From Desulfobacca acetoxidans DSM 11109 (GTDB lineage Bacteria; Desulfobacterota; Desulfobaccia; Desulfobaccales; Desulfobaccaceae), in contig NC_015388.1 of the NCBI RefSeq assembly GCF_000195295.1, positions 2,046,001 through 2,110,000 of the forward strand: DNA of 64,000 nucleotides. The letters run 5' to 3'. The translations under genes and the position numbers were made by a program. This document shows positions 1 to 64,000 of the stretch, piece by piece (the first letter of the stretch is position 1; every line of letters starts with the position of its first letter). The notes under the pieces are model-generated. The model had not been told where the DNA came from, did not search any database, and was given only the letters and a program-made list of their open reading frames with translations.

Positions 1-757
1 TATCCGGCTCGACATGCACTACCACAACGAGCCGCCCCGGCGTTCCTTGCCGTGATCCTTCTCCTCCCTGCCCGGCAATCATAATGCGGTCGCCGTCTTC
101 CGTACCCGGAGGGATCACAATCCGGTATCTCTGTGACGTTTGAGTATATCCCTCTCCGAGACATTGCGGGCAGGGATGGGTAATAATCTGTCCTAATCCT
201 TGGCAGACCTGGCAGACGGCGCCGATGCTGAGCTGCCCCGGACTGGCCCAAAGACGGCCGCGCCCCTTGCAGGCGGAGCAGCTCTGGTAATAACTCCCCG
301 GTCGCAGTCCAGTGGCCTGACAGGTCTTACACGGCGCCAACCGTTGAAATTCAATCTCTTGTTCTATGCCCCATATGGCGGCAGCAAACGAAATCTGCAG
401 GTCATAGCGGAAGTCCGGTCCGGTATGGCTGCCACAATACTGCAGCCTGTCTTCAAACCCAAAAAACGCCGCCATGTCTGCTTTGGTAAAAGATTCCGGC
501 CTGACGTTACCGTTATCTGAATAAACACCGGGACGCTCTTTCTCCTCGGGTGTCGATGCCACCTGCGCTCGGCGCTGGGCGCAGATTGCGGCATAGGCAT
601 CAGCCAACTCTCGAAACCGGGCCGTTGCCTCCAAATTGTGGGGATTGCGATCCGGATGGAATTTCAAGGCCAGGAGTCGAAACCGCCGCCTGATCTCAGC
701 GACGCTGGCTTTGGAAGAAACGCCCAGAAGGCGATAACACTTAGGCGCGGTCGGCAT
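1..757 (-). CDS. DnaJ-like co-chaperone (partial, 3' end outside window)
   Basis: J-domain co-chaperone that would stimulate DnaK ATPase activity and deliver clients in the cytoplasm. The protein starts at the ATG at 757. The J domain covers roughly residues 5-70 and has the HPD motif in LKFHPDRN. A zinc-finger region follows with four CxxCxGxG-type repeats (CKTCQATG, CSACKGRG, CQVCQGLG, CPQCLGEG). The start of the C-terminal substrate-binding domain is cut by the window edge. No clear Gly/Phe-rich linker is visible between the J domain and the zinc region, so this may be a DnaJ paralogue rather than the main DnaJ. Its start overlaps the end of the upstream gene by 17 bases, which suggests coupled translation. 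Confidence 0.85.
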   Translation of the reverse strand, partial: MPTAPKCYRLLGVSSKASVAEIRRRFRLLALKFHPDRNPHNLEATARFRELADAYAAICAQRRAQVASTPEEKERPGVYSDNGNVRPESFTKADMAAFFGFEDRLQYCGSHTGPDFRYDLQISFAAAIWGIEQEIEFQRLAPCKTCQATGLRPGSYYQSCSACKGRGRLWASPGQLSIGAVCQVCQGLGQIITHPCPQCLGEGYTQTSQRYRIVIPPGTEDGDRIMIAGQGGEGSRQGTPGRLVVVVHVEPD

Positions 758-1157
758 GATCACCACCGAGAGGTTGCCAGTCACTCTTCCCCAACTCGCC
801 GTCTCCACATTCAGCCGGGGCACTCTTGCCAGCCCGCTCCCAGGCCCAGCGTGCCAGGGTAAGCTTTCCCAAGGCCTGCGCCTTGGCTGCGGCCTGTTCC
901 CATAGCTCCGGTGCCGATAACCCTTGTGCTTGTAAAATCCGCTCCAGGAGGTAGGCGTCTCCCGTCTGCAAAGCAATTTCCTTGAGCTGTTCCAATCCCG
1001 GACCGTCTCCGGCTTTAAGAAAGAAATCCAAGGCGTCAGCCAACGCACCTGCATTCAGGAACATAGTGCCATAGTCCCGGCAACGCTCCGCCGAGAGTTT
1101 GGCGTCATCCAGAAATCTTTTTTTCTTTAAAAAACCAGGCACCTTACTCACTATCAT
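741..1157 (-). CDS. Helical repeat-like protein of unknown function
   Basis: 138-residue soluble protein. I do not recognise a named family. It is predicted to be almost entirely helical, with Ala/Leu-rich segments that look like TPR-type helical hairpins (for example ALADALDFFLKAGD and LARWAWERAG). The ATG at 1157 is chosen over upstream starts because GGCGGAG lies just before it at normal spacing. The stop overlaps the start of the dnaJ-like gene, so the two are probably co-transcribed and coupled. A role as a small adaptor acting with the chaperone is inference from position only. Confidence 0.6.
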   Translation of the reverse strand: MIVSKVPGFLKKKRFLDDAKLSAERCRDYGTMFLNAGALADALDFFLKAGDGPGLEQLKEIALQTGDAYLLERILQAQGLSAPELWEQAAAKAQALGKLTLARWAWERAGKSAPAECGDGELGKSDWQPLGGDHADRA

Positions 1158-1223
1158 AAAACTCCGCCAGTGCTGATCTGAACAATATTTCACAACATTA
1201 ACAAGTACCACTCTAAATTATTA

Positions 1224-1252
1224 AATGTAGCTAAAATTCTTTTTCTTGTAAA
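1224..1252 (-). promoter_or_regulatory. Possible sigma-70 promoter for the dnaJ-like pair
   Basis: Read on the minus strand: TTTACA, a 17-base spacer, then TACATT, in an AT-rich stretch about 70 bases before the ATG at 1157. Box matches are moderate and the assignment is by eye. Confidence 0.35.
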
Positions 1253-1380
1253 CCATATTTATTAGCCTTAAATTCATCTTCAAAACCATCAGGATTATCC
1301 GGCTAAAACAGGAGAGGAATCCGGATCAGATAATTTCGGCGGCCAAGGGCCGCTATAGAGTAACAGATTGTCATTCTTAA

Positions 1381-1419
1381 ATAAAAGCACCAGTTAAACC
1401 CAAAAATGGCTAACTGGTG
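1381..1419 (-). terminator. Rho-independent terminator after the hybrid kinase
   Basis: A perfect 9-base inverted repeat (CACCAGTTA / TAACTGGTG, arms 1411-1419 and 1388-1396) with a 14-base loop. On the minus strand it is followed by CTTTTATTT. It lies about 80 bases after the stop of the sensor kinase gene. The rest of 1158-1496 is AT-rich and shows no gene. Confidence 0.65.
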
Positions 1420-1496
1420 GCCTAGGCTTGCCAGCCGGTGCAGAAGTTATATTCGTGTAATGTCAAAAAGAAGGGTATTTCCCCAGACAGGCAGGC

Positions 1497-4013
1497 TCAG
1501 TGTTTTCTCATCGAGAGCGCCTCGGACAAGATTTCCCGGAGCTTTGTGAGAGAATAAGGTTTTTGGATGAACCCCGCCAAGCCGCCGCGGTAGAAATGCT
1601 GGACAACGTCCTGCTCATTATAGCTGCTGGACAGAATTACCGGTATGTTGCTTCGTAGGGCGCGAAGCTTGACAAACGTTTCCTCCCCACCCATGCGGGG
1701 CATGGTGAGATCAAGCAGTACACAATCGATGTCGTCCCCCTGCGCCTGGACTAACTCCAAGGCTTGCTGGCCGTCGGCCGCCGTCAACACTGAAAAGCCC
1801 AGACTTCTAAGCATCCTTACACCGACCTGGCGTACACCGGGGTCATCGTCAACGAGGAGGACGGTTCCCCCCTGCAGGGGGGTAGGGCAGAGGACGGCAT
1901 CGGTTGTCATTTCTTCGCGAGAACTTAAGACTGCGGGTAACAGAATGGTGAAGGTTGTCCCGCGGTCCGGTTCGCTGCCAACTCGAATAGCACCCCGATG
2001 TCCCCGGACGATGCCAAGCACTGCGGCCAGACCTAGACCCCGACCGGTAAATTTAGTAGTAAAGAATGGGTCGAAGATTCGCTGCCGGGTTTCCTCATCT
2101 ATTCCGGCTCCTGAATCCGAGACCTTTAGGAAGACGTACCTCCCCTCCGCCAGGTTGTCATCCAGGTAGCTTTCGGAGAGATAACGCCGGTCACAATCCA
2201 TAACGCCGGTGGACAGGGTGATGACGCCGTTTTGGTCGTTGAGGGCTTCAGAGGCGTTAATGATCAGGTTCATGATAATCTGACGGAGCTGCGTGGCATC
2301 GGCCTCTACCGCCGGCAGTGCATCGGCGAGACGGTAATTCAACATAGCCTTCTTGGAAATCGATACTTCCAGCATCCGGGCCATCTCCCGAACAATTTCG
2401 GAGAGGTTGTATCGCCTTACCAAGAATCGGCCCTTGCCGGAGTAAGCCAGCATCTGGTTGCAAAGATCGGCGGCGCGCTGGGAGGCGCGGGTGATTTCCT
2501 GAAGATAGGGGATAGCCGGAGAAGCGGGTGAAAGGGAAAGCTGAGCCAGGTCGGCATTTCCCATGATGCCCATGAGCAGGTTGTTGAAATCGTGGGCGAT
2601 ACCCCCGGCGAGCACTCCCAGGCTTTCAAGCTTCTGGACTTCCCGCATCCGGGCTTCGAGTTTGGCCCGCTCTTCCTCGGCCTGCTGGCGCTCGGTGATA
2701 TCCCGGATTGCCTCAACGGCTCCGATGACGTTTCCTTGAGAGTCATAAAGAGGACGGGCTTTGGCATAAAGCAGTCGGTTTTCTCCTTTTAATATCACTT
2801 CCGCTTCGGCCTCGAGAATATCCCCCTCTCTTTTGATAAAGAGATATTTTTTTTCTATATCAGGATCATTTGCCAGCGCCAGATCAATAAGCGCCGGTCT
2901 TCGAATGCCATAAAAGGGTATGGTATAGGCGTGGCCATCCTCGTTAAGTATGGAGTCGGCCTTGACCCCGGTCATCTCTTCGATGGCCCGGTTCCAGATG
3001 ATAATCTTTCCCTGCCGATCGATGGCAAACATAGCATCCGGCAAAAAATCGATGAGTTGAGCTAATTGCCGTTCTGATTCCCGCAACGCCTCTTCGACCC
3101 GTTTTCGTTGGGAGATGTCGGTATGGGTCCCCAACATGCGGCGCGGTTTTCCGTCAGCATCCCATTCCACAATACTGCCCATCGACAGGGTCCAGAGCCA
3201 ATCCCCTGACTTGGTCTGTTGGCGAAATTCTATCCGATACTCCGGCAACTCGCCCTTCAGGTAGGCGTGGTACGCCGTCGCAACTGCCTCACGGTCATCG
3301 GGGTGAAGGCGTGCTATACATTTGTCTGCGGTCTCGGAAAATTTCTCAGGTTCATAACCCAACATCCGGGCATACTCCTCGCTGACCATAGCCTCGCCGG
3401 TTTGCACATTGACGTCATACCAGCCCCGGTTGGCCGCGCTCAGGGCCAGTTTCAGGCGTTGTTCGCTCTGCTTCAGCACCTCCTCCGCCCGCCTCCGCTC
3501 CGTTATGTCCCGGAAACTCCACACCCGTCCCACAATGCGATCGCCCAGGTATTGCGCCTGGGTAAATCGCTCAAAGATCCGCCCGTCAATAAATTCAAGG
3601 ATATCAAGAGATTGTTCGTGGGGGCGTTCATACAGTTCTTTGACCCGATGTAAAAAAACCTGGGGATTTTTAAGTTGTTGGGATAACCATCCGAGGGCGC
3701 GGGCGTCATCGTGGGATTTCAACACCTCGTCCGGGAGGCGCCACATTTTGGCAAATTTCTGGTTATAACTGACAATCCTCCCCGCCAGATCGATGACCAG
3801 GATGCCATCTGCCGTGGACTCGAGGGTAGCCTGTAACAAGGACACGGTTTCCTGCAAGTTCTCTTCTTGCGTTTTTACCTGTTCCGTTGCGGTATCCTTG
3901 GCCTCTTCTAATTGGAAGATATATTCTTGAATAGAACGGCGTTCTTGTTCCTCGCGATCTACTGCCTCAATGATTTCTCCGGGATAATCGATATCTTCTT
4001 TGCCATTATCCAA
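1497..4013 (-). CDS. Hybrid sensor histidine kinase with three PAS domains and a receiver
   Basis: Cytoplasmic hybrid kinase of about 838 residues with no membrane segment. Order: N-terminal coiled coil (about 20-70), three PAS/PAC domains (about 70-180, 190-310, 320-445), a HisKA dimerisation helix with the phospho-acceptor His in GGIAHDFNNLL (about 475), a HATPase domain with DSGAGID and GRGLGLA boxes, and a C-terminal receiver with acidic pocket LLVDDD, acceptor Asp in LLDLTMP and Lys in IQKPYS. The TTG at 4013 is preferred because GAGGAGG lies six bases upstream; that Shine-Dalgarno is inside the remnant of a response-regulator gene that once overlapped this start. A diffusible or redox signal is likely sensed by the PAS domains; the signal itself is unknown. 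Confidence 0.9.
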   Translation of the reverse strand: MDNGKEDIDYPGEIIEAVDREEQERRSIQEYIFQLEEAKDTATEQVKTQEENLQETVSLLQATLESTADGILVIDLAGRIVSYNQKFAKMWRLPDEVLKSHDDARALGWLSQQLKNPQVFLHRVKELYERPHEQSLDILEFIDGRIFERFTQAQYLGDRIVGRVWSFRDITERRRAEEVLKQSEQRLKLALSAANRGWYDVNVQTGEAMVSEEYARMLGYEPEKFSETADKCIARLHPDDREAVATAYHAYLKGELPEYRIEFRQQTKSGDWLWTLSMGSIVEWDADGKPRRMLGTHTDISQRKRVEEALRESERQLAQLIDFLPDAMFAIDRQGKIIIWNRAIEEMTGVKADSILNEDGHAYTIPFYGIRRPALIDLALANDPDIEKKYLFIKREGDILEAEAEVILKGENRLLYAKARPLYDSQGNVIGAVEAIRDITERQQAEEERAKLEARMREVQKLESLGVLAGGIAHDFNNLLMGIMGNADLAQLSLSPASPAIPYLQEITRASQRAADLCNQMLAYSGKGRFLVRRYNLSEIVREMARMLEVSISKKAMLNYRLADALPAVEADATQLRQIIMNLIINASEALNDQNGVITLSTGVMDCDRRYLSESYLDDNLAEGRYVFLKVSDSGAGIDEETRQRIFDPFFTTKFTGRGLGLAAVLGIVRGHRGAIRVGSEPDRGTTFTILLPAVLSSREEMTTDAVLCPTPLQGGTVLLVDDDPGVRQVGVRMLRSLGFSVLTAADGQQALELVQAQGDDIDCVLLDLTMPRMGGEETFVKLRALRSNIPVILSSSYNEQDVVQHFYRGGLAGFIQKPYSLTKLREILSEALSMRKH

Positions 4014-4118
4014 GGTCGGCCTCCTCAAGGGTTTTGATCTCTTTGAGAATATCGGGGAAACTTATCGGCTTTTAGAGATACTTATACGCTCCGGCTTTTA
4101 AACCTTGTATACATTACC
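4006..4118 (-). pseudogene. C-terminal remnant of a response-regulator receiver domain
   Basis: Reading the minus strand from about 4118 gives a peptide with GLKAGAYKYL, a TAA stop, then KPISFPDILKEIK and a final stop at 4006. The AxKAGAxxYLxKPIxxxxLxxxI pattern is the typical end of a receiver (CheY-like) domain, including the conserved Lys-Pro. Everything N-terminal of it is missing; the methyltransferase gene ends at 4124 in its place. The remnant overlaps the kinase start, as a genuine upstream regulator gene would. Confidence 0.6.
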
Positions 4119-4123
4119 GAAAT

Positions 4124-5779
4124 TTACAACAGATTCTTTTGGGTATCTTCCGGGACCGGACCTTTGCGCTGCTTCGGGGCTGATTTAAAGGTAGCGGCGC
4201 CGAATTTCGGGTGTTCCAACTGTTTGCCAGCCAGCAGATCGGCGATGGTGAGAACCTGGAGGCGGGGGAATTTCAGACCGTTGAGCTGTTCGGGTTCATA
4301 ATAACCGGCGGCGGCAGCTTCGGCCAGCATCTGGCGGGAAGGCTCCTTCAAGGTCAGGAAGGCTCCTAAGGCCGCCTTTTCCCGTTCCAGCACGCCTTTC
4401 AGGTCCCGCACCTGGGCAACGCTGACCGCCCCGCTCTTCACCTGCACTACGATCTTCTTAGGTTTCTCAGTATTGTCATCGAAAAAATAGATATAGCCGT
4501 CGACGCCGGTGTCCGGCCCCTTGCGTTTATCCTGGGCTGGCCGGGCGTCCACCAGGGACAGGGCCCACCACTCGAATTGATGCCGGTTATGTTCTGCCAG
4601 GGCGGCGGCGCTGGTCCAATCGGTGGGGGCGCCGATCACCCGGAAGTCGCTCAGGCTCTCGCCGAAGGTGTCCCGCAGGCGCTTTTTGATCAGGGTGATG
4701 GCCAGGTGGGTGATGTCGATGCCGATCCAGCGCCGTTTCAAGCGCTCGGCCACGACTGTGGCGGTACCGCAGCCACAGAAGGGGTCCAGGACGACATCCC
4801 CTTCGTTGCTGCTGGTCTTAATGATGCGGTACAAAAGTGCTTCGGGTTTCTGAGTAGGATATTTTAACCATTCTTTGTTTGAACCATGGAGATGCTCTAT
4901 ATCGACCCATATATCAGTTAATAATGTTCCCTTCAATTCATTAAAATATCTCTTCAGCCGTGGAACACCACCTTGTTCAGGTATGACAATCATCCCGTCT
5001 TTCCAGGCCTTCATCATCTTCTCTTGTGTCCAACGCCAAACTCTAGTGATACCGCTTCCTGGCGGGAATTCATAAGTTAGATTCGGCCGATTCCTGTTAG
5101 GATTTGTCAGGTCTCCTAACTGAAATATTCTTCCCGTCTCAGGCTCAATATGTCTGTAAAATTTCTTAACATAATCCTCTTTATATCTAGAGTATTGCTG
5201 AGCAAATTTTGTTTTTTCCGATTTTGCATAGAAAAATATCGTATCGTGGGATCGGGAGAATCGTGTAACGGCATGGGCTTTCGGCTGAGACCTTTTCCAA
5301 ATAATCTCATTGCGAAAATTTTTAACTTCGAAAATACTATCTAAAAGCAATTTGATATAATGACTCGCTGTCGGGTCGCAGTGTAAATATATGCTTCCCG
5401 TCGGTTTTAAAACCCGGTGCAGCTCCACCAACCGGATGGCCATCATGACGATATAGGCCATCATATCGTTCTGGCCCAGGAAACTGCGGAAGGCGGCAAT
5501 CAGGTGGGATAGCTTTACTGGTCCTGTGGTGATGAGATCGTGGAAGGCCTCCTCTGCCTCCCGACCCCAGTGCCAGGTGTCATCAAAGGCAGTAATCTGG
5601 GCCACGGAGGCGTCGCCGCTCTTTTCGGCGAACAGGACGTTATAGGTGGCCTTGGAGTTGAAGGGCGGGTCGAGGTAGATCAGGTCGACGCTCTCCGAAG
5701 GGAGGTATTCTCTTAGGATATTCAAATTATCCCCGAAGTAAAGCTGATTCTGCCATGCGTTCATAGCCGTCTCGTTCAT
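4124..5779 (-). CDS. Beta-class DNA methyltransferase fused to a Mrr-like nuclease domain
   Basis: 551-residue SAM-dependent DNA (adenine-N6 or cytosine-N4) methyltransferase. The catalytic motif DPPF (LIYLDPPFNSKATYN, about residue 37) comes before the SAM-binding motif (LDPFCGCGTATVV, about 335), the beta-class order seen in type III Mod and many orphan enzymes. The C-terminal 150 residues contain GVDGYIYF followed by KIVVQVKSG, matching the D...QxK catalytic pattern of Mrr-type PD-(D/E)xK nucleases. Modification and cleavage may therefore sit in one chain; no separate restriction gene is adjacent. It lies 35 bases after korA and directly before a truncated response regulator, so it looks inserted. 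Cleavage activity is inference. Confidence 0.85.
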   Translation of the reverse strand: MNETAMNAWQNQLYFGDNLNILREYLPSESVDLIYLDPPFNSKATYNVLFAEKSGDASVAQITAFDDTWHWGREAEEAFHDLITTGPVKLSHLIAAFRSFLGQNDMMAYIVMMAIRLVELHRVLKPTGSIYLHCDPTASHYIKLLLDSIFEVKNFRNEIIWKRSQPKAHAVTRFSRSHDTIFFYAKSEKTKFAQQYSRYKEDYVKKFYRHIEPETGRIFQLGDLTNPNRNRPNLTYEFPPGSGITRVWRWTQEKMMKAWKDGMIVIPEQGGVPRLKRYFNELKGTLLTDIWVDIEHLHGSNKEWLKYPTQKPEALLYRIIKTSSNEGDVVLDPFCGCGTATVVAERLKRRWIGIDITHLAITLIKKRLRDTFGESLSDFRVIGAPTDWTSAAALAEHNRHQFEWWALSLVDARPAQDKRKGPDTGVDGYIYFFDDNTEKPKKIVVQVKSGAVSVAQVRDLKGVLEREKAALGAFLTLKEPSRQMLAEAAAAGYYEPEQLNGLKFPRLQVLTIADLLAGKQLEHPKFGAATFKSAPKQRKGPVPEDTQKNLL

Positions 5780-5814
5780 TCCTAAAGGTTGTATGAAAAC
5801 CTATTCCTGTAATA

Positions 5815-6963
5815 CTACAGTTTCACCAACTGTTGAACGATTTCCTCCGGGGTAATCAGATTGCCGTCGATCCGGTTTAAGGGCACGATCCTGGTTTCAC
5901 CCTGATTCACCCGGAGGACTTCCTGATAAATCTGTCCCAGGTTCAACTCCGGGACCAACACGGCCCGCACATTGACCAGGTAGGGTTCCAGGAGACGTTC
6001 GGGAAAGGGCCAGAGGGTTTGAAGATGCAACAGCCCGGCCGGCACACCCAACTGCCGGGCTTCCCGCACGGCCCGCCGGGCGGACCGTGCCACTGAGCCG
6101 TAGGCCACTACCAGAATCCGGGTGTTGTCGGTCAGATCGGTCTTTGCGAACTGGATCTCAGGAAGATGTTGATAGATTTTCCGAAAGAGACGACGGCGCC
6201 AGGCCAGAATTTCCTCGGGGCGCTGGGTCGGGAAGCCACGGACGTCGTGGATCAGGCCGGTGACATGGTAACGATAACCGTCTCCGAAGATTCCCATGGG
6301 CGGCACGCCGTGGCGGGTGTCCTCGTAAGGAATATACCATTCCGGGGGCATTTCGGGTTTTTCCCGGTTGATCACCTGCACTGTTGAGGCTTCCGGAATG
6401 ATGAATTTTTCCCGGGTATGGGAGACTACCTCATCGGAAAGGATGACCACCGGTGTCCGGTAGGCCTCGGATACATTGAAGGCCTTGACGGTCAGATCGA
6501 AACAATCCTGGACGCCGGAGACCGCCAGGACAATAATAGGATGATCGCCATGCGCCCCCCAGCGGGCTTGCATGACGTCTTCCTGGCTGACATTGGTGGG
6601 CAGGCCGGTACTGGGTCCGCCGCGCATAACGTTCACCACCACGCAGGGGACTTCGGCAGCACAGGCAAATCCGATATTCTCCTGCATGAGCGAAAAACCC
6701 GGTCCGCTGGTAGCAGTCATGGCCTTGGCCCCGGCCAGGGAGGCGCCGATCACCGCCCCCATACTGGCAATCTCATCCTCCATCTGGATAAAGGTTCCCC
6801 CTACCGCTGGCAGCCGGATGGACATCACCTCACTGATCTCGGTGGCCGGGGTGATCGGGTAGCCGGCGAAAAATCGGCAACCGGCGGCTAGGGCCCCCTC
6901 GACCATGGCCTCATTGCCCTGCAAAAGTACGGGTTTTTTGGCTTGTCCGCCGGATTCGGTCAC
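5815..6963 (-). CDS. korA: 2-oxoacid:ferredoxin oxidoreductase, alpha subunit (KorA/VorB type)
   Basis: 382-residue alpha subunit of an anaerobic 2-oxoacid:ferredoxin oxidoreductase, which converts 2-oxoglutarate or a related oxoacid plus CoA to acyl-CoA, CO2 and reduced ferredoxin. Typical pieces are visible: AGYPITPATEISE near the N-terminus, FIQMEDEIASMGAVIGAS, ATSGPGFSLMQE and RGGPSTGLPT. The GTG at 6963 has GGAG seven bases upstream. It follows the ferredoxin subunit gene by 17 bases. The beta (thiamine diphosphate) and gamma subunits normally come next but are absent here, so the complex cannot be made from this locus alone. The exact oxoacid substrate cannot be set from sequence. Confidence 0.88.
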   Translation of the reverse strand: MTESGGQAKKPVLLQGNEAMVEGALAAGCRFFAGYPITPATEISEVMSIRLPAVGGTFIQMEDEIASMGAVIGASLAGAKAMTATSGPGFSLMQENIGFACAAEVPCVVVNVMRGGPSTGLPTNVSQEDVMQARWGAHGDHPIIVLAVSGVQDCFDLTVKAFNVSEAYRTPVVILSDEVVSHTREKFIIPEASTVQVINREKPEMPPEWYIPYEDTRHGVPPMGIFGDGYRYHVTGLIHDVRGFPTQRPEEILAWRRRLFRKIYQHLPEIQFAKTDLTDNTRILVVAYGSVARSARRAVREARQLGVPAGLLHLQTLWPFPERLLEPYLVNVRAVLVPELNLGQIYQEVLRVNQGETRIVPLNRIDGNLITPEEIVQQLVKL

Positions 6964-6980
6964 AGTTGACTCCGGTTATC

Positions 6981-7313
6981 TTAATCCGCCTCTGAGTTGT
7001 CCGAAGTGGGTGTTATGGTTGGGCGCGGGTGAACGCTAATGGCAAAATCCGGGCAGTGTATTTCACACCAACCGCAGCCGATACAGCTATCCGGATCAAC
7101 AACTAGGGGTCCGCCGGTATCATCCCGGGTAAAGCAGTGCTTGGGACAGAGCGCCGCACAGATGCCACAGCTTTTGCACCAATCGCGGTAGATGTCAATA
7201 TCAAAATACTTGCGTTTTTTCTCTGTAGCTTCCTCACCGGGAGGTGCGGTTATCGCCGTAGGCAGAGAATTGGCCGCCATTTCTTTAAATAACTCCTTGG
7301 CTCGTCCAGTCAC
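6981..7313 (-). CDS. korD: 4Fe-4S ferredoxin subunit of oxoacid oxidoreductase (KorD)
   Basis: 110-residue protein with two 4Fe-4S cluster motifs, CKSCGICAALCPKHC and CIGCGWCEIHCP, in the second half. This is the delta (ferredoxin-like) subunit that passes electrons from the catalytic subunits to free ferredoxin. The first 35 residues are a low-complexity extension. The start is uncertain: the GTG at 7313 has no good ribosome binding site, and an ATG at 7280 would remove 11 residues. It is the first gene of a korD-korA pair that lacks korB and korC. Confidence 0.85.
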   Translation of the reverse strand: MTGRAKELFKEMAANSLPTAITAPPGEEATEKKRKYFDIDIYRDWCKSCGICAALCPKHCFTRDDTGGPLVVDPDSCIGCGWCEIHCPDFAISVHPRPTITPTSDNSEAD

Positions 7314-7368
7314 GGGGAGACAATGAACCTACTGTAGTTCGCCGAGAATTTTTCACTCCTTATTTCCC

Positions 7369-7980
7369 TTACCTTGTTCCTTTTTCCTGTCTTGCACCCC
7401 GCTGCCGCTTGATAAAATTTCGCAGGATATTCATGCCCTCGGCAGTCAGGATGGATTCGGGATGAAACTGGACGCCAAAGATGGCATGCGTCTTATGTCG
7501 CAGTCCCATGATCTCTCCTACCGCAGTCTGCGCCGAGACCTCCAGGCATTGAGGAAAGGTCTCCCGTTCGACAATCAGCGAATGGTAGCGGGTGGCTTCA
7601 AAAGGGGACGGAATGCCCTGGAAAATGTCCTGGCCGTCATGATAGATTAAAGAGGTTTTGCCGTGCATCAGGCGCGGGGAGCGGATAATCCGGCCGCCGA
7701 AGGCCTCTCCGATGCTCTGATGCCCCAGACAGACCCCCAGAATGGGAATCCGCCCGGCAAAATGCCTAATGGCCGCCACGGAAATCCCCGCCTCCTTGGG
7801 GGAGCAGGGTCCGGGTGAGATAATCAGATGAGTGGGATGCAACTCTTCCAGGCCAACGAGGTCAATCTTGTCATTGCGAAAGACTGTCAGCCGGGCACCC
7901 AACATCCCCAGATACTGTACCAGATTATACGTGAAGGAATCATAATTATCAATGACCACCATTAGTTGTGAGTCACTCAC
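7369..7980 (-). CDS. trpG: Anthranilate synthase component II (glutamine amidotransferase)
   Basis: Class I glutamine amidotransferase of about 203 residues that supplies ammonia to TrpE for anthranilate synthesis. The catalytic Cys is in [12 protein letters not shown] and the His-Glu pair in GVQFHPESI. The N-terminal [18 protein letters not shown] is the TrpG/PabA signature. The GTG at 7980 is preferred: GAGGT lies seven bases before it, whereas the ATG at 7962 has no such site. It follows trpE in the same direction. It may also serve 4-aminobenzoate synthesis as PabA does in some bacteria; sequence alone does not exclude this. Confidence 0.88.
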
Positions 7981-8062
7981 AGTTCTTACCTCGCCTCTGG
8001 TGGGCAAACTCCGGCTTGGCGACGCCAGCGTGCGCCGCTGAGCCGGGGCACCCTGCCAACTC

Positions 8063-9538
8063 TTATAACAATCCTTTAGCTGCCAACTCCAAGGCCCGCA
8101 CCATGGCCTGGGCCTTGTTCACCGTCTCCTGATACTCACTGGCGGGATTGGAATCCGCCACAATGCCTGCCCCCACCTGAAGATAAACCTGTTCCTGATG
8201 AACCGTCAAGCTCCGGATAGTGATACAGAAATCCATATTGCCGCTGAACCCGAGATATCCTACCGCCCCGGCGTAAGGGCCGCGGCGGGTGGGTTCCAAT
8301 TCCTCGATGATTTCCATGGCCCGGACCTTAGGTGCCCCGGAGACGGTACCGGCCGGGAATGAAGCCCTGAGCACCTCCAGGGCATCCTTGCCTTCGGCCA
8401 GACTTCCTTCGACATGGGAAACGATATGCATGACATGCGAATAGCGCTCCACCCCGAAAAGTTCAGTGACCTTGACGCTGCCGATTCTGGCCACCCGGCC
8501 GACGTCATTGCGGCCTAAATCCACCAACATAATGTGTTCGGCTCGTTCTTTGGGGTCGGCCAGCAGTTCAGCCTCCAAGGCCTTATCCTGTTCCGGGGTC
8601 TCGCCCCGCCGCCGGGTGCCGGCAATAGGTCGCAGTTCTATCCTGTCTCCCTCCAGGCGTACCAGGATTTCCGGCGAAGCACCTACCAATTTCAAGTCTT
8701 CCAGGTCGAGATAGAACATGTATGGGGATGGATTGATACAGCGCAGGGCTCGGTAGAGATCAAAGGGATCATGGCGCAACGGGGTCTGGAAGCATTGCGA
8801 CAGGACAATCTGAATGGCGTCCCCGGCGGCGATATACTCCTTGGCTCGTACCACGATCTCTTCGAACCGCTCCCGTTTCATGTTCGAGACTAACTGCACC
8901 TCTGCCGCAGTTGGCCTGGCCTCAGTAAAATGATGAGGGGCCCGCAGTTCGGCAATAATCCCCTCGATGCCAGCCACCCCTTGCCGATAGAGGGACTCCA
9001 GGGAGGCATCCGGGTTGATATGCACCAGGGCTACGACCTTGATGGTGTGCCGCACGTTGTCGAAGATCAGCAGGTGGTCGGTGAGCATCAGAACGGCTTC
9101 AGGGATGCCGCCATCTTCTGCCAGACTTGGCAGCCGCTCAATGTAGCGCACCATGTCATAGCTCAGGTAGCCAACGAGGCCGCCGTAGAAACGGGGCAGA
9201 TCAGGGATAACCACTGCCCGGTAGCGGCTGAGCACCTGCCGGATGATTGCAAAAGGGTCGGCTACTGTCTCGTACTGTTCCATTCCCCGATTATTCTGAA
9301 CCGTAACCGCGTTTCCTCGAACCTTTAGGATCAAGGAGGGGTGTAGACCCAGGAAGCTGTAGCGCCCCCATTTTTCACCCCCTTCGACGCTTTCAAGCAG
9401 AAACGACATGGAATTCGGCCGCAGTTTCTTGTAGGCCGAAACGGGGGTTTCCAGGTCGCCGAGAATTTCCTGGTATATAGGAACGACATTGCCCTGTTGG
9501 GTCAGGGCAGCAAAGTCATCAAAGTCAGGAGTTACCAT
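8063..9538 (-). CDS. trpE: Anthranilate synthase component I
   Basis: 491-residue chorismate-using enzyme: chorismate plus ammonia gives anthranilate, the first step of tryptophan synthesis. The N-terminal [19 protein letters not shown] contains the LLES element that binds feedback tryptophan in TrpE, which favours TrpE over PabB. The C-terminal chorismate-binding domain has [33 protein letters not shown] and [21 protein letters not shown] lies seven bases before the ATG at 9538. trpG follows after about 80 bases. No other trp genes are in the window and no Trp-rich leader peptide was found upstream. Confidence 0.92.
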
Positions 9539-9722
9539 GTGCTATCCTTATATAAAAACAGGTTATAGGTAAGGGGTAAGAGGTGATGACTCCTGGCAAT
9601 CCGCTGGAAGTCGACTGTTTTTATGCTTCGTTGTGTTCTTGAGAACATGTGCACTTATATGGTTTCCGGTTGAAATAATATAGTAATGGTCATTCTCTTG
9701 AAAGCACCCACAGGCTATGAAA

Positions 9723-9761
9723 ATGGTTTTCTGGTAGCACTGGCTTTCTAGCCTGCGCAAA
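9723..9761. repeat. Degenerate palindromic repeat, copy 1
   Basis: Contains the inverted repeat CTGGCTTTCTAGCCTG (9740-9755). The 39-base block resembles 26743-26781 by eye: both begin ATGGTTT, contain GGCTTTCTA, and end CCTG followed by an A-rich tail. Probably one member of a dispersed short palindromic repeat family. Confidence 0.45.
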
Positions 9762-9771
9762 GGTCAAGGCC

Positions 9772-9806
9772 AAAGAAAAAGCCGCATCCGACTCTTCGGG
9801 CGCGGC
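9772..9806 (-). terminator. Rho-independent terminator downstream of cooC
   Basis: On the minus strand GCCGC...GCGGC (9781-9806) encloses an inner CCGA-AGAG-TCGG hairpin and is followed by TTTTTCTTTGG. It lies about 200 bases after the cooC stop. Confidence 0.65.
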
Positions 9807-9823
9807 CTTTGTAATAATACCAA

Positions 9824-9853
9824 AGCCGCGGCCTCCTCGCGAGGCTCGCGGCT
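9824..9853. terminator. Strong hairpin, possible second terminator
   Basis: AGCCGCG and GCCTC pair with GAGGC and CGCGGCT, with one bulged T and the loop CTCGC. Short T-rich sequence follows on both strands, so it could end transcription in either direction. It lies 17 bases from the previous hairpin. Confidence 0.45.
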
Positions 9854-10004
9854 CTTTCTATTCGGTTGTTTGTGTTCCAAGAGCGGCGGCGTTACCTCAC
9901 GAGGAAGAAAAGCGCCACCAGCACCATTGCTGTTTTTCTGCTACCATATAACTTTTATTATCCAAAAATACTGCCGCTGTCAACAGAATTTCCGGGCTCC
10001 AGGA

Positions 10005-10772
10005 TTATTGGATTTTTGTCAGATTATCACCGATTTCTTTCGCCGCCGCCATAGTTGCAGGGCTAAGATCATAGGGTGCCTGACCTTTCAGGTCGGCTTC
10101 GATCACCTTTTCGTCGAAAGGCATGAAACCCAAGAATTTTAAAGATGAAAGGTTGGTCTCCAAAAATTCCCGGTCCTGTTGGCTTCTTACTTTATTGCCC
10201 ACCAGAACTATCCGTTCGATGCCGATATCTTTGGCCAGATGCAGAACGTGCTGGGCGGTTTCGATGCTGCGGCGGCCCGGCTCGACCACCACGATGAGTT
10301 TATCGACGCTCCGGGCGGTACCACGGCCCAGATGTTCGATGCCCGCCTCCATATCCATGACCACCACTTCATTGCGGAACAGGACCAGATGGGTCACCAG
10401 GGTGCGGAGGAGTACGCTCTCCGGACAGATGCAACCGCTGCCGCCCTTTTTAACGCCGCCCAACACCATGAGTTTGACGCCGTCGATAGTGGTGGAAAAT
10501 GTATCGGGAATATCGTCCACTTTGGGGTTCAATTTAAAGAAACCGCCCATCTTGCCGGGTGTTGATTCCGTGCGCTCTGCCACTAATTGTTTCATTTCGG
10601 AGATAGGTGTGATCTCCTCCGGATGCGGCACGCCTAAGGCCACGGCCAGATTGGCGTCCGGGTCGGCGTCGATGGCCAGAACTTTTTTACCCTGATCACG
10701 GAAGTATTTGATTAACAAGGCCGCCAGCGTCGTCTTGCCGACGCCGCCCTTGCCACTTACGGCAATTTTCAT
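10005..10772 (-). CDS. cooC: CooC-type nickel-insertion ATPase
   Basis: 255-residue MinD/ParA-like P-loop ATPase. It has the deviant Walker A SGKGGVGKTT at residues 6-15 and DADPDANLA as switch I. GSGCICPES, near the middle, carries the CxC pair that in CooC proteins binds nickel or zinc at the dimer interface. CooC matures the nickel site of CO dehydrogenase and CO dehydrogenase/acetyl-CoA synthase, so its presence implies a Wood-Ljungdahl-type enzyme elsewhere in the genome. GGGGA lies before the ATG. No CODH gene is adjacent, and AcsF/CooC subtypes cannot be separated by eye. Confidence 0.88.
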   Translation of the reverse strand: MKIAVSGKGGVGKTTLAALLIKYFRDQGKKVLAIDADPDANLAVALGVPHPEEITPISEMKQLVAERTESTPGKMGGFFKLNPKVDDIPDTFSTTIDGVKLMVLGGVKKGGSGCICPESVLLRTLVTHLVLFRNEVVVMDMEAGIEHLGRGTARSVDKLIVVVEPGRRSIETAQHVLHLAKDIGIERIVLVGNKVRSQQDREFLETNLSSLKFLGFMPFDEKVIEADLKGQAPYDLSPATMAAAKEIGDNLTKIQ

Positions 10773-11096
10773 AAATCCATCCCCTTATACTGCTCTTATT
10801 TCAATCGGTTTGTGATGTTTGGTTTTAACCTCATTGTACCTTAACCATGCTGCATTGGATTTTCAAGGTCGGGCGGTGCTGCCAAAGGAATAATACCGGC
10901 GGGCCGCTAGCTGGACTGCTAGCCAGGAAAGGATTTACTTAGCTAGTAACTTCGGTAGCTTGGATTAATAGGGGAGCAGCAGGGGCAAAGAGAACGTTAT
11001 TGACGGCTCCGGGGTTTACGGTGATTGAGCCTTCTGAGTCAAGCACAATAACTCAGGAAACTTGAGGTGATATCAATTCTTTCATCTTGCCTCTAC
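10773..11096. other. Gene-free region upstream of cooC
   Basis: About 320 bases with no supported gene. It contains a small inverted repeat (CTAGCTGGACTGCTAG near 10909-10924) and presumably the cooC promoter, but no pair of boxes with good spacing stood out. Confidence 0.4.
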
Positions 11097-11441
11097 TCAT
11101 AAAAACACCCGATAATCCACTTTAAGGATACCTCCCAGGCGTTTGGCCATCTCCTTGCCTATGGGGAGCTTGCCGTGCTCAATGTCGGAAATCCGATTCT
11201 TGCTAACCCCGATCAAACGAGCCAGATCTTTTTGGGTCAACCCTTCTTTTTTCCGACCACCCCGCAAGGCAACACCGGGATTAAAATCGGGAAAAACCTC
11301 CCGCCAGGGAATCGGACCTGATGACTCCTGTCCCCCATGTTGAGCCACCACTTTTATTATTTCGTCTACTTTTCCTGAGGGAATGCGAAACTTAATCTCT
11401 ACATAATCGGTCGTACCGGGCTTTCTCGTGGGTTCCAACAT
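11097..11441 (-). CDS. XRE-family helix-turn-helix antitoxin
   Basis: 114-residue DNA-binding protein. The C-terminal half is a Cro/XRE helix-turn-helix (KKEGLTQKDLARLIGV then SKNRISDIEHGKLPIG). The N-terminal half has a short basic stretch and a PSGKVDEIIKVVAQHG segment that could neutralise the toxin. GAGGTGA lies just before the ATG at 11441. The start overlaps the toxin gene by 50 bases, so the two are translated together in toxin-first order, as in HigBA-type systems. The antitoxin is likely to repress its own promoter. Confidence 0.8.
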   Translation of the reverse strand: MLEPTRKPGTTDYVEIKFRIPSGKVDEIIKVVAQHGGQESSGPIPWREVFPDFNPGVALRGGRKKEGLTQKDLARLIGVSKNRISDIEHGKLPIGKEMAKRLGGILKVDYRVFL

Positions 11442-11691
11442 ACATCACCTCTACCAATTTTTCGGATTGACTAACCACCCGCCAAACCGCCACATAGGTC
11501 GGTCGACCTTTTTGTAAGTGGCAGTGGTAGCAGTTATTCCATCCTGAAATCTTCCCGAAATGTGGCCAATTGCTTTTTATCGGGCCGGTATATTCCAAAT
11601 CCGCCAATAAAATCTGAAAGGTTTCTCTAACTCCCAGGGGAATTTTAATGATGTTCCGGCGAGCCTGGGCGCTTAATCTGACATTCCAGAT
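11392..11691 (-). CDS. RelE/HigB-like toxin with no canonical start codon
   Basis: About 99 codons open from 11691 and encode a RelE-superfamily mRNA interferase-like protein. The N-terminal WNVRLSAQARRNIIKIPLGV and the C-terminal GRPTYVAVWRVV and VEVMYVGTHEKARY match the usual layout of this family. Family proteins normally begin one residue before the Trp, but here that codon is ATC. The only downstream start is TTG at 11607, which would remove 28 residues including the first helix. Either an unusual initiation codon is used or the toxin has been inactivated by a point mutation. The antitoxin gene overlaps its 3' end. Confidence 0.65.
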   Translation of the reverse strand: MWNVRLSAQARRNIIKIPLGVRETFQILLADLEYTGPIKSNWPHFGKISGWNNCYHCHLQKGRPTYVAVWRVVSQSEKLVEVMYVGTHEKARYDRLCRD

Positions 11692-11700
11692 CGTAAAGAG

Positions 11701-11729
11701 AATATACCGTTATTTTATTTATTTATCAA
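11701..11729 (-). promoter_or_regulatory. Sigma-70 promoter of the toxin-antitoxin pair
   Basis: On the minus strand TTGATA, a 17-base spacer, then TATATT. The predicted transcript start is only a few bases before codon 1 of the toxin frame, so the mRNA would be almost leaderless. Confidence 0.6.
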
Positions 11730-11829
11730 GTCTTGGTCGTCTTTCCCAGCGAGGCGCCCATGGACATGAACGTCCGACCCCGATGGAATCGGTCATCAGA
11801 AAAGGCGAGATAATGCTATCACATCCAAC

Positions 11830-11958
11830 CGGGTTGATACTGCCACTATTAAATGCGAGGTCATCGTGCTAACCGTCAAACCCATCAGAACCACAGCGGA
11901 CTATGAAGCCCCTTTTCCCGCCCTTTGCAAAAGATTTCTTGCGGCCAAACATAGTTAA
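11830..11958 (+). pseudogene. Remnant of a second HigB-HigA toxin-antitoxin pair
   Basis: Reading plus-strand codons, NRVDTATI resembles the end of HigB toxins. It runs into a GTG at 11866 that starts VLTVKPIRTTADYEA, the usual beginning of HigA antitoxins. The frame then degenerates and stops at 11958 after about 30 residues, without a helix-turn-helix. GAGGT precedes the GTG. This is a decayed pair beside the more intact one, on the opposite strand. Confidence 0.5.
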
Positions 11959-12053
11959 AGGTATAGGTAAGTATGAGCGGGTCAGCTCGCCAAACTACGG
12001 GGGACGTTCCAGTACCCACCCCAAGCCTTACAAAAACAAGGAAGGTGTATTAC

Positions 12054-12485
12054 ATGCCGGAAGTATACCAACCCCTAACTCCCGAACAAGAAGCTGCGGT
12101 TCGGGCACGGATTACCAACAATCCATTTATCATCTCTATGGGAATTGAGGTCCCCGAACTGGGTCTGGGCTACGCCCGGTTTGTCATGCCCTTCAAGCCC
12201 GGGCTGGCCAACTCCATCGGTCTGCTACAGGGAGGCATGATCGCCGCCCTGGCAGACGAGGCGGTAGCCTATGCCCTCTGGTCTCTAGTTCCGGAGGAGG
12301 AGTTAATCAGCACCGTGGAGTTAAAGGTCAATTTTCTGGCGCCGGTGCGCCAGGGGCCGGTTGAAGCCATTGCCCGCATCGCCAAGCGGGGTGGGACGCT
12401 CTCGCTGGGGGAAGTGGAGGTATGGGAGAAAGACAGGCTGGCAGCTAAAGGTCTTTTCACGTATATCCATCTGAAACCACGTTGA
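12054..12485 (+). CDS. PaaI-type hotdog-fold thioesterase
   Basis: 143-residue hotdog thioesterase that would hydrolyse acyl- or aryl-CoA thioesters in the cytoplasm. The family signature is GLLQGGMIAALADEAVAYAL, where the Gly-Gly and the Asp lie at the active site, followed by the strand STVELKVNFLAPVRQG. The ATG at 12054 is chosen because GGAAGGTG lies at good spacing; a longer frame from 11973 has no such support. It is monocistronic on the plus strand. The link to the aryl-CoA ligase at 16-17 kb is suggestive but unproven. Confidence 0.82.
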   Translation: MPEVYQPLTPEQEAAVRARITNNPFIISMGIEVPELGLGYARFVMPFKPGLANSIGLLQGGMIAALADEAVAYALWSLVPEEELISTVELKVNFLAPVRQGPVEAIARIAKRGGTLSLGEVEVWEKDRLAAKGLFTYIHLKPR

Positions 12486-12552
12486 GTCTAGGAAACCGCC
12501 GGGATCGGATTTTTAAGCGTTGATGGCAGCGACCGCCGCTTGTATAAAAACA

Positions 12553-12608
12553 GTGGCGGTGGGCAGAACAGGCATTATTGTGTGCAGTCGCCACGTTTTT
12601 GTTTTTAT
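12553..12608 (+). terminator. Probable terminator after the thioesterase
   Basis: GTGGCG (12553-12558) pairs with CGCCAC (12589-12594) across a long partly structured loop, followed by GTTTTTGTTTTTATG. The long loop lowers confidence, but the T-runs are strong. Confidence 0.5.
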
Positions 12609-12713
12609 GCTTCGTGGTGATTTTTAAACATGACAACTTCTAGTATTCCGGCCATGATCAGTCAAGTCCAGGGTTGTTGCAGCCTCTTACCCGCGTGACC
12701 TGGTTACCACACC

Positions 12714-13649
12714 TCAGCTCGACCCTATGGCAAGGCGGACCATCGCGGACGCCGAGTCAACCTGGGCCACAGCGCCGATAGGCAGCAGGAAGTTATCCGG
12801 CTGGTGGCCTGCCGGCAGGCCGGCCAGGATTGGAATACCCAGAGCTGCCCCTACTGCAGTAAAAATATCCCAGAGCTGTTGAATGTCCCCGCATTGCGTG
12901 AAACTGCCCAAAACCATTGACCTGACTCTGCTCAGACTGCCAGAGAGCCGTAGATGCTGGAGCATGCGATCTATCCGGTAAGGAGCCTCATGATGATCTT
13001 CCAGGAACAGGATACTCTCCGAGAGATCCGGGGCAAAGGGCGTCCCCAGGAGGTGGCAGATGGTGGTGAGGTTGCCGCCGATTAATGGTCCTCGGGCGGC
13101 ACCGGGCCAGAGAACGGTCAGATCCCGGAAGCAGACCACCTCGATTTGATCCCCGGTGAGCAGGCGATAAAACTGTTCCCGCGCCGGCTCGGTTAATTCG
13201 CTCAACTGGGCTACTGTGGGGCCGTGGAAGGTGATGATCCCCCCTTGTTGATGCATGGTGCACAATAAGTTGGTGATGTCGCTGAATCCGATAATCCATT
13301 TGGGATTGGCGCGCAGCAGCCCGTAGTCCAGGTGTTCCAGGAGCCTGAGGGCGCCGTAGCCGCCGCGGGCGCAGATGATGCCCCGTACCTCGGGGTTGGC
13401 TAACGCTTGTGTCAGGAATCGCCAGACTTCGAGGTCGGCTTCTATTCGGAAAGGGCGGGGGGCAAAGATTTCGGGGCCGTAGCTCAGACGAAAGCCCCAC
13501 TTCTTCAGCCAGGCGGCGCCGGTCGTGAAGAGGTCTGGATCAACCGGACTGGCAGGTGCGACTACGGCCAGCAGGTCTCCGGGTTTCAGAGGTGCCGGCC
13601 AGATGATTGGAAGCCGGTTCGGCGATTCTGGGGAGGTATGCAGGGTCAT
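12714..13649 (-). CDS. LD-carboxypeptidase, peptidase family S66
   Basis: About 311 residues. S66 enzymes cleave the L,D bond before the terminal D-Ala of murein tetrapeptides during peptidoglycan recycling, or detoxify microcin-like compounds (MccF). The nucleophile Ser is in IIGFSDITNLL, in the usual nucleophile-elbow position. The Glu/His partners lie in the C-terminal half (LFLEDHHEAPYRIDRML, LPAGHQPDNFLLPIG). The N-terminal LKPGDLLAVVAPASPVD is the standard opening. The ATG at 13649 fits the family length; an upstream TTG at 13760 would add 37 low-complexity residues. No signal peptide, so cytoplasmic. Confidence 0.85.
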   Translation of the reverse strand: MTLHTSPESPNRLPIIWPAPLKPGDLLAVVAPASPVDPDLFTTGAAWLKKWGFRLSYGPEIFAPRPFRIEADLEVWRFLTQALANPEVRGIICARGGYGALRLLEHLDYGLLRANPKWIIGFSDITNLLCTMHQQGGIITFHGPTVAQLSELTEPAREQFYRLLTGDQIEVVCFRDLTVLWPGAARGPLIGGNLTTICHLLGTPFAPDLSESILFLEDHHEAPYRIDRMLQHLRLSGSLSRVRSMVLGSFTQCGDIQQLWDIFTAVGAALGIPILAGLPAGHQPDNFLLPIGAVAQVDSASAMVRLAIGSS

Positions 13650-13809
13650 TGGCTCCGACTTTTGCGGTCTTGATAGTTGTTCTGATAAAATCTCTTTTCC
13701 TCTCCTGACCCTTTCTTGCAGGGGGGAGAAGGGGCGGGGCTTATTAGCTTGTGAATTCAATCATCTTCCGGTATTATAGCTTAATCTGAAATAATTACAC
13801 GGGTAATTT

Positions 13810-15294
13810 ATGAGGGCTGCGGGCCGGGCAGGCCACCATACATTTTTTTGGGTCATACTTCTTTTGATTCTCGGGATAGGTGTCTTTTTCCGACTCTATG
13901 GCCTGGGCGATCGAGATCTATGGACAGACGAGGCCTGGGTGGCCTTGGCGGCAACGCAGCCGACTGCACCCGAGGTGTTGGTGGCGGGGAAATCGACACC
14001 GCCGCTTTACCTGTTGACCGTGTGGGAAGTAGGACGCCTTCTCGGGCGGAGTGAGGCCGCCTTGCGCCTTACCTCTTGTCTGTTGGGCATCGGCGCCCTG
14101 CTGCTGTTTTGGCGTTTGGCCGGGAGGGTGCTGCCCCCTGGAGGTGCCTTGATTGCCCTGGGTCTGGCCGCCGTCTCCCGCCGCTGGGTTTATTTCTCCA
14201 AGGAGTTGAAGCAATATAGCGCCGACCTCTTCTTTGCGGTGCTGGTCTTTTATCTGGTGGAAAGGCAACTGCGTCGGCAAGGGCGGGGCGGCTGGCTGCT
14301 CTTGACGGTGCTGATGGCCTTGGGTCTGGGGTTTTCTCATCCGTTGGTCTTCCTCCTGCCGGTGGCGGCGGTGGTATTGTGGTGGGAACTGCCCGATTCT
14401 AGAAGAGAAATATACCGGGCCTGCGGCGGCCTAGCTTTGATTTTCGCCGGATATTATTGGTTTTTCTTCCGGGGACAGGTAGATCCGGAATTGCTCATTT
14501 ACTGGCAGGCTGATTTTCCCGTCTTAACTTCCATTGGAGACTTTCTGTGGTGGTTGGGTGGGGCCTGGAGCCGGTATGGGCGGTACTTCTTTGGTACCTG
14601 GGGGGCGCCGATTGCCTTGGTTTTCCTGTTGGCGGGCCTGATTTATTGGTTGAAGAGTTCTAGACCGCGAATTATCTGGTATTTTTTCGGACCCCTGCTG
14701 TTTGCCCTGGCAGCCGCCTGGGCCCAGCGATATCCATTCATGGGAGGGGCTGGCGGGGTGCGTCTGATGATGTTCAGCGCCCCGATGTTGTACCTGGTGG
14801 TTGCGGCCGGGATCATGGCGGTGGTTGCCTGGGGATGGCGGCGGTGGAAGATAGCGGGTCTGATATTGGCGGCAGTAGTGCTTATCTGGGTCCAGCCGGT
14901 AATGCTCTGGCGGGAAAATCTGCACCCCCGGGCAAACCGGGAAGAGATCGAGCCTTTGGTGCGGTATGTGCAAACCCACCGGCGCCCGGCTGATCTGATC
15001 TATGTCTACTACTTTGCTATTCACCCCTTTAAATTTTACTATCAAGGCCCTCAGGAGCAGATCGTCTGGGGTGCGTCCTGCCATGAAAATTGTCTACCCC
15101 TGCCGCCCTTGCAACTCCGGCAGATTGAGCGGGTCTGGCTGATCTTTTCTCATTTTGAGACAGAAGAAGATATAGAGCGGTTTAGCCGCAATCTTTTGGG
15201 TGAGGATTGGTCCAGACAATTCGAGCAGCGCCTACCCGGGGCAGCCCTTTTCTGCTATGTACCTGCCCAGGCCATGACCGCGGCCAGTTTTTAA
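13810..15294 (+). CDS. GT-C fold membrane glycosyltransferase (ArnT/PMT-like)
   Basis: 494-residue inner-membrane protein with about ten hydrophobic spans. After the first span, RDLWTDEAWVALA carries the acidic DE pair in the first periplasmic loop that is catalytic in GT-C enzymes of the GT39/GT83 type. These transfer a sugar from a polyprenyl-phosphate donor to an acceptor outside the membrane. The C-terminal 130 residues form a soluble periplasmic domain. Acceptor and sugar are unknown. It stands alone, divergent from the carboxypeptidase gene and convergent with the response regulator. Confidence 0.75.
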   Translation: MRAAGRAGHHTFFWVILLLILGIGVFFRLYGLGDRDLWTDEAWVALAATQPTAPEVLVAGKSTPPLYLLTVWEVGRLLGRSEAALRLTSCLLGIGALLLFWRLAGRVLPPGGALIALGLAAVSRRWVYFSKELKQYSADLFFAVLVFYLVERQLRRQGRGGWLLLTVLMALGLGFSHPLVFLLPVAAVVLWWELPDSRREIYRACGGLALIFAGYYWFFFRGQVDPELLIYWQADFPVLTSIGDFLWWLGGAWSRYGRYFFGTWGAPIALVFLLAGLIYWLKSSRPRIIWYFFGPLLFALAAAWAQRYPFMGGAGGVRLMMFSAPMLYLVVAAGIMAVVAWGWRRWKIAGLILAAVVLIWVQPVMLWRENLHPRANREEIEPLVRYVQTHRRPADLIYVYYFAIHPFKFYYQGPQEQIVWGASCHENCLPLPPLQLRQIERVWLIFSHFETEEDIERFSRNLLGEDWSRQFEQRLPGAALFCYVPAQAMTAASF

Positions 15295-15298
15295 TCCG

Positions 15299-15697
15299 TC
15301 ATTCTCCCAGTACCCGGAGGATCTCCTCTTGTAGCTGTTTGGCCCGAAAGGGCTTATGAATCACCCCCGCAACCCTGGCCTGTTGAAATTTATTCAGTTC
15401 TTCCTGACCGAAAAAACCCGAAGCAACGATAACTTTTACCTGAGGTGCAATAGTGCGCAACTCATGCAGGAGCTGATAACCGTCTTTCTGGGGCAGATAA
15501 AAATCCATGATTACCAGATCAATCTCCTGGGTCCGCTGTCGGAATATATCGAGGGCCTGGTCGCCCCGGGCAGCTCCTAAGACCCGGAAACCGAGGTGCT
15601 CTAAGAGTTCTTGTTCCAAGGACAGAAAATGTTCGTCATCTTCCACCAGCAGGATGACTTTCAACTTTTTCGGGAAGGTTGGGTCATTCTCGTGCAT
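15299..15697 (-). CDS. Stand-alone response-regulator receiver protein
   Basis: 132-residue single-domain CheY-like protein. The acidic pocket is LLVEDDEHF, the phospho-acceptor Asp is in LVIMDFYLPQKDGYQLL, and the conserved Thr/Ser and Lys positions are in VIVASGFF and GVIHKPFRAKQL. There is no output domain, so it acts by protein contact or in a phosphorelay. The hybrid kinase at 1.5-4 kb is one possible partner, but nothing in the sequence links them. Its stop is only four bases from the convergent glycosyltransferase stop. Confidence 0.85.
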   Translation of the reverse strand: MHENDPTFPKKLKVILLVEDDEHFLSLEQELLEHLGFRVLGAARGDQALDIFRQRTQEIDLVIMDFYLPQKDGYQLLHELRTIAPQVKVIVASGFFGQEELNKFQQARVAGVIHKPFRAKQLQEEILRVLGE

Positions 15698-16131
15698 CTA
15701 GCAATACCTGGGCGCACCGGTTTTCGACCGCGCCGTACGAAAACCAGGACTGCGAAGTTCCAATAATTATTCGAGGTTTGAATGTAAATCTAAGCGGGTG
15801 GGATGATTAACAGATAGTATATACCGGCAAACAGAAAATGCCTAACGTTTTCGTCGGGGTATTGGAGATCGTAATACTTTAGCTATCTGAGAGAATAGAT
15901 CAAGCAATAGTGGCCGGTGTCCACCTCACCGCACGACAGCACCGACAGGTCCATCCGTAGGGGAGAATCTGGTATTTGCCGCAAACAACTGAGGTGTTAC
16001 TGGGGGCCAACACAGGGTCCGCCCCTGTTAGAAAGTTTTTCTAAAGAGTAAAAATTCCTGTGGTTTGCAGGTGATTGACAGAAATGTCGATCACCAGGCA
16101 ATCAATAGATTAACCAGGCCAGAGCAACAGA
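15698..16131. other. Gene-free region with several inverted repeats
   Basis: About 430 bases without a supported gene. It holds GTTTTCG...CGAAAAC (about 15720-15745), AACACAGGG...CCCTGTT (about 16009-16029) followed on the plus strand by a T-run, and the near-perfect palindrome at 16070-16095. The last two may end transcription of the liv-paaK operon. Confidence 0.4.
16070..16095. repeat. Near-perfect hairpin downstream of paaK
   Basis: GGTGAT-T-GACA / GAAA loop / TGTC-G-ATCACC: a 10-pair stem with one internal mismatch and a GAAA tetraloop on the plus strand. It lies 37 bases past the paaK stop without an adjacent T-run, so it may be an mRNA 3'-end stabiliser or a regulator site rather than a terminator. 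Confidence 0.5.
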
Positions 16132-17430
16132 TCAACCTCGCTGATCGATGACCAGGGGGGAGGTTTCACCAATTCGGACGATGGTATTGGGTTCGACCAA
16201 TTTGACTCTCGGCGTGACCCCGATGCTCTGGGCCAGTTTATGGCTCAGTTGGTTAATGAGCTGGCGTTGGGCCACCATGCGGTCGAAGAAGATGCTTTCC
16301 CTGACTTCTACCCTGACTTCCAGGTAATCCTGGCGCCCCTCCCGTCCCACCACTAACTGATACACAGGGGCTTCTCCCTGCAACGCGGCCAGAATCTGTC
16401 CTACCCGTTGGGGAAAGATATTGACCCCTTTGACGATGATGACCTCGTCGGTACGCCCGAGGATCCGGCTAAGGCGGGCGAAAGTGCGGCCGCAGGGGCA
16501 GGGTTCATAGGTCAGGGAGCATTTGTCGCCGGTGCGGAAGCGGATTAGTGGAACTGCCTCTTTGGACAGAGTGGTAATTACCAATTCGCCGATCTCACCC
16601 GGTTGTAAAGGAGCAGTAGTTACCGGATCGATGATCTCCGGGAGAAAGTGGTCTTCGTTAAGGTGCATCCCCTGGCGGTATTCGCATTCACCGGCCACCC
16701 CCGGTCCCATGGCCTCGGAAAGGCCATAAAGGTCGAAGGCTTGCAGGAGAAGACGTTCTTCAATCTCCCGGCGGCGGTCTTCCCCCCAGGGTTCGCCTCC
16801 CATGAAACCGACGCGCAGGTGCAGGTCTTTGGGGTCCAGGCCGATTTCCTGGCATTTATCTGCGATCACCAGGGCGTAGGACGGGGTGGCGACCAGGGTG
16901 GTAGTGCGGTAGTCCCTCATAATCTGGACCTGACGGAAGGTATTGCCGGTGCCGGTGGGGATGACAGAGGCGCCCAGCACTTCAGCGCCGTAGTGAACGC
17001 CAAAACCACCGGTCATGAGGCCATAGTTGAAGGTTATCTGAACGACATCATCTTTGGTTACACCGGCGGCGGCCAACATGCGGGCGGCCAATCTGGCCCA
17101 GTTCCGCAGGTCCCTGCAGGTATAGCCCACCACCATGGGGTTGCCGACGCTGCCGGAAGAGGAGTGAATCCGCACCACTTCGCGTAGCGGCACGGCAAAC
17201 ATACCGTAGGGATAGCTATTGGACAGGTCCTCTTTGGTGGTGAAAGGCAATCTGCCAAGGTCTTCGAGGGACTGAAAGTCCTCCGGCAGGAGTCCGGCCT
17301 GGTCAAATTTCTTCCGGTAGAATTTAACGTTGCGGTAAACCCGCTGCAGTGTCGACTGCAGGCGCTCGAGCTGCAATTGGGCAATCTCGGCACGCTCCAT
17401 GGCCTCGTATTGGCTTTCAAACATCGCCAT
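16132..17430 (-). CDS. paaK: Phenylacetate-CoA ligase family enzyme
   Basis: 432-residue adenylate-forming ligase that activates an aryl acid (phenylacetate or a relative) to its CoA thioester with ATP. The ATP-binding loop is HSSSGSVGNPMVVGYT; DLYGLSEAMGPGVAGEC and RFRTGDKCSL follow, and the mobile C-terminal domain is present. The ATG at 17430 has GGAGGAGG just before it and gives the normal family length; it overlaps the livG end by 14 bases. As the last gene of a Liv-type transporter operon it suggests uptake followed by CoA activation of an aromatic or branched acid. The exact substrate is unknown. Confidence 0.87.
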   Translation of the reverse strand: MAMFESQYEAMERAEIAQLQLERLQSTLQRVYRNVKFYRKKFDQAGLLPEDFQSLEDLGRLPFTTKEDLSNSYPYGMFAVPLREVVRIHSSSGSVGNPMVVGYTCRDLRNWARLAARMLAAAGVTKDDVVQITFNYGLMTGGFGVHYGAEVLGASVIPTGTGNTFRQVQIMRDYRTTTLVATPSYALVIADKCQEIGLDPKDLHLRVGFMGGEPWGEDRRREIEERLLLQAFDLYGLSEAMGPGVAGECEYRQGMHLNEDHFLPEIIDPVTTAPLQPGEIGELVITTLSKEAVPLIRFRTGDKCSLTYEPCPCGRTFARLSRILGRTDEVIIVKGVNIFPQRVGQILAALQGEAPVYQLVVGREGRQDYLEVRVEVRESIFFDRMVAQRQLINQLSHKLAQSIGVTPRVKLVEPNTIVRIGETSPLVIDQRG

Positions 17431-18190
17431 CTTCCTCCTCCCGGCCCAGATACGCTTCGATAACCTGCGGGTTCTGCCGGATGGCCTTGGGCGGTCCCTG
17501 GGCGATGACCCGCCCCTGGTCAAAGACCACGATCCGGCTGCTGATATTCATGACTAGGTTCATATCGTGTTCGATGAGCAGGACGGTAATATGCCGCTGT
17601 TGGATATTGTCAATGAGCGCCATCAGATCTTCGGTTTCCCTCGGATTCATGCCGGCTGCGGGTTCGTCTAACAGCAGCAGGCGAGGGTTGAGGGCCATGG
17701 CTCGGGCGATCTCCAGGCGCCGCTGGTCGCCGTAGGCCAGACTGTCCGCCGCCCAATGCTCTTTATCCGCCAGACCCACGAAGTCCAGCAACTCCCGGGC
17801 GAAGTCGGCACTCCGGCGCTCCTGGCGGCGGACCGCAGGCAGATTCAGTAAGGTCGCCAGCAGATTGCCATGCAGATGCAGGTGTTGGCCCACAAGGACA
17901 TTTTCGAGAACCGACAGGCCGCTGAAAAGCTGGATGTTTTGAAAGGTGCGGGCCAGGCCGAGGCGGGCGATGCGGTGCGGCGGCAGATAGCTAAGTTCCC
18001 TGCCGTCCAGGCGTATCGAACCGGAGCTAGGAGGCAGGATGCCGCTGATGAGGTTGAAACAGGTGGTCTTGCCGGCTCCATTGGGGCCGATAAGCGCCTG
18101 CACCACTCCCATCCGGACGTCAAACGTGACGCCGTTCAAGGCCTGGAGTCCACCGAAAGATTTACTGAGGTTGTTGATCTCTAAAAGCAT
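17417..18190 (-). CDS. livG: Branched-chain amino acid type ABC transporter ATP-binding protein LivG
   Basis: 257-residue ABC ATPase. Walker A is GPNGAGKTT, the signature is an atypical LAYGDQRRLEIARAM in place of LSGGQ, and Walker B is LLLLDEPAAGMNP, as usual for LivG. It energises import of branched-chain amino acids or, in this operon, possibly aromatic acids. The 3' end overlaps paaK. With LivF it would form the nucleotide-binding pair under the LivH/LivM membrane subunits. Confidence 0.9.
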   Translation of the reverse strand: MLLEINNLSKSFGGLQALNGVTFDVRMGVVQALIGPNGAGKTTCFNLISGILPPSSGSIRLDGRELSYLPPHRIARLGLARTFQNIQLFSGLSVLENVLVGQHLHLHGNLLATLLNLPAVRRQERRSADFARELLDFVGLADKEHWAADSLAYGDQRRLEIARAMALNPRLLLLDEPAAGMNPRETEDLMALIDNIQQRHITVLLIEHDMNLVMNISSRIVVFDQGRVIAQGPPKAIRQNPQVIEAYLGREEEDGDV

Positions 18191-18279
18191 CGATTATGCT
18201 GACAGGTTGGCCGGTAGATCGTGTCCGCCCTAATTTTATGTGATGATTAATACATAGATCATATTTGCCGCTAAATTCA

Positions 18280-19005
18280 CTATTCCCAGACTTCCTGGTA
18301 GCCTTTTCCGAGATAGGCCCGTTTAACTTCGTTGTGATTCATCAGATCCGCAGCGGAGCCGTCGAGGCTGATGCCGCCGGTCTCCATGACATAACCGCGG
18401 TCGGCCACCTTCAGGGCCGCTCGGGCATTCTGTTCGATGAGCAGGATAGTGGCACCGGTTTTCTGCAGACCGACGATGATCTCAAAGACGTGTCTGACCA
18501 ATCTCGGCGCCAGGCCCATGGAAGGCTCATCCAGGAGCAATAGTTTGGGACGCGCCATAAGCGCCCGGGCTATAGCCAAGATCTGTTGTTCTCCACCGCT
18601 GAGAGTGCCTGCCGGTTGTTTGGATCGTTCTTTGAGGATGGGGAAGCGTCGCTGGATGTCCTCAAGATCAGCCCTGACAGACTTATGGTCGTGGCGGGCA
18701 AAAGCGCCCAACTCGAGGTTGGCCGCGACACTGAGGGAACTGAAGACCCGACGACCTTCGGGAACATGGGCGATGCCGCGCAGGACGATCTGGTCGGCAC
18801 TTAGGCGGCTGATATCTTCCCCCAAAAATTCAATTTTGCCTTTCCGGGGCCGGAGCAGGCCGGAGATGGTCCGTAGCGTAGTAGTCTTGCCGGCGCCGTT
18901 GGCCCCTAACAGGGTGACGATCTCGCCTGGACGGACGTGCAGAGAAACGCCCTTGAGGACGTGTAACCTGCCGTAATAGCTGTGGACGCTTTTCAGAGTG
19001 AGCAT
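18280..19005 (-). CDS. livF: Branched-chain amino acid type ABC transporter ATP-binding protein LivF
   Basis: 241-residue ABC ATPase with Walker A GANGAGKTT, signature LSGGEQQILAIARALM and Walker B LLLLDEPSMGLAP, the standard LivF version. It lies 42 bases downstream of livM and about 90 bases upstream of livG in one minus-strand operon. Confidence 0.9.
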   Translation of the reverse strand: MLTLKSVHSYYGRLHVLKGVSLHVRPGEIVTLLGANGAGKTTTLRTISGLLRPRKGKIEFLGEDISRLSADQIVLRGIAHVPEGRRVFSSLSVAANLELGAFARHDHKSVRADLEDIQRRFPILKERSKQPAGTLSGGEQQILAIARALMARPKLLLLDEPSMGLAPRLVRHVFEIIVGLQKTGATILLIEQNARAALKVADRGYVMETGGISLDGSAADLMNHNEVKRAYLGKGYQEVWE

Positions 19006-19047
19006 GGGTTTTTCTGATTCCGGCAGGAATAATCCTTGTCAGAATCT

Positions 19048-19932
19048 TTAGTTGTCGTTTTTCCTACCCGGAAGGATGAATTTGCGGCTTAATTTGCCAC
19101 CGCCCAACAGACCCTGGGGACGCCAGATGAGCATCACGATCAGGAGGCCGCCATACGCCAGATCCTGATAGTCGGCAAACCGCCGGAGCATCTCCGGCAA
19201 AGCGGTCAGGATGCAGGCGCCGAGCACTGACCCGAGGATGCTGCCCATTCCCCCCAGGACCACCATGGTCAGGATCAGGATGGAAGTGTGCAGGCCGAAA
19301 CTTTCAGGATTGATAAAAGTAATATAGTGGGCGTATAGAGACCCAGCGAGACCTGCCAGACCGGCGGACAGGGCAAAGATGGCAATTTTGTAGGCCGCAG
19401 TGTTGATACCCATCACATTAGCAGTGATCTCATGATCCCGGATGGCTTTCAGGGCCCGCCCATGGCGGGAGTTGACCAGACGATGGATGAACAGCAGAGT
19501 AAGGGCAACTGCTAGAACCACCAACATCAGATACCAGCCTTTGAGGCGGAAATTCAAGTCGAACATTGTGGGCGCCGGAATGCGGGTGATGCCGTCCGGA
19601 CCACCGGTGATATCCAGGTTTAACAGGACCAGGTCGATAATAACGCCAAATCCCAGGGTGACGATAGCAAGATAGTCATCCTTAAGTCGGAGAGTAGGAA
19701 TCCCCAGTGAAAGGCCGAAAAGGGCAGCAACAATCATCGCGGTCAAAAGGGCCAGGAGAAACGGGAAGTGCCAATGAATGGCTACGAGGGCCGAACTGTA
19801 GGCCCCCAGACCGTAAAAGGCCGCATGACCTAATGAAACCTGGCCGCAATAGCCGATGATGAGATTGAGGCTGAGGGCCAAGATGATGTATAAACAGGAG
19901 ATAATGGCTAAATGTAAGAAATATTCGGTCAT
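19048..19932 (-). CDS. livM: Branched-chain amino acid type ABC transporter permease LivM
   Basis: 294-residue inner-membrane permease with about eight to nine spans. LNLIIGYCGQVSLGHAAFYG near the N-terminus and SRHGRALKAIRDHE in the cytoplasmic loop, the contact with the ATPases, are LivM landmarks. GGMGSILGSVLGA lies near the end. It follows livH by about 40 bases. Confidence 0.9.
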   Translation of the reverse strand: MTEYFLHLAIISCLYIILALSLNLIIGYCGQVSLGHAAFYGLGAYSSALVAIHWHFPFLLALLTAMIVAALFGLSLGIPTLRLKDDYLAIVTLGFGVIIDLVLLNLDITGGPDGITRIPAPTMFDLNFRLKGWYLMLVVLAVALTLLFIHRLVNSRHGRALKAIRDHEITANVMGINTAAYKIAIFALSAGLAGLAGSLYAHYITFINPESFGLHTSILILTMVVLGGMGSILGSVLGACILTALPEMLRRFADYQDLAYGGLLIVMLIWRPQGLLGGGKLSRKFILPGRKNDN

Positions 19933-19974
19933 GATTGTATGACGTTTGGTTTTTCCCGCGTTCCGTTTGAGGCT

Positions 19975-20838
19975 CTAGTGGCCGCGGCTGCCTAACAGAC
20001 CGCGGGGCCGCACCAAAAGAACGACGATGAGTATGGCGAAGGCAATGGCATCTTTATAGCCCGAAGACAGATAAGCCGCTCCCAAGTTTTCCGCTACTCC
20101 AAGGATCAACCCCCCAATGATGGCCCCCGGGATATTGCCCACCCCGCCCAACACCGCCGCACTGAAGGCCTTGAGACCGGGCAGGAGACCCATCCGGGGA
20201 TACGTCGCGTTATAGTAAATGGCCATCATAATGCCGGCGGCGCCGCTGAGGGCAGAGCCGATGACAAAGGTCAGGGTAATCATGCGGTCAACATTAATCC
20301 CCATCAGCCGGGCAGTATCCTGATCCAGGGCCGTAGCGACGATGGCCTTGCCGAACCGGGTGTATCTCACAAAAACCATCAGGAGGATCATGAAGAAGAG
20401 GGCGGAAATAAAGATAGCCGCCTGCAGCGTAGATATGGATGCGCCAGCCACATCAAGGGCGGCGAACTCAAAGTGCGTCGGGAAGGAACGGTCCTCGGGG
20501 CCGAAAAGCAAGAGGGCCAGACTTTGCAGCAGGATGGAAGCCCCGATGGCGCTGATGAGCGGCACCAGAGGGTGGGCGCCTCTGAGCGGCCGGAAGGCGA
20601 ATCGCTCCAAAGCCACCCCCACCAACACCGCCACCCCCATACCAAAAAGACACGCCACGAAAAAATTCACCTGATAAGCACTCAAAAGCAGGACGGCAGC
20701 AAACGCCCCGGCCATATAAATCTCGCCTTGAGCAAAATTGATCAGGCCCAGGATGCCATAGATCATGGTATAACCCAGAGCGATGAGGGCATAAACGCTG
20801 CCGGCGGTGAGGCCGTTGAGAATCTGTTGCAAAAACAT
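19975..20838 (-). CDS. livH: Branched-chain amino acid type ABC transporter permease LivH
   Basis: 287-residue inner-membrane permease with about eight spans. The N-terminal LNGLTAGSVYALIALGYTM and INFAQGEIYM segments and the C-terminal GGVGNIPGAIIGG are LivH hallmarks. It is the first gene of livH-livM-livF-livG-paaK. There is no gene for a periplasmic binding protein (LivJ/LivK type) on either side, so that component must be encoded elsewhere. Confidence 0.9.
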   Translation of the reverse strand: MFLQQILNGLTAGSVYALIALGYTMIYGILGLINFAQGEIYMAGAFAAVLLLSAYQVNFFVACLFGMGVAVLVGVALERFAFRPLRGAHPLVPLISAIGASILLQSLALLLFGPEDRSFPTHFEFAALDVAGASISTLQAAIFISALFFMILLMVFVRYTRFGKAIVATALDQDTARLMGINVDRMITLTFVIGSALSGAAGIMMAIYYNATYPRMGLLPGLKAFSAAVLGGVGNIPGAIIGGLILGVAENLGAAYLSSGYKDAIAFAILIVVLLVRPRGLLGSRGH

Positions 20839-21020
20839 GAGCACCGGGGGTCAAGGTCCAAGGTCTCAAGACCGGGGGCCGAGGTTCGAGATTCAAGGTT
20901 GGAAAGCCCGGTCGATTGGCCAGGACATCATCTTGCTGCATACTTTTATCTTATTATCCCTGATAATGCAAGGATATGACGTTTCGGGAAAAGCGGCGGA
21001 CCGGTGGTTTTTGCCGGGAT

Positions 21021-21509
21021 TCAATATTCTTCTAACACCCGGCCGGTGGCGGTGAAGCTGATCCCCTGGTTGAGGAGCGTGCCTATCATCAGCCCCTCGA
21101 TGACGGGAGGAGATACTTTTTGCGGCGCCCGCCAACGCACGAGAAAACAGGCCTCGGAACCGGCGCTGACATCGGACTCCCGCACGTGAAACCGCACCGC
21201 CGCCAAAGGCTCCAGAGTTACGGCAGGTGGGACATAATCCCGCACCAGTTTGCCGTTTTCGTCATAATATTTCACTGAGACAATTTCAATGGGGCGCGTC
21301 GTTTCGGTATTGCGGAGACTGAGCGTGATGCCAAGATTAAAGGAATGCATTTTATCCCCGTAGTAAATGTGCGAATAGACCGGCACGTAAACCAATTGGC
21401 CCTTGGAGGGACTTCTGGTATCAGCCGGGAGGGGAACACTCAGCCAACCGGAGAGGATCAACAATGCACACCATATGACCGACCAGGTCTTCCAGGACCA
21501 CATCTTCAT
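21021..21509 (-). CDS. Exported DUF3124 protein
   Basis: 162-residue protein with a signal peptide (basic start, hydrophobic core, cleavage near residue 30, about SVPLPADT). The mature part matches my memory of DUF3124: GQLVYVPVYSHIYYGD, LGITLSLRNTE, SVKYYDENGKLVRDY and VEGLMIGT-like endings. It is predicted to be a periplasmic beta-sandwich of unknown function. AGGAGG lies five bases before the ATG at 21509; a longer frame upstream lacks support. Confidence 0.75.
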   Translation of the reverse strand: MKMWSWKTWSVIWCALLILSGWLSVPLPADTRSPSKGQLVYVPVYSHIYYGDKMHSFNLGITLSLRNTETTRPIEIVSVKYYDENGKLVRDYVPPAVTLEPLAAVRFHVRESDVSAGSEACFLVRWRAPQKVSPPVIEGLMIGTLLNQGISFTATGRVLEEY

Positions 21510-21606
21510 AGCACCCTCCTTATGGGATAACCCCCCCTGACGCCGGGACGGAGCCTTAGACTTTGGCACATGGCGTCCTGCTCCATCGCTTTCAGGCGTA
21601 GGTAAT

Positions 21607-22389
21607 TTATATCTGCAAGGCCTGAAGTAGTTGACGGTGCAGCAGGCCATTGCTAGCCGCCACGTTATCAGAGGCCAGATCAAAAGGACCGCCCCCGAAG
21701 TTCGACACCCGCCCGCCGGCCTCCTCAACGATCAACACCGCGGCGGCGGTGTCCCACGGTTTGAGCCCTTCTTCCCAGAAGCCGTCAAAGCGGCCAGCGG
21801 CCAGGCAGCTTAGATCCAGGGCGGCTGAACCGGGGCGCCGGACGCCTTCCGCCAGAGCCACCAGTTTCTTAAAACGCCTGATGGTATTTTCCAGACGTTC
21901 ATTGACGTTATAGGGAAAGCCGGTTGCTACCAAGGCCTGGTCGAGTTCTCGGACCGTCGAGACGCGTATAGGTTGCCGGTTAAGCCAGGCACCCCGCCCC
22001 CGAGCGGCTTCAAAGAGCTCTTCTCGCATAGGGTCATACACTACCCCGTAGAGTACCGCCCCCTGCTGCTGAAAAGCAATGGAAACGGCGAACATCGGGA
22101 AGCCATGCGCAAAATTGACTGTTCCGTCCAATGGATCGATAATCCAACAGTTGTCCTGGGACGACTTGGCAGAGTTCGGCGCCCCCTGTTCTTCAGCGAG
22201 AATATGATGGTTCGGGAAGACCTGCAGAAGGGTTTGAACAATTATTTCCTGGCTTTGCAGATCGCTCTCGGTTACCGGATCATGGCGGCCTTTAAGGGTG
22301 ATTTTGTGAGGCTGAGCAAAATTCCGCCGCAGCAAGGCCCCCGCCTTTAGGGCAGCCTGGCGGGCGATTTGTTGAATCTGGTCTAACAA
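21607..22389 (-). CDS. suhB: Inositol-1-monophosphatase family protein
   Basis: 260-residue Mg2+/Li+-dependent phosphatase that hydrolyses inositol monophosphate or related sugar phosphates; some members also bind RNA polymerase. The two family motifs are IDPLDGTVNFAHGFP, with the metal-binding Asp residues, and WDTAAAVLIVEEAGG. Metal ligand Glu is in HILAEEQG. It appears to start with TTG at 22389, supported by AAGGAG at normal spacing. It precedes the DUF3124 gene on the same strand, about 100 bases apart. Confidence 0.88.
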   Translation of the reverse strand: MLDQIQQIARQAALKAGALLRRNFAQPHKITLKGRHDPVTESDLQSQEIIVQTLLQVFPNHHILAEEQGAPNSAKSSQDNCWIIDPLDGTVNFAHGFPMFAVSIAFQQQGAVLYGVVYDPMREELFEAARGRGAWLNRQPIRVSTVRELDQALVATGFPYNVNERLENTIRRFKKLVALAEGVRRPGSAALDLSCLAAGRFDGFWEEGLKPWDTAAAVLIVEEAGGRVSNFGGGPFDLASDNVAASNGLLHRQLLQALQI

Positions 22390-22541
22390 CCTGAACTCCT
22401 TCTATTGACTGTAGTCTTTACTGAAAAGATTGTTTTTGGCGCCCCTTATCATGCCACTTGGGGGAGAGAGGGGATTAAAAAAGGCTTAACATATAGACTC
22501 TATGCCACTGATGTGACGTTGATCACCAGGATGTGCAAAGG

Positions 22542-23252
22542 CTATCTCCGACGGCGATTTTTGGGGCGTCGAGCGGTCTTTTGGCCTCTGCCGGAGGAGG
22601 CATCGGGAAGAAAGAGAAACACCCCCAAAAGACCGGTGAAGAATCCTCCCAGATGGGCGAACCAGGCCACCGGTCCTCCCTGGCGCAGTCCGTAGAATTG
22701 CAGCAACAGCCAGAAGCCCAGCCAGACATAGGCGGGAATGGCGATGATCTTCACCTTCACCAGCAGGTATACCAGGGTTTGCACCGGCGCCTGCGGGAAG
22801 CGGATGAGATGGGCCCCCAGGACGCCAGCGATGGCGCCACTGGCCCCAATGATGGGCGCCGACAACTTGCTGGCTGCCAGGGAGTGGATCAACAGGGAGA
22901 AGAAGCCGCAGAAGAGATAGAACCCGAGAAACCGCCAATGACCTAGTTCGCCCTCCAGGGCCTCGCCAAAGACCCAGAGAAACAGCATGTTGCCCAACAG
23001 GTGGACCCATCCGGCGTGCAGGAAGAGAGAGGTGAACATCGTAGCCGCCAGCTTGAGAGATTGCCCGGAACCGAATAGCTTTACCTGGGAAAGCTTGGCC
23101 GGGATGGCGCCTCCCTGCCAAAAGAGTTTTAAAGCAGCCTCCTGACCGATGTGCAACTGAAAAAAGAAAATGACAAAATTAAGGCTGATCAGCCCGATAG
23201 TGGCAAAAGCCCAAGAGTTCTGGGAAGCCAGACCGCGGATTGGTATCACCAT
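22542..23252 (-). CDS. Rhomboid-family intramembrane serine protease
   Basis: 236-residue inner-membrane protein with six to seven spans. The catalytic Ser is in IIGASGAIAGVLGAH and the His in WFAHLGGFFTGLL; HLLGNMLFLWVFG supplies the oxyanion-hole Asn and the L1 region. Rhomboids cut transmembrane helices of client proteins. The tail after residue 220 is strongly basic (RRPKNRRRR) and cytoplasmic. The substrate is unknown. Confidence 0.88.
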   Translation of the reverse strand: MVIPIRGLASQNSWAFATIGLISLNFVIFFFQLHIGQEAALKLFWQGGAIPAKLSQVKLFGSGQSLKLAATMFTSLFLHAGWVHLLGNMLFLWVFGEALEGELGHWRFLGFYLFCGFFSLLIHSLAASKLSAPIIGASGAIAGVLGAHLIRFPQAPVQTLVYLLVKVKIIAIPAYVWLGFWLLLQFYGLRQGGPVAWFAHLGGFFTGLLGVFLFLPDASSGRGQKTARRPKNRRRR

Positions 23253-23350
23253 AGATGCCTTGTATACCTTCTACCGGAAACTGTCTTTTCTGACTAACGA
23301 AAAGTAAGCTCTACCTAAACAATACAAATATATGCAGCCGGTCCCGGTGA

Positions 23351-24199
23351 TCACGTTGCCGCCTGTCGGAGGACAAAAGACCGGAGCGGGACGTTCAAGG
23401 CGGTGGCCACCGGATGACATTTGGCCTGCAGGAGAAAAAAAAGGCGAGGGTCATGGTAGTGCGCCAGGGTTTCGAAGTGACCCATGCCTTTGACCAAAAT
23501 GAGGTCAGCGGCGGCAAAGCTTTGTTGGAAAGCAGCGCTTGTCTCGTTCAGGACTAGACCCACGGTCAGAGCGCCGGTATCCACGATCGGCTCGAGGGCT
23601 GGACCCAGCCCGGAATCGAAGAGGTCCCGGCGGGTAAGGTCATTTTGGATGGGCCCGCCTTTAACCACGTAATGAACCTCCCAGCCGTCGAATCGGAGGA
23701 GCTCTACGAGGGGTAGATCAAAGAATTGCTCACCGGCATTGTCGGTGAGGAAGAGGAGCAGTCCGGACGGACCCTGGAGACGCTGCTGCAAAAGATCGAC
23801 CTGCGAGTCGGTAAAATGCACCGCGGAACGCATATCATTGGCGATTTCTGCCGAGCCGCGGAAAAAGTCCAAGGCGTTGCCAGCCGCCGCCAGGGCCAAC
23901 CGGGAGGTCAGATCGACCCCCCAGCGGGGGACTACTTCCGCCGCTACCTGGCGGGCGAGTTCGGTTTCGGCAATTTTCCGGCGCAGAAAAGGATCAGGAT
24001 TACCGGTAATGGTTTTGATGGCTTGATGAAAGATATTGGCAATATAGGCCGGAATAGCGCTGGGGGAAAATTCCGCCGCCAGAATTTCCCGAGCCTGGCG
24101 CCGGGCTTCGGCCTGTAAGTGCTGGTCTTCAGTAGCCAATTCTACACTCAGGTCTATCAGTTTTTCCAGGCAGGAATAACATTCAGGGCGAATGAGCAT
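23351..24199 (-). CDS. DUF89 metal-dependent phosphatase-like protein
   Basis: 282-residue protein of the DUF89/ARMT1-like family, whose studied members are metal-dependent phosphatases acting on damaged or side-product phosphometabolites. The N-terminal PECYSCLEKL has the CxxC pair of the prokaryotic subfamily. FLTDNAGEQFFDLPL carries the metal-binding Asp-Asn and Glu, and LILVKGMGHFE is the second conserved block. CAGGAG lies nine bases before the ATG. It is monocistronic; the substrate is unknown. Confidence 0.8.
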   Translation of the reverse strand: MLIRPECYSCLEKLIDLSVELATEDQHLQAEARRQAREILAAEFSPSAIPAYIANIFHQAIKTITGNPDPFLRRKIAETELARQVAAEVVPRWGVDLTSRLALAAAGNALDFFRGSAEIANDMRSAVHFTDSQVDLLQQRLQGPSGLLLFLTDNAGEQFFDLPLVELLRFDGWEVHYVVKGGPIQNDLTRRDLFDSGLGPALEPIVDTGALTVGLVLNETSAAFQQSFAAADLILVKGMGHFETLAHYHDPRLFFLLQAKCHPVATALNVPLRSFVLRQAAT

Positions 24200-24392
24200 G
24201 GGTCCGAACTCCTGGTGACAGGTAAAGATAGGATCAAGCAGAACCGACCACCAATCGGTGTGAGGGGTGCCGGCTGTACGCCCGGCCCTGGTTCACGGCT
24301 GGGACTGGCTTCCGGCAGGTATTCTGAGCTTCTGGCCTATCCGAAGCAGGTTTGGAGCTTTAAAGCCTGTTTAGAAAAATGTAATATGTTTT

Positions 24393-24530
24393 ATGTTCTC
24401 ACAGAGTTCTACATGGAAAGCCTATATAATAAAGGCAGCTTTGCGTCGACTTCGATACATACAGGAGCTTTTCCCGCAAGCAAAAGATATCAAGCGACTC
24501 GTAATTAAGCAACTGCGGCAGGTAAAATAG
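24393..24530 (+). CDS. Possible 45-residue basic peptide
   Basis: An ATG-to-TAG frame of 45 codons encodes a basic, amphipathic, mostly helical peptide that includes RYIQELFPQAKDIKRLV and ends KQLRQVK. There is no clear Shine-Dalgarno sequence, and a TATAAT lies within the frame. It could be a real small protein, the tail of a decayed gene, or chance. No family was recognised. Confidence 0.25.
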   Translation: MFSQSSTWKAYIIKAALRRLRYIQELFPQAKDIKRLVIKQLRQVK

Positions 24531-24584
24531 TTCCTTAAAGATGACCACAAGTCCGGATGCAGGTCTAACCGGGGACGATCTATT

Positions 24585-24682
24585 AAAATCCCCCTTTCAG
24601 AAAGGGGGATTTTTCCAATTAATTACCTCTTATGAAAGGGGGATTTTAACAGATTTGATCGCAACCAGGCAGAAAGGGGGAA
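24585..24682. repeat. Cluster of AATCCCCCTTT-type palindromic repeats
   Basis: AAAATCCCCCTTT-CAG-AAAGGGGGATTTTT forms a perfect hairpin at 24585-24614. Two further half-copies of GAAAGGGGGATTTT follow at about 24634-24647 and 24671-24682. This short palindrome type is common between genes of many bacteria. The first copy could also terminate transcription in both directions. Confidence 0.7.
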
Positions 24683-24718
24683 TCTTCTCGCCGCAACTTG
24701 CTCCTTTTCTCTAAATTC

Positions 24719-25321
24719 TTAGGAGCTCATTGCCGCAGTGATCTCAACCTCTTGCTGGGCCAGGGTGCGGAAGCGGTCCAGGATGGCCAAAAAGATAGGG
24801 GCTGCCTGTGGTTGACAGAGGCCTTCAATCAGCCGGGTCTCGTGTTCGGTAGCATAGTCGGCACAGTTTTGCACCTGCTTTTTGCTTTCTTCCTGCACGA
24901 ACTTTTTCAGGAAATCGTTGTTTGTCTGAATAATGTCGAAAACCGACCGCAACAGGCCGCTCTGTTGATCGAACAGAGCGTTAGTCTGCGCCACGGCCTT
25001 TTCGGAAAACAACACGCTGTTTTTTACTTTTTTCTCAATGGGTTCCCGTAAACCTCCCAACGCTTCAGTCATAAGCTGCAGTCTGGTCAACAGACTGTGG
25101 CTCCGAGCCAGTTGAATTTTATCGGCGGCGCTGGCTCTGGACATTGAGGCATCGAGTTTTTCCAAGGCCGCAGCTATATTCTTCACCGCCGCCTCCTGCA
25201 GGTTCTTGAACTGATCTAATCCGGCCAGACTGTGACGGTTGAACGCATCTCTGGCGGCGCCGATCATACCCGCCAGCTTTTCCCCGAGGGGGCCAAAATC
25301 TACCTTTTCTTGTTCTCGCAT
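24719..25321 (-). CDS. PhoU-like helical protein
   Basis: 200-residue soluble, all-helical protein. The C-terminal third, FLKKFVQEESKKQVQNCADY then HETRLIEGLCQPQAAPIFLA, resembles the PhoU-like domain that in other proteins follows Na/Pi cotransporters or stands alone as a phosphate-response regulator. AAAGGAGG at good spacing selects the ATG at 25321. No phosphate transporter lies nearby. Function beyond the fold resemblance is unknown. Confidence 0.55.
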   Translation of the reverse strand: MREQEKVDFGPLGEKLAGMIGAARDAFNRHSLAGLDQFKNLQEAAVKNIAAALEKLDASMSRASAADKIQLARSHSLLTRLQLMTEALGGLREPIEKKVKNSVLFSEKAVAQTNALFDQQSGLLRSVFDIIQTNNDFLKKFVQEESKKQVQNCADYATEHETRLIEGLCQPQAAPIFLAILDRFRTLAQQEVEITAAMSS

Positions 25322-25427
25322 TGCCAACCTCCTTTCCCAATCCATGAACCTGAATGATCCGCAGTAACTCCTAAGGTAACAATAAGCATTCTCAGAAAAA
25401 GTTCCAGGTATGGGTGAAGAGAGAATA

Positions 25428-26458
25428 TCAGGTTAAGGCATATTTCTCCCGCAGTTGCCGGGAAAGGGCCTTCACCCAACTATAGGCCTTGGCGACGGTT
25501 TTCTCCCGGTCGGGGTTGATGAGACAGCAGGTGGCCGGGCCCAACAGACTCTGGGCCAAGATCTGCTCCAGGGAGATGCCTGCCTCGGCCAAGGTCTGCC
25601 AGACACCTTCTAATACCGCAATCAGATGGTCCTGCGACTCCTGGTCAAAGGCCTCGAAACCGGTGGGTACCACCCCCCAGGCCAGCACCCCGCCGCGATC
25701 CAGAAAGCGTTTGATATCCTTTCCATAGCAGCGAAAGATTTCGGCATTGGTATAAATGTCCATCGAGAGGATATCGAGATACCGATTGAGCAAAAACTGC
25801 CAATCAGGGTTGCCGCACAGGTGGATGCCTCGTGGACGGTCAATCTGCGAGAAAAAACGGTCCATGTCCTCGGCGGCCATGCGGTCGGTATAGCCGGACA
25901 TGGAACTGAAAACAAATTGCAGGCCGGGCTCATCAATGAACATAAAGGCACCGGGATGCCTGGTCTTCAAGTGCGTCAACTGCGCCTGTGCCCGGCGGGC
26001 CATAAAATCCATTAGCATCCCTCGTACCTGGTCATTGAAAATCAGGGGCTTATCGTTCTCATCTAAAATTTTCATCCCGAAGCTCACCGGTCCCTCCAGT
26101 TGACCGCGGATGGCCGGATAAGAGCTCAGATCCATCTCCAGGAAGCGGTGATATACGACCGAATAGGTGGGGGAGATGTCAAAATAGGCCAACTCTTCCC
26201 AATGGTCCAGCATTTCCGGCAGTTCATCATAAAATTCGGCGTGTCAAACCGGATGCTGTTCTGTTCGGGCATCAACACAATACCCGGAAAGTGTTCCGCC
26301 GCCTGGACATACATATCTTCATAATAGCCAACATGCGGAAGCTGCGGCCAGAAGGGAATATCAAGGGTACGGGCCAGCTTTAGGGCCTCCTCGACGTGGT
26401 CGTGGGGCAAGATGGCCATAGCGGTGGTGAGCAGTTTGCCGGGAATTAACTGGGACAT
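25428..26458 (-). pseudogene. MetE/UroD-superfamily methyltransferase-like gene broken by a one-base frameshift
   Basis: Two overlapping frames encode one protein of about 343 residues. The first (from the ATG at 26458) reads correctly to IRFDTPNF, and the second resumes at YDELPEMLDHWEEL if one T is added to the TTTT run at 26231-26234. The joined product resembles the UroD/cobalamin-independent methionine synthase superfamily. RGIHLCGNPDW and the later GPATCCLINPD supply His, Cys and Cys in the positions of the zinc ligands of such methyltransferases. Substrate unknown, possibly a corrinoid- or thiol-linked methyl transfer. The shift may be real or a homopolymer sequencing error. Confidence 0.75.
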
Positions 26459-26879
26459 GATTTCCCCATTTTCTGGAAGGAATTATAATTTTAGTTTCGG
26501 GTTTCGATCTTCGAGATCAATACGAAACTCGGAGTTCAAGTGTGATAAACTCTCGTATTGTGGCTGAAGCGCAGCCTGACAGACAGTGTCGTTTCTAGGG
26601 GTGGATATCCCTTTATCGAATAAAAATACTGTCAAAATCATTATTCTCTAGTATTATCTAAGTATATCGGTGTCTGAAGAAGGTCTCTGAAGACTGCCCA
26701 GACGAATGCCTTTCATCTTAGGATCACCCGTGAACCATAAGAATGGTTTCCGGGGGGACAGGCTTTCTACCCTGAACAGAACTTAATTTTTGGCCAACGA
26801 CCGGAAACCAGAAACCGTATCTTCTTGGCAACTGTATATTACCATAAACCTTGGGTAAAAGGGTAGGGGAGGGTGCCGT
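26459..26879. other. Gene-free region upstream of the ubiquitin-like cluster
   Basis: About 420 AT-rich bases with no gene. It holds the second degenerate palindromic repeat (about 26743-26781) and presumably the promoter of the plus-strand cluster. No promoter pair of good quality was identified. GGGGAGG lies seven bases before the ATG at 26880. Confidence 0.45.
26743..26781. repeat. Degenerate palindromic repeat, copy 2
   Basis: ATGGTTTCCGG...CAGGCTTTCTACCCTG resembles 9723-9761. The palindrome core is CAGGCT-TTCT-ACCCTG, with one arm base changed. Confidence 0.45.
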
Positions 26880-27248
26880 ATGACTGAACCCATAACCGCG
26901 TCCGAAAAACAGAAACGAGAACAACTGCTGCCGCTGGTGGTGGAAATCCTGCCCGGTCAGGCCGGAGAAGGTCTTCTGGAGGTCTTTGAGCCCGGCAGCT
27001 ACGAGGGTAAAACCTTAGAACAGTTATGCCGACAAATGCTGGCCCGTTCGGATTGGAGCATAGAGGAACGGCAAATCCTGGATGATATCCAGCGCCAGCT
27101 TCAAGGTGGCAGACTCTTGGCCAAGGGTCGGGACCTTGAGTCCAAGGCCATTGATTACGCCCGTCTGGAGCAATCGGAGGAGGGTGAAGATTATTTCTAT
27201 GCCCCGGTGCGGGCTATCAGACCCCAAGAGGGCGGCATCTACCTCTAA
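26880..27248 (+). CDS. Ubiquitin-like modifier precursor (predicted)
   Basis: 122-residue protein. Residues 78-93 (GRLLAKGRDLESK and AIDY) align by eye with ubiquitin residues 42-59 (RLIFAGKQLED, TLSDY): Arg-Leu, the Gly two residues after Ala, Leu-Glu and Asp-Tyr all correspond, with a two-residue gap. The end, YFYAPVRAIRPQEGG, resembles the last ubiquitin strand and tail. Gly118-Gly119 is followed by Ile-Tyr-Leu, so a peptidase would have to expose the di-glycine; a JAMM enzyme is encoded four genes downstream. The first 55 residues (LVVEILPGQ, then GLLEVFEPG and a helix) are compatible with the first beta-grasp hairpin and helix. Role as a conjugated modifier is inference from this and from the E1/E2-like neighbours. 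Confidence 0.7.
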   Translation: MTEPITASEKQKREQLLPLVVEILPGQAGEGLLEVFEPGSYEGKTLEQLCRQMLARSDWSIEERQILDDIQRQLQGGRLLAKGRDLESKAIDYARLEQSEEGEDYFYAPVRAIRPQEGGIYL

Positions 27249-27267
27249 GGTCTTAGCGAAGGACAAT

Positions 27268-28431
27268 ATGTGGCCGATGTTGGCTTCGGGGGCGGAGGTA
27301 TACCTCCGCTCAGGCTATCTCTATGCACCGCTGCTGTTTGATCCGGAGATCGAGCAGGAAATTTCGACTATGACCGCGGCCAAGACCCGAGAATTAATTT
27401 CAGGGGAATGTCTGCTGTCAGTCGACGGCGGCTATTTTGTCAAGACCATCTGCTTACCTTCATTAGTGGAGAACTATCCGGCGGTATTTCCGGAGGAGTA
27501 TGAGAAGCTGCGCCAACACCAACTCCAAGGGCTGCTTCCTGTGCGGCCGGATTATCGGCCGCCGCTGGACGCCAAGTTGGAGGTCATGCTTTTCGAGATC
27601 CTGCCGCATTTTCTCAGGAAGCGGCGTGAAATACGCTGTCAGAAAGCTGATTGGGGAACCGTTCTGGACCTGTTGGCCGCCAGGATTCCGTCTCGGAACA
27701 TCAATCCGACCCTCGTAAATAGGTTGCGGCTGACCGAAGCTTCCCTCAGGAAATGGCTTAATCGACTGGAGGGGTTGGTCAATCACCCCTGCCTGCCCCC
27801 CGAGGGTTTGCAGAGAGGCATTGCTCTGCAGCAATGGTTTCAAGCAGCCCTGCAGGCTCATATACTGACTGAGGAAGTTAACCGGTGGCATTCGACCTTG
27901 AAGGAATTGCAGCGGCTGCTAGCATTGCCGCAGCGGCTTCTGGCCGTCTTGCTCACCATTGCCAAACGGGGTGCACTGGAGGTTGACGGCTTCGGTTTCA
28001 CCCGTTTGAAGGATCCACGGGAATACCTGATTTATAAGCGTACGGGGGCTTATGCCCTGAAAGATTATTTCGGTCGACTCTATTTATTTCCTGATTGCCG
28101 AGTCGGCGTCTCTACCGCCGGATTAATATATCCGAGGGTTTTAGGTATGTATAAACACCCTTTGTTGCGCCGATACAGTTCTCAACAGCCTATCTGTCTT
28201 ACCGAATATAAGGCCGAGGGAGAATTCTCCGCCGCCGCCGTGATCAAGGCCTTGGAAGAGGGGATCAATGCCCTTTTTTATGGTTATAACCATCGCAAAC
28301 GCAACGGCTATAACAGCTTGGACAAATTTGCTTTGCATCACTCCATGGTAGATTTTGATGATCTGCGGATTCCGAAAGATCATCCGAGCCTCGTTGCTGG
28401 CGAAGTGGAAGTGAAAAATGACTTTTATTGA
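27268..28431 (+). CDS. E2-like ubiquitin-conjugating protein with large N-terminal region (predicted)
   Basis: 387-residue protein. The C-terminal part (about 255-345) reads like a divergent E2 fold: strands in GRLYLFPDCRVGV, then LIYPRVLGMYKHP, then QQPICLTEY with Cys310 at the place of the E2 catalytic cysteine, then EFSAAAVIKALEEGINALF in the position of the helix after the active site. The His-Pro about ten residues before the Cys resembles the HPN element. The N-terminal 240 residues are helical and unrecognised. AAGGA precedes the ATG at 27268, 19 bases after the modifier gene stop; a longer frame overlaps the modifier gene and is rejected. The E2 assignment is by eye and would be a distant prokaryotic E2 family. 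Confidence 0.6.
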   Translation: MWPMLASGAEVYLRSGYLYAPLLFDPEIEQEISTMTAAKTRELISGECLLSVDGGYFVKTICLPSLVENYPAVFPEEYEKLRQHQLQGLLPVRPDYRPPLDAKLEVMLFEILPHFLRKRREIRCQKADWGTVLDLLAARIPSRNINPTLVNRLRLTEASLRKWLNRLEGLVNHPCLPPEGLQRGIALQQWFQAALQAHILTEEVNRWHSTLKELQRLLALPQRLLAVLLTIAKRGALEVDGFGFTRLKDPREYLIYKRTGAYALKDYFGRLYLFPDCRVGVSTAGLIYPRVLGMYKHPLLRRYSSQQPICLTEYKAEGEFSAAAVIKALEEGINALFYGYNHRKRNGYNSLDKFALHHSMVDFDDLRIPKDHPSLVAGEVEVKNDFY

Positions 28432-28440
28432 GGTTAAACT

Positions 28441-28857
28441 GTGACCGTCGGGCTTCTGGAGTCGATCAAGTCTGTCAGAATGCAGCAAAAGGCCAGATCG
28501 CCGCTGCCCCGATCGGTTTTTGCCCAGGTAGCAGCCATCGTTCAACAGTATGATCTGGATCGGGATTTTATTCAGCAGTTGAAGAAACCGGAATCGTTAG
28601 ATGTCGGGCTGCAGCCCAATGCTACCCCATCGGGGCGCTTGAGCCTCTTTCCCTTATTAACATGGAAGAAATATCAATTGACGCAAGAAATCATTACCCA
28701 CAGCGGTAATCCTTACCTGATGTATGTTCGATCACCCCGGGAAATCGGGCTCAGCCGAATTTTGTATCACCTCGATGCCTCTATTTCGGCGGAAACCTTC
28801 GATCGACAGACGGTGACCGAGCTCGTCGTCGCGAGATTAAGCGCCCGGAAGGAGTAG
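28441..28857 (+). CDS. Protein of unknown function in the ubiquitin-like cluster
   Basis: 138-residue protein starting at GTG 28441, nine bases after the E2-like gene, with GAGGT seven bases upstream. I do not recognise a family. The first 50 residues are basic and helical. The second half has strand-rich GRLSLFPLLTW and NPYLMYVRSPREIG, then a helix-rich end. There is no terminal Gly-Gly and there are no cysteines, so it is neither an obvious modifier nor a RING-type E3. Position suggests a substrate adaptor or a structural partner of the E2-like protein; this is inference. Confidence 0.7.
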   Translation: MTVGLLESIKSVRMQQKARSPLPRSVFAQVAAIVQQYDLDRDFIQQLKKPESLDVGLQPNATPSGRLSLFPLLTWKKYQLTQEIITHSGNPYLMYVRSPREIGLSRILYHLDASISAETFDRQTVTELVVARLSARKE

Positions 28858-28923
28858 GTCGTCTATAGGGTAAAGGGCGGGTGTTTCTTTTGATAAGAGT
28901 TTAGGCCGATACGGGTGAATGGC

Positions 28924-30027
28924 ATGTATGATCATATTTCGGAGCAGAGCCGGCGGCGGATTTTAGACAAGATGGAAATCATGCGCCAACAACAGTTGAA
29001 TGAGGCGGCGCAACAGATCATCGAATTTGCCAAAACGCCGGTGGAGTTGAAGGCCGACCTGGATCGGTTCATTGTCGGCCAGGAAAGGGGTAAGAAAACT
29101 ATGGCTACGGCCATTGCCTTCCACTACCGGCGCCTGGGACATGCTCTGAAAACGGCTCTGGCGGAAAACAGCAAAGACATCGAGCAGGCCCTGCGTCAAA
29201 CCCGGACCCCTAAGGCCAATATTGTGCTCATCGGTCCCACCGGTTGCGGCAAAACCTATACAGCAGAGGTTGCCTCCGGTCTTATCGGAGTTCCATTTGT
29301 GGTGGAAGATATGACCAAATTCAGCGAGACCGGCTATGTCGGCCAGAATACCGGTGACATCCTGATCGACCTCTTGGTTGCGGCTGGAGGCAATCCGCAG
29401 GTGGCTCAGATGGGAGTGGTCTATCTGGACGAGATCGATAAGATCGCCGGTGAAGCAATAGCCTATCGGGATGTCTCCGGCCGGGGAGTGCAGAAAGGTC
29501 TGCTGAAATTGATAGAAGGGGTGGAGAATACCGTAGATTTGGGTCGTGAACGCCTCAGCCTCTCCACCCGGCACGTCCTTTTTATTGCCGGAGGGGTCTT
29601 TGAAAAATTGGACGCCATTGTCCAGAAACGGATGGATCTGCACGGTTTCTCCGGGGATTGGCAGGATTACCTGCTTACCGAGGACCTGGTAGTCTTCGGG
29701 ATGGAACGCCAACTGATGGGGCGTTTCCCCGTGCGGGTAACCTATGATATGCTCACCACTCAGAATTTAATGGATATCCTCACGCAATGTGAGGAAAGCC
29801 CGCTGCAGGCCTACATTCACGATTTTAAAACCTGGGGGATCGAACTGGTCTTTACGGCTGAAGCCCTTAAAGCTATAGCCCTCAGGTCTCAGCAGGAACG
29901 CACCGGCGCCAGAGGTCTGATTAGTATACTCCACCGGGTGCTCAGTGAAGATCTGTTCCGTCGGCCAGGGAGCTACACCGGCCTCCTACAGGTGGATGAG
30001 GGCTATGTCCGCCGGAGGCTGCAGTGA
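28924..30027 (+). CDS. ClpX-like AAA+ unfoldase lacking the zinc domain and normal ClpP loop
   Basis: 367-residue AAA+ protein most like ClpX. Walker A GPTGCGKT (104-111), pore loop GYVG (137-140), Walker B VVYLDE (165-170), DVSGRGVQKGLLKLIEG (183-199), arginine in GRFPV (266-270) and sensor-2 GARGL (328-332) are all present, so ATP-driven threading is likely. Three ClpX parts are missing or altered: the N-terminal zinc-binding domain, the RKH loop, and the [LIV]-G-F ClpP-docking loop, here a short LHGFSGDW. It therefore probably works without ClpP, or with another partner. The ATG at 28924 is used; a GTG nine bases upstream is possible. Its stop overlaps the next start (GTGA). Confidence 0.88.
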   Translation: MYDHISEQSRRRILDKMEIMRQQQLNEAAQQIIEFAKTPVELKADLDRFIVGQERGKKTMATAIAFHYRRLGHALKTALAENSKDIEQALRQTRTPKANIVLIGPTGCGKTYTAEVASGLIGVPFVVEDMTKFSETGYVGQNTGDILIDLLVAAGGNPQVAQMGVVYLDEIDKIAGEAIAYRDVSGRGVQKGLLKLIEGVENTVDLGRERLSLSTRHVLFIAGGVFEKLDAIVQKRMDLHGFSGDWQDYLLTEDLVVFGMERQLMGRFPVRVTYDMLTTQNLMDILTQCEESPLQAYIHDFKTWGIELVFTAEALKAIALRSQQERTGARGLISILHRVLSEDLFRRPGSYTGLLQVDEGYVRRRLQ

Positions 30028-30824
30028 GAATCAAGAACCTGGCCTCCCTGAAGAAAGCGGCCAGCCGGGAGATCATCCTGGCTGAACTGCCCGAAACTAT
30101 TCGCCTGACGCACTTTGCCAACACCAAGGCCTTTAAAATCAATGAGCTGGTGCGCTCCATACATCAGCAGAGTTTTGAATGGTATGGCTTTACGTTGGCC
30201 CTCAGGGAGGCTCCAGAGCTGGTTATAGATCTCGGCCTGCCGGTAAATGAGCAGAACCGGGAGGAATACGTCAGCGTCGAAGCCGAAAAGATTGCCGCTT
30301 ACCGCGATTCCCTGCCGGACCATCTAATCATTAACGGCTGGATTCATTCTCATGGGGACCTGTCATATCGGCATTTTTCCCCCACCGACGCCACCAATCA
30401 GGCAGTGGTGCTGGATTACGTGACAGCGGGGCTGCGTCAGCCGGTGGCCAAGGTAGAGATCGCTATTCAAGATTTTGTCTTCTTGTGTCAGGGGTCCTAC
30501 CGGCCGGAGGATCTAAGAAGGGGCAGCGTCAGCCTGATTACTGATTCTCCTGTCACTCGGGCCAGCCTGTGGGAAACGGTCTACGGCGGCTTCTGTTACG
30601 CCATTGTCATCGGCGATGAGGGCTGGCATGAACAGGAAATTCATTACAAAAGACGGGGTATTCTGACCGGTCAAACCTCGGTCGGGAGTAAAAAGGACGC
30701 GGAGCTAGTACTCATCGATGATGGCCGCCTGCTGACCAACTCGGATATTGAGATGTTAGGAAGCGAGATCAGCAGCAAGCTTTCCCCGGTAACGTCGGTT
30801 CCTCCCAAGTTGGAAAGTATGTAG
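30024..30824 (+). CDS. JAMM/MPN metalloprotease, predicted deubiquitinase-like
   Basis: 266-residue protein with a JAB/MPN domain. Glu52 (FEWYGFTLA), His108 and His110 (GWIHSHG), Ser119 and Asp122 (FSPTD) supply the zinc-binding and catalytic set. The gap between the second His and the Ser is eight residues, one more than the usual JAMM spacing. Family members remove ubiquitin or process modifier precursors; here the likely job is to trim Ile-Tyr-Leu from the modifier and to reverse conjugation. It starts with GTG overlapping the ClpX-like stop by four bases. The region after residue 145 is not part of the core motif and is unrecognised. Confidence 0.82.
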   Translation: MRIKNLASLKKAASREIILAELPETIRLTHFANTKAFKINELVRSIHQQSFEWYGFTLALREAPELVIDLGLPVNEQNREEYVSVEAEKIAAYRDSLPDHLIINGWIHSHGDLSYRHFSPTDATNQAVVLDYVTAGLRQPVAKVEIAIQDFVFLCQGSYRPEDLRRGSVSLITDSPVTRASLWETVYGGFCYAIVIGDEGWHEQEIHYKRRGILTGQTSVGSKKDAELVLIDDGRLLTNSDIEMLGSEISSKLSPVTSVPPKLESM

Positions 30825-30936
30825 GTCCAGGCCTCAAAAGCTAGACATCATCGGCGAAAAGGCGGGATGCGTTTCACTTCTCCGTTCCACGGTTTTATCT
30901 TTGTACCAAGCATTTAGCGCTCAGGACTTAAAGCCA

Positions 30937-32196
30937 ATGACTCATCCCGCCCGCCTGGACCGACAGCTCCGTATTCCCCATTGGAACCAGGACTTACTGG
31001 CACGGGCTCAAATCGGCGTTGTGGGGGAAGGCGGCCTTCTCACCTCCTTGTATCTCCTGTCCGCCATGGCATTAGGCATTAATCATCTCCGGGTGGTAGC
31101 CCCCCGACTGGATGAACGTCTGCTTTCACTCGGACAAAGGCTGAACCCGGATTGCCGACTTAGCTTTTTTCAGGGTTATTATACGCATCCGGTCTGCCGG
31201 GAGATATTTCTTGCCTGCCCTCTGATAATCGACCTCAGCGGCTACTCCCTGGCTGGCAAGATTCTCTTGGAACAGGCCTTCCATGAAGGATTGCCAGTAG
31301 TGCGGGGGGGTGTCTGGCAAGAGGCTCGGAACCAAGGTTTTCGGATCTTCACCTACTTATCGGGCCGCGAATGGCAGGAACTACAGCAGGTTTTGACAAC
31401 ACGGAATCTACCCCAAAACGCAAATTCTGAGGATGGGGTGCTGGAGATCATTGCCGCCGGGCTTATCCTAGAAGAAACCAAGAATATTCTTATGCAAAAC
31501 CCTGTTTCCCCGGCACTGATTACCTATCAGGGTCTACGGCCAACGGTTTTAGCAAGCAGCCCGCGTATCTTAATCGCGGGGGCGGGGGCTTTGGGCAATT
31601 TTGTCGGCCTGGGGCTGGCTTTGACCGGTTTTAGTCAAATAACCTTTATGGATCCGGATGTCATCGAGGTGACTAATCTCAACCGTCAGGTCTGTTTTGC
31701 GGATGCCGTAGGTGCCAGTAAGGCTGAAGTGCTGGCGGCTCGGCTCAACAGCAGGTTTCACACCTCCGCCCATGCGGTGGTTGATTATTTCCGGGAGGGG
31801 ACTGATATTTCCGGTTATGACGTGGTTTTTGATTGTGTCGACAATTTTGCCAGCCGTATTGCCCTGAGCGAAGCCTGCGCCGGGGCCGGTACGATTCTGG
31901 TGAGCGGCGGGACCGGCATTGATGGAGGACAGGTAGTGGTATTTCATCCAAACCTGCAACCTCAGACCCCGGCGGCGGTATTGGGATTTTATGATATTGC
32001 GGCCAGTGACCGCTCCCAGGGCTATCAACGCGAGCGAGCCGCCTGTATCTACCGGCCAGATCCGTCGGTAATCATGAGCAACCAGATTATCGGTGGTTTT
32101 ATGGTAGAGGCCGGACGGAAGGCCTTGGCCGGTGAAGTGGCGCCACCCTTATTTTACCAGGCCGAAGCGGCTCAGCGGTTCACTTTTATGCAATGA
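30937..32196 (+). CDS. E1-like (ThiF/MoeB superfamily) activating enzyme with tandem adenylation domains
   Basis: 419-residue protein with two Rossmann units. The N-terminal unit (about 6-130) keeps the RLDRQLRI opening and GVVGEGGLL but has lost the acidic, Asn, Arg and Gln ATP residues. The C-terminal unit (about 205-400) is intact: GAGALG (215-220), MDPDVIEVTNLNRQ (Asp239, Asn249, Arg250, Gln251), Lys262 and DCVDN (299-303). Cys370 (RAACIYRPD) is the best candidate for the thioester cysteine. This resembles the inactive-plus-active pair of eukaryotic E1 enzymes, with the RxxRQ motif able to act as arginine finger. The ATG at 30937 is preferred; a TTG at 30901 lacks a ribosome site. Confidence 0.85.
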   Translation: MTHPARLDRQLRIPHWNQDLLARAQIGVVGEGGLLTSLYLLSAMALGINHLRVVAPRLDERLLSLGQRLNPDCRLSFFQGYYTHPVCREIFLACPLIIDLSGYSLAGKILLEQAFHEGLPVVRGGVWQEARNQGFRIFTYLSGREWQELQQVLTTRNLPQNANSEDGVLEIIAAGLILEETKNILMQNPVSPALITYQGLRPTVLASSPRILIAGAGALGNFVGLGLALTGFSQITFMDPDVIEVTNLNRQVCFADAVGASKAEVLAARLNSRFHTSAHAVVDYFREGTDISGYDVVFDCVDNFASRIALSEACAGAGTILVSGGTGIDGGQVVVFHPNLQPQTPAAVLGFYDIAASDRSQGYQRERAACIYRPDPSVIMSNQIIGGFMVEAGRKALAGEVAPPLFYQAEAAQRFTFMQ

Positions 32197-32204
32197 GCCG
32201 ATCC

Positions 32205-32376
32205 ATGAAAATTCTCTGGCGCAAATCGAGACTTCATTCTACTGCTGGCCCTGACCGCGGGATTGCTGGCCGGCCAGTATGCCGAGATTGCTGAGCCATA
32301 AGTCCTGCCAGCTTCCAGACTGGTCATGATACTCTCGGTTTTCGGGTTGCCGATCAGTATTTTTAGGTATCACTGA
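32205..32376 (+). pseudogene. Decayed N-terminus of a membrane transporter
   Basis: From the ATG at 32205 the frame reads MKILWRKSR; a one-base shift then gives DFILLLALTAGLLAGQYAEI, a TAA, VLPASRLVMILSVFGLP and a final stop near 32376. This looks like the first two spans of a permease, possibly of the bile acid:sodium (BASS) symporter type. The rest is gone. It is nine bases from the E1-like gene stop. Confidence 0.5.
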
Positions 32377-32433
32377 GCGTTTCCGGGGCGGCGTCAGGCT
32401 CATGCTTTCTGCCTCCGGGTAATGAGAAAACAT

Positions 32434-32462
32434 TTGACTCGAGTGTAAGGATGTATTAGATT
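32434..32462 (+). promoter_or_regulatory. Sigma-70 promoter of the outer-membrane-like gene
   Basis: TTGACT, a 17-base spacer, TAGATT, 26 bases before the ATG at 32489 with GGGGGG as ribosome site. The gene therefore has its own promoter apart from the ubiquitin-like cluster. Confidence 0.6.
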
Positions 32463-32488
32463 AGATTTACGGGGAACTGGGGGGAATA

Positions 32489-33157
32489 ATGTTTCGGGGA
32501 ATAGCGCAGCTCAAACGCACTGCATTGATATGCTTCTTGGGGTTCATGTTAATCCTGGGAGGTTATAGCTTTGCTCAATCAAGTGATTCGAGCGGTGCCC
32601 TCATATTCATACCCTCCGTACCCAGCAAGACCGCCCTCGAGATGCACCTGCTTAATGACAGCCCCGAGTCCGCGGGGTCCTCTTTGACCTTCTCCTGGGG
32701 GAATAATCTGCCATTTTTTACCCCGGTAGCCCAGAACACCCTGCCGGGAGGGGCCGCAATCCTGGATCGTCCGGAAACGAATGGGCCGCATCAGATGACG
32801 GCGAAATTTGCCTTCACACCTTCTTCCGAGTTGCGGGTGTCTTTTCTGTATCATCAGGATCAACCGGTTGGCCAGACGCCTGATACTCCTGCCAGTCATC
32901 TGTTGTTTCGCTACTCCATGGATTATCGCGTCATGCCCAACCTGAAGGTAGGCTTAAGCGGCTACCTCTATCGTCCCCAGGCAGAATACTTTCCGTGGCG
33001 CGGGTATCAAACTTCCGAACCGATGTTAGGTTTCGGGCCGGGGGTAAAATATGACCTGGGTCGTTGGAGCTTTCTCCTGAGATCGCAATTGGAACCCGGA
33101 ACGAAAGATCGCGGGGAAGCCCTGCACAACTGGTTCAGGGTTTGGTATTCTTTTTAA
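32489..33157 (+). CDS. Exported protein, probable outer-membrane beta-barrel
   Basis: 222-residue protein with a Sec signal peptide (basic start, hydrophobic core, cleavage after YSFA near residue 29). The mature part is rich in alternating strand patterns such as LRVSFLYHQ, LKVGLSGYLYRP and VKYDLGRWSFLLRSQ. It ends WYSF, the terminal aromatic that Bam-assembled outer-membrane proteins usually carry. It resembles small MetA/porin-like barrels, but I cannot assign a family. Confidence 0.6.
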   Translation: MFRGIAQLKRTALICFLGFMLILGGYSFAQSSDSSGALIFIPSVPSKTALEMHLLNDSPESAGSSLTFSWGNNLPFFTPVAQNTLPGGAAILDRPETNGPHQMTAKFAFTPSSELRVSFLYHQDQPVGQTPDTPASHLLFRYSMDYRVMPNLKVGLSGYLYRPQAEYFPWRGYQTSEPMLGFGPGVKYDLGRWSFLLRSQLEPGTKDRGEALHNWFRVWYSF

Positions 33158-33597
33158 TTCCTTGTTATTGTCAGTCTTGCCACAGTTGCTAATCATCGAA
33201 CCGACTCCTACAGCAGCAAGCATCCCGCAGATCTCATAACTAACTGTTTTGCCAGTTCGATCCTATCTGATATTCCCTGGTCCCCTCGGCACCTTTCCCA
33301 ATAATTGACGTTAAGGTCATCCTTGCAGACCGATTATCCCAAAACCGTCATAGTCGGATGAAATCGTGAAGTATTAAGGGCGCATGAGCGTCAGGTTAAA
33401 GAATGGAAAATTCCTCTTGCCTTCACCTTGAGAATATTTTAACATAAGTCGTTTTGGGAATTTGGCGTGGCAGCGAGGCTCTAGTCTCTAGCTGAAAAAC
33501 CATTATCTATCTGATATAATTTGTTATTATTTGAAATACCGGGAAAGATGGACCGGAGAGCAGCACATAATGGTTAAAGACGTTGGAGTAACCTGAT
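33158..33597. other. Gene-free region upstream of prs
   Basis: About 440 bases with no supported gene. Its last 90 bases contain the prs promoter. No clear terminator was seen for the preceding gene. Confidence 0.45.
33512..33520 (+). promoter_or_regulatory. Extended -10 promoter of prs
   Basis: TGATATAAT is a perfect extended -10 (TGnTATAAT), about 78 bases before the prs ATG. No strong -35 box is needed for such promoters, and none is clear. Confidence 0.6.
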
Positions 33598-34548
33598 ATG
33601 AACGACACTCTCAAGATTTTTGCTGGCAACAGCAATCCCGATCTGGCTTTGGAGATCTGCAATTGTCTGTCGATGCCCTTGGGCAAGGCCTTCGTGGGTA
33701 CCTTCAGCGATGGAGAGATCAGGGTTGAGGTGGGAGAAAACGTCCGTGGCAAGGATGTCTTTGTTATTCAATCGACCTGTCATCCCGTCAACAACAATAT
33801 AATGGAATTGTTGATCATAATCGACGCCCTGAAACGGGCCTCGGCCCGCCGCATCACGGCCGTCATCCCCTATTACGGCTATGCCCGGCAAGATCGCAAA
33901 GTGGCGCCGCGGGTTCCCATCAGCGCCAAACTGGTGGCCGATCTCTTGACCAGCGCCGGGGCCAACCGCATCCTTACCATGGACCTGCACGTCGGTCAGA
34001 TTCAGGGTTTTTTTAACATTCCAGTCGATAACCTTTATGCCTCTTCGGTAATGATGCCCTATATCAAAGCCAACTTCAGGGATGATCCGGTTATGGTCTC
34101 CCCGGATGCCGGCGGGGTGCCGCGGGCCCGGGCTTACGCCAAAAGATTGGAAGCCAATCTTGCCTTCATCGATAAGCGACGGGATGCCCCCGGCAAGGCC
34201 AAGGCCATGCACATCATCGGGGAGGTCAAAGATCGGGTGGCAGTTATTCTCGACGACATTATCGATACCGGCGGCACCCTGAGCGAAGCCGCCAAGGTTC
34301 TGTTAGAAAAAGGGGCGAGTGCCGTATATGCCTGTTGTTCCCACCCGGTCCTCTCCGGTCCGGCTGTGGAAAGGATTCAGGAATCGCCGCTCAAAGGTCT
34401 GGTAGTCACCGATACCATTCCCTTGCGGGAAAATGCTCTGCAATGCAAGAAAATTCACCAATTGTCGGTAGCGCCGCTATTCTGCAAAGCCATTACCGGC
34501 ATCCATAAAGAAGACTCCATCAGCTCCTTATTCGACATTCAATTTTAA
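33598..34548 (+). CDS. prs: Ribose-phosphate pyrophosphokinase (PRPP synthase)
   Basis: 316-residue cytoplasmic enzyme: ribose 5-phosphate plus ATP gives PRPP, the precursor of purines, pyrimidines, His, Trp and NAD. Visible blocks are [20 protein letters not shown], the ATP-binding [10 protein letters not shown], the metal-binding [13 protein letters not shown], and the PRPP loop [16 protein letters not shown]. Length is normal. It is monocistronic on the plus strand. Confidence 0.95.
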
Positions 34549-34739
34549 AAACCACCCAAGCACGTCCAGGGATGGGGGACAGGCTCATACGCTGTTTTGC
34601 CGGGCAAGATAATGTGGTGAGAGAGAAGAAACATGGGTATCTCTAGGGATATCAACTATATATTACCCCTGCCATTCTCAGGCGTATTGTGTTGGACGGG
34701 TCAGCTAAGAGATTCTCGCGTAAATAAGATACTTGCTCC

Positions 34740-36017
34740 CTACTGTTTGTCGCTCATCGGGGTGATTACCTGGGGGACATAATTCAGGTCGCTAGGATCG
34801 ATGGCAAAGACATAAATGATTGAGGGTTTATCCCTGTGAAAATCATTATCGCTGGTTACTAACAGGGATATCCGGCCATCCGGCAGGGAGGGGCCGAAGG
34901 CTAGGCCTTCAATCTTTTTGGGAAAATCAGGTCCGGCCAGACCATAGGCCGGGTCCAGTAAATCAAGGAAAAGGCTCTTGGCCACCTTCTTTACGCCGCT
35001 GGGCACGTCTTTTTCCGGTAGCCTGTCGATGTTGCTGATGTCGGTTGCTCCGGCAAGATCAATCTTGAAGATCTTCTTAAATACTGCTTTATCGCCGGCT
35101 TTATTTTCGCGTTCCAGGACAAGAAATTCATGGTTATTCACCGCCAGAATTTCATTGACCCGATTTTTTTTCCTCTCTAATTGATAAAGAAATTCCCGGG
35201 TAGCTCCAGTTTTGATATCGATCTCCAAGATACGGTGGTTTATGCCAACCCGTTTGTGCCTGATATCCAAAGCATGGTCCTGAATCAGGGGATTTTCCGT
35301 TATGCCGTAAAGCTTAGTCCCGTCCGGGTTGATGGCCAGGCCTTCCATACCGCCGTTGGGTTGCCGGCCATTGGGATTGGTCAATTCCGTATCGGGATCG
35401 GCGCTTGGCACGCCTGGAGATTTGATGAGAAACTTGTCGGGCACTTTCAGAGACCGCAGTCTAAGGCCGCTCCTATCGAATTCATAAATAAAGGGGCCGT
35501 ATTCATCTGATATAAAGATGGTGCCGGTTTTCCCCATACGGATTGCCTCTGGGTCAAAACGCCGGCTGGCGGGCGAGTTGGTGGAGTCAAAGGCCTCGGA
35601 ATTGCCCGTGAAGACCTGCTTGGGCTGGTTCGGCCCCTGGGACAGGAGTTGGGTGGAGACCAGTGAGGGGGTGACGGTGTGCTTTATTGGATCGATGGCT
35701 ATGCTCAGCCAATAATATCGATTCAGATAAGTGCTTTTCCCATCCGCAGGGCCCCGGTCCGGGATTGCAATAAATAAATTGCCAGAGCCGGTATAAGCAA
35801 TGGCGGAGCCAAAACCACCCATTCGGTTTTGTGGCGTACCAGCAGCGTCGATGGGATCGGTAAGCTTTAGATTGTCTATGGCCGAGCCGGGGATCGTGCC
35901 CTTGCCAATGAATTCTATGGCTCCGAAGGCGCTGGTCACGAGAGGCTGTATGAAGAAGAATATTAGGGCGAATGCTGTAATGAACCGGTATGACCAAACC
36001 TTTGCAGACAGTATCAT
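34740..36017 (-). CDS. Exported phytase-like esterase family protein
   Basis: 425-residue protein with a signal peptide (cleavage near residue 32, SAFGA). The mature chain repeats beta-propeller-like patterns (NLFIAIPDRGPADG, FDPEAIRMGKTGTIFISDEYG, NGGMEGLAINPDGTKLYG, KIEGLAFGPSLPDGRISLLV), typical of the esterase-like phytase family (PF13449 by memory). Likely periplasmic. The real substrate of this family is poorly known; phosphomonoester hydrolysis is only suggested by the name. AAGGAG lies ten bases before the ATG. Confidence 0.75.
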   Translation of the reverse strand: MILSAKVWSYRFITAFALIFFFIQPLVTSAFGAIEFIGKGTIPGSAIDNLKLTDPIDAAGTPQNRMGGFGSAIAYTGSGNLFIAIPDRGPADGKSTYLNRYYWLSIAIDPIKHTVTPSLVSTQLLSQGPNQPKQVFTGNSEAFDSTNSPASRRFDPEAIRMGKTGTIFISDEYGPFIYEFDRSGLRLRSLKVPDKFLIKSPGVPSADPDTELTNPNGRQPNGGMEGLAINPDGTKLYGITENPLIQDHALDIRHKRVGINHRILEIDIKTGATREFLYQLERKKNRVNEILAVNNHEFLVLERENKAGDKAVFKKIFKIDLAGATDISNIDRLPEKDVPSGVKKVAKSLFLDLLDPAYGLAGPDFPKKIEGLAFGPSLPDGRISLLVTSDNDFHRDKPSIIYVFAIDPSDLNYVPQVITPMSDKQ

Positions 36018-36198
36018 TTTCTACAGCTCCTTTTCTATTGCGGTCTGCCAGCGGATGCCGCCTGTCATTAATTGCTAGTATTGCGCCTCATTATAGTGCT
36101 GGATATCTCAAGACCGCACTATCCTTGGCCGTAAGTTTTTTTGAGATGATCTAAACAATGTTTAACTGTCCGGATCATTTTTGGCAATTTCCCATACG

Positions 36199-36672
36199 TT
36201 ATGGCCGCCATTCCTGAATCTGCAAATAAGTGTCTTCCAGCGAGAGGAAGTTACGGAAGTGCGAGACCACGAGGTAGCGTTCAACCTGTAACTGCAGTAG
36301 AACGCATTCCGGTGATCGGCAGAAGCTAGCCATGTAAGGGTGTTTGAAGAGGTAGAGGTTGAGAAATTGTTCGTATTCCTGAGGCTGGGCCTCGACGACG
36401 GTAGCCAGAACAGTTACTGCCATCGCCTGTTGAAAATCCTCAGCCTGATTCTTGCGGTTATCCACCAGCAGTGAGACGCGCTGATGCTTCTGAATATTGG
36501 CATACTTGTGTGTCTGCCGTCTGGTGGCCAGGATGATCGTCTTCAGATCTTCAGTGGCGGCAAATGCCATGAGATTGCAATAAGGTTGATTGTCATTATA
36601 AGTAGCCAAGACCGCCAGCTTTTGTGAAGTGAAGAGATGTTGCAGGGTTTGCCTGGGGGAGGTGTTGTCCAT
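36199..36672 (-). CDS. Pyridoxamine 5'-phosphate oxidase-family flavoprotein
   Basis: 157-residue split-barrel protein that should bind FMN or F420. The N-terminal QKLAVLATYNDNQPYCNLMAF, ATRRQTHKYANIQKHQRVSLLVDN and AMAVTVLATVVE strands are the standard order of PPOX-like proteins. Such proteins in anaerobes often act as flavin reductases or FMN-binding regulators; the substrate is unknown. AGGAGG precedes the ATG. It follows purQ on the minus strand, separated by a hairpin. Confidence 0.8.
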   Translation of the reverse strand: MDNTSPRQTLQHLFTSQKLAVLATYNDNQPYCNLMAFAATEDLKTIILATRRQTHKYANIQKHQRVSLLVDNRKNQAEDFQQAMAVTVLATVVEAQPQEYEQFLNLYLFKHPYMASFCRSPECVLLQLQVERYLVVSHFRNFLSLEDTYLQIQEWRP

Positions 36673-36685
36673 ATGGACCTCCTGG

Positions 36686-36711
36686 ATTAAAAACTTTCAC
36701 GGTATGAAAGT
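36686..36711 (-). terminator. AT-rich hairpin between purQ and the PPOX gene
   Basis: ACTTTCA (36705-36711 on the minus strand) pairs with TGAAAGT (36693-36699) over a TACCG loop and is followed by TTTTAATCC. It may be a weak terminator or an operator close to the PPOX start. Confidence 0.45.
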
Positions 36712-36751
36712 GTCAGTATTTTAAATGAAGCTTTCTCCTTTAATTAATCCT

Positions 36752-37573
36752 TTAAAGAAAATGAGCTTTGAGATAATCTACGGCATTTTGGAAGATTTTC
36801 AAGCCCGCGCCAGGAGGGGCAGGGTAGGGGAGGCCTTGGCGCCGCCAGGATTCTTTGCGCCTGGTCCAGGTGGGATGCTGTAGTTCACTGACAAAGGCCT
36901 CGGGGTGGGGCATGAGTCCCAGGATGCGGCCGGTGGCGTCGCAGATTCCGGCGATGTCCCGCAGAGAGCCGTTTGGATTGTGAGGGAAGCGGCCCTGCGC
37001 CAGGTCGCCTTGAGGGGTGGCGTATTGCAGGGCCACCTGCTTGCGGGCAAATAATTCAGCAAGCAGGTCGTCCGGGGCGTAAAACTTGCCTTCACCGTGG
37101 CGGATGGGAAGCTCTAGCTGCTCGATGTCCTTGAAAAAAGGGCAGCGGGTGGGGCGGACCCGAAGATTCACCCAGGCATCCCGAAAATTGCCACAATCGT
37201 TATGGATCAAGGCCGCCTGGCGCTGAAAGTAGCCGCCCTCCAGACCGGGCAGCAACCCCACGTTTACCAGAACCTGAAAGCCGTTGCAGATGCCCAGGAT
37301 GACCTTGCCGGCGTGGATGAACGCCTCCAGATCGGGGCGCAAGGCCATCTTCAACCTCAGCCCCAGGATAACCCCGGCGCCGTGGTCGTCGCCCCAACTG
37401 AAGCCCCCGGGCAGAGCCAATAGGTGATACCGGTCCAGCCGGACTTCCCCGGAGATCAGCTCATTTATATGCACCCGCTGCGCCTCGGCGCCGCTTTGAT
37501 CCAGGGCGAACTTAGTCTCGTAATCGCAGTTAAGACCGTAGCCGTAGAGGACAATGGCTTTTATGACACACAT
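36752..37573 (-). CDS. purQ: Phosphoribosylformylglycinamidine synthase, glutaminase subunit
   Basis: 273-residue class I amidotransferase that provides ammonia for FGAM synthesis in purine biosynthesis, together with PurL and PurS. The nucleophile Cys is in ILGICNGFQVLV and the His of the triad in LGLMPHPEAFV. At about 270 residues it is the longer PurQ form. The ATG at 37573 (MCVIKAIVLYGYGLNCDYET) is used; the frame extends upstream without a conserved start. It lies 64 bases after secDF. No other pur gene is in the window. Confidence 0.88.
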   Translation of the reverse strand: MCVIKAIVLYGYGLNCDYETKFALDQSGAEAQRVHINELISGEVRLDRYHLLALPGGFSWGDDHGAGVILGLRLKMALRPDLEAFIHAGKVILGICNGFQVLVNVGLLPGLEGGYFQRQAALIHNDCGNFRDAWVNLRVRPTRCPFFKDIEQLELPIRHGEGKFYAPDDLLAELFARKQVALQYATPQGDLAQGRFPHNPNGSLRDIAGICDATGRILGLMPHPEAFVSELQHPTWTRRKESWRRQGLPYPAPPGAGLKIFQNAVDYLKAHFL

Positions 37574-37637
37574 GGGCGTAGCGCCTTTCGCCTTCGAGGT
37601 GGCGAAGTTGGAATTATGAGAAAGTATTTTCCTCTGT

Positions 37638-40304
37638 CTATTTGCGGCCGCCTTTTTTCCGTTGAGCCGCCTCCTTCTCTTTTTTCTGAGAGCGTTTCTG
37701 TTGTTGGGCCGCCAGTTCAATGACCTTTTCTTTTTTCACTATCACTTTTTTGGTCTCTTTGCGCCAGGCATGGATGATCGGGCTGGCTACAAAGATAGAG
37801 GAATAGGTCCCAATAATCACCCCCAGCAACATGGCTAGGGCAAAGTCCTGGATCACCACGCCGCCGAAGATAAAGAGGGCCAAGACCACCAGAAAGACGG
37901 TGGTGGTGGTGACGATCGTCCGGCTCAGGACTTCATTGACGCTGAGGTTAATAATTTTGCCCAGGTTGTCCCGCGTCTTGGCCAGGTTTTCCCTAATCCG
38001 GTCGAAGACCACAACGGTGTCGGTGAGGGAGTAGCCCGCCAGGGTGAGCAGGGCAGTGACCACCAGCAGGGTGATTTCTTTATCCAAAAGATAAAAAATC
38101 CCCAATACCGCCAGCACGTCATGAAAGGTAGCAATGGCGGCGGCAACGCCGAAGACAAATTCAAACCGCCAGGCCAGGTAAACGATGATGCCGATGAGCG
38201 AAATAACGATAGCGATGATGGCCCATTTTCTGAGGTCTTTGCTCACTGAGGCGCCGATTTCCGAGGTGCCTTCGATACTGAAGTGGTTGCCGCTGAGGCT
38301 TTGATTAAAGATCACGGCTAATTCATCGGCCATCTTGCCCACCGACTCTTCTGATTTTTTCAGTTTTACCATGAGGCCGCCGCCGGCATCGGTCGGTTGT
38401 ATCTCCGCGTGGCCCCAGCCCTTTTGATTCAGGGCGTCTCGCACCGCCTCAACCGTGAATGGTTTGTCGGCTTTAAACTGTACCATGGCGCCGCCGGCGA
38501 ATTCCACCCCCAGATTGCCATGGCCGCGAGAGAGCTGAATAAAGGCTACGAGACCAAGAGCGCATAACAGGCCGGAAACCACAACGGTATATTTCCGGAA
38601 CCCGATAAAATCGAAGTGCGTCTTCCTAAAGACCTCCAAGAAACTCAAATTGGTAAGCCATCGTTTGAAGATGAGATAGTCATAGACCACGCGAGTCCCG
38701 AAGAGGGCGGTGAACAGGTTCAAGATGACGCCGACGCTCAAGGTGACGGCAAAGCCGCGGATGGGACCGGTACCGAATAAAAAGAGGGCTACGGCAGTAA
38801 TCAGGGTAGTGACGTGGGAGTCGACGATGGTGAGAAAGGCCTTGTCATAGCCGCCATCGACCCCGGCCTTCAACGGTTTCCCGGCGTGAAATTCCTCCCG
38901 CATCCGTTCATAGATCAACACGTTGGAATCCACCGCCATGCCAATCGATAAGATGATGCCGGCGATGCCCGGTAGAGTGAGAGTGGCATGGACCAGTGAC
39001 AGCGCCCCTAACAGCATGATAATATTCAAGATAAGGGCATAATTGGCGACCAGCCCGGAAAGGCGATAATAAAAAATCATAAAGCCGATGACCAGAAACG
39101 TGCCGATGACGCCGGCAACAACCCCTTTGTGAATGGAGTCGAGCCCCAGGGTCGGTCCGACCGTGATATTCTGGACAATCCTGACGCTGGCCGGCAGGGC
39201 GCCCGCCCGAAGCACTATAGCCAGGTCGTGAGCCTCTTCGGAGGTGTAGGCACCGGTAATCTGGGCCTTGCCGCCGCCAATGCGTTCTTTAATGGTCGGT
39301 GCCGAGCGCACCACTCCGTCCAGGATAATGGCCAGACGGCGGTTGACGTTGGCGCCGGTAATCTGGCCGAACTGTCGAGCCCCGGACGAACTAAAATCTA
39401 CCGAAACATAGGGTTCGTTATAGTCGCCGATGCGGACCGCAGCCGATTTGACCGCGGCGCCGGTCATCAAAGCCTTTTTCTGCACTAACAGGGGAATGCG
39501 TTTAATGCTGCCGGTGGCCCGATCAATCGATTTCTCGATGTAAACTTCGGTATCGGGGGGCAGTTTTCCGGCCAAAGCCAGGTTTAACTCCTCTCTCGTA
39601 TAACCCGGTTTTAAGCGTCCCCGGGCAGAGGCTTCGTCAATCAACTCCTCCAGGTTGAGTCCATGCGAATCATCCACCAGTTTGAACTCTAACTGCGCCG
39701 TTTGGCCGATGAGGTCCATGGCCCGCTGGGGGTCCTGCAGGCCGGGCAACTGTACGACAATCTGGTCATCGCCCTGAGGAACGATCACCGGTTCGGTAAC
39801 GCCAAACTGGTCGATGCGATTGCGGATTACCTCCAGGCTTTGAGAGCGGGTGTTATCCTGAAGTTCGGTGACCACCTGAGGGCGCAGGGCCAAGGTATAT
39901 ACCACTCCGCTACCCTGCCGCGTGGACCCTTTTACTTCCAATTGGCTGAATTCTTCTTTTACCAATTGATTAAAGGCCGATTGTTCGTCGGCTTTGACCA
40001 GGTTGGCAGTGAGGACGCCAGCGTGGGGTAAGCCGACCTGGAGATCCAGACCGCGTTTCTCGGCCAGTTCTTTCAAGTCCTGGCCCTGGATAGTCAGGTT
40101 ATTCTGTACGGCCTGATCCATGTCGACTTGCAGGATCAGGTGCATGCCGCCTTTCAAGTCCAGACCCAAGCGGAAGCCTTCTTTCCAGATATACTGCTTA
40201 TACCAATCCGGTAGATGAGGAGTTACCGAAGGCAGCATCAAGATGATCGAAGCTATGGTTAAGACAAACAGCAGAAGAAATTTTAAGCGGATTTTCTTTA
40301 ACAT
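37638..40304 (-). CDS. secDF: Fused protein-export membrane protein SecDF
   Basis: 888-residue inner-membrane RND-type protein in which SecD (about 1-530) and SecF (about 545-850) are joined. SecD hallmarks are FRLGLDLKGGMHLILQVD and the P1 domain; SecF hallmarks are GVEFAGGAMVQF and GYSLTDTVVVFDRIREN. About twelve membrane spans are expected. It uses proton or sodium flow to pull proteins through SecYEG. The C-terminus is a Lys/Arg/Glu-rich cytoplasmic tail. No yajC lies upstream, where it usually sits. Confidence 0.93.
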   Translation of the reverse strand: MLKKIRLKFLLLFVLTIASIILMLPSVTPHLPDWYKQYIWKEGFRLGLDLKGGMHLILQVDMDQAVQNNLTIQGQDLKELAEKRGLDLQVGLPHAGVLTANLVKADEQSAFNQLVKEEFSQLEVKGSTRQGSGVVYTLALRPQVVTELQDNTRSQSLEVIRNRIDQFGVTEPVIVPQGDDQIVVQLPGLQDPQRAMDLIGQTAQLEFKLVDDSHGLNLEELIDEASARGRLKPGYTREELNLALAGKLPPDTEVYIEKSIDRATGSIKRIPLLVQKKALMTGAAVKSAAVRIGDYNEPYVSVDFSSSGARQFGQITGANVNRRLAIILDGVVRSAPTIKERIGGGKAQITGAYTSEEAHDLAIVLRAGALPASVRIVQNITVGPTLGLDSIHKGVVAGVIGTFLVIGFMIFYYRLSGLVANYALILNIIMLLGALSLVHATLTLPGIAGIILSIGMAVDSNVLIYERMREEFHAGKPLKAGVDGGYDKAFLTIVDSHVTTLITAVALFLFGTGPIRGFAVTLSVGVILNLFTALFGTRVVYDYLIFKRWLTNLSFLEVFRKTHFDFIGFRKYTVVVSGLLCALGLVAFIQLSRGHGNLGVEFAGGAMVQFKADKPFTVEAVRDALNQKGWGHAEIQPTDAGGGLMVKLKKSEESVGKMADELAVIFNQSLSGNHFSIEGTSEIGASVSKDLRKWAIIAIVISLIGIIVYLAWRFEFVFGVAAAIATFHDVLAVLGIFYLLDKEITLLVVTALLTLAGYSLTDTVVVFDRIRENLAKTRDNLGKIINLSVNEVLSRTIVTTTTVFLVVLALFIFGGVVIQDFALAMLLGVIIGTYSSIFVASPIIHAWRKETKKVIVKKEKVIELAAQQQKRSQKKEKEAAQRKKGGRK

Positions 40305-40478
40305 CCTTCAGACTCCTTCATTTCACCTCTCTGATGAAACCGCCTGACAGGCGGGATAATTTTTCAGGCCGCATTGAAAAAATGGGTACACAGCTTCTGA
40401 TTGACTGGAGGCTGCAGTCGGTCTTCAGTGAGCCCGAACGCAATTAACTCAATCAGATGAATGTCTGGCCATGGCATA

Positions 40479-41117
40479 TCAAGGAACTGAGAAAAATATT
40501 TCTTCGGGAAGCAGTACGCAGGTTAGTTTATTTCCATATACCGCCCCGGTGTCAATGCCGATTTTATTAGGCATAATGAGCGGGGCTCGCATAGGGGTAT
40601 GGCCAAATACAACCCTGCGGCCGAAATCCTCCAGAGAATTGATAAACTCACCGCGAATCCAGAGAAGATCCTCTTCCTGCTGCTGCTCCAGGGGGATGCC
40701 GGGTTTGAGCCCGCCATGAACGAAGATATAATCCGGTGTTTCGTAAATTAACCGTAGTTCCTCGAAGAACTTTTGGTGCGCGGCGGGAAGCAGATGCGGT
40801 TGTTGCTCCCAATGAGGTCCCCAATAACTGACCGCAGTAGCCGCTCCTCCATTATAGAGGAAAAATAATTCTTCTCTGCCATCGAGAAAGTTCAAGAACA
40901 TGCGCTCGTGATTACCCATTAGACAGATTATATTCTCAGGATTATACTTTTTTTTCAAGTCTATAATGTCATCCACCACCCCGCGGGAATCAGGACCGCG
41001 ATCGATATAGTCTCCAATGAACACCAGCTTATGGTGTTCAAGATCAGGTTTGACCAGACTTAACAAGTCGCTCAGATGCTGGCGACAGCCGTGGATATCG
41101 CCGATGGCATAGATCAT
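40479..41117 (-). CDS. PrpA/ApaH-like metallophosphoesterase
   Basis: 212-residue cytoplasmic phosphatase with the full PPP-family set: GDIHG (residues 6-10), GDYIDRGPDS, and LMGNHERMF, plus later His residues in FVHGG and FGHTPM. These bind two metal ions. Members act as protein-Ser/Thr phosphatases or dinucleoside-polyphosphate hydrolases; the substrate cannot be told apart by eye. It is monocistronic on the minus strand. Confidence 0.85.
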   Translation of the reverse strand: MIYAIGDIHGCRQHLSDLLSLVKPDLEHHKLVFIGDYIDRGPDSRGVVDDIIDLKKKYNPENIICLMGNHERMFLNFLDGREELFFLYNGGAATAVSYWGPHWEQQPHLLPAAHQKFFEELRLIYETPDYIFVHGGLKPGIPLEQQQEEDLLWIRGEFINSLEDFGRRVVFGHTPMRAPLIMPNKIGIDTGAVYGNKLTCVLLPEEIFFSVP

Positions 41118-41283
41118 AATGGCTCAATGATTTTCTTTAATAAATGCTGCATGACTGTAGGGCAGGAAAGCGAAGCGCATCCCGCTTCGTATAAAAAAGC
41201 ACTTTTTGTGGCGCAACCCGCGATTACTATAACCGCTTATTTTTATTATTATTTATTAACTGATAACCTGGAACGGCCTTGCC

Positions 41284-42219
41284 TCACAGCCACCGGAAGA
41301 GCTTATTCCTCTGGTCCAGCCGTGTCAATCCGGCATCGCGGGCAAGCTGCTGGGCTTCCCGATGCTCTTGGGCGCTCAAAAACTTGGCTAATGAGGGATG
41401 TAGGTAGGCTTGGCCACACGGTCGGTACTGTCCCATGACATTGACATAAGTCCGGGTTGAAATCTGCCGGGCCAGGAATTGCATGACTTCTTTGGTCCCG
41501 GCCAGGCCGTCCGGCAGCACCAGATGCCGCACCAACAGTCCCCGATAGGCGACGCCATGCTCATCCAGGACCAGGTCTCCCACCTGCCGGTGCATCTCTT
41601 TTAGGGCCTGGCGGGCAACCTCGGGATAGTCGGCGGCGTTGGTGAGAGTACCTGCCACTTCAGGATTCCAAAACTTGAAGTCGGGCATGTAGATATCGAT
41701 CACGCCCTCCAACAGCCTCAGAGTCTCCAGGGAGTCATAGCCACCGGTATTGTAAACCAACGGCAGCCTCAGACCGCCGTCAATGGCATAGGGCAGGGCG
41801 GCCAGGATCATCGGCACCTGGTGAGAGGGGGTGACGAAATTAATGTTATGGCAGCCCTGAGCCTGGAGCCGGAGCATGATAGCGGCCAGGTCTTCGACAT
41901 CGATCTCCTCTCCCTCGCCGCCATGGCTGATCTCCCAGTTCTGGCAGAAAATGCAGTAGAGATTGCAATGGCTGAAAAAGATCGTTCCGGAGCCGTGTTC
42001 GCCTACCAGGGGGTCCTCTTCGCCGAAGTGCGGCCCAAAACTGGCGACTACAGGCTTATCGCCGGTACGGCAGATGCCCAGTTCCCCATGCCGCCGGTCT
42101 ACCCGGCAGCGGTGCGGGCAGATCTCGCAGGAGAGCAGAATCTCATAGGCCGTTTCTAGCTTCGGTTGCAGCCGGCCATCCCGATGGGTCATTAAATAAA
42201 CAGGTTCAATAGCAGTCAT
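41284..42219 (-). CDS. Radical SAM protein of the PflA-like type
   Basis: 311-residue radical SAM enzyme. The 4Fe-4S motif is CNLYCIFCQN (CxxxCxxC, about residue 89), with GGEGEEI and later barrel strands. An N-terminal cysteine group, CEICPHRCRVDRRHGELGIC, may bind another cluster. This is the group often annotated as pyruvate formate-lyase activating enzyme-like; its actual target is unknown. No glycyl-radical enzyme gene is nearby, so activation of PFL should not be assumed. Confidence 0.85.
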   Translation of the reverse strand: MTAIEPVYLMTHRDGRLQPKLETAYEILLSCEICPHRCRVDRRHGELGICRTGDKPVVASFGPHFGEEDPLVGEHGSGTIFFSHCNLYCIFCQNWEISHGGEGEEIDVEDLAAIMLRLQAQGCHNINFVTPSHQVPMILAALPYAIDGGLRLPLVYNTGGYDSLETLRLLEGVIDIYMPDFKFWNPEVAGTLTNAADYPEVARQALKEMHRQVGDLVLDEHGVAYRGLLVRHLVLPDGLAGTKEVMQFLARQISTRTYVNVMGQYRPCGQAYLHPSLAKFLSAQEHREAQQLARDAGLTRLDQRNKLFRWL

Positions 42220-42226
42220 AAATGGA

Positions 42227-42392
42227 TTATCGTGTTATCAGCGAGAGTACATCTCGGAGAAATTCCCTGATCCTTTGGAGCCGGTTCTCCACTTCCTTAC
42301 GGTCGAAGAAAACCAGCCCGACGTAATCCCCTCGTTGGCGAAAGTTCTTGCAAGGCCTTTTTTTCTTCCAGGTCTAAATCAAAATTGGCCAT
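42227..42392 (-). pseudogene. Small protein gene split by a frameshift in an A7 run
   Basis: The ATG at 42392 has GGGGGGAAG upstream and starts MANFDLDLEEK. In the present sequence the frame stops after 31 residues. If the run of seven A (minus strand, 42358-42364) had six, the frame would continue as RPCKNFRQRGDYVGLVFFD and RKEVENRLQRIREFLRDVL to a stop at 42227, giving 54 residues. The second half looks much more protein-like than the first-frame tail. No family recognised. It lies between the DNA methylase and the radical SAM gene. Confidence 0.45.
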
Positions 42393-42518
42393 ATTTCTTC
42401 CCCCCTCGTTACCAACCTTCGCAAGCGGTCGCATCTGAGTGCACCACCGGTTACAAAACCGCTCTACCAGGTGGATGACAAAGACGGGATTATTACAAAA
42501 TATCATCATAATATCGGA

Positions 42519-45401
42519 TCATAATCTTTTCAGACAGACCACCGGTTCCTGGGCCAGCAATTTTCGCAAGATACTGTAATCAGGCAGTCTTAGGGCTTCC
42601 GAAATGGCGGCGTCGATTCTGCTCCGTACCGGATCGTCAGCCATCCGGGGGAATGGTTGGATGACCTCATGGCTGACTTCATCAAAGCTCTCTGCCAGAA
42701 ATGTGACCTGTTCTTCGGTCAGGGCGGCAAGATCGAGAACGGGAAGATTTGAGAGAACGGGTTTTTTAAAATCTATCCACGCACCTTCTGTTTCTTGCCT
42801 TTTCGCAAGTAGATGAAGGATACCGAGAGTTGAATTGAACCATAATATTAAAATTTTTCCAAAAATATCATTATTATATTCATTCTTCATAGAAATTGGC
42901 CACCAGGTATTAGATAAAACAGGTTCAGAAATATAACTCGAAATTATTTTTTGGGAATTTATCCGTAACCGTTCGACAACCAATATTTTTCCAGAAAGTG
43001 GCCATAAATCTTCTACACGACGTAAAGGGCGCTTTTTATGCGCATGTGCTAATGGGAAGAGATAGGCATTGGGATTCTGCTTAATTCTCTCAACTAATAA
43101 TGCTTCATGTCCCCAAAATGCTGAATATGCCGAGGGAGTCTTGCTTATTTTAAATCCATCATGAATATCTCGGCGATCAGGACCTATTTGGGCAAATTCT
43201 TTCAATGGTTTTAAAGGAATTGATCCTCTAATGCCGTACCCCGGCAGCCACAGTTTTCCTTGAAAGAGATGATACGCCGCCCGGATGAGATCGGACTGGG
43301 CAAAAGCGACGGGCAGCATCCACATAGGCCATTCCTTGATCTCCTTCCAGGAAAAAGCCAGGGCTTCGCCAGCCTTCACCTTGCCGATGTAAATTTCTTT
43401 GGCGCCCTGCTGGTCAATAGCCGGAGGCGGAGAGTTGTCCAGCAAGGCATGGAAGACCGCCAGGGCATCGAAGGCCGTCGTAGGATTACGCCACAAATTC
43501 AGAGCAATGGTGGGTGTATCGCAGCCGTCGTTCTCGCCGTCTTTTTTTCTGGCTACCAGCAGTACCTCGCTCAAACTGGTGCTCTCAGAGAAATTCCAAC
43601 GCTGTGGGTCTTGGCTGGCAACAATATACTCCAGGTGATACCGCTCGGCCAACATCTCCCGGGTGGGTTTCCAGGCCACTCCCGAGATCACCGCCTTGGG
43701 CAGCACCAGGGCCAGCCGACCGCCGGAATTAAGATAACGGTCGGCCAGGGCGACAAAGACCGCACCCAGGCCAGCGGTAATATTGGCCTGGTATTTTTTG
43801 GTCTGAATGATTTTTTGCAGCCTCTTTTGGGCCTGGCTGCGCTCAGGTTCGGGCAGGGAGCCAAAGAGCAGATTCCCGCCGACGCTGCGGGTAAAAGGCG
43901 GATTCATGACGCACAGGTCCAGCTCCGGCAGATATCCATAAGGCGATTCGATCTCCCCATTCCCGGTGATCTGTTTGACGTCGCTGACCGCGCCGAACAG
44001 GTCTTTGATCTCCAGCAGGCGGCTGTCCATAAAATCAAGGCTGCCCAAGCGGTTTTCCGGTTCTCCGAAGGGCAGGCTGAAGAGGTTCATGCGTTGAAAA
44101 GGCGTTTCCGGAGCGCGCAGGGCCAGGGTCGAGGCGGTGAGATGAATGGCCGAAGGCAGCACGTCATAGCCGTAAATAATCTTCTCGGTCAAGAGTCGAT
44201 AGATCGCGGTGACGTCCGGCTGCTCCCCCCTGGCGGCACAGGCCCGAAAATAGTTGTCTGTCACGGTATCGGCCGCCGCCATCAGCAGGGTGCCGGTGCC
44301 GCAGGCCAGATCTGCTACCTGGAGCCTCTCCAACCGATCCAGGTTGTTCCACTTCAACGGCAGGGTGGTATGCCCCAGGGCCAGTTTCAGGAGCAGAATG
44401 GCCGCCGGGATGCTGGTGTAATAGGTGCCCAGATATTTCTTGTCGGCCAGCAGCTTGTGATACACCCGGCCCATGAGGTCATGGCGCAGGGCGGCTTTCA
44501 TGGCAACAATTTTCTGGGCGCTCTGTCCCAGTATTCTTAATCCTTTTAAAATATCTCCGTGGGAAGGTATGACCACCATCAACTGGCTGGCTAGATGAAA
44601 TATGGGAAAATAATTTATATCTGAAACGATATAATTCCAATGCCGGTTGAGCGCGCTGTGCAGCACAATCTCATTAAGCAAATGGGTGAGCGAAGTAACG
44701 CGGTTGTCGTGCGATGCTAATATTTCCTGAAAGATCATAGCGTTGATGATCACCAGGCCGCTGATCCGGCAGATGGCCAGAATCTCTTCCGGATAGAGAG
44801 TTTCTATCGGACCCTTTTTGGCTTTTTCCGCCGCGGGGCGCGGTAGAGCCTTAATTCCTAAAATTGCCGCCGCTTTCTGGTAATAGCCGGGGCAGAGGCG
44901 GGACAACTGCGCCATTTTTTCGACGGCGGCGTCGATTTCGGCCACCGCCTGGGCCACAACGTCTTCCTGCACCAGTTGGTCGAAGGTCTTATCCAGTAAT
45001 TCCGCCAGGAAGTCTATATTTCCCGAGACATAGCCGGTATCTCCCGATTCTGAGGTCACTGCCATCAGGAGACGGCTGTCCCTCAGGGCTTCAAGCAAGG
45101 CTTTGAAAGGCACGGCGCGCAGTTCGGCCGGGAAGATCACGCCAATGCCGATGTGTGCCAGACCCTGTTCCACCCGCCGGCGCGCCGAGGTCAGGGCGCG
45201 TTCCTCTGCCCCGGCCTGATCGCTCACCTCACCCTCGATGACCACCCGCAAACCGCGGTAATCGACCATGACATCCGGAATCCGGCGGCGTTTCTGGATG
45301 ACGGTTTTGATCACTCCTTCGGGAAGCGAGATGACGCCGCGCTCCTGCAGAGCTTGCGCTAAGATGACATTGAGAACTTCCTGACGGTATTCAGCGGTCA
45401 T
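42519..45401 (-). CDS. Large gamma-class N6-adenine DNA methylase, possible type IIG-like enzyme
   Basis: 960-residue SAM-dependent methylase. The SAM motif VADLACGTGTLLMAA (about 370) comes before the catalytic NPPF (LDLCVMNPPFTRSVGG, about 500), the gamma-class order of type I HsdM and type IIG enzymes. The last 350 residues resemble a target-recognition region. The N-terminal 100 residues contain IPDVMVDYRGLRVVIEGEV, reminiscent of a PD-(D/E)xK nuclease core but with Glu where Lys is expected. It follows the UvrD-like helicase gene by 19 bases. No specificity (HsdS) gene is adjacent, so it may work alone. Confidence 0.8.
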   Translation of the reverse strand: MTAEYRQEVLNVILAQALQERGVISLPEGVIKTVIQKRRRIPDVMVDYRGLRVVIEGEVSDQAGAEERALTSARRRVEQGLAHIGIGVIFPAELRAVPFKALLEALRDSRLLMAVTSESGDTGYVSGNIDFLAELLDKTFDQLVQEDVVAQAVAEIDAAVEKMAQLSRLCPGYYQKAAAILGIKALPRPAAEKAKKGPIETLYPEEILAICRISGLVIINAMIFQEILASHDNRVTSLTHLLNEIVLHSALNRHWNYIVSDINYFPIFHLASQLMVVIPSHGDILKGLRILGQSAQKIVAMKAALRHDLMGRVYHKLLADKKYLGTYYTSIPAAILLLKLALGHTTLPLKWNNLDRLERLQVADLACGTGTLLMAAADTVTDNYFRACAARGEQPDVTAIYRLLTEKIIYGYDVLPSAIHLTASTLALRAPETPFQRMNLFSLPFGEPENRLGSLDFMDSRLLEIKDLFGAVSDVKQITGNGEIESPYGYLPELDLCVMNPPFTRSVGGNLLFGSLPEPERSQAQKRLQKIIQTKKYQANITAGLGAVFVALADRYLNSGGRLALVLPKAVISGVAWKPTREMLAERYHLEYIVASQDPQRWNFSESTSLSEVLLVARKKDGENDGCDTPTIALNLWRNPTTAFDALAVFHALLDNSPPPAIDQQGAKEIYIGKVKAGEALAFSWKEIKEWPMWMLPVAFAQSDLIRAAYHLFQGKLWLPGYGIRGSIPLKPLKEFAQIGPDRRDIHDGFKISKTPSAYSAFWGHEALLVERIKQNPNAYLFPLAHAHKKRPLRRVEDLWPLSGKILVVERLRINSQKIISSYISEPVLSNTWWPISMKNEYNNDIFGKILILWFNSTLGILHLLAKRQETEGAWIDFKKPVLSNLPVLDLAALTEEQVTFLAESFDEVSHEVIQPFPRMADDPVRSRIDAAISEALRLPDYSILRKLLAQEPVVCLKRL

Positions 45402-45420
45402 ATTGTTTTCAATTTCCTGT

Positions 45421-47400
<1,980 letters not shown>

Positions 47401-47404
47401 TCTA

Positions 47405-48952
47405 TCATCCTCTTACCGCCTCGGTTCGAAAATAATCGACAATAGCGGCGGCGAGGGCGGGGATGGTGTAGGTCTGGGACTGAATCCGGGCTTCGAGGCC
47501 GAACTGATTTAGGGTCTTGGCGGTGATGGGGCCGATGGCGGCGATCACCGCCTGGGCCGCGAGCTTTTTGAAGTGTTCTAAACCGATGAGACGGACGAAA
47601 TTTGTCACCGTAGAGGAGCTGGCAAAGGTCAAGACATCGATCTCGCCCCGGGCCAGAGCTGATTCGGTGTCCGGAGGCAGGTGTGCAGGTGGTACCGTCT
47701 TGTAGCTGGGCGCCACATGGACAATGACACCCTGCCTTGCCATTTCCTGGGGCAGAACTTCCCGTGCTTCCTGGGCCCGAGGCAGCAGAAGAAGCTGGCC
47801 GGGGTGGACCAGGGGACTGAGACTGGCCACCAAACCCTCGGCTCGGAAGTCTTCCGGAACCACATCGGCAATGAGGCCGTGTTCATGTAGCGCTTCTGCG
47901 GTAGCGGCGCCGATAGCCGCCAATTTACAGGCTCCCAGGGCTCGTACATCACGCCCACTGCCGAACAGCCGTTCGAAAAAAGCAACCACGCCGTTGGGAC
48001 TGGTGAAAACGAGCCACTGGTAACGGTCTAATCTCTGTATGGCCTCGTCCAAAGCAACGTAGCCGTCATCCGGGGGGGCAATTTCAATGGTAGGCGCCTC
48101 CAGGCAGGTGGCGCCGTATTCCGTCAGGAGCTTGACAAAGGCGCTGACCTGCCTCCGGGAACGGGTTACCAGGATACGTTTGCCCCACAAGGGACGGGTT
48201 TCATACCAATTAAGCCGGGGGCGCAGTTCGACGACGCCGCCAACGATAAAGATAGCCGGGGCAGCCAAACCGGCCGTCTGAACCCGCCCGGCAATATCAG
48301 CCAAGGTTCCGGAAACGGTTTTTTGCTGTGGTGTTGCCCCTCGGTGAATGACTGCCGCCGGGGTATCGGCCGCCTTGCCGTGGGCTTGCAGCTTTTGGCA
48401 GATTTCCGATAGATTCTTGACGCCCATGAGGAAGACCAGGGTGCCGGGGCTGGCGGCCAGGACCTCCCAAGGAATGGCACTTTCCGGTTTGTGCGGGTCT
48501 TCATGGCCGGTGATGAAAGAGACCAGAGAGGCATACCGCCGGTGAGTCACCGGAATGCCAGCATAGGCGGGAACAGCTACGGCGGAACTGATACCGGGTA
48601 CAACCTCAAAGGGAATGCCAGCGGCCGCTAATTCTTCGGCCTCCTCGCCGCCCCGGCCGAAGACATAGGGATCGCCACCCTTAAGGCGGACCACCTTCAG
48701 ACCGGCCCTGGCCTTGTCGACGATCAGCCGGTTGATGTCAGCCTGGGGCAGGGTGTGGTCTCCCCCTTTTTTCCCCACGTACAGGAGTTCGGCCAAGGGC
48801 GAGGCCTCCTGTAAAAACGCCTCATTGGCCAGGTAGTCATAGACAATGCAGTCGGCCCGGCGGATTAACTCCAGCCCCCGTACTGTCACCAGACCGGGAT
48901 CGCCCGGCCCGGCGCCAACTAAATAAACCATACCAATTTTATCTGAGTGCAT
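47405..48952 (-). CDS. cobA-hemD: Fused uroporphyrinogen-III C-methyltransferase / uroporphyrinogen-III synthase
   Basis: 515-residue bifunctional enzyme. The N-terminal half (about 1-250) is a CobA/SUMT methyltransferase with VYLVGAGPGDPGLVTVRG, VVRLKGGDPYVFGRGGEE and the GIPVTHR element; it makes precorrin-2 from uroporphyrinogen III using two SAM. The C-terminal half (about 255-515) is HemD, which closes hydroxymethylbilane to uroporphyrinogen III. The fusion channels precursors to sirohaem (needed for dissimilatory sulfite reductase), cobalamin or the alternative haem route. It is followed closely by the helicase gene. Confidence 0.93.
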   Translation of the reverse strand: MHSDKIGMVYLVGAGPGDPGLVTVRGLELIRRADCIVYDYLANEAFLQEASPLAELLYVGKKGGDHTLPQADINRLIVDKARAGLKVVRLKGGDPYVFGRGGEEAEELAAAGIPFEVVPGISSAVAVPAYAGIPVTHRRYASLVSFITGHEDPHKPESAIPWEVLAASPGTLVFLMGVKNLSEICQKLQAHGKAADTPAAVIHRGATPQQKTVSGTLADIAGRVQTAGLAAPAIFIVGGVVELRPRLNWYETRPLWGKRILVTRSRRQVSAFVKLLTEYGATCLEAPTIEIAPPDDGYVALDEAIQRLDRYQWLVFTSPNGVVAFFERLFGSGRDVRALGACKLAAIGAATAEALHEHGLIADVVPEDFRAEGLVASLSPLVHPGQLLLLPRAQEAREVLPQEMARQGVIVHVAPSYKTVPPAHLPPDTESALARGEIDVLTFASSSTVTNFVRLIGLEHFKKLAAQAVIAAIGPITAKTLNQFGLEARIQSQTYTIPALAAAIVDYFRTEAVRG

Positions 48953-49126
48953 ATGTATCGATTCAAAGTTCAGGGTTTAAGATCAAAAGGCCTAAAGATT
49001 GCGGATCAAGGCAAAAACCGATCGCCGAGATATGCAAGGCCACCCCCGCTTTGTTCCCAGGTTGTCCTCTTACTTGGCAAGCGGGCCGCGCCCAATGCCG
49101 GGAGGGGTACTGCTCACCGTTATTTT

Positions 49127-49672
49127 CTAACTTTTTTCCCTACGAGGCTTGTAATACCGTTCTTTTTCACTATAGATACAACCGCAATACTGCTGCCGAT
49201 ACATTCCAAGACGCTTGGATTCCTCGATGCCCTCCCGCCAACCGGGGCGATAATCGGCATAGTAAAAAGTCACCCCCACTTCCTGGCCAACCTGTTGGCC
49301 GATATCCCGGATAAGATCGTGGTTCTGGTAGCGGCTGTACAGCAAGGTAGTGGTAAAAGCGTCAAATTTGCCCTGTCTGGCGGTGGCGGCGGCAATTCGC
49401 AGGCGCAGGCCATAGCAGAACCGGCAGCGTTGCGCCTCGCGAAAGACGACCAGCTGGATAAATTCTTCCAAATCATAGCGATGGTGCACAATCAGCGGCA
49501 AGGACTCGGTTGCGGCGTACTCTTCCAAGGTCTGCAAACGGCGTTGAAACTCCTGATAAGGATGAATATTGGGGTTATGAAAGAGGCCATGCACCTCCAT
49601 TCCGGCTTCCCGAAGGATTTTAAGAGGGTAGATGGCGCACGGCGCACAGCAGATGTGGAGTAACAGCTTCAT
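49127..49672 (-). CDS. queH: Epoxyqueuosine reductase QueH
   Basis: 181-residue QueH (DUF208) enzyme that reduces epoxyqueuosine to queuosine in tRNA, the non-orthologous alternative to QueG. LLHICCAPCAIYPL at the N-terminus, QRCRFCYGLRL in the middle and YRQQYCGCIYSE at the end carry the conserved Cys set for a 4Fe-4S cluster and an additional metal. Length is typical. No other queuosine gene is nearby. Confidence 0.9.
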   Translation of the reverse strand: MKLLLHICCAPCAIYPLKILREAGMEVHGLFHNPNIHPYQEFQRRLQTLEEYAATESLPLIVHHRYDLEEFIQLVVFREAQRCRFCYGLRLRIAAATARQGKFDAFTTTLLYSRYQNHDLIRDIGQQVGQEVGVTFYYADYRPGWREGIEESKRLGMYRQQYCGCIYSEKERYYKPRREKS

Positions 49673-49898
49673 GTCCGGCGACCCTGGAACCTGCCCCCGG
49701 TGTTGGCAAGCAAGATTTTAATGCATTAATCGTAGAGGCTCTCGCAGACTGGCAACTATTGTCAGCCCGAATGCGGCTGAAGAATCTAAGCCCCGGAAGA
49801 ATAAGGAACTTTCACTAGGCTCAGAATGACAACGGGGGGAAGATAAGTTTGGCCAGAGCCTCGCTAGAAAAGCTTTTAACCGGAAACCGGAGACCGCC

Positions 49899-50771
49899 TT
49901 ATAGCCGCATGGTCTGTTGACAGATAGCGCCCAGTTCGCCGATGTTGCGCACGACTGTGGCACCGGCGGCTTCCAGGGCGGCGATCTTGTCCACGGCTCT
50001 ACCGCTGCCGCCGGAGATAATGGCCCCGGCATGTCCCATACGTTTGCCTGGCGGTGCAGTCATTCCGGCAATGAAAGCTACCACCGGTTTGGTAACGTTC
50101 GCTTTAATAAAAGCCGCGGCCTCTTCTTCGGCAGTGCCGCCGATCTCACCGATGAGAACGATTCCCTGGGTCTGCGGATCTGCCTGAAAGAGTCGCAGCA
50201 TATCGATAAAATTCGTGCCGATAATAGGATCGCCGCCGATGCCGACACAGGTGGATTGCCCCAGACCTCTGAGCGTCAGTTGGTATACCGCTTCATAAGT
50301 CAGGGTGCCGCTGCGGGAAACCAATGCCACAGGCCCTTCCTGGTGGATCGGGCCGGGCATGATGCCAACCTTGGCCTGGCCGGGAGAAATTATACCGGGG
50401 CAGTTGGGGCCGATGAGACGGATATCCGTCCCTTCCAACCGGCGGGCCACTTTGACCATTTCCAGAGTGGGAATACCTTCGGTGATGCAGACAATGACCT
50501 TGATGCCGGCGCCGGCGGCTTCGAGAATGGCGTCGGCAGCAAAGGCTGGGGGGACAAAGATCAGTGAGGTGTTAGCACCGGCGGCGGCCACCGCTTCTTT
50601 GACGGTGTTGAACACCGGGACATCGTCCATCTTTTGGCCGCCCTTGCCCGGGGTCACCCCGGCCACTACTTTGGTTCCATAGGCAATGCATTGGCGGGCG
50701 TGGAAAGATCCTTCTTTGCCAGTAATTCCCTGTACTACTACATGGGTATTTTTATCGACCAGAACGCTCAT
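49899..50771 (-). CDS. sucD: Succinyl-CoA synthetase alpha subunit
   Basis: 290-residue subunit that binds CoA and carries the phosphohistidine. [16 protein letters not shown] is the CoA-binding loop, and the active His is in [16 protein letters not shown]. It interconverts succinyl-CoA and succinate with nucleotide phosphorylation. The ATG at 50771 has GAGG eight bases upstream. It lies 66 bases after sucC in the same operon. Confidence 0.95.
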
Positions 50772-50837
50772 CAAAAAACCTCTTCCACTTTCTCGAATTT
50801 TGTTCTTGCGATGATTCTTTCCTTCTCCGGAGGCAGT

Positions 50838-51995
50838 TCAGGCCAACGCTGCGACCTTCTGCGCCGCATCCAACATGTCACCGGCCACGGTAAAATTCAA
50901 TCCCGATGCTCCCAACAAGTTGCGGCCGATATCGCAGTTGGTACCTTCCAACCGGATGATGATGGGAACAGCAACCTTCACCTGCCTGGCGGCTTCCATA
51001 ACACCCTCTGCCAGGACGTCGCAACGCAGGATGCCGCCGAAAATGTTAATCAGAATTGCTTTGACCCGGGGGTCAGAAAGAATAATGCGGAATCCATTGG
51101 CGATCATATCGGCGCTGGCCCCGCCGCCAACATCTAGAAAATTAGCCGGTTCAGCACCGGCCAGTTTGATAAGGTCCATAGTGGCCATCGCCAGACCGGC
51201 ACCGTTGACCATGGCTCCAACGGTACCATCGAGGCGGATATAATTAAGATTATGTTTTTTGGCTTCCAGTTCCAGAGGGTCAATCTCATTAGGGTCTTCC
51301 AGGGGCGGCAGGTCTTTGTGCCGGAAAAGGGCATTGTCATCAAAAGTGACTTTGGCATCCAGCGCCAGCATCTGCCCGTCCGTGGTAACCACTAATGGAT
51401 TGATCTCAACCAGGGAGCAGTCGTAGGCTACAAACATCTTATAGAGATTATTAATAAAACCTGAGGCGGTACGGAGGAGCATAGGATCCAGGCCGACCCC
51501 AAAGACCAGGTTGCGGGTCTGAAAGGGCTGCAGCCCGACGGCTGGATCGATGGCTTCCTTAATGATTAATTCGGGGGTTCGGGCGGCCACCTCTTCGATC
51601 TCCATCCCACCGGCGGCGCTCATCATCAGCACCGGCCTGGCTTGTGTCCGGTCAATAACAATCCCCAAGTACAATTCCTGCCGGATATCCAGGGCCTGCT
51701 CCACCAATATCTTCTTTACCAGTCGGCCTTCGGGGCCGGTCTGATGGGTCACCAGGGTCATCCCGAGTATCTGGTCGGCCAGAGTGATTACATCAGAGAG
51801 CGAATCAGCAACCTTGACTCCACCGCCTTTACCCCGGCCACCGGCATGAATCTGGGCCTTGACGACAAAACTATCGCCGCCGATGCCCTCGGCGATCTCA
51901 TAGGCCTCGTGGGCAGTAGTCGCCATTCCACCCTGCGGAATGGGAACCTGAAATTTTTCAAAAAGTTGTTTGGCTTGATATTCGTGGATTTTCAT
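50838..51995 (-). CDS. sucC: Succinyl-CoA synthetase beta subunit
   Basis: 385-residue ATP-grasp subunit that binds nucleotide and Mg2+. MKIHEYQAKQLFEKF is the standard N-terminus; AQIHAGGRGKGGGVK, VEINPLVVT, DGTVGAMVNGAGLAM and NIFGGILRCDVLAEG follow. The ATG at 51995 gives normal length and has AAGGA upstream. First gene of sucC-sucD. Confidence 0.95.
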   Translation of the reverse strand: MKIHEYQAKQLFEKFQVPIPQGGMATTAHEAYEIAEGIGGDSFVVKAQIHAGGRGKGGGVKVADSLSDVITLADQILGMTLVTHQTGPEGRLVKKILVEQALDIRQELYLGIVIDRTQARPVLMMSAAGGMEIEEVAARTPELIIKEAIDPAVGLQPFQTRNLVFGVGLDPMLLRTASGFINNLYKMFVAYDCSLVEINPLVVTTDGQMLALDAKVTFDDNALFRHKDLPPLEDPNEIDPLELEAKKHNLNYIRLDGTVGAMVNGAGLAMATMDLIKLAGAEPANFLDVGGGASADMIANGFRIILSDPRVKAILINIFGGILRCDVLAEGVMEAARQVKVAVPIIIRLEGTNCDIGRNLLGASGLNFTVAGDMLDAAQKVAALA

Positions 51996-52046
51996 CATGC
52001 ATCCTTTCCAACGTTCCTGAAATGCCAACAATGTCATGAAACTTTA

Positions 52047-52075
52047 AATTTAAATGAAGAAGCTGGTAAGGTCAA
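52047..52075 (-). promoter_or_regulatory. Sigma-70 promoter of sucCD
   Basis: On the minus strand TTGACC, a 17-base spacer, TAAATT, about 50 bases before the sucC ATG. Confidence 0.55.
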
Positions 52076-52123
52076 CGATAATTACCAGAATCAGGTTGCC
52101 TGGAATTAAACCGGTTGATTTGA

Positions 52124-52312
52124 TTAAATATACGGCTGTTTGAAGCGGATTTCCAATCCTCGGCGATCCAGATAGCTGAGAAATAAGTCTACAAAGTGTT
52201 CTGCCGATTTTTCCCACATGGCGCTATAGGCCGAAAATTCAGCGGGGATATCCTCCCGGTTTTCCCGGATAAAATCGTACTTAATGCTATCCAGATCAAC
52301 GTATTGCAGCAT
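52124..52312 (-). CDS. Small acidic protein of unknown function
   Basis: 62-residue protein with a regular helical, amphipathic composition (YDFIRENREDIPAEF, SAEHFVDLFLSYLDRRG). AAAGGCGGG lies about seven bases before the ATG at 52312. It sits between the lipoprotein gene and sucC on the same strand. No family recognised; I rate it real mainly on composition and the ribosome site. Confidence 0.5.
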   Translation of the reverse strand: MLQYVDLDSIKYDFIRENREDIPAEFSAYSAMWEKSAEHFVDLFLSYLDRRGLEIRFKQPYI

Positions 52313-52393
52313 CAGCGCCCGCCTTTCCCATCAGCTACCTACAGTTTTCGGTCATCGGCCGGGAGATTACCGGCAACCAGGCATCAGATCAGA

Positions 52394-53119
52394 TTAAAGA
52401 AAAAATTTGAGATTATATATTTTATCCGTATCCTTATCTTTCAATTGCAGTCTCAACTGCGTCGGCCGACCCGCCTCTGCCGGGAAAAAGATGATCCCCT
52501 GGGTGATCTCGTAGGGTTTAACAGGATTGTTCTTGAGGCTGCGGTTGGCGAGATCGTCGCTAATCTGGCGAGGGACTTCGGTGTCTCCGGCCCCCCGACC
52601 GGCTCCCAGGACCGCTCCGGCGGCGCCTCCGGTGGCCGCTCCCCGCATGGCATAGTCCCCGGCCGAGCGACCGGCCGCAACTCCTATGGCTGCGCCGATG
52701 AGGGCTCCGGCGGCAGCGCCCCAGAAAGCGCCTTTAGCCAGGCCGCGAATCGATTCCTGAAAATCAGTCGCCCGACTTACCCGATCATAGGCGCCCTGAT
52801 TGTCTAATATCGTGAATAGTTCGTCCCGATCGTTTACCAGGAAGGTTTGGGATGGGTTAATCTGTAAGGTAAGGGGGCTCTGATTATCAAAGACCACCTG
52901 CACCGGCAAGAGCCCCGCTCGTATGATATCGAAGCCGAAGGCGCCTTTGGCTTCTTCTTCCTGTGACCAACTGTAGGCCGCCACGTCCAGTCCATTGACA
53001 TGCTGGACATTGGCATAGGACTGGGGCAGGCGGAACGGCGTCGCCTGTGGCCGGTAGGAAGCACAGCCGGCAGCCAGCCAGGCAATCGTAACAATAACTG
53101 CAACAATCCGAGAAACCAT
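52394..53119 (-). CDS. Lipoprotein with a glycine-zipper segment
   Basis: 241-residue lipoprotein. The signal peptide ends in the lipobox WLAAGC, with lipidated Cys19. A Gly/Ala-rich stretch (about residues 130-185: AAAGALIGAAIGVAAG and ATGGAAGAVLGAG) is a glycine zipper like those of SlyB or 17-kDa antigens and may insert in a membrane. The remaining parts are strand-rich, with VQVVFDNQSPLTLQINPSQ. GGAGGAG precedes the ATG. Function unknown. Confidence 0.75.
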   Translation of the reverse strand: MVSRIVAVIVTIAWLAAGCASYRPQATPFRLPQSYANVQHVNGLDVAAYSWSQEEEAKGAFGFDIIRAGLLPVQVVFDNQSPLTLQINPSQTFLVNDRDELFTILDNQGAYDRVSRATDFQESIRGLAKGAFWGAAAGALIGAAIGVAAGRSAGDYAMRGAATGGAAGAVLGAGRGAGDTEVPRQISDDLANRSLKNNPVKPYEITQGIIFFPAEAGRPTQLRLQLKDKDTDKIYNLKFFL

Positions 53120-53202
53120 CGATTCTCCTCCATTATGGCCATGACGTAGACAGCTTTAGGTCTGCATTCTACACCTTTGCAGGTGTTAATCAGGGTATGC
53201 GC

Positions 53203-53231
53203 TTGACGAGAATAACTGAGGTCTATACAAT
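53203..53231 (+). promoter_or_regulatory. Strong sigma-70 promoter of the glycan cluster
   Basis: TTGACG, an exact 17-base spacer, TACAAT: five of six matches in both boxes. It is divergent from the lipoprotein gene, and the first plus-strand gene starts about 310 bases downstream. Confidence 0.65.
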
Positions 53232-53546
53232 TTATCTAACGTCTTGTCTACCCCGTCTGATGTATTACAACAATAAGGGAGCAATGGAACCGGCCGCAAA
53301 TCGGCCATAATCGAAACAGCCCTATAGCTGGGCAGGAAACCCTCACACCCTTATTAATAAGGTTTTTTCATAAAAAAACAATACCAACCCGCTTTTTCAT
53401 TAGAGTTGTGGTAATGCAGCGGGAATGGCAGCGCTTTTTTGGTTCCTGAGCCATTGCACTGGTGAGGTTTTCAGCATCTCCATGGCGCCAAACCAATAAG
53501 CCAACGCCTTTTGAAAAGGTTCGGTCTGTGCGGGCCCAGGGTAAGA
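53232..53546 (+). other. Long untranslated leader of the glycan cluster
   Basis: About 300 bases between the promoter and the first gene contain small hairpins (GGCCG-CAAAT-CGGCC near 53292, CAGC-CCTATA-GCTG near 53320) and the T-tailed palindrome at 53349-53368. No riboswitch class was recognised and no convincing gene is present. Confidence 0.45.
53349..53368 (+). terminator. Terminator-like palindrome in the leader
   Basis: CCTTATTAATAAGG followed by six T. The stem is only five pairs around TTAA, so it is weak alone, but its place inside the leader suggests attenuation. Confidence 0.35.
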
Positions 53547-54764
53547 ATGAGTGAAGTCCGAGAAGTCCGGATTGCCGCTAGTAGGCATCTTTCGGCACTG
53601 AAAAAAATGGAACACGCGAAGACTATCGAAAACTGCAGGTTCTGTGGTTCTCCTCAGAAAACAATGTATTTAAATCTGGGTGAGATGCCATTGGTCAATA
53701 ATCTGTCGAGCTCACCCGATGAGGAAGTCGAAAGATACCCCCTGCGGGTCTTTCTCTGTCATGACTGTGGTATGAGCTTCATCGATTGTGTCGTTGATCC
53801 TGAATATCTTTTTCGGACTTACTGTTATCGCAGCGGTATGTCCGGGACGTTTGTCCGGCATTGCCGGGAACTTGCCCGGCAGATCGATGCCAAAGGGCGT
53901 TTTGTCATCGAAATAGCCAGCAATGATGGGACATTTTTACACCAGATGGCCAAAAGCCGGAGACTCGGTATTGAACCGGCCCAAAATCTGGCAGAGTTGT
54001 CCCAGGCAGAAGGGATTACCGTTATCCCTGAGTTTTTTACGGCCGAGACCGCTGAAAAGGTATTAAAGGAGTATGGTTGGGCTGATTACATAGTGGCCAT
54101 GAACGTCTTTGCCCACGTCCACGATGTCACCGGTTTTATCTCCAACGCCAAAAAGCTCCTGAAAAAGGATGGTGTCTTAATCATCGAAGCCCCCTGGGTG
54201 CGGGATACCGTCAATAATAACGATTCCGGACAGATATATCATGAACATCTGAGTTATATCTCTATCCGGGGAATGAAGAAATTTCTTCGACGGATGGATA
54301 TGTCCATTTACCAGATAAAGTATTTTCCTGATATGCATGGCGGTAGTTTACGATTCTATCTCAAGCAGGGGGAACAGCAAAAGATCGACGTGGGGTTGGA
54401 TGACGGTATTATATGCTATGATACCTACCAGCAGAGAATTGACCGGGTACGAGATGATTTATCGGCCTACTTAAAAGACGAGAAAATCGTCGGTGTCGGG
54501 GCGGCGGCCAAAGGCTGTATTCTGTGCAACTATTGCCACTTAGAGAACAACGTCCTGGCCATTTATGACAACACGCCGGAGAAGTGGGGAAAGTACCAAC
54601 CAGGTACCAAGATCCCCATTCTCCCCCAGGAGGAAATCAGTTCGGTTCGGGAAAGGATATTGATCCTGCCGCACAACTTCAAAAACGAGATCAGGCGCAA
54701 TATCCGAAAGTTGAACCCGCAGGCCAGATTCATCGTGGCAGTGCCAACGATAGAGGAATTATAA
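53547..54764 (+). CDS. Zinc-binding SAM methyltransferase of the sugar C-methyltransferase type
   Basis: About 405 residues. The N-terminus has a zinc-binding module (CRFCGSP...CHDCGM), a class I SAM fold with VIEIASNDGTFLHQM, and a C-terminal domain with VGVGAAAKGCILCNYC and DNTPEKWGKYQPG. This three-part layout is that of NDP-sugar C-methyltransferases such as NovU/TylC3. It would add a methyl branch to a deoxysugar of the surface glycan. The ATG at 53547 has AGGG upstream; an ATG at 53607 would better fit family lengths. First gene of the glycan cluster. Confidence 0.82.
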   Translation: MSEVREVRIAASRHLSALKKMEHAKTIENCRFCGSPQKTMYLNLGEMPLVNNLSSSPDEEVERYPLRVFLCHDCGMSFIDCVVDPEYLFRTYCYRSGMSGTFVRHCRELARQIDAKGRFVIEIASNDGTFLHQMAKSRRLGIEPAQNLAELSQAEGITVIPEFFTAETAEKVLKEYGWADYIVAMNVFAHVHDVTGFISNAKKLLKKDGVLIIEAPWVRDTVNNNDSGQIYHEHLSYISIRGMKKFLRRMDMSIYQIKYFPDMHGGSLRFYLKQGEQQKIDVGLDDGIICYDTYQQRIDRVRDDLSAYLKDEKIVGVGAAAKGCILCNYCHLENNVLAIYDNTPEKWGKYQPGTKIPILPQEEISSVRERILILPHNFKNEIRRNIRKLNPQARFIVAVPTIEEL

Positions 54765-54789
54765 GGCGAGGCAGTCACTCAAGGCCGGG

Positions 54790-55455
54790 ATGCTAAATCA
54801 GAAGAGTTTGAGGCATAATGGGGAGAGAAGGAAATTGCGGCAAAAGGTTTCGTGGCTGAGAAAATTAGCGGTGAAAGCGGCGATCAAACGGCGGGAGGAC
54901 TCCCAGGAATTTGCCGGAGTGCGGCTGCGCAAACTGCCCGGCGACTGTTTCGCCATGTTAAGATTATTGCATATCTGTAAACCCCAGGTGCTGGTGGAGA
55001 TGGGCAGCCAATATGGCGGCAGCGCCCTTATGTTCGCTTCCTGGGCGGAACACCTCGGATTAGAACAGATCATTTCGGTCGATATCGCCGATCTGCCTCG
55101 GCCCCAACATCCTTTAATCACCTTTGTGGTGGGAGATTCTTCGCTCCCGGAAACAGTGGCCAAGGTGTTTAGCCTGGCCGGGAAGCGGAGAGGCTCACTC
55201 GTTTTGGATTCCAACCACCATGCTCCCCATGTACGGAAAGAATTGGCATTGTACCAGGAACTTATCAGTCCGGGTCAGGCTCTGATTGTTGAAGATACCC
55301 TAGTGGATGTGCTGCATTTTAAGAAGTTTGCCCAGGAAGGGGGGCCGCTGCGGGCCTTGGAGGATTTTTTGGAAGAGCATCCGGAATTTGTTCCGGCCGA
55401 GGGTGTAGAGCCCTATGTCACCACCAACTTCTTCGGTTATCTGGTCCGGCGGTAA
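54790..55455 (+). CDS. CmcI-like SAM-dependent methyltransferase
   Basis: 221-residue protein with VLVEMGSQYGGSALMFASWA as SAM loop, IISVDI, VGDSSLPETV and SLVLDSNHHAPHV then ALIVEDTLVD. This is the pattern of the cephalosporin hydroxylase/CmcI family, several of whose members are sugar O-methyltransferases. It probably decorates a sugar of the glycan made by this cluster. It lies 25 bases after the previous gene. Confidence 0.75.
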   Translation: MLNQKSLRHNGERRKLRQKVSWLRKLAVKAAIKRREDSQEFAGVRLRKLPGDCFAMLRLLHICKPQVLVEMGSQYGGSALMFASWAEHLGLEQIISVDIADLPRPQHPLITFVVGDSSLPETVAKVFSLAGKRRGSLVLDSNHHAPHVRKELALYQELISPGQALIVEDTLVDVLHFKKFAQEGGPLRALEDFLEEHPEFVPAEGVEPYVTTNFFGYLVRR

Positions 55456-55460
55456 GAAAG

Positions 55461-56228
55461 ATGTTGTCGATTATTATTCCGCATTACCAGACCGAGGAGC
55501 ATATCCGTCTCTGTCTCCGCTCCCTGCGCCAATACAGCCGAGAGCCTCTTGAAGTTATCGTGGTGGATAATAATTCCCAGGACGCTTCAGTTGAATATCT
55601 GCAGCGCCTCAAATGGATAACTTTAATCATCAATCCCACTCAGGCAATCGGCAGCAGGGCGCACGCCGAAGCCCTGGAGTTGGGGGTACAACAGGCTCAG
55701 GGAGATTGGCTGGTTTTTTTTCACAGTGACACCATTGTCCTTAAGCCGGGATGGGATTCTGATCTATTGCAAAAGATCCAAGATCGCCAAGCCGTGGGGC
55801 TTTCAACTACCGTGCGTGATGTCAACCGCTTCGAACCCGTCACGGAAAAATGGAAACGGGCGGTTTATGCCTGGCGAAACGCTTGTAAAGACTTTTTTAA
55901 AACGGGGCAGCATAATAAAAAGATCATGTCCTTCTGCTTCATCATAAAAAAACAGGTGTTCCAGGATACCGGATATTCCTTCCGGGATCCCGTCGGAGAC
56001 TTCATTACGGACCTCTATTACCGGGAAATACAACGTCGGTATCCGTTTTTATTGTTAACTCATGCCGAATTAGCGCCGATGTTGTGGCACACCAGCAATG
56101 TCACGGCAATTCTCACCGGTCAGATTACGAAGCAGCAATTATACGAAAAGTTTCAACAGAAAAACTCGATGTTGATGAGTCGGCCGGAGATCCAAAATAT
56201 CCTGAACAACGATTCATTGGATAATTAA
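55461..56228 (+). CDS. Family 2 glycosyltransferase
   Basis: 255-residue GT-A glycosyltransferase. LSIIIPHYQTEEHIRLCLRS and VIVVDNNSQDASVEYL form the nucleotide-sugar-binding start, and DWLVFFHSDTIVLKPGWDSDL carries the DxD-like metal site (HSD). It adds a sugar to a lipid-linked or protein acceptor in the cytoplasm. It begins five bases after the CmcI-like gene. Donor and acceptor unknown. Confidence 0.85.
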   Translation: MLSIIIPHYQTEEHIRLCLRSLRQYSREPLEVIVVDNNSQDASVEYLQRLKWITLIINPTQAIGSRAHAEALELGVQQAQGDWLVFFHSDTIVLKPGWDSDLLQKIQDRQAVGLSTTVRDVNRFEPVTEKWKRAVYAWRNACKDFFKTGQHNKKIMSFCFIIKKQVFQDTGYSFRDPVGDFITDLYYREIQRRYPFLLLTHAELAPMLWHTSNVTAILTGQITKQQLYEKFQQKNSMLMSRPEIQNILNNDSLDN

Positions 56229-56293
56229 ATAAAATCGGTTTTATAGCAGTGCCGAAAGGAGTTATGCGATTATGCTAAAAGGGGCTGGTCCCT

Positions 56294-57274
56294 ATGTTCG
56301 ATGATAAAGCAATCCTCATCACCGGCGGCACCGGTTCGTTCGGCCGGAAATGTGCCCAGATTTTGCTTGAGCGCTATGCCCCCCGAAAGATCATTATTTT
56401 CAGCCGGGACGAATACAAGCAGTTTGAAATGGGGCGCATCTTTTCGCATGAAAAGTATCCCAACATGCGCTATTTTCTAGGTGATGTACGCGATAAGGAG
56501 CGGCTGTATCGCGCCTTCCACGAAGTAGACTACATTATCCACGCCGCAGCCTTAAAACAGATACCGGCGGCGGAGTACAATCCTTTTGAAGCGGTAAAGA
56601 CCAACATCCTGGGCGCCCAGAATGTCATTAACGTCGCCATTGACCAGAAAGTCAAGAAAGTCATCGCCCTGAGCACCGACAAAGCCGCCAACCCGGTCAA
56701 TCTCTATGGCGCCACCAAACTCTGTTCGGACAAATTGTTCATTGCCGGCAATGCCTATGTGGGACGGGACCATACTATTTTTAGCGTGGTGCGCTATGGC
56801 AATGTCGTCGGCAGTCGGGGCAGTGTCATTCCCCTCTTCCTTCGGGAGAGGGCCAAAGGCGTGCTGCCCATCACCGACCCTCGCATGACCCGCTTCTGGA
56901 TAACCCTGGAACAGGCGGTCCTCTTTGTCTTGGACTGCCTGGAGCGGATGGTGGGCGGGGAATTGTTTGTCCCCAAACTGCCCAGCATGAATATCATGGA
57001 TCTGGCCGCGGCCATTGGACCGGAGTGTCAGACCAAGATCATCGGCATCCGGCCGGGGGAGAAGCTCCACGAGCTCATGATCACCAAAGACGACGCCCGC
57101 AACACCATTGAGTTCAAAGATTACTATGTCATTAAACCGGATTTTCGCTACTTTGCGCGCCGTTTTCAGGAAGAAGCAGGGACTCCGACGCCACCCGATT
57201 TTGAGTACGATTCCCTCAACAACCCCTGGCGACTCCAGCCCGAAGAGCTGAGGGAATTGATTCAGGATCTTTAA
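56294..57274 (+). CDS. pseB: UDP-GlcNAc 4,6-dehydratase (inverting), first step to pseudaminic acid
   Basis: 326-residue short-chain dehydratase. The NADP-binding TGGTGSFGRKCAQ is at residues 10-22, STDKAANPVNLYGATK carries the catalytic Tyr-Lys region, and GVLPITDPRMTRFWIT is a PseB/FlaA1 hallmark. It converts UDP-GlcNAc to the 4-keto-6-deoxy L-arabino sugar with C5 inversion. It opens a pseB-pseC-pseF-pseGH-pseI order. Confidence 0.9.
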   Translation: MFDDKAILITGGTGSFGRKCAQILLERYAPRKIIIFSRDEYKQFEMGRIFSHEKYPNMRYFLGDVRDKERLYRAFHEVDYIIHAAALKQIPAAEYNPFEAVKTNILGAQNVINVAIDQKVKKVIALSTDKAANPVNLYGATKLCSDKLFIAGNAYVGRDHTIFSVVRYGNVVGSRGSVIPLFLRERAKGVLPITDPRMTRFWITLEQAVLFVLDCLERMVGGELFVPKLPSMNIMDLAAAIGPECQTKIIGIRPGEKLHELMITKDDARNTIEFKDYYVIKPDFRYFARRFQEEAGTPTPPDFEYDSLNNPWRLQPEELRELIQDL

Positions 57275-57328
57275 TGCAAGGCTAGCGCCAGTTATCAAAA
57301 TCTCGAGTTAGGAAGTGATTTTCTATAT

Positions 57329-58513
57329 ATGACTACTTCATCTCCGAACGTGATCCCATACGCCCGGCAGTGGCTGGATGAAGACGATGTGGCCGCGGTC
57401 TGTGAAGTGCTCCGCTCAGCTTGGATGACCACCGGTCCCAAGGTGGCGGAATTTGAGAGAGCGCTGGCCGATTGGGTCGGGGCCAAGGAAGCAGTGGCCC
57501 TGTCATCCGGGACCGCGGCCGTCCACGCGGCCCTGTATGCCCTGGGCATCGGCCCAGGAGACGAGGTCATCGCCCCCGGCATGACTTTTGTGGCCACTAC
57601 CAATGCCATCGTTTTTCAAGGGGGCATCCCGGTCTTTGCCGATGTGACGCCCGGCTCCCTCCTCCTGGACCCCGGGAAGATCGAAGCCTTGATTACTCCT
57701 CGCACCAGGGCTCTCATTGCCGTTGACTATACCGGTCATCCTTGTGATTACGACGCATTGCGGGACATTGCCCAGCGACATGACGTGGCCCTGGTGGCCG
57801 ACGCCTGTCACGCCCTGGGAGGGCAGTATAAAGGCAGGCACGTGGGGACATTGGCCGACGTCAATATCTTCAGCTTCCACCCGGCCAAACACCTCTGCAC
57901 CGGCGAAGGCGGTATGGTAACGACGCAGAATCCGGAGTATGCCGAGAGAATGCGCCGGTTTCGTAATCATGGTATTGCTACCGACTTCCGGCAGCGGGCG
58001 GAGCAGGGAACCTGGTATTACGAGATGGTTGATTTAGGCTATAATTACCGGCTTACCGATCTCCAGTGCGCCCTGGGAATCTCGCAACTGCGCAAACTGC
58101 CGCAATGGCTGCGCCGCCGCCGGGAGATTGCCCGCCGCTACGATGAGGGCTTCCGTGATCTGCCGGAAATTTCACCCCTGACGGTCTCGCCCGAGGTATC
58201 ACATGCCTACCACCTGTACGTCATTCTGCTGAATCTGGATCGGGGGCAGCTCGACCGGGGGAGAGTCTATAAAGCCTTGCGGGACGAGGGGATTGGAGTC
58301 AATGTGCACTATATTCCGGTGCACCTGCACCCGTTTTACCGCCAGCGTTTCGGCACCGGTCCCGGGCTCTGCCCGGTGGCCGAGGCGGCCTACGAGCGGA
58401 TGCTCACCGTACCTCTCTTCCCGGCCATGACGGAAGAGGAAATAGACCGGGTGCAGGCGGCCATAACCCATGTGGTCCAACTTCATCACCGTTCCGAGGC
58501 TTCTGCTTCCTGA
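57329..58513 (+). CDS. pseC: PLP-dependent sugar aminotransferase PseC
   Basis: 394-residue DegT/DnrJ/EryC1-type aminotransferase that adds the 4-amino group to the PseB product. IPYARQWLDEDDVAAVCEVL is the usual N-terminus, the PLP Lys is in NIFSFHPAKHLCTGEGGM, and MVDLGYNYRLTDLQCALG follows. Its 3' end lies 16 bases before the next start. Confidence 0.9.
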   Translation: MTTSSPNVIPYARQWLDEDDVAAVCEVLRSAWMTTGPKVAEFERALADWVGAKEAVALSSGTAAVHAALYALGIGPGDEVIAPGMTFVATTNAIVFQGGIPVFADVTPGSLLLDPGKIEALITPRTRALIAVDYTGHPCDYDALRDIAQRHDVALVADACHALGGQYKGRHVGTLADVNIFSFHPAKHLCTGEGGMVTTQNPEYAERMRRFRNHGIATDFRQRAEQGTWYYEMVDLGYNYRLTDLQCALGISQLRKLPQWLRRRREIARRYDEGFRDLPEISPLTVSPEVSHAYHLYVILLNLDRGQLDRGRVYKALRDEGIGVNVHYIPVHLHPFYRQRFGTGPGLCPVAEAAYERMLTVPLFPAMTEEEIDRVQAAITHVVQLHHRSEASAS

Positions 58514-58529
58514 GGGGAAAGGAGTTTTT

Positions 58530-59573
58530 ATGAGGTCAGAGATCAGCATAGGTCACAAAACAATTAGTGAACACAGCCCCCTGTTTATTATTGCCGAAAC
58601 TGGCGTGACCTGCAATTATGACCTGAACATTGCTAAAGAATTGATTGATGTTGTTGCCGAATCCGATGCGGATGCTATCAAATTTATCTTCTGGTTTCCG
58701 GAAGAGATCATGAGCGATAAAACTATCACCTATTCCTATGACAGCCTGGAAGGTCCCAAAACCGAAAATATGTTCGCCATGTTAAACCAATTGCGTTTTT
58801 CGCTGGACGAATGGCGGGAACTTAAGGCTTACGGAGATAAGAGAAAAGTTATTATATTCTCAACGGTCAATTCACCGAGTGGAATCGAATATGCCGAGAC
58901 CTTGGGTTTGGAAGCATACAAGTTGAGTTCCTGGGATTATAACTACCTGCCTCTCTGGCGGCGCATTGCCGCTTTGAAAAAACCGGTCATCATTGATACC
59001 GGTCCCGTTAAACTGGCCGAAATGGCAAAAGTCATGCAACTAATGCTTGAGGCCCAGAATGATCAGTGTATTCTGCTGCACTGCACTTCGGCCGATAGTC
59101 TGGCGGAAAAAAACATGGGGACTATTCCTTACCTGCGTGATACATTCCATGCGCTGGTGGGCTACTCATCCCGCGATTGCCATGATGAAACAGACATCAT
59201 GGCGGTGGCCCTGGGGGCGGTGGTATTAGAAAAAAGGTTAACTTTAGCGAGGAATCTTCCCGGTCACCATCATATCCTGTCCAAAGAGCCCGGCGAATTC
59301 GCTGATTATGTCAGGTTGATACGCCAGGTGCAGGCCGCCAAAGGAAGACATGAACTGAACCCCAGCCAAAAAGATCTGATCGAACGGCGGAAATGGTTTC
59401 GACATCTGGTGGCCAACCAGGATATTCCTCAGGGCACGAAACTTACGCCGGAGATGTTGGAGGGCAAAAGGCCGGAACCGGGCGTCTCACCGGAGTATCT
59501 GGATTTCTTTGTGGGCAGAGTAACCAAACGCCCTCTTAAATACAATGAAGCTATCTCCTGGGACGATATCTGA
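58530..59573 (+). CDS. Divergent NeuB-like sialic-acid-synthase-family protein
   Basis: 347-residue protein with the NeuB TIM barrel and a C-terminal SAF-like domain (QDIPQGTKLTPEMLEGKRP). Several usual active-site stretches are altered compared with the canonical PseI at 61.9 kb: AETGVTCN for AEMSANHH, KFIFWF for KLQTYT, GYSSRD for GLSDHS, EKRLTL for EKHFTL. It may catalyse a different condensation or be inactive. AAAGGAG lies before the ATG at 58530. It stands between pseC and pseF. Confidence 0.75.
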   Translation: MRSEISIGHKTISEHSPLFIIAETGVTCNYDLNIAKELIDVVAESDADAIKFIFWFPEEIMSDKTITYSYDSLEGPKTENMFAMLNQLRFSLDEWRELKAYGDKRKVIIFSTVNSPSGIEYAETLGLEAYKLSSWDYNYLPLWRRIAALKKPVIIDTGPVKLAEMAKVMQLMLEAQNDQCILLHCTSADSLAEKNMGTIPYLRDTFHALVGYSSRDCHDETDIMAVALGAVVLEKRLTLARNLPGHHHILSKEPGEFADYVRLIRQVQAAKGRHELNPSQKDLIERRKWFRHLVANQDIPQGTKLTPEMLEGKRPEPGVSPEYLDFFVGRVTKRPLKYNEAISWDDI

Positions 59574-59591
59574 TTTCAGAACTGCGATCTC

Positions 59592-60305
59592 ATGATAACT
59601 AAACCTCTCTGTATTATTCCGGCGCGGGGCGGTTCCAAGCGCTTCCCCCGCAAAAACCTGGCTCTGCTGCAAGGTAAGCCCCTTTTGGCTTACGCCATTG
59701 AGGCAGCCCGCGAGAGTGAAATCTTTGATCTGGTCTGCGTTTCCTCAGAAGACCAGGAAATTTTGGAAACAGCCGTTTGGTATCAGGCCGGGTTGGCTCT
59801 GGCGCGTCCTCCCGCGCTCGCCTCTGATAATGCCCAGGTTCGGCAGGTATGCACTCATGTTTTAGAATATTTCATTTCCAAAGGTCATTTCTATCGAGAA
59901 TTTGCAGTGCTGTTGGTGACTAATCCGCTGCGTACCTCCCAGGATCTCCGGTCTGCCTATGAGATCTTTCGGAGTCGGCAGGCCAACTACTTGATGAGTC
60001 TCGTTCCCTTCGCTCATCCACCGCAGAGAGCCGTCTGGGCGCCCCAGGGCTATGTAGAGCCATACTTTGGCTTAAACCAGATGAAGCAGACCCAACGATT
60101 GGATCAGCTTTACCGCCATGATGGCTCCTTCATTTTTGCCAAAAGCCAGATCTTTTTAGCAGAGGGTGAATTCTATGGGAGTAAAGTTATCCCTTATTTC
60201 ATGGAAGCTGAGAGGTCTGTGGATATTGACAACCCCTTAGACCTGGCCTGGGCGGAATTTTTACTTAGTCGATCCTCTCCCCGGGAAGATCTTAAAAGTC
60301 TGTGA
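59592..60305 (+). CDS. pseF: CMP-nonulosonate cytidylyltransferase (PseF/NeuA type)
   Basis: 237-residue cytidylyltransferase that joins CTP and a nonulosonic acid to CMP-sugar. PLCIIPARGGSKRFPRKNL is the CTP-binding signature, and SVDIDNPLDLAWAEFLL ends the fold. Its product is the donor for glycosylation. It overlaps the next start by four bases. Confidence 0.88.
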   Translation: MITKPLCIIPARGGSKRFPRKNLALLQGKPLLAYAIEAARESEIFDLVCVSSEDQEILETAVWYQAGLALARPPALASDNAQVRQVCTHVLEYFISKGHFYREFAVLLVTNPLRTSQDLRSAYEIFRSRQANYLMSLVPFAHPPQRAVWAPQGYVEPYFGLNQMKQTQRLDQLYRHDGSFIFAKSQIFLAEGEFYGSKVIPYFMEAERSVDIDNPLDLAWAEFLLSRSSPREDLKSL

Positions 60306-61843
60306 AAATGAGAGCGGTCATCCGCGCCGACGCCGGTCCACAGATCGGCCTGGGCCACGTGATGCGTTGTCTGGCCCTGGCTCAGGCCTGGCGCGCCGAG
60401 GGAGGAGAAGTATCCTTCCTGACCGCGACGGATTTACCCGTTCTCAGACCACGCCTGGAAGTTGAGGGTGACCTTCAAATTCTTCAGGCTTCTCCCCCCG
60501 GAGGCTTTGCCGATGCTCAGGAAACTGCCCGCATGGTTCAGGAGATTGGCGCCCGGTGGGTGGTCCTGGACGGTTATCATTTTACAGCGGGATTCCAGCG
60601 CCTTATCAAAGATGGTGGATCCCGTCTAATCGTTATTGACGATTATGGCCATGCCGCGCCCTACCGGGCAGACTTCATCCTTAATCAAAATATGCATGCC
60701 CATGAGCGTCTGTATGGTGATCGGGAGGATTATACCCGACTGCTTTTGGGATGCCGCTATGCCCTTTTGCGCCGGGAGTATTGGTCCTGGCAGGGATGGC
60801 GTCGAGAAATCTCCGAGACTTCCAGCAAGATTTTGGTAACATTAGGCGGAGCTGACCCGAACCGGGTGACGTTGAAAGTCTTGGAGGCGTTAGAACAGGT
60901 TAAGGCAGATGATCTGGAAATAACTGTTATAGTTGGAGGGGTTAATTCCTGGTGCCATCATCTGTCTAATAGAGCCGAAAAATATCCGTTTCCTCTTAGA
61001 ATCCTGAAAAATGTTGATGACATGCCCCGATTGCTGGCGTGGGCCGATCTGGCCATTACTGCCGGTGGGAGTACCTGTTGGGAAATGGCCTTTATGGGAC
61101 TTCCCGGCCTGGTTATTTCCTGTGCTGATAATCAGCGCCCCGTGGCCGAGAATCTGCAGTCGGGTGGGGTTGCCCTGAACCTGGGATGGCATGAACACCT
61201 CGCGGTCCGGCAGATAACTCAAGCGGTAGACCGGCTGCTGGCAGAGCCGGAGACCCGTCGCCAGTTGTCTCGGCGGGGACAGAAACTGGTAGATGGAGAG
61301 GGCGCGGCGCGGGTCGTCATGCAGATGCGGAATGAACCCTTCCGGTTGCGTCGGGTACGACCGGAAGATTGCCGGGCAATCTGGTCGCTGGCTAATGATC
61401 CGGAAGTCAGACAGGCCTCGTTCTCACAAGAACCTATTCCCTGGGAAAACCACCTTTTGTGGTTCAACCGGGTCTCGAAGGATCCCGGTCAACTCTTCTT
61501 TCTAGCAGTGGATCATCAAGATGCTCCAGTCGGGCAGGTGCGGTTCGAACTCGACAACCACCGGGCCATAATTCATGTCAGCCTGGCCCCAAACCAGCGG
61601 GGGCGGGGATACGGTCGACAAATTATCGACGCGGGGGCAAGACAAATCTTCCGACAAACGGAGACGGCGGTTATTGATGCCTTCATCAAAATGGACAACG
61701 TTAGATCAATCCGGGCTTTCGAGGCCGCCGGGTTCAAAAAGGCCGGTGTGAGGATAGTAAGAGGGAGAAAAACCTGGCATTATTCTTTGAACCGGTTGGA
61801 GATCTTCTCAAATGTTTTTAACGGTAAGCGTAATTTTCCCTGA
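60302..61843 (+). CDS. pseG: Fused PseG hydrolase and PseH-like N-acetyltransferase
   Basis: 513-residue protein with two parts. Residues 1-340 are PseG: RADAGPQIGLGHVMRCLALA at the start, VTLGGADPNRVTLKVLEAL and ADLAITAGGSTCWEMAFMGL later; it removes UDP from the 2,4-diacetamido sugar. Residues about 345-505 are a GNAT acetyltransferase with the acetyl-CoA loop NQRGRGYGRQII, matching PseH, which acetylates the 4-amino group just before the PseG step. The fusion joins two consecutive steps. The GTG start overlaps the pseF stop. Confidence 0.88.
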   Translation: MKMRAVIRADAGPQIGLGHVMRCLALAQAWRAEGGEVSFLTATDLPVLRPRLEVEGDLQILQASPPGGFADAQETARMVQEIGARWVVLDGYHFTAGFQRLIKDGGSRLIVIDDYGHAAPYRADFILNQNMHAHERLYGDREDYTRLLLGCRYALLRREYWSWQGWRREISETSSKILVTLGGADPNRVTLKVLEALEQVKADDLEITVIVGGVNSWCHHLSNRAEKYPFPLRILKNVDDMPRLLAWADLAITAGGSTCWEMAFMGLPGLVISCADNQRPVAENLQSGGVALNLGWHEHLAVRQITQAVDRLLAEPETRRQLSRRGQKLVDGEGAARVVMQMRNEPFRLRRVRPEDCRAIWSLANDPEVRQASFSQEPIPWENHLLWFNRVSKDPGQLFFLAVDHQDAPVGQVRFELDNHRAIIHVSLAPNQRGRGYGRQIIDAGARQIFRQTETAVIDAFIKMDNVRSIRAFEAAGFKKAGVRIVRGRKTWHYSLNRLEIFSNVFNGKRNFP

Positions 61844-61872
61844 CGGCTTGGCCGGCTCTTGCAGGTGACGGT

Positions 61873-62928
61873 ATGCCATCCTCGATCAAAATTAATGGGC
61901 GCACCATTGGCCAAGGCCAACCGGTTTACCTGGTGGCGGAGATGTCGGCCAATCACCACCAGGATTTTGAACAGGCGGCGGCCATCCTCCAGGCGGCCCG
62001 AGAGGCTGGTGCTGATGCAGTAAAACTGCAGACCTACACCCCTGAGACGATGACCCTTAACCTTCCTCGGGCAGACTTTCAAATCGGTCCCGGAACTATC
62101 TGGGCCGGACGCAATCTCCATGACCTCTACGCCGAGGCTTGCACACCCTGGGAGTGGCACCCCAAGCTCCAGAAAATCGCCGGGAATCTGGGGCTTGACC
62201 TGTTCTCTTCGCCTTTTGACGCCAGCGCCGTGGATTTTCTGGAAGAACTCAAGGTCCCGGCGTATAAGATTGCCTCGTTTGAACTGGTGGACCTGCCTCT
62301 CATCCGGCGGGTGGCCAAGACTGGTAAGCCGATCGTCATGTCGACAGGGATGGCTACATTGGGCGAAATTGAGGAAGCGGTCGTTGCTGCCAGGCAGGCC
62401 GGGGCTGAGCAGATTGTCCTCCTGAAGTGTACCAGCGCCTATCCAGCCGCTCCGGAGGAGATGAATTTACGGACAATCCCGCATCTAGCGGCGGCCTTTG
62501 GGGTACCGGTGGGACTTTCCGATCACAGCTTAGGCATTGCCGCCCCGGTGGCGGCAGTGGCGCTCGGGGCCTGTCTGATCGAAAAGCACTTCACCCTCTC
62601 CCGTTCAGTTCCTGGTCCGGACAGCGCCTTTTCCTTGGAGCCGGAAGAATTTCGGGCCATGGCTCAGGCAGTCAGAACGGTAGAAAAAGCCTTAGGCCGG
62701 GTGAGTTATGGGGCCAGTCCCCTTGAGGCGCAGAGCCGGGCCTTTCGCCGGTCACTCTTCGTGGCTCGGGATATCAAGGCCGGGGAAGTTTTTACTGCCG
62801 CACATGTACGCTCTATCCGCCCCGGTCACGGATTGGCCCCGAAATATTTGGAGCAGGTTCTAGGCCGGCGGGCGGTACGGGACATCCCGGCGGGAACGCC
62901 GGTAAGTTGGGAGCTGCTAGGGAATTAA
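61873..62928 (+). CDS. pseI: Pseudaminic acid synthase
   Basis: 351-residue NeuB-family enzyme that condenses phosphoenolpyruvate with the 6-deoxy-2,4-diacetamido hexose. Active-site stretches are canonical: LVAEMSANHHQD, AVKLQTYTPETM, FSSPFDASAVDF, KIASFELVDLPL, STGMATLGEIEEA, LKCTSAYPA, GLSDHSLG and EKHFTLSRSVPGPDSAFSLE. A C-terminal SAF antifreeze-like domain follows from about 285. TIWAGRNLHDLY is typical of PseI. Confidence 0.92.
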   Translation: MPSSIKINGRTIGQGQPVYLVAEMSANHHQDFEQAAAILQAAREAGADAVKLQTYTPETMTLNLPRADFQIGPGTIWAGRNLHDLYAEACTPWEWHPKLQKIAGNLGLDLFSSPFDASAVDFLEELKVPAYKIASFELVDLPLIRRVAKTGKPIVMSTGMATLGEIEEAVVAARQAGAEQIVLLKCTSAYPAAPEEMNLRTIPHLAAAFGVPVGLSDHSLGIAAPVAAVALGACLIEKHFTLSRSVPGPDSAFSLEPEEFRAMAQAVRTVEKALGRVSYGASPLEAQSRAFRRSLFVARDIKAGEVFTAAHVRSIRPGHGLAPKYLEQVLGRRAVRDIPAGTPVSWELLGN

Positions 62929-62975
62929 TGAACCGGGAAAACAAGGCAAGCTCCACCGAGGCGCTATAATATCTG

Positions 62976-63004
62976 TTGTAATAATAGGTAGATAACCGTA
63001 CAAT
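62976..63004 (+). promoter_or_regulatory. Sigma-70 promoter before hisH
   Basis: TTGTAA, an exact 17-base spacer, TACAAT, 28 bases before the hisH ATG. It gives the hisH-hisF pair its own start within the glycan cluster. Confidence 0.6.
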
Positions 63005-63032
63005 AGAATCGAACGATGCGGGAGAACCGGGG

Positions 63033-63737
63033 ATGATCGCAATTATTGACTATGGGGCGGGTAATCTACGTTCAGTGGCTAAGGCTTTTGAGTCCCTGGG
63101 TTATGCATCTCATATTACCACAAGTCATCAGGATTTAGAGAAATCTGCGGCGATTGTTCTTCCTGGGGTAGGGGCCTTCGGGGATGGGATGGCCAATCTT
63201 GAGCGGCTTGGGTTAATCGAAGTTCTCAACCAACAGGTACTAGTTCATAAAAAACCATATCTGGGTATCTGTCTGGGAATGCAATTTTTAGCCGAAGAGA
63301 GTCTGGAGCACGGTTCGCATCGCGGCCTGGGTTGGATACCCGGAGTGGTCCGGAAGATTGTGCCTATGGATGCGGCCTATCGTATTCCACATATCGGTTG
63401 GAATAATATCAGCTTTCAAGATGGCAGTCCGTTATTTTTGAATCTTGAGGCCGAACCGGTTTTTTACTTTGTCCATAGTTATCATATGGTATTACAGGAG
63501 AATAACTGCCATTATATTACCTCTACATGTTGGCATGGAACTACTATTACGGCGAGTGTCCAGAAAGAAAATATTTTCGGTGTGCAATTCCACCCGGAAA
63601 AAAGCCAGCGAACCGGAATGACATTGCTGAGCAATTTCGCCAAAATTGTCTACGGAGAACACAGGGATGCTCAAAAAACGCCTCATACCAGTCCTGATTT
63701 TGCGAGATGGGATGGTGGTTCAAAGTGTAAGGTTTAA
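63033..63737 (+). CDS. hisH: HisH-type glutamine amidotransferase in a glycan cluster
   Basis: 234-residue class I amidotransferase of the HisH family. IIDYGAGNLRSVAKAFESLG is the N-terminus, the nucleophile Cys is in YLGICLGMQFLAEES, and the His-Glu pair in GVQFHPEKSQRTG. In histidine synthesis HisH feeds ammonia to HisF; in O-antigen and nonulosonate clusters a HisH/HisF pair supplies ammonia to a PseA/WbpG-type sugar amidotransferase. With no other his gene around, the second role is more likely. Its 3' end overlaps hisF by 71 bases. Confidence 0.85.
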   Translation: MIAIIDYGAGNLRSVAKAFESLGYASHITTSHQDLEKSAAIVLPGVGAFGDGMANLERLGLIEVLNQQVLVHKKPYLGICLGMQFLAEESLEHGSHRGLGWIPGVVRKIVPMDAAYRIPHIGWNNISFQDGSPLFLNLEAEPVFYFVHSYHMVLQENNCHYITSTCWHGTTITASVQKENIFGVQFHPEKSQRTGMTLLSNFAKIVYGEHRDAQKTPHTSPDFARWDGGSKCKV

Positions 63738-64000
63738 ACATACTAACGTGATTCATTGGAAGCCGCTGACGGCCGTAGATTTCTTTGATCGTTGGGCGGT
63801 GGATGAAATAATCGTTTTAGATGTCAGCCGGAATAAGAAGCAGCGGAATAAATTTTACCAGGTGGTGGAAGAGCTATCTCAAAAGTGTTTTGTTCCTCTG
63901 ACGGTTGGAGGTTGGATTGATTCGGTAAATGAAATTCGCAAGTTGTTGCGTTTAGGGGGCGATAAGGTCGTAATCAATACCGAAGCCGTCCGCCGCCCGA
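63667..64000 (+). CDS. hisF: HisF-type cyclase subunit (partial, runs off the window)
   Basis: From the ATG at 63667 an open frame runs to the window end. It begins MLKKRLIPVLILRDGMVV, then DRWAVDEIIVLDVSR, FVPLTVGGWID and DKVVINTEAV, the ordered beta strands of the HisF TIM barrel. Only the first 111 residues are visible. It overlaps hisH, so they are translated together. As with hisH, an ammonia-delivery role for glycan modification is inferred from context. Confidence 0.82.
   Translation, partial: MLKKRLIPVLILRDGMVVQSVRFKHTNVIHWKPLTAVDFFDRWAVDEIIVLDVSRNKKQRNKFYQVVEELSQKCFVPLTVGGWIDSVNEIRKLLRLGGDKVVINTEAVRRP

Follow-up and report, generated by a model that had tools for sequence, protein, structure and literature searches.

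A six-gene block in Desulfobacca acetoxidans

The window analyzed here is a 64,000-nucleotide stretch of the Desulfobacca acetoxidans DSM 11109 genome. As described in a first-pass annotation, it carries six plus-strand genes with short gaps or overlaps, which we confirmed as open reading frames at positions 26880 to 32196. In order, they encode a candidate modifier, an E2-like candidate, a third protein of 138 amino acids, a ClpX-like protein, a JAB peptidase, and an E1 (Table 1). Successive intergenic distances are 19, 9, 66, -4, and 112 nt; the third becomes 57 nt if the ClpX-like gene begins at GTG 28915, and the last becomes 76 nt if the E1 gene begins at TTG 30901. The latter start was the one listed, but it precedes the conserved start, so that ATG 30937 is most likely correct. 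Promoter and terminator scans of the locus gave signals at chance level. Pfam and NCBIfam offer no adequate model for the modifier, E2-like, third-protein, and JAB families, four of the six, which current annotation therefore misses.

Table 1. Genes of the six-gene block, with coordinates in the window
Feature	Coordinates	Strand	Basis or remark
Ubiquitin-like modifier candidate, 122 aa	26880..27248	+	PQEGG end motif, context
E2-like protein (candidate), 387 aa	27268..28431	+	HP-x(8-10)-Q-x-I-C motif, context
Conserved third protein, 138 aa, possible adaptor	28441..28857	+	Core LF.L ... NPYL; directly 5' of motor gene in 39/44 loci
ClpX-family AAA+ motor	28924..30027	+	AAA+/ClpX profile and PDB matches; GTG 28915 start also possible
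JAB/JAMM metallopeptidase, 266 aa	30024..30824	+	GTG start; EWYG ... GWIHSHGDLSYRHFSPTD; Prok-JAB matches in relatives
E1-like enzyme	30937..32196	+	ThiF/UBA1-type domain; PF00899 E 4.9e-34

The block is conserved as a unit

We located the six-gene cassette in 44 genomes (44 loci) that include distant relatives of one another, all from the same phylum. The count covers this phylum; a scan of the whole collection gave one relative only. Genes flanking the 44 loci are unrelated to one another while the block itself is conserved, and in a phylum-wide search the JAB and E2-like profiles match an identical set of 20 of 395 genomes. The block is thus conserved well beyond chance, and the co-occurrence of its six genes, which the first-pass annotation had named as a check, is borne out. 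No gene of any kind is shared beside the block across genera in our flank comparison.

The ClpX-like gene directly precedes the JAB gene in all 44 loci, with a 4-nt overlap in 33. Elsewhere the cluster can be rearranged or split. The E1 gene has shifted to the front in some loci with linkage kept, and where clusters are split, the E1, E2, or modifier genes searched for were found elsewhere in the same genome: the E1 gene in genomes of family f71, the E2 gene in one other genome (G010), and both the E2 and modifier genes in another (G018). We had considered loss of E1 in family f71 and rejected it, as the gene is present there, unlinked. Pairwise distances of five of the cassette proteins correlate (r 0.81 to 0.88), which in part reflects shared ancestry.

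Candidate modifier, E2-like protein, and third protein

The first protein ends in RAIRPQEGG followed by IYL, with Gly118-Gly119 encoded at 27231-27236. PQEGG is kept in 38 of 38 distinct relatives and is followed by 0 to 151 unconserved residues; in three genomes of one genus, the tail after Gly-Gly is a GNAT acetyltransferase domain. Because an invariant PQEGG precedes an unconserved tail that can even be an acetyltransferase domain, we read this arrangement as the signature of a processed precursor. The protein matched no Pfam, NCBIfam, or PADLOC model and, by profile search, no PDB entry. An AF2 model built from two sequences has a bb-a-a-bb order at middling confidence (pLDDT 70). It had no Foldseek match at E<0.001; many of its best matches, none of them significant (E 0.26 and up), are beta-grasp proteins (SUMO, USP7 Ubl, PB1, and TBK1 Ubl). 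Motifs, context, and this weak model make the first protein a candidate ubiquitin-like modifier with a beta-grasp fold.

The second protein consists of a helical N-terminal region of about 230 amino acids and a C-terminal domain. The latter carries the motif HP-x(8-10)-Q-x-I-C, kept in 37 of 37 relatives, with His297 at 28156-28158 and the candidate catalytic Cys310 at 28195-28197; a second invariant cysteine, Cys277, lies in FPDCRV. Searches against Pfam, NCBIfam, and PADLOC, and of the PDB by profile, returned no match, and a search for Prok-E2_D (PF14460) in 247 genomes gave no match there or in the controls, so that it is uninformative. The two-sequence AF2 model is poor (pLDDT 47) and had no Foldseek match at E<0.001; because of its quality, the fold search says nothing either way. 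The second protein is likewise a candidate, by motif, context, and weak model, for an E2-like protein with a UBC fold. For the beta-grasp and UBC folds that the first-pass annotation wanted checked, structure prediction gives a middling modifier model and an uninformative E2-like one.

The third protein is 27 to 40% identical among relatives and may be an adaptor. It has no usable Pfam, NCBIfam, or PADLOC match and no PDB match by profile search; a faint resemblance to bL20 in the PDB profile search (E 0.04) looks like a charged-helix artifact and was set aside.

The peptidase, the E1, and the ClpX-like motor

A motif of the form HSHG...S..D is present in 43 of 44 relatives of the fifth protein. 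Prok-JAB is the top match in 8 of 19 relatives (best E, 0.0027), and a divergent member (L061) gives a JAB match at E 3e-4, supporting assignment of this protein as a JAB/JAMM peptidase. Profile matches make assignment of the sixth protein to the ThiF/E1 family certain: its best PDB chain is yeast UBA1 (E 2e-20), and it is nearest to UBA1, Uba4, and MoeB. Its active C-terminal half is a ThiF/UBA1-type adenylation domain with GAGALGN and NLNRQ motifs, and an invariant candidate cysteine is encoded at 32044-32046. The N-terminal half is a degenerate Rossmann domain that aligns along its length to the C-terminal half, weakly (P 0.0023, probability 12.5%).

The fourth protein is, by its matches to PRK05342 (E 3.6e-76) and to ClpX in the PDB (E 3e-74), certainly an AAA+ ClpX-like motor, and it scores below the curated ClpX cutoff (225 versus 370.75 bits). 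It keeps Walker A (GPTGCGKT), Walker B (VYLDEID), the pore loop (GYVG), and GARGL, and has neither the zinc domain nor the RKH loop, nor the IGF loop that docks ClpP. None of the 44 motor relatives has a CxxC...CxxC zinc motif. At the site of the IGF/MGF loop, a 13-residue deletion is seen in each of the eight family members that were aligned to the ClpX of this genome; GF occurs there in only 8 of 44 motors, as H-G-F in a short turn. The genome also encodes a canonical clpP-clpX pair and hslU, and its own ClpX retains the IGF loop.

A proposed conjugation and remodeling pathway

The first-pass annotation had proposed that modifier, E1, E2, and JAMM genes form a set with a ClpX-family motor of its own, and our analysis supports this proposal, including conserved co-occurrence. 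We consider it probable from the sequences that the block encodes a reversible ubiquitin-like conjugation system with its own ClpX-derived remodeling motor, a ClpP-independent segregase paired with the JAMM peptidase. From the observed sequences, motifs, conservation, co-occurrence, and loop losses, we infer each catalytic and physical step as follows. The JAMM peptidase would trim the modifier precursor after Gly-Gly, and the two-lobed E1 would adenylate the exposed end and hand the modifier to a cysteine. The E2-like protein would take the modifier on Cys310 and join it to target proteins, perhaps chosen through its helical N-terminal domain, the third protein, or both. The ClpX-derived ring, without its usual ClpP docking, would take hold of modified proteins, or of the complexes in which they occur, and unfold them or pull them apart, and the JAMM enzyme, encoded directly after the motor, would remove and recycle the modifier. 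The motor may recognize the modifier in this scheme; its target might instead be the conjugating enzymes or some other partner. Quality control or the remodeling of protein complexes is a likelier role for such a system than phage defense.

In our best reading, by analogy, the motor and JAMM pair is closer to Cdc48, or to the proteasome-lid pair of Rpt ring and Rpn11, than to ClpXP. This idea, raised in the first-pass annotation as a minimal ubiquitin-Cdc48 module, gains weight because the ClpP-docking loop, the zinc domain, and the RKH loop are gone from the motor and because its gene lies next to the JAMM gene in every locus. A stronger version, to which we give even weight for and against, is a dedicated protease-free AAA+ segregase paired with a JAMM deconjugase, evolved on a ClpX chassis as a compact counterpart of Cdc48 or of the Rpt-Rpn11 module, in which the tag directs pulling apart rather than mere marking or blocking.

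Alternative readings

The same conjugation system might serve antiphage defense, like Bil or CBASS Cap2/Cap3, in which case the motor would take phage structures apart or prime an effector. Defense is a frequent role of known bacterial E1/E2/JAB operons (PMC10097602; PMC12687455), and the distribution of the cassette is patchy, its tree splitting families f1 and f91 as expected of cassette exchange. However, searches of plasmids (with the E2-like protein), phages, and viral contigs found no relatives; the sampled flanks hold ordinary chromosomal genes of metabolism and transport (Prs, PFOR, MgtE, SIS-CBS, MalQ, and FlpD) with no credible PADLOC match; there is no recognizable killer or sensor gene; and most of the f1 and f63 family members sampled carry the cassette. 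We therefore consider defense unlikely, and these searches and sampled flanks give the first-pass annotation's suggestion of phage defense no support. It is distinctly doubtful that we have misassigned the modifier and the E2-like protein and that two unrelated small proteins simply lie beside an E1/JAB/AAA+ group: neither protein has a family, PDB, or fold match, but the invariant PQEGG closes a conserved block with free tails beyond it, the His-Pro...Cys motif is invariant, and the E2-like protein and JAB co-occur perfectly.

The motor's ClpX ancestry and retained pore loop, in a genome encoding ClpP and HslU, would also fit tagging for degradation, with the ring passing modified proteins to ClpP or another protease through a noncanonical contact. 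The docking-loop deletion in the members compared, beside an own ClpX that keeps the loop, the rarity of GF at that site, and a cassette without a protease gene argue against this reading, which we hold to be quite improbable. Most improbable is a sulfur-carrier or cofactor system, in which a ThiS/MoaD-like Gly-Gly protein is matured by JAB and loaded by a ThiF-like enzyme. The E1 is homologous to ThiF/MoeB, and sulfur metabolism does include sets of JAB, a ThiS-like protein, and ThiF (Iyer et al. 2006, PMC1779556), but the flanks examined hold no conserved sulfur-metabolism gene, carrier proteins need neither an E2-like cysteine protein nor an AAA+ motor, and the layout of one degenerate and one active E1 half is like that of conjugating E1s and unlike MoeB/ThiF homodimers.

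Comparison with known systems

Close in layout is PRTRC, type 6d among the operons in Iyer, Burroughs and Aravind (2006), which has the same order of modifier, E2, JAB, and E1 and also an extra helical protein. By profile comparison, our E1 matches PRTRC ThiF (P 1e-18), and our JAB matches PRTRC A at the HSHG motif only (P 3e-4). PRTRC B and C have no significant profile match to the E2-like protein or the modifier, the B alignment falling on the cysteine, and the PRTRC E and F profiles do not match the third protein or the motor. Unlike in PRTRC, the E1 here has an extra N-terminal half and a ClpX-like motor is present. PRTRC is usually plasmid-borne, whereas the E2-like protein here has no plasmid relatives. 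A ParB-family gene heads the PRTRC operon; in our flank comparison, no gene beside the block is shared across genera.

Bil (BilABCD) and Bub, in the parts of their descriptions available to us, likewise combine modifier, E1, E2, and peptidase in one operon, and BilD is described as joining an inactive and an active adenylation domain, like the E1 here (PMC11354881). The same partial descriptions set our system apart by motif (CEHH in BilB and HP...Q-x-I-C here), and those sections (PMC11354881, PMC12687455) do not mention an AAA+ motor. CBASS Cap2/Cap3 and 6A-MBL share homology in the E1 adenylation domain, but those systems carry a fused E2 and E1 that work for a cGAS-like enzyme or for an MBL, whereas here the two are separate and have their own modifier and motor. 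With ClpX of ClpXP, the motor has in common the AAA+ core, pore loop, and Walker and sensor motifs, and differs in its missing zinc domain, RKH loop, and IGF loop.

In the literature searched, we found no prior account of the same six-gene set and, in line with the first-pass annotation, no dedicated unfolding motor described for another bacterial tagging system; links of bacterial ubiquitin-like systems to ATP-driven protein machines were unclear and a matter of hints only, according to Iyer et al. (2006) (PMC1779556). The Desulfobacca block puts such a tag-to-motor link within one conserved operon. Cdc48/p97 and Rpt-Rpn11 similarly combine a ubiquitin-type tag with an AAA+ motor, and in the case of Rpn11 with a JAMM isopeptidase, but they belong to a different AAA+ clade, and their proposed likeness to the motor here is one of functional analogy only. 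If our reading is true, the coupling of a ubiquitin-type tag, an unfolding motor, and a JAMM peptidase also exists in bacteria, carried by a small six-protein set open to reconstitution.

A putative six-gene conjugation operon conserved within the phylum

The six plus-strand open reading frames that the first-pass annotation claimed at positions 26880 to 32196 are all present there (see table), in a host genome that consists of one 3.28-Mb contig. Upstream of the cassette, on the opposite strand, lies a gene for an ARMT1-like damage-control phosphatase family protein (PF01937; window positions 23351 to 24199).

Likely starts and spans of the cassette genes (window coordinates)
Gene	Likely start	Span	Strand
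Modifier	ATG 26880	26880-27248	+
E2-like	ATG 27268	27268-28431	+
Unknown protein	GTG 28441	28441-28857	+
ClpX-like motor	ATG 28924	28924-30027	+
JAB	GTG 30024	30024-30824	+
E1	ATG 30937	30937-32196	+

The JAB protein is present in 19 of 148 relatives, 20 of 395 genomes sampled phylum-wide, and 24 of 56 genomes from one additional class, for a total of 44 distinct genomes, all within the phylum, on which our locus counts are based. The E2-like profile matches the identical 20 of 395 genomes. The first-pass annotation had proposed looking for neighborhood co-occurrence of all six genes, and the block indeed recurs: the order modifier, E2, unknown, motor, JAB, E1 is found at 29 of the 44 loci, and E1 precedes the other five, in their usual order, at three (L146, L148, and L149). 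At the remaining loci, the cassette is split or interrupted at contig ends. Flanking genes are common to close relatives only.

In three genomes of family f71 (G232, G332, and G349; loci L082 to L084), E1 lies away from the other five genes, with a homologue found elsewhere in each genome (E values of 1e-116 to 1e-135), unlinked to the cassette. E2 is on another contig than the rest of the cassette in genome G010, as are E2 and the modifier in G018. This co-occurrence, persisting without strict linkage, argues that the six genes form a functional set. For five cassette proteins, pairwise distances correlate at 0.81 to 0.88. In the cassette tree, neither family f1 nor family f91 forms a single clade, and the block was therefore probably transferred as one unit, although the deep branches have modest support. 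The unlinked f71 E1 occupies a conserved neighborhood of its own. Locus L143 (G418) has no recognizable E2-like or unknown-protein gene between modifier and motor.

A ClpX-derived motor encoded next to a JAB peptidase

By sequence, the motor is unmistakably derived from ClpX. Compared with the host's canonical ClpX, encoded beside clpP at 507 kb, it retains Walker A, Walker B, the GYVG pore loop, and GARGL, but lacks a 7-residue stretch containing the RKH loop and 13 residues containing the ClpP-docking MGF/IGF loop. The zinc domain is found in none of 44 motor relatives. Loss of the docking loop, together with what is generally known of ClpX biochemistry, suggests that the motor would unfold proteins without handing them over to ClpP and is apparently ClpP independent. 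A further ClpX-like paralogue in this genome (612 aa; G000:C1:15338-16393, L114), with its own C-terminal extension, differs from both canonical ClpX and the operon motor.

The motor gene lies directly 5' of the JAB gene at all 44 loci, overlapping it by exactly 4 nt at 33; in the window the two genes overlap by 4 nt. This is the tightest gene pair of the operon, and motor and JAMM enzyme may act jointly. EWYG and HSHG...S..D are kept in 43 of 44 JAB relatives. Prok-JAB is the top-scoring family in 8 of 19 JAB members and matches one divergent member with an E value of 3e-4; the JAB profile contacts PRTRC protein A at HSHG only (P = 3e-4).

Modifier, E2-like protein, and E1

PQEGG is present in all 38 distinct modifier relatives, followed by an unconserved tail of up to about 150 residues, or by none in five sequences. 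In three genomes of one genus (L030:3318-4136, L032, and L033), a GNAT acetyltransferase domain (PF00583; E values of 9e-19 and 7e-18 in the two sequences scanned) follows in frame about 9 residues past Gly-Gly, recalling ubiquitin-ribosomal protein fusions. The invariant motif, unconserved tail, and fusions form the pattern that a modifier precursor trimmed after Gly-Gly would be expected to show. A two-sequence AlphaFold model (bb-a-a-bb; pLDDT 70) places SUMO, USP7 Ubl, PB1, TBK1 Ubl, FERM, and other beta-grasp folds near the top in Foldseek, none with a significant E value, leaving beta-grasp a candidate fold.

The N-terminal part of the second protein, about 230 residues, is helical. In the domain that follows, FPDC(R)V is nearly invariant and HP-x(8-10)-Q-x-I-C occurs in 37 of 37 relatives, its His-Pro followed by Cys resembling a UBC active site. 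Profile alignment to PRTRC protein B lands on the candidate Cys, weakly and not significantly (P = 0.10 to 0.33), and the structure model was too poor for use; motif and context suggest an E2-like protein. At L059:5106-6206, the E2-like ORF stops about 20 residues short at a TAG, reflecting truncation or assembly error.

The C-terminal half of E1 is a ThiF/UBA1-type adenylation domain, with an invariant Cys among sixteen aligned family members. The N-terminal half opens with the RxDRQLxI...Q..L sequence known from E1s. It can be aligned to the C-terminal half along its length (P = 0.0023), which would fit a degenerate Rossmann lobe.

Cellular role and relation to known systems

Phage defense, suggested in the first-pass annotation, is the less likely role: plasmid, phage, and viral-contig searches found no relatives, and sampled flanks carry ordinary genes (Prs, PFOR, FAD enzymes, MgtE, SIS-CBS, MalQ, and FlpD) with no credible PADLOC match. 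What stands of that interpretation is an E1/E2-like/modifier/JAMM set with a dedicated ClpX-family motor, for which we prefer a role in quality control or complex remodeling.

Apart from the original Bil and Bub articles or preprints, in which an earlier description may exist, literature searches on ClpX with JAMM/JAB and ubiquitin-like proteins turned up nothing relevant, and the portions of Bil and Bub literature consulted mention no ClpX-like motor. In Iyer et al. 2006 (PMC1779556), which catalogues bacterial operon types 6a to 6e, ties to ATP-dependent machines are termed "less clear," and the closest layout to the cassette is type 6d (modifier, JAB, E1, E2, and a helical protein). The probable degenerate-plus-active E1 layout recalls BilD, described with an inactive-active adenylation pair in PMC11354881. 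The evidence partly supports a new form of bacterial ubiquitin-like conjugation operon, which the dedicated motor would distinguish from these systems.
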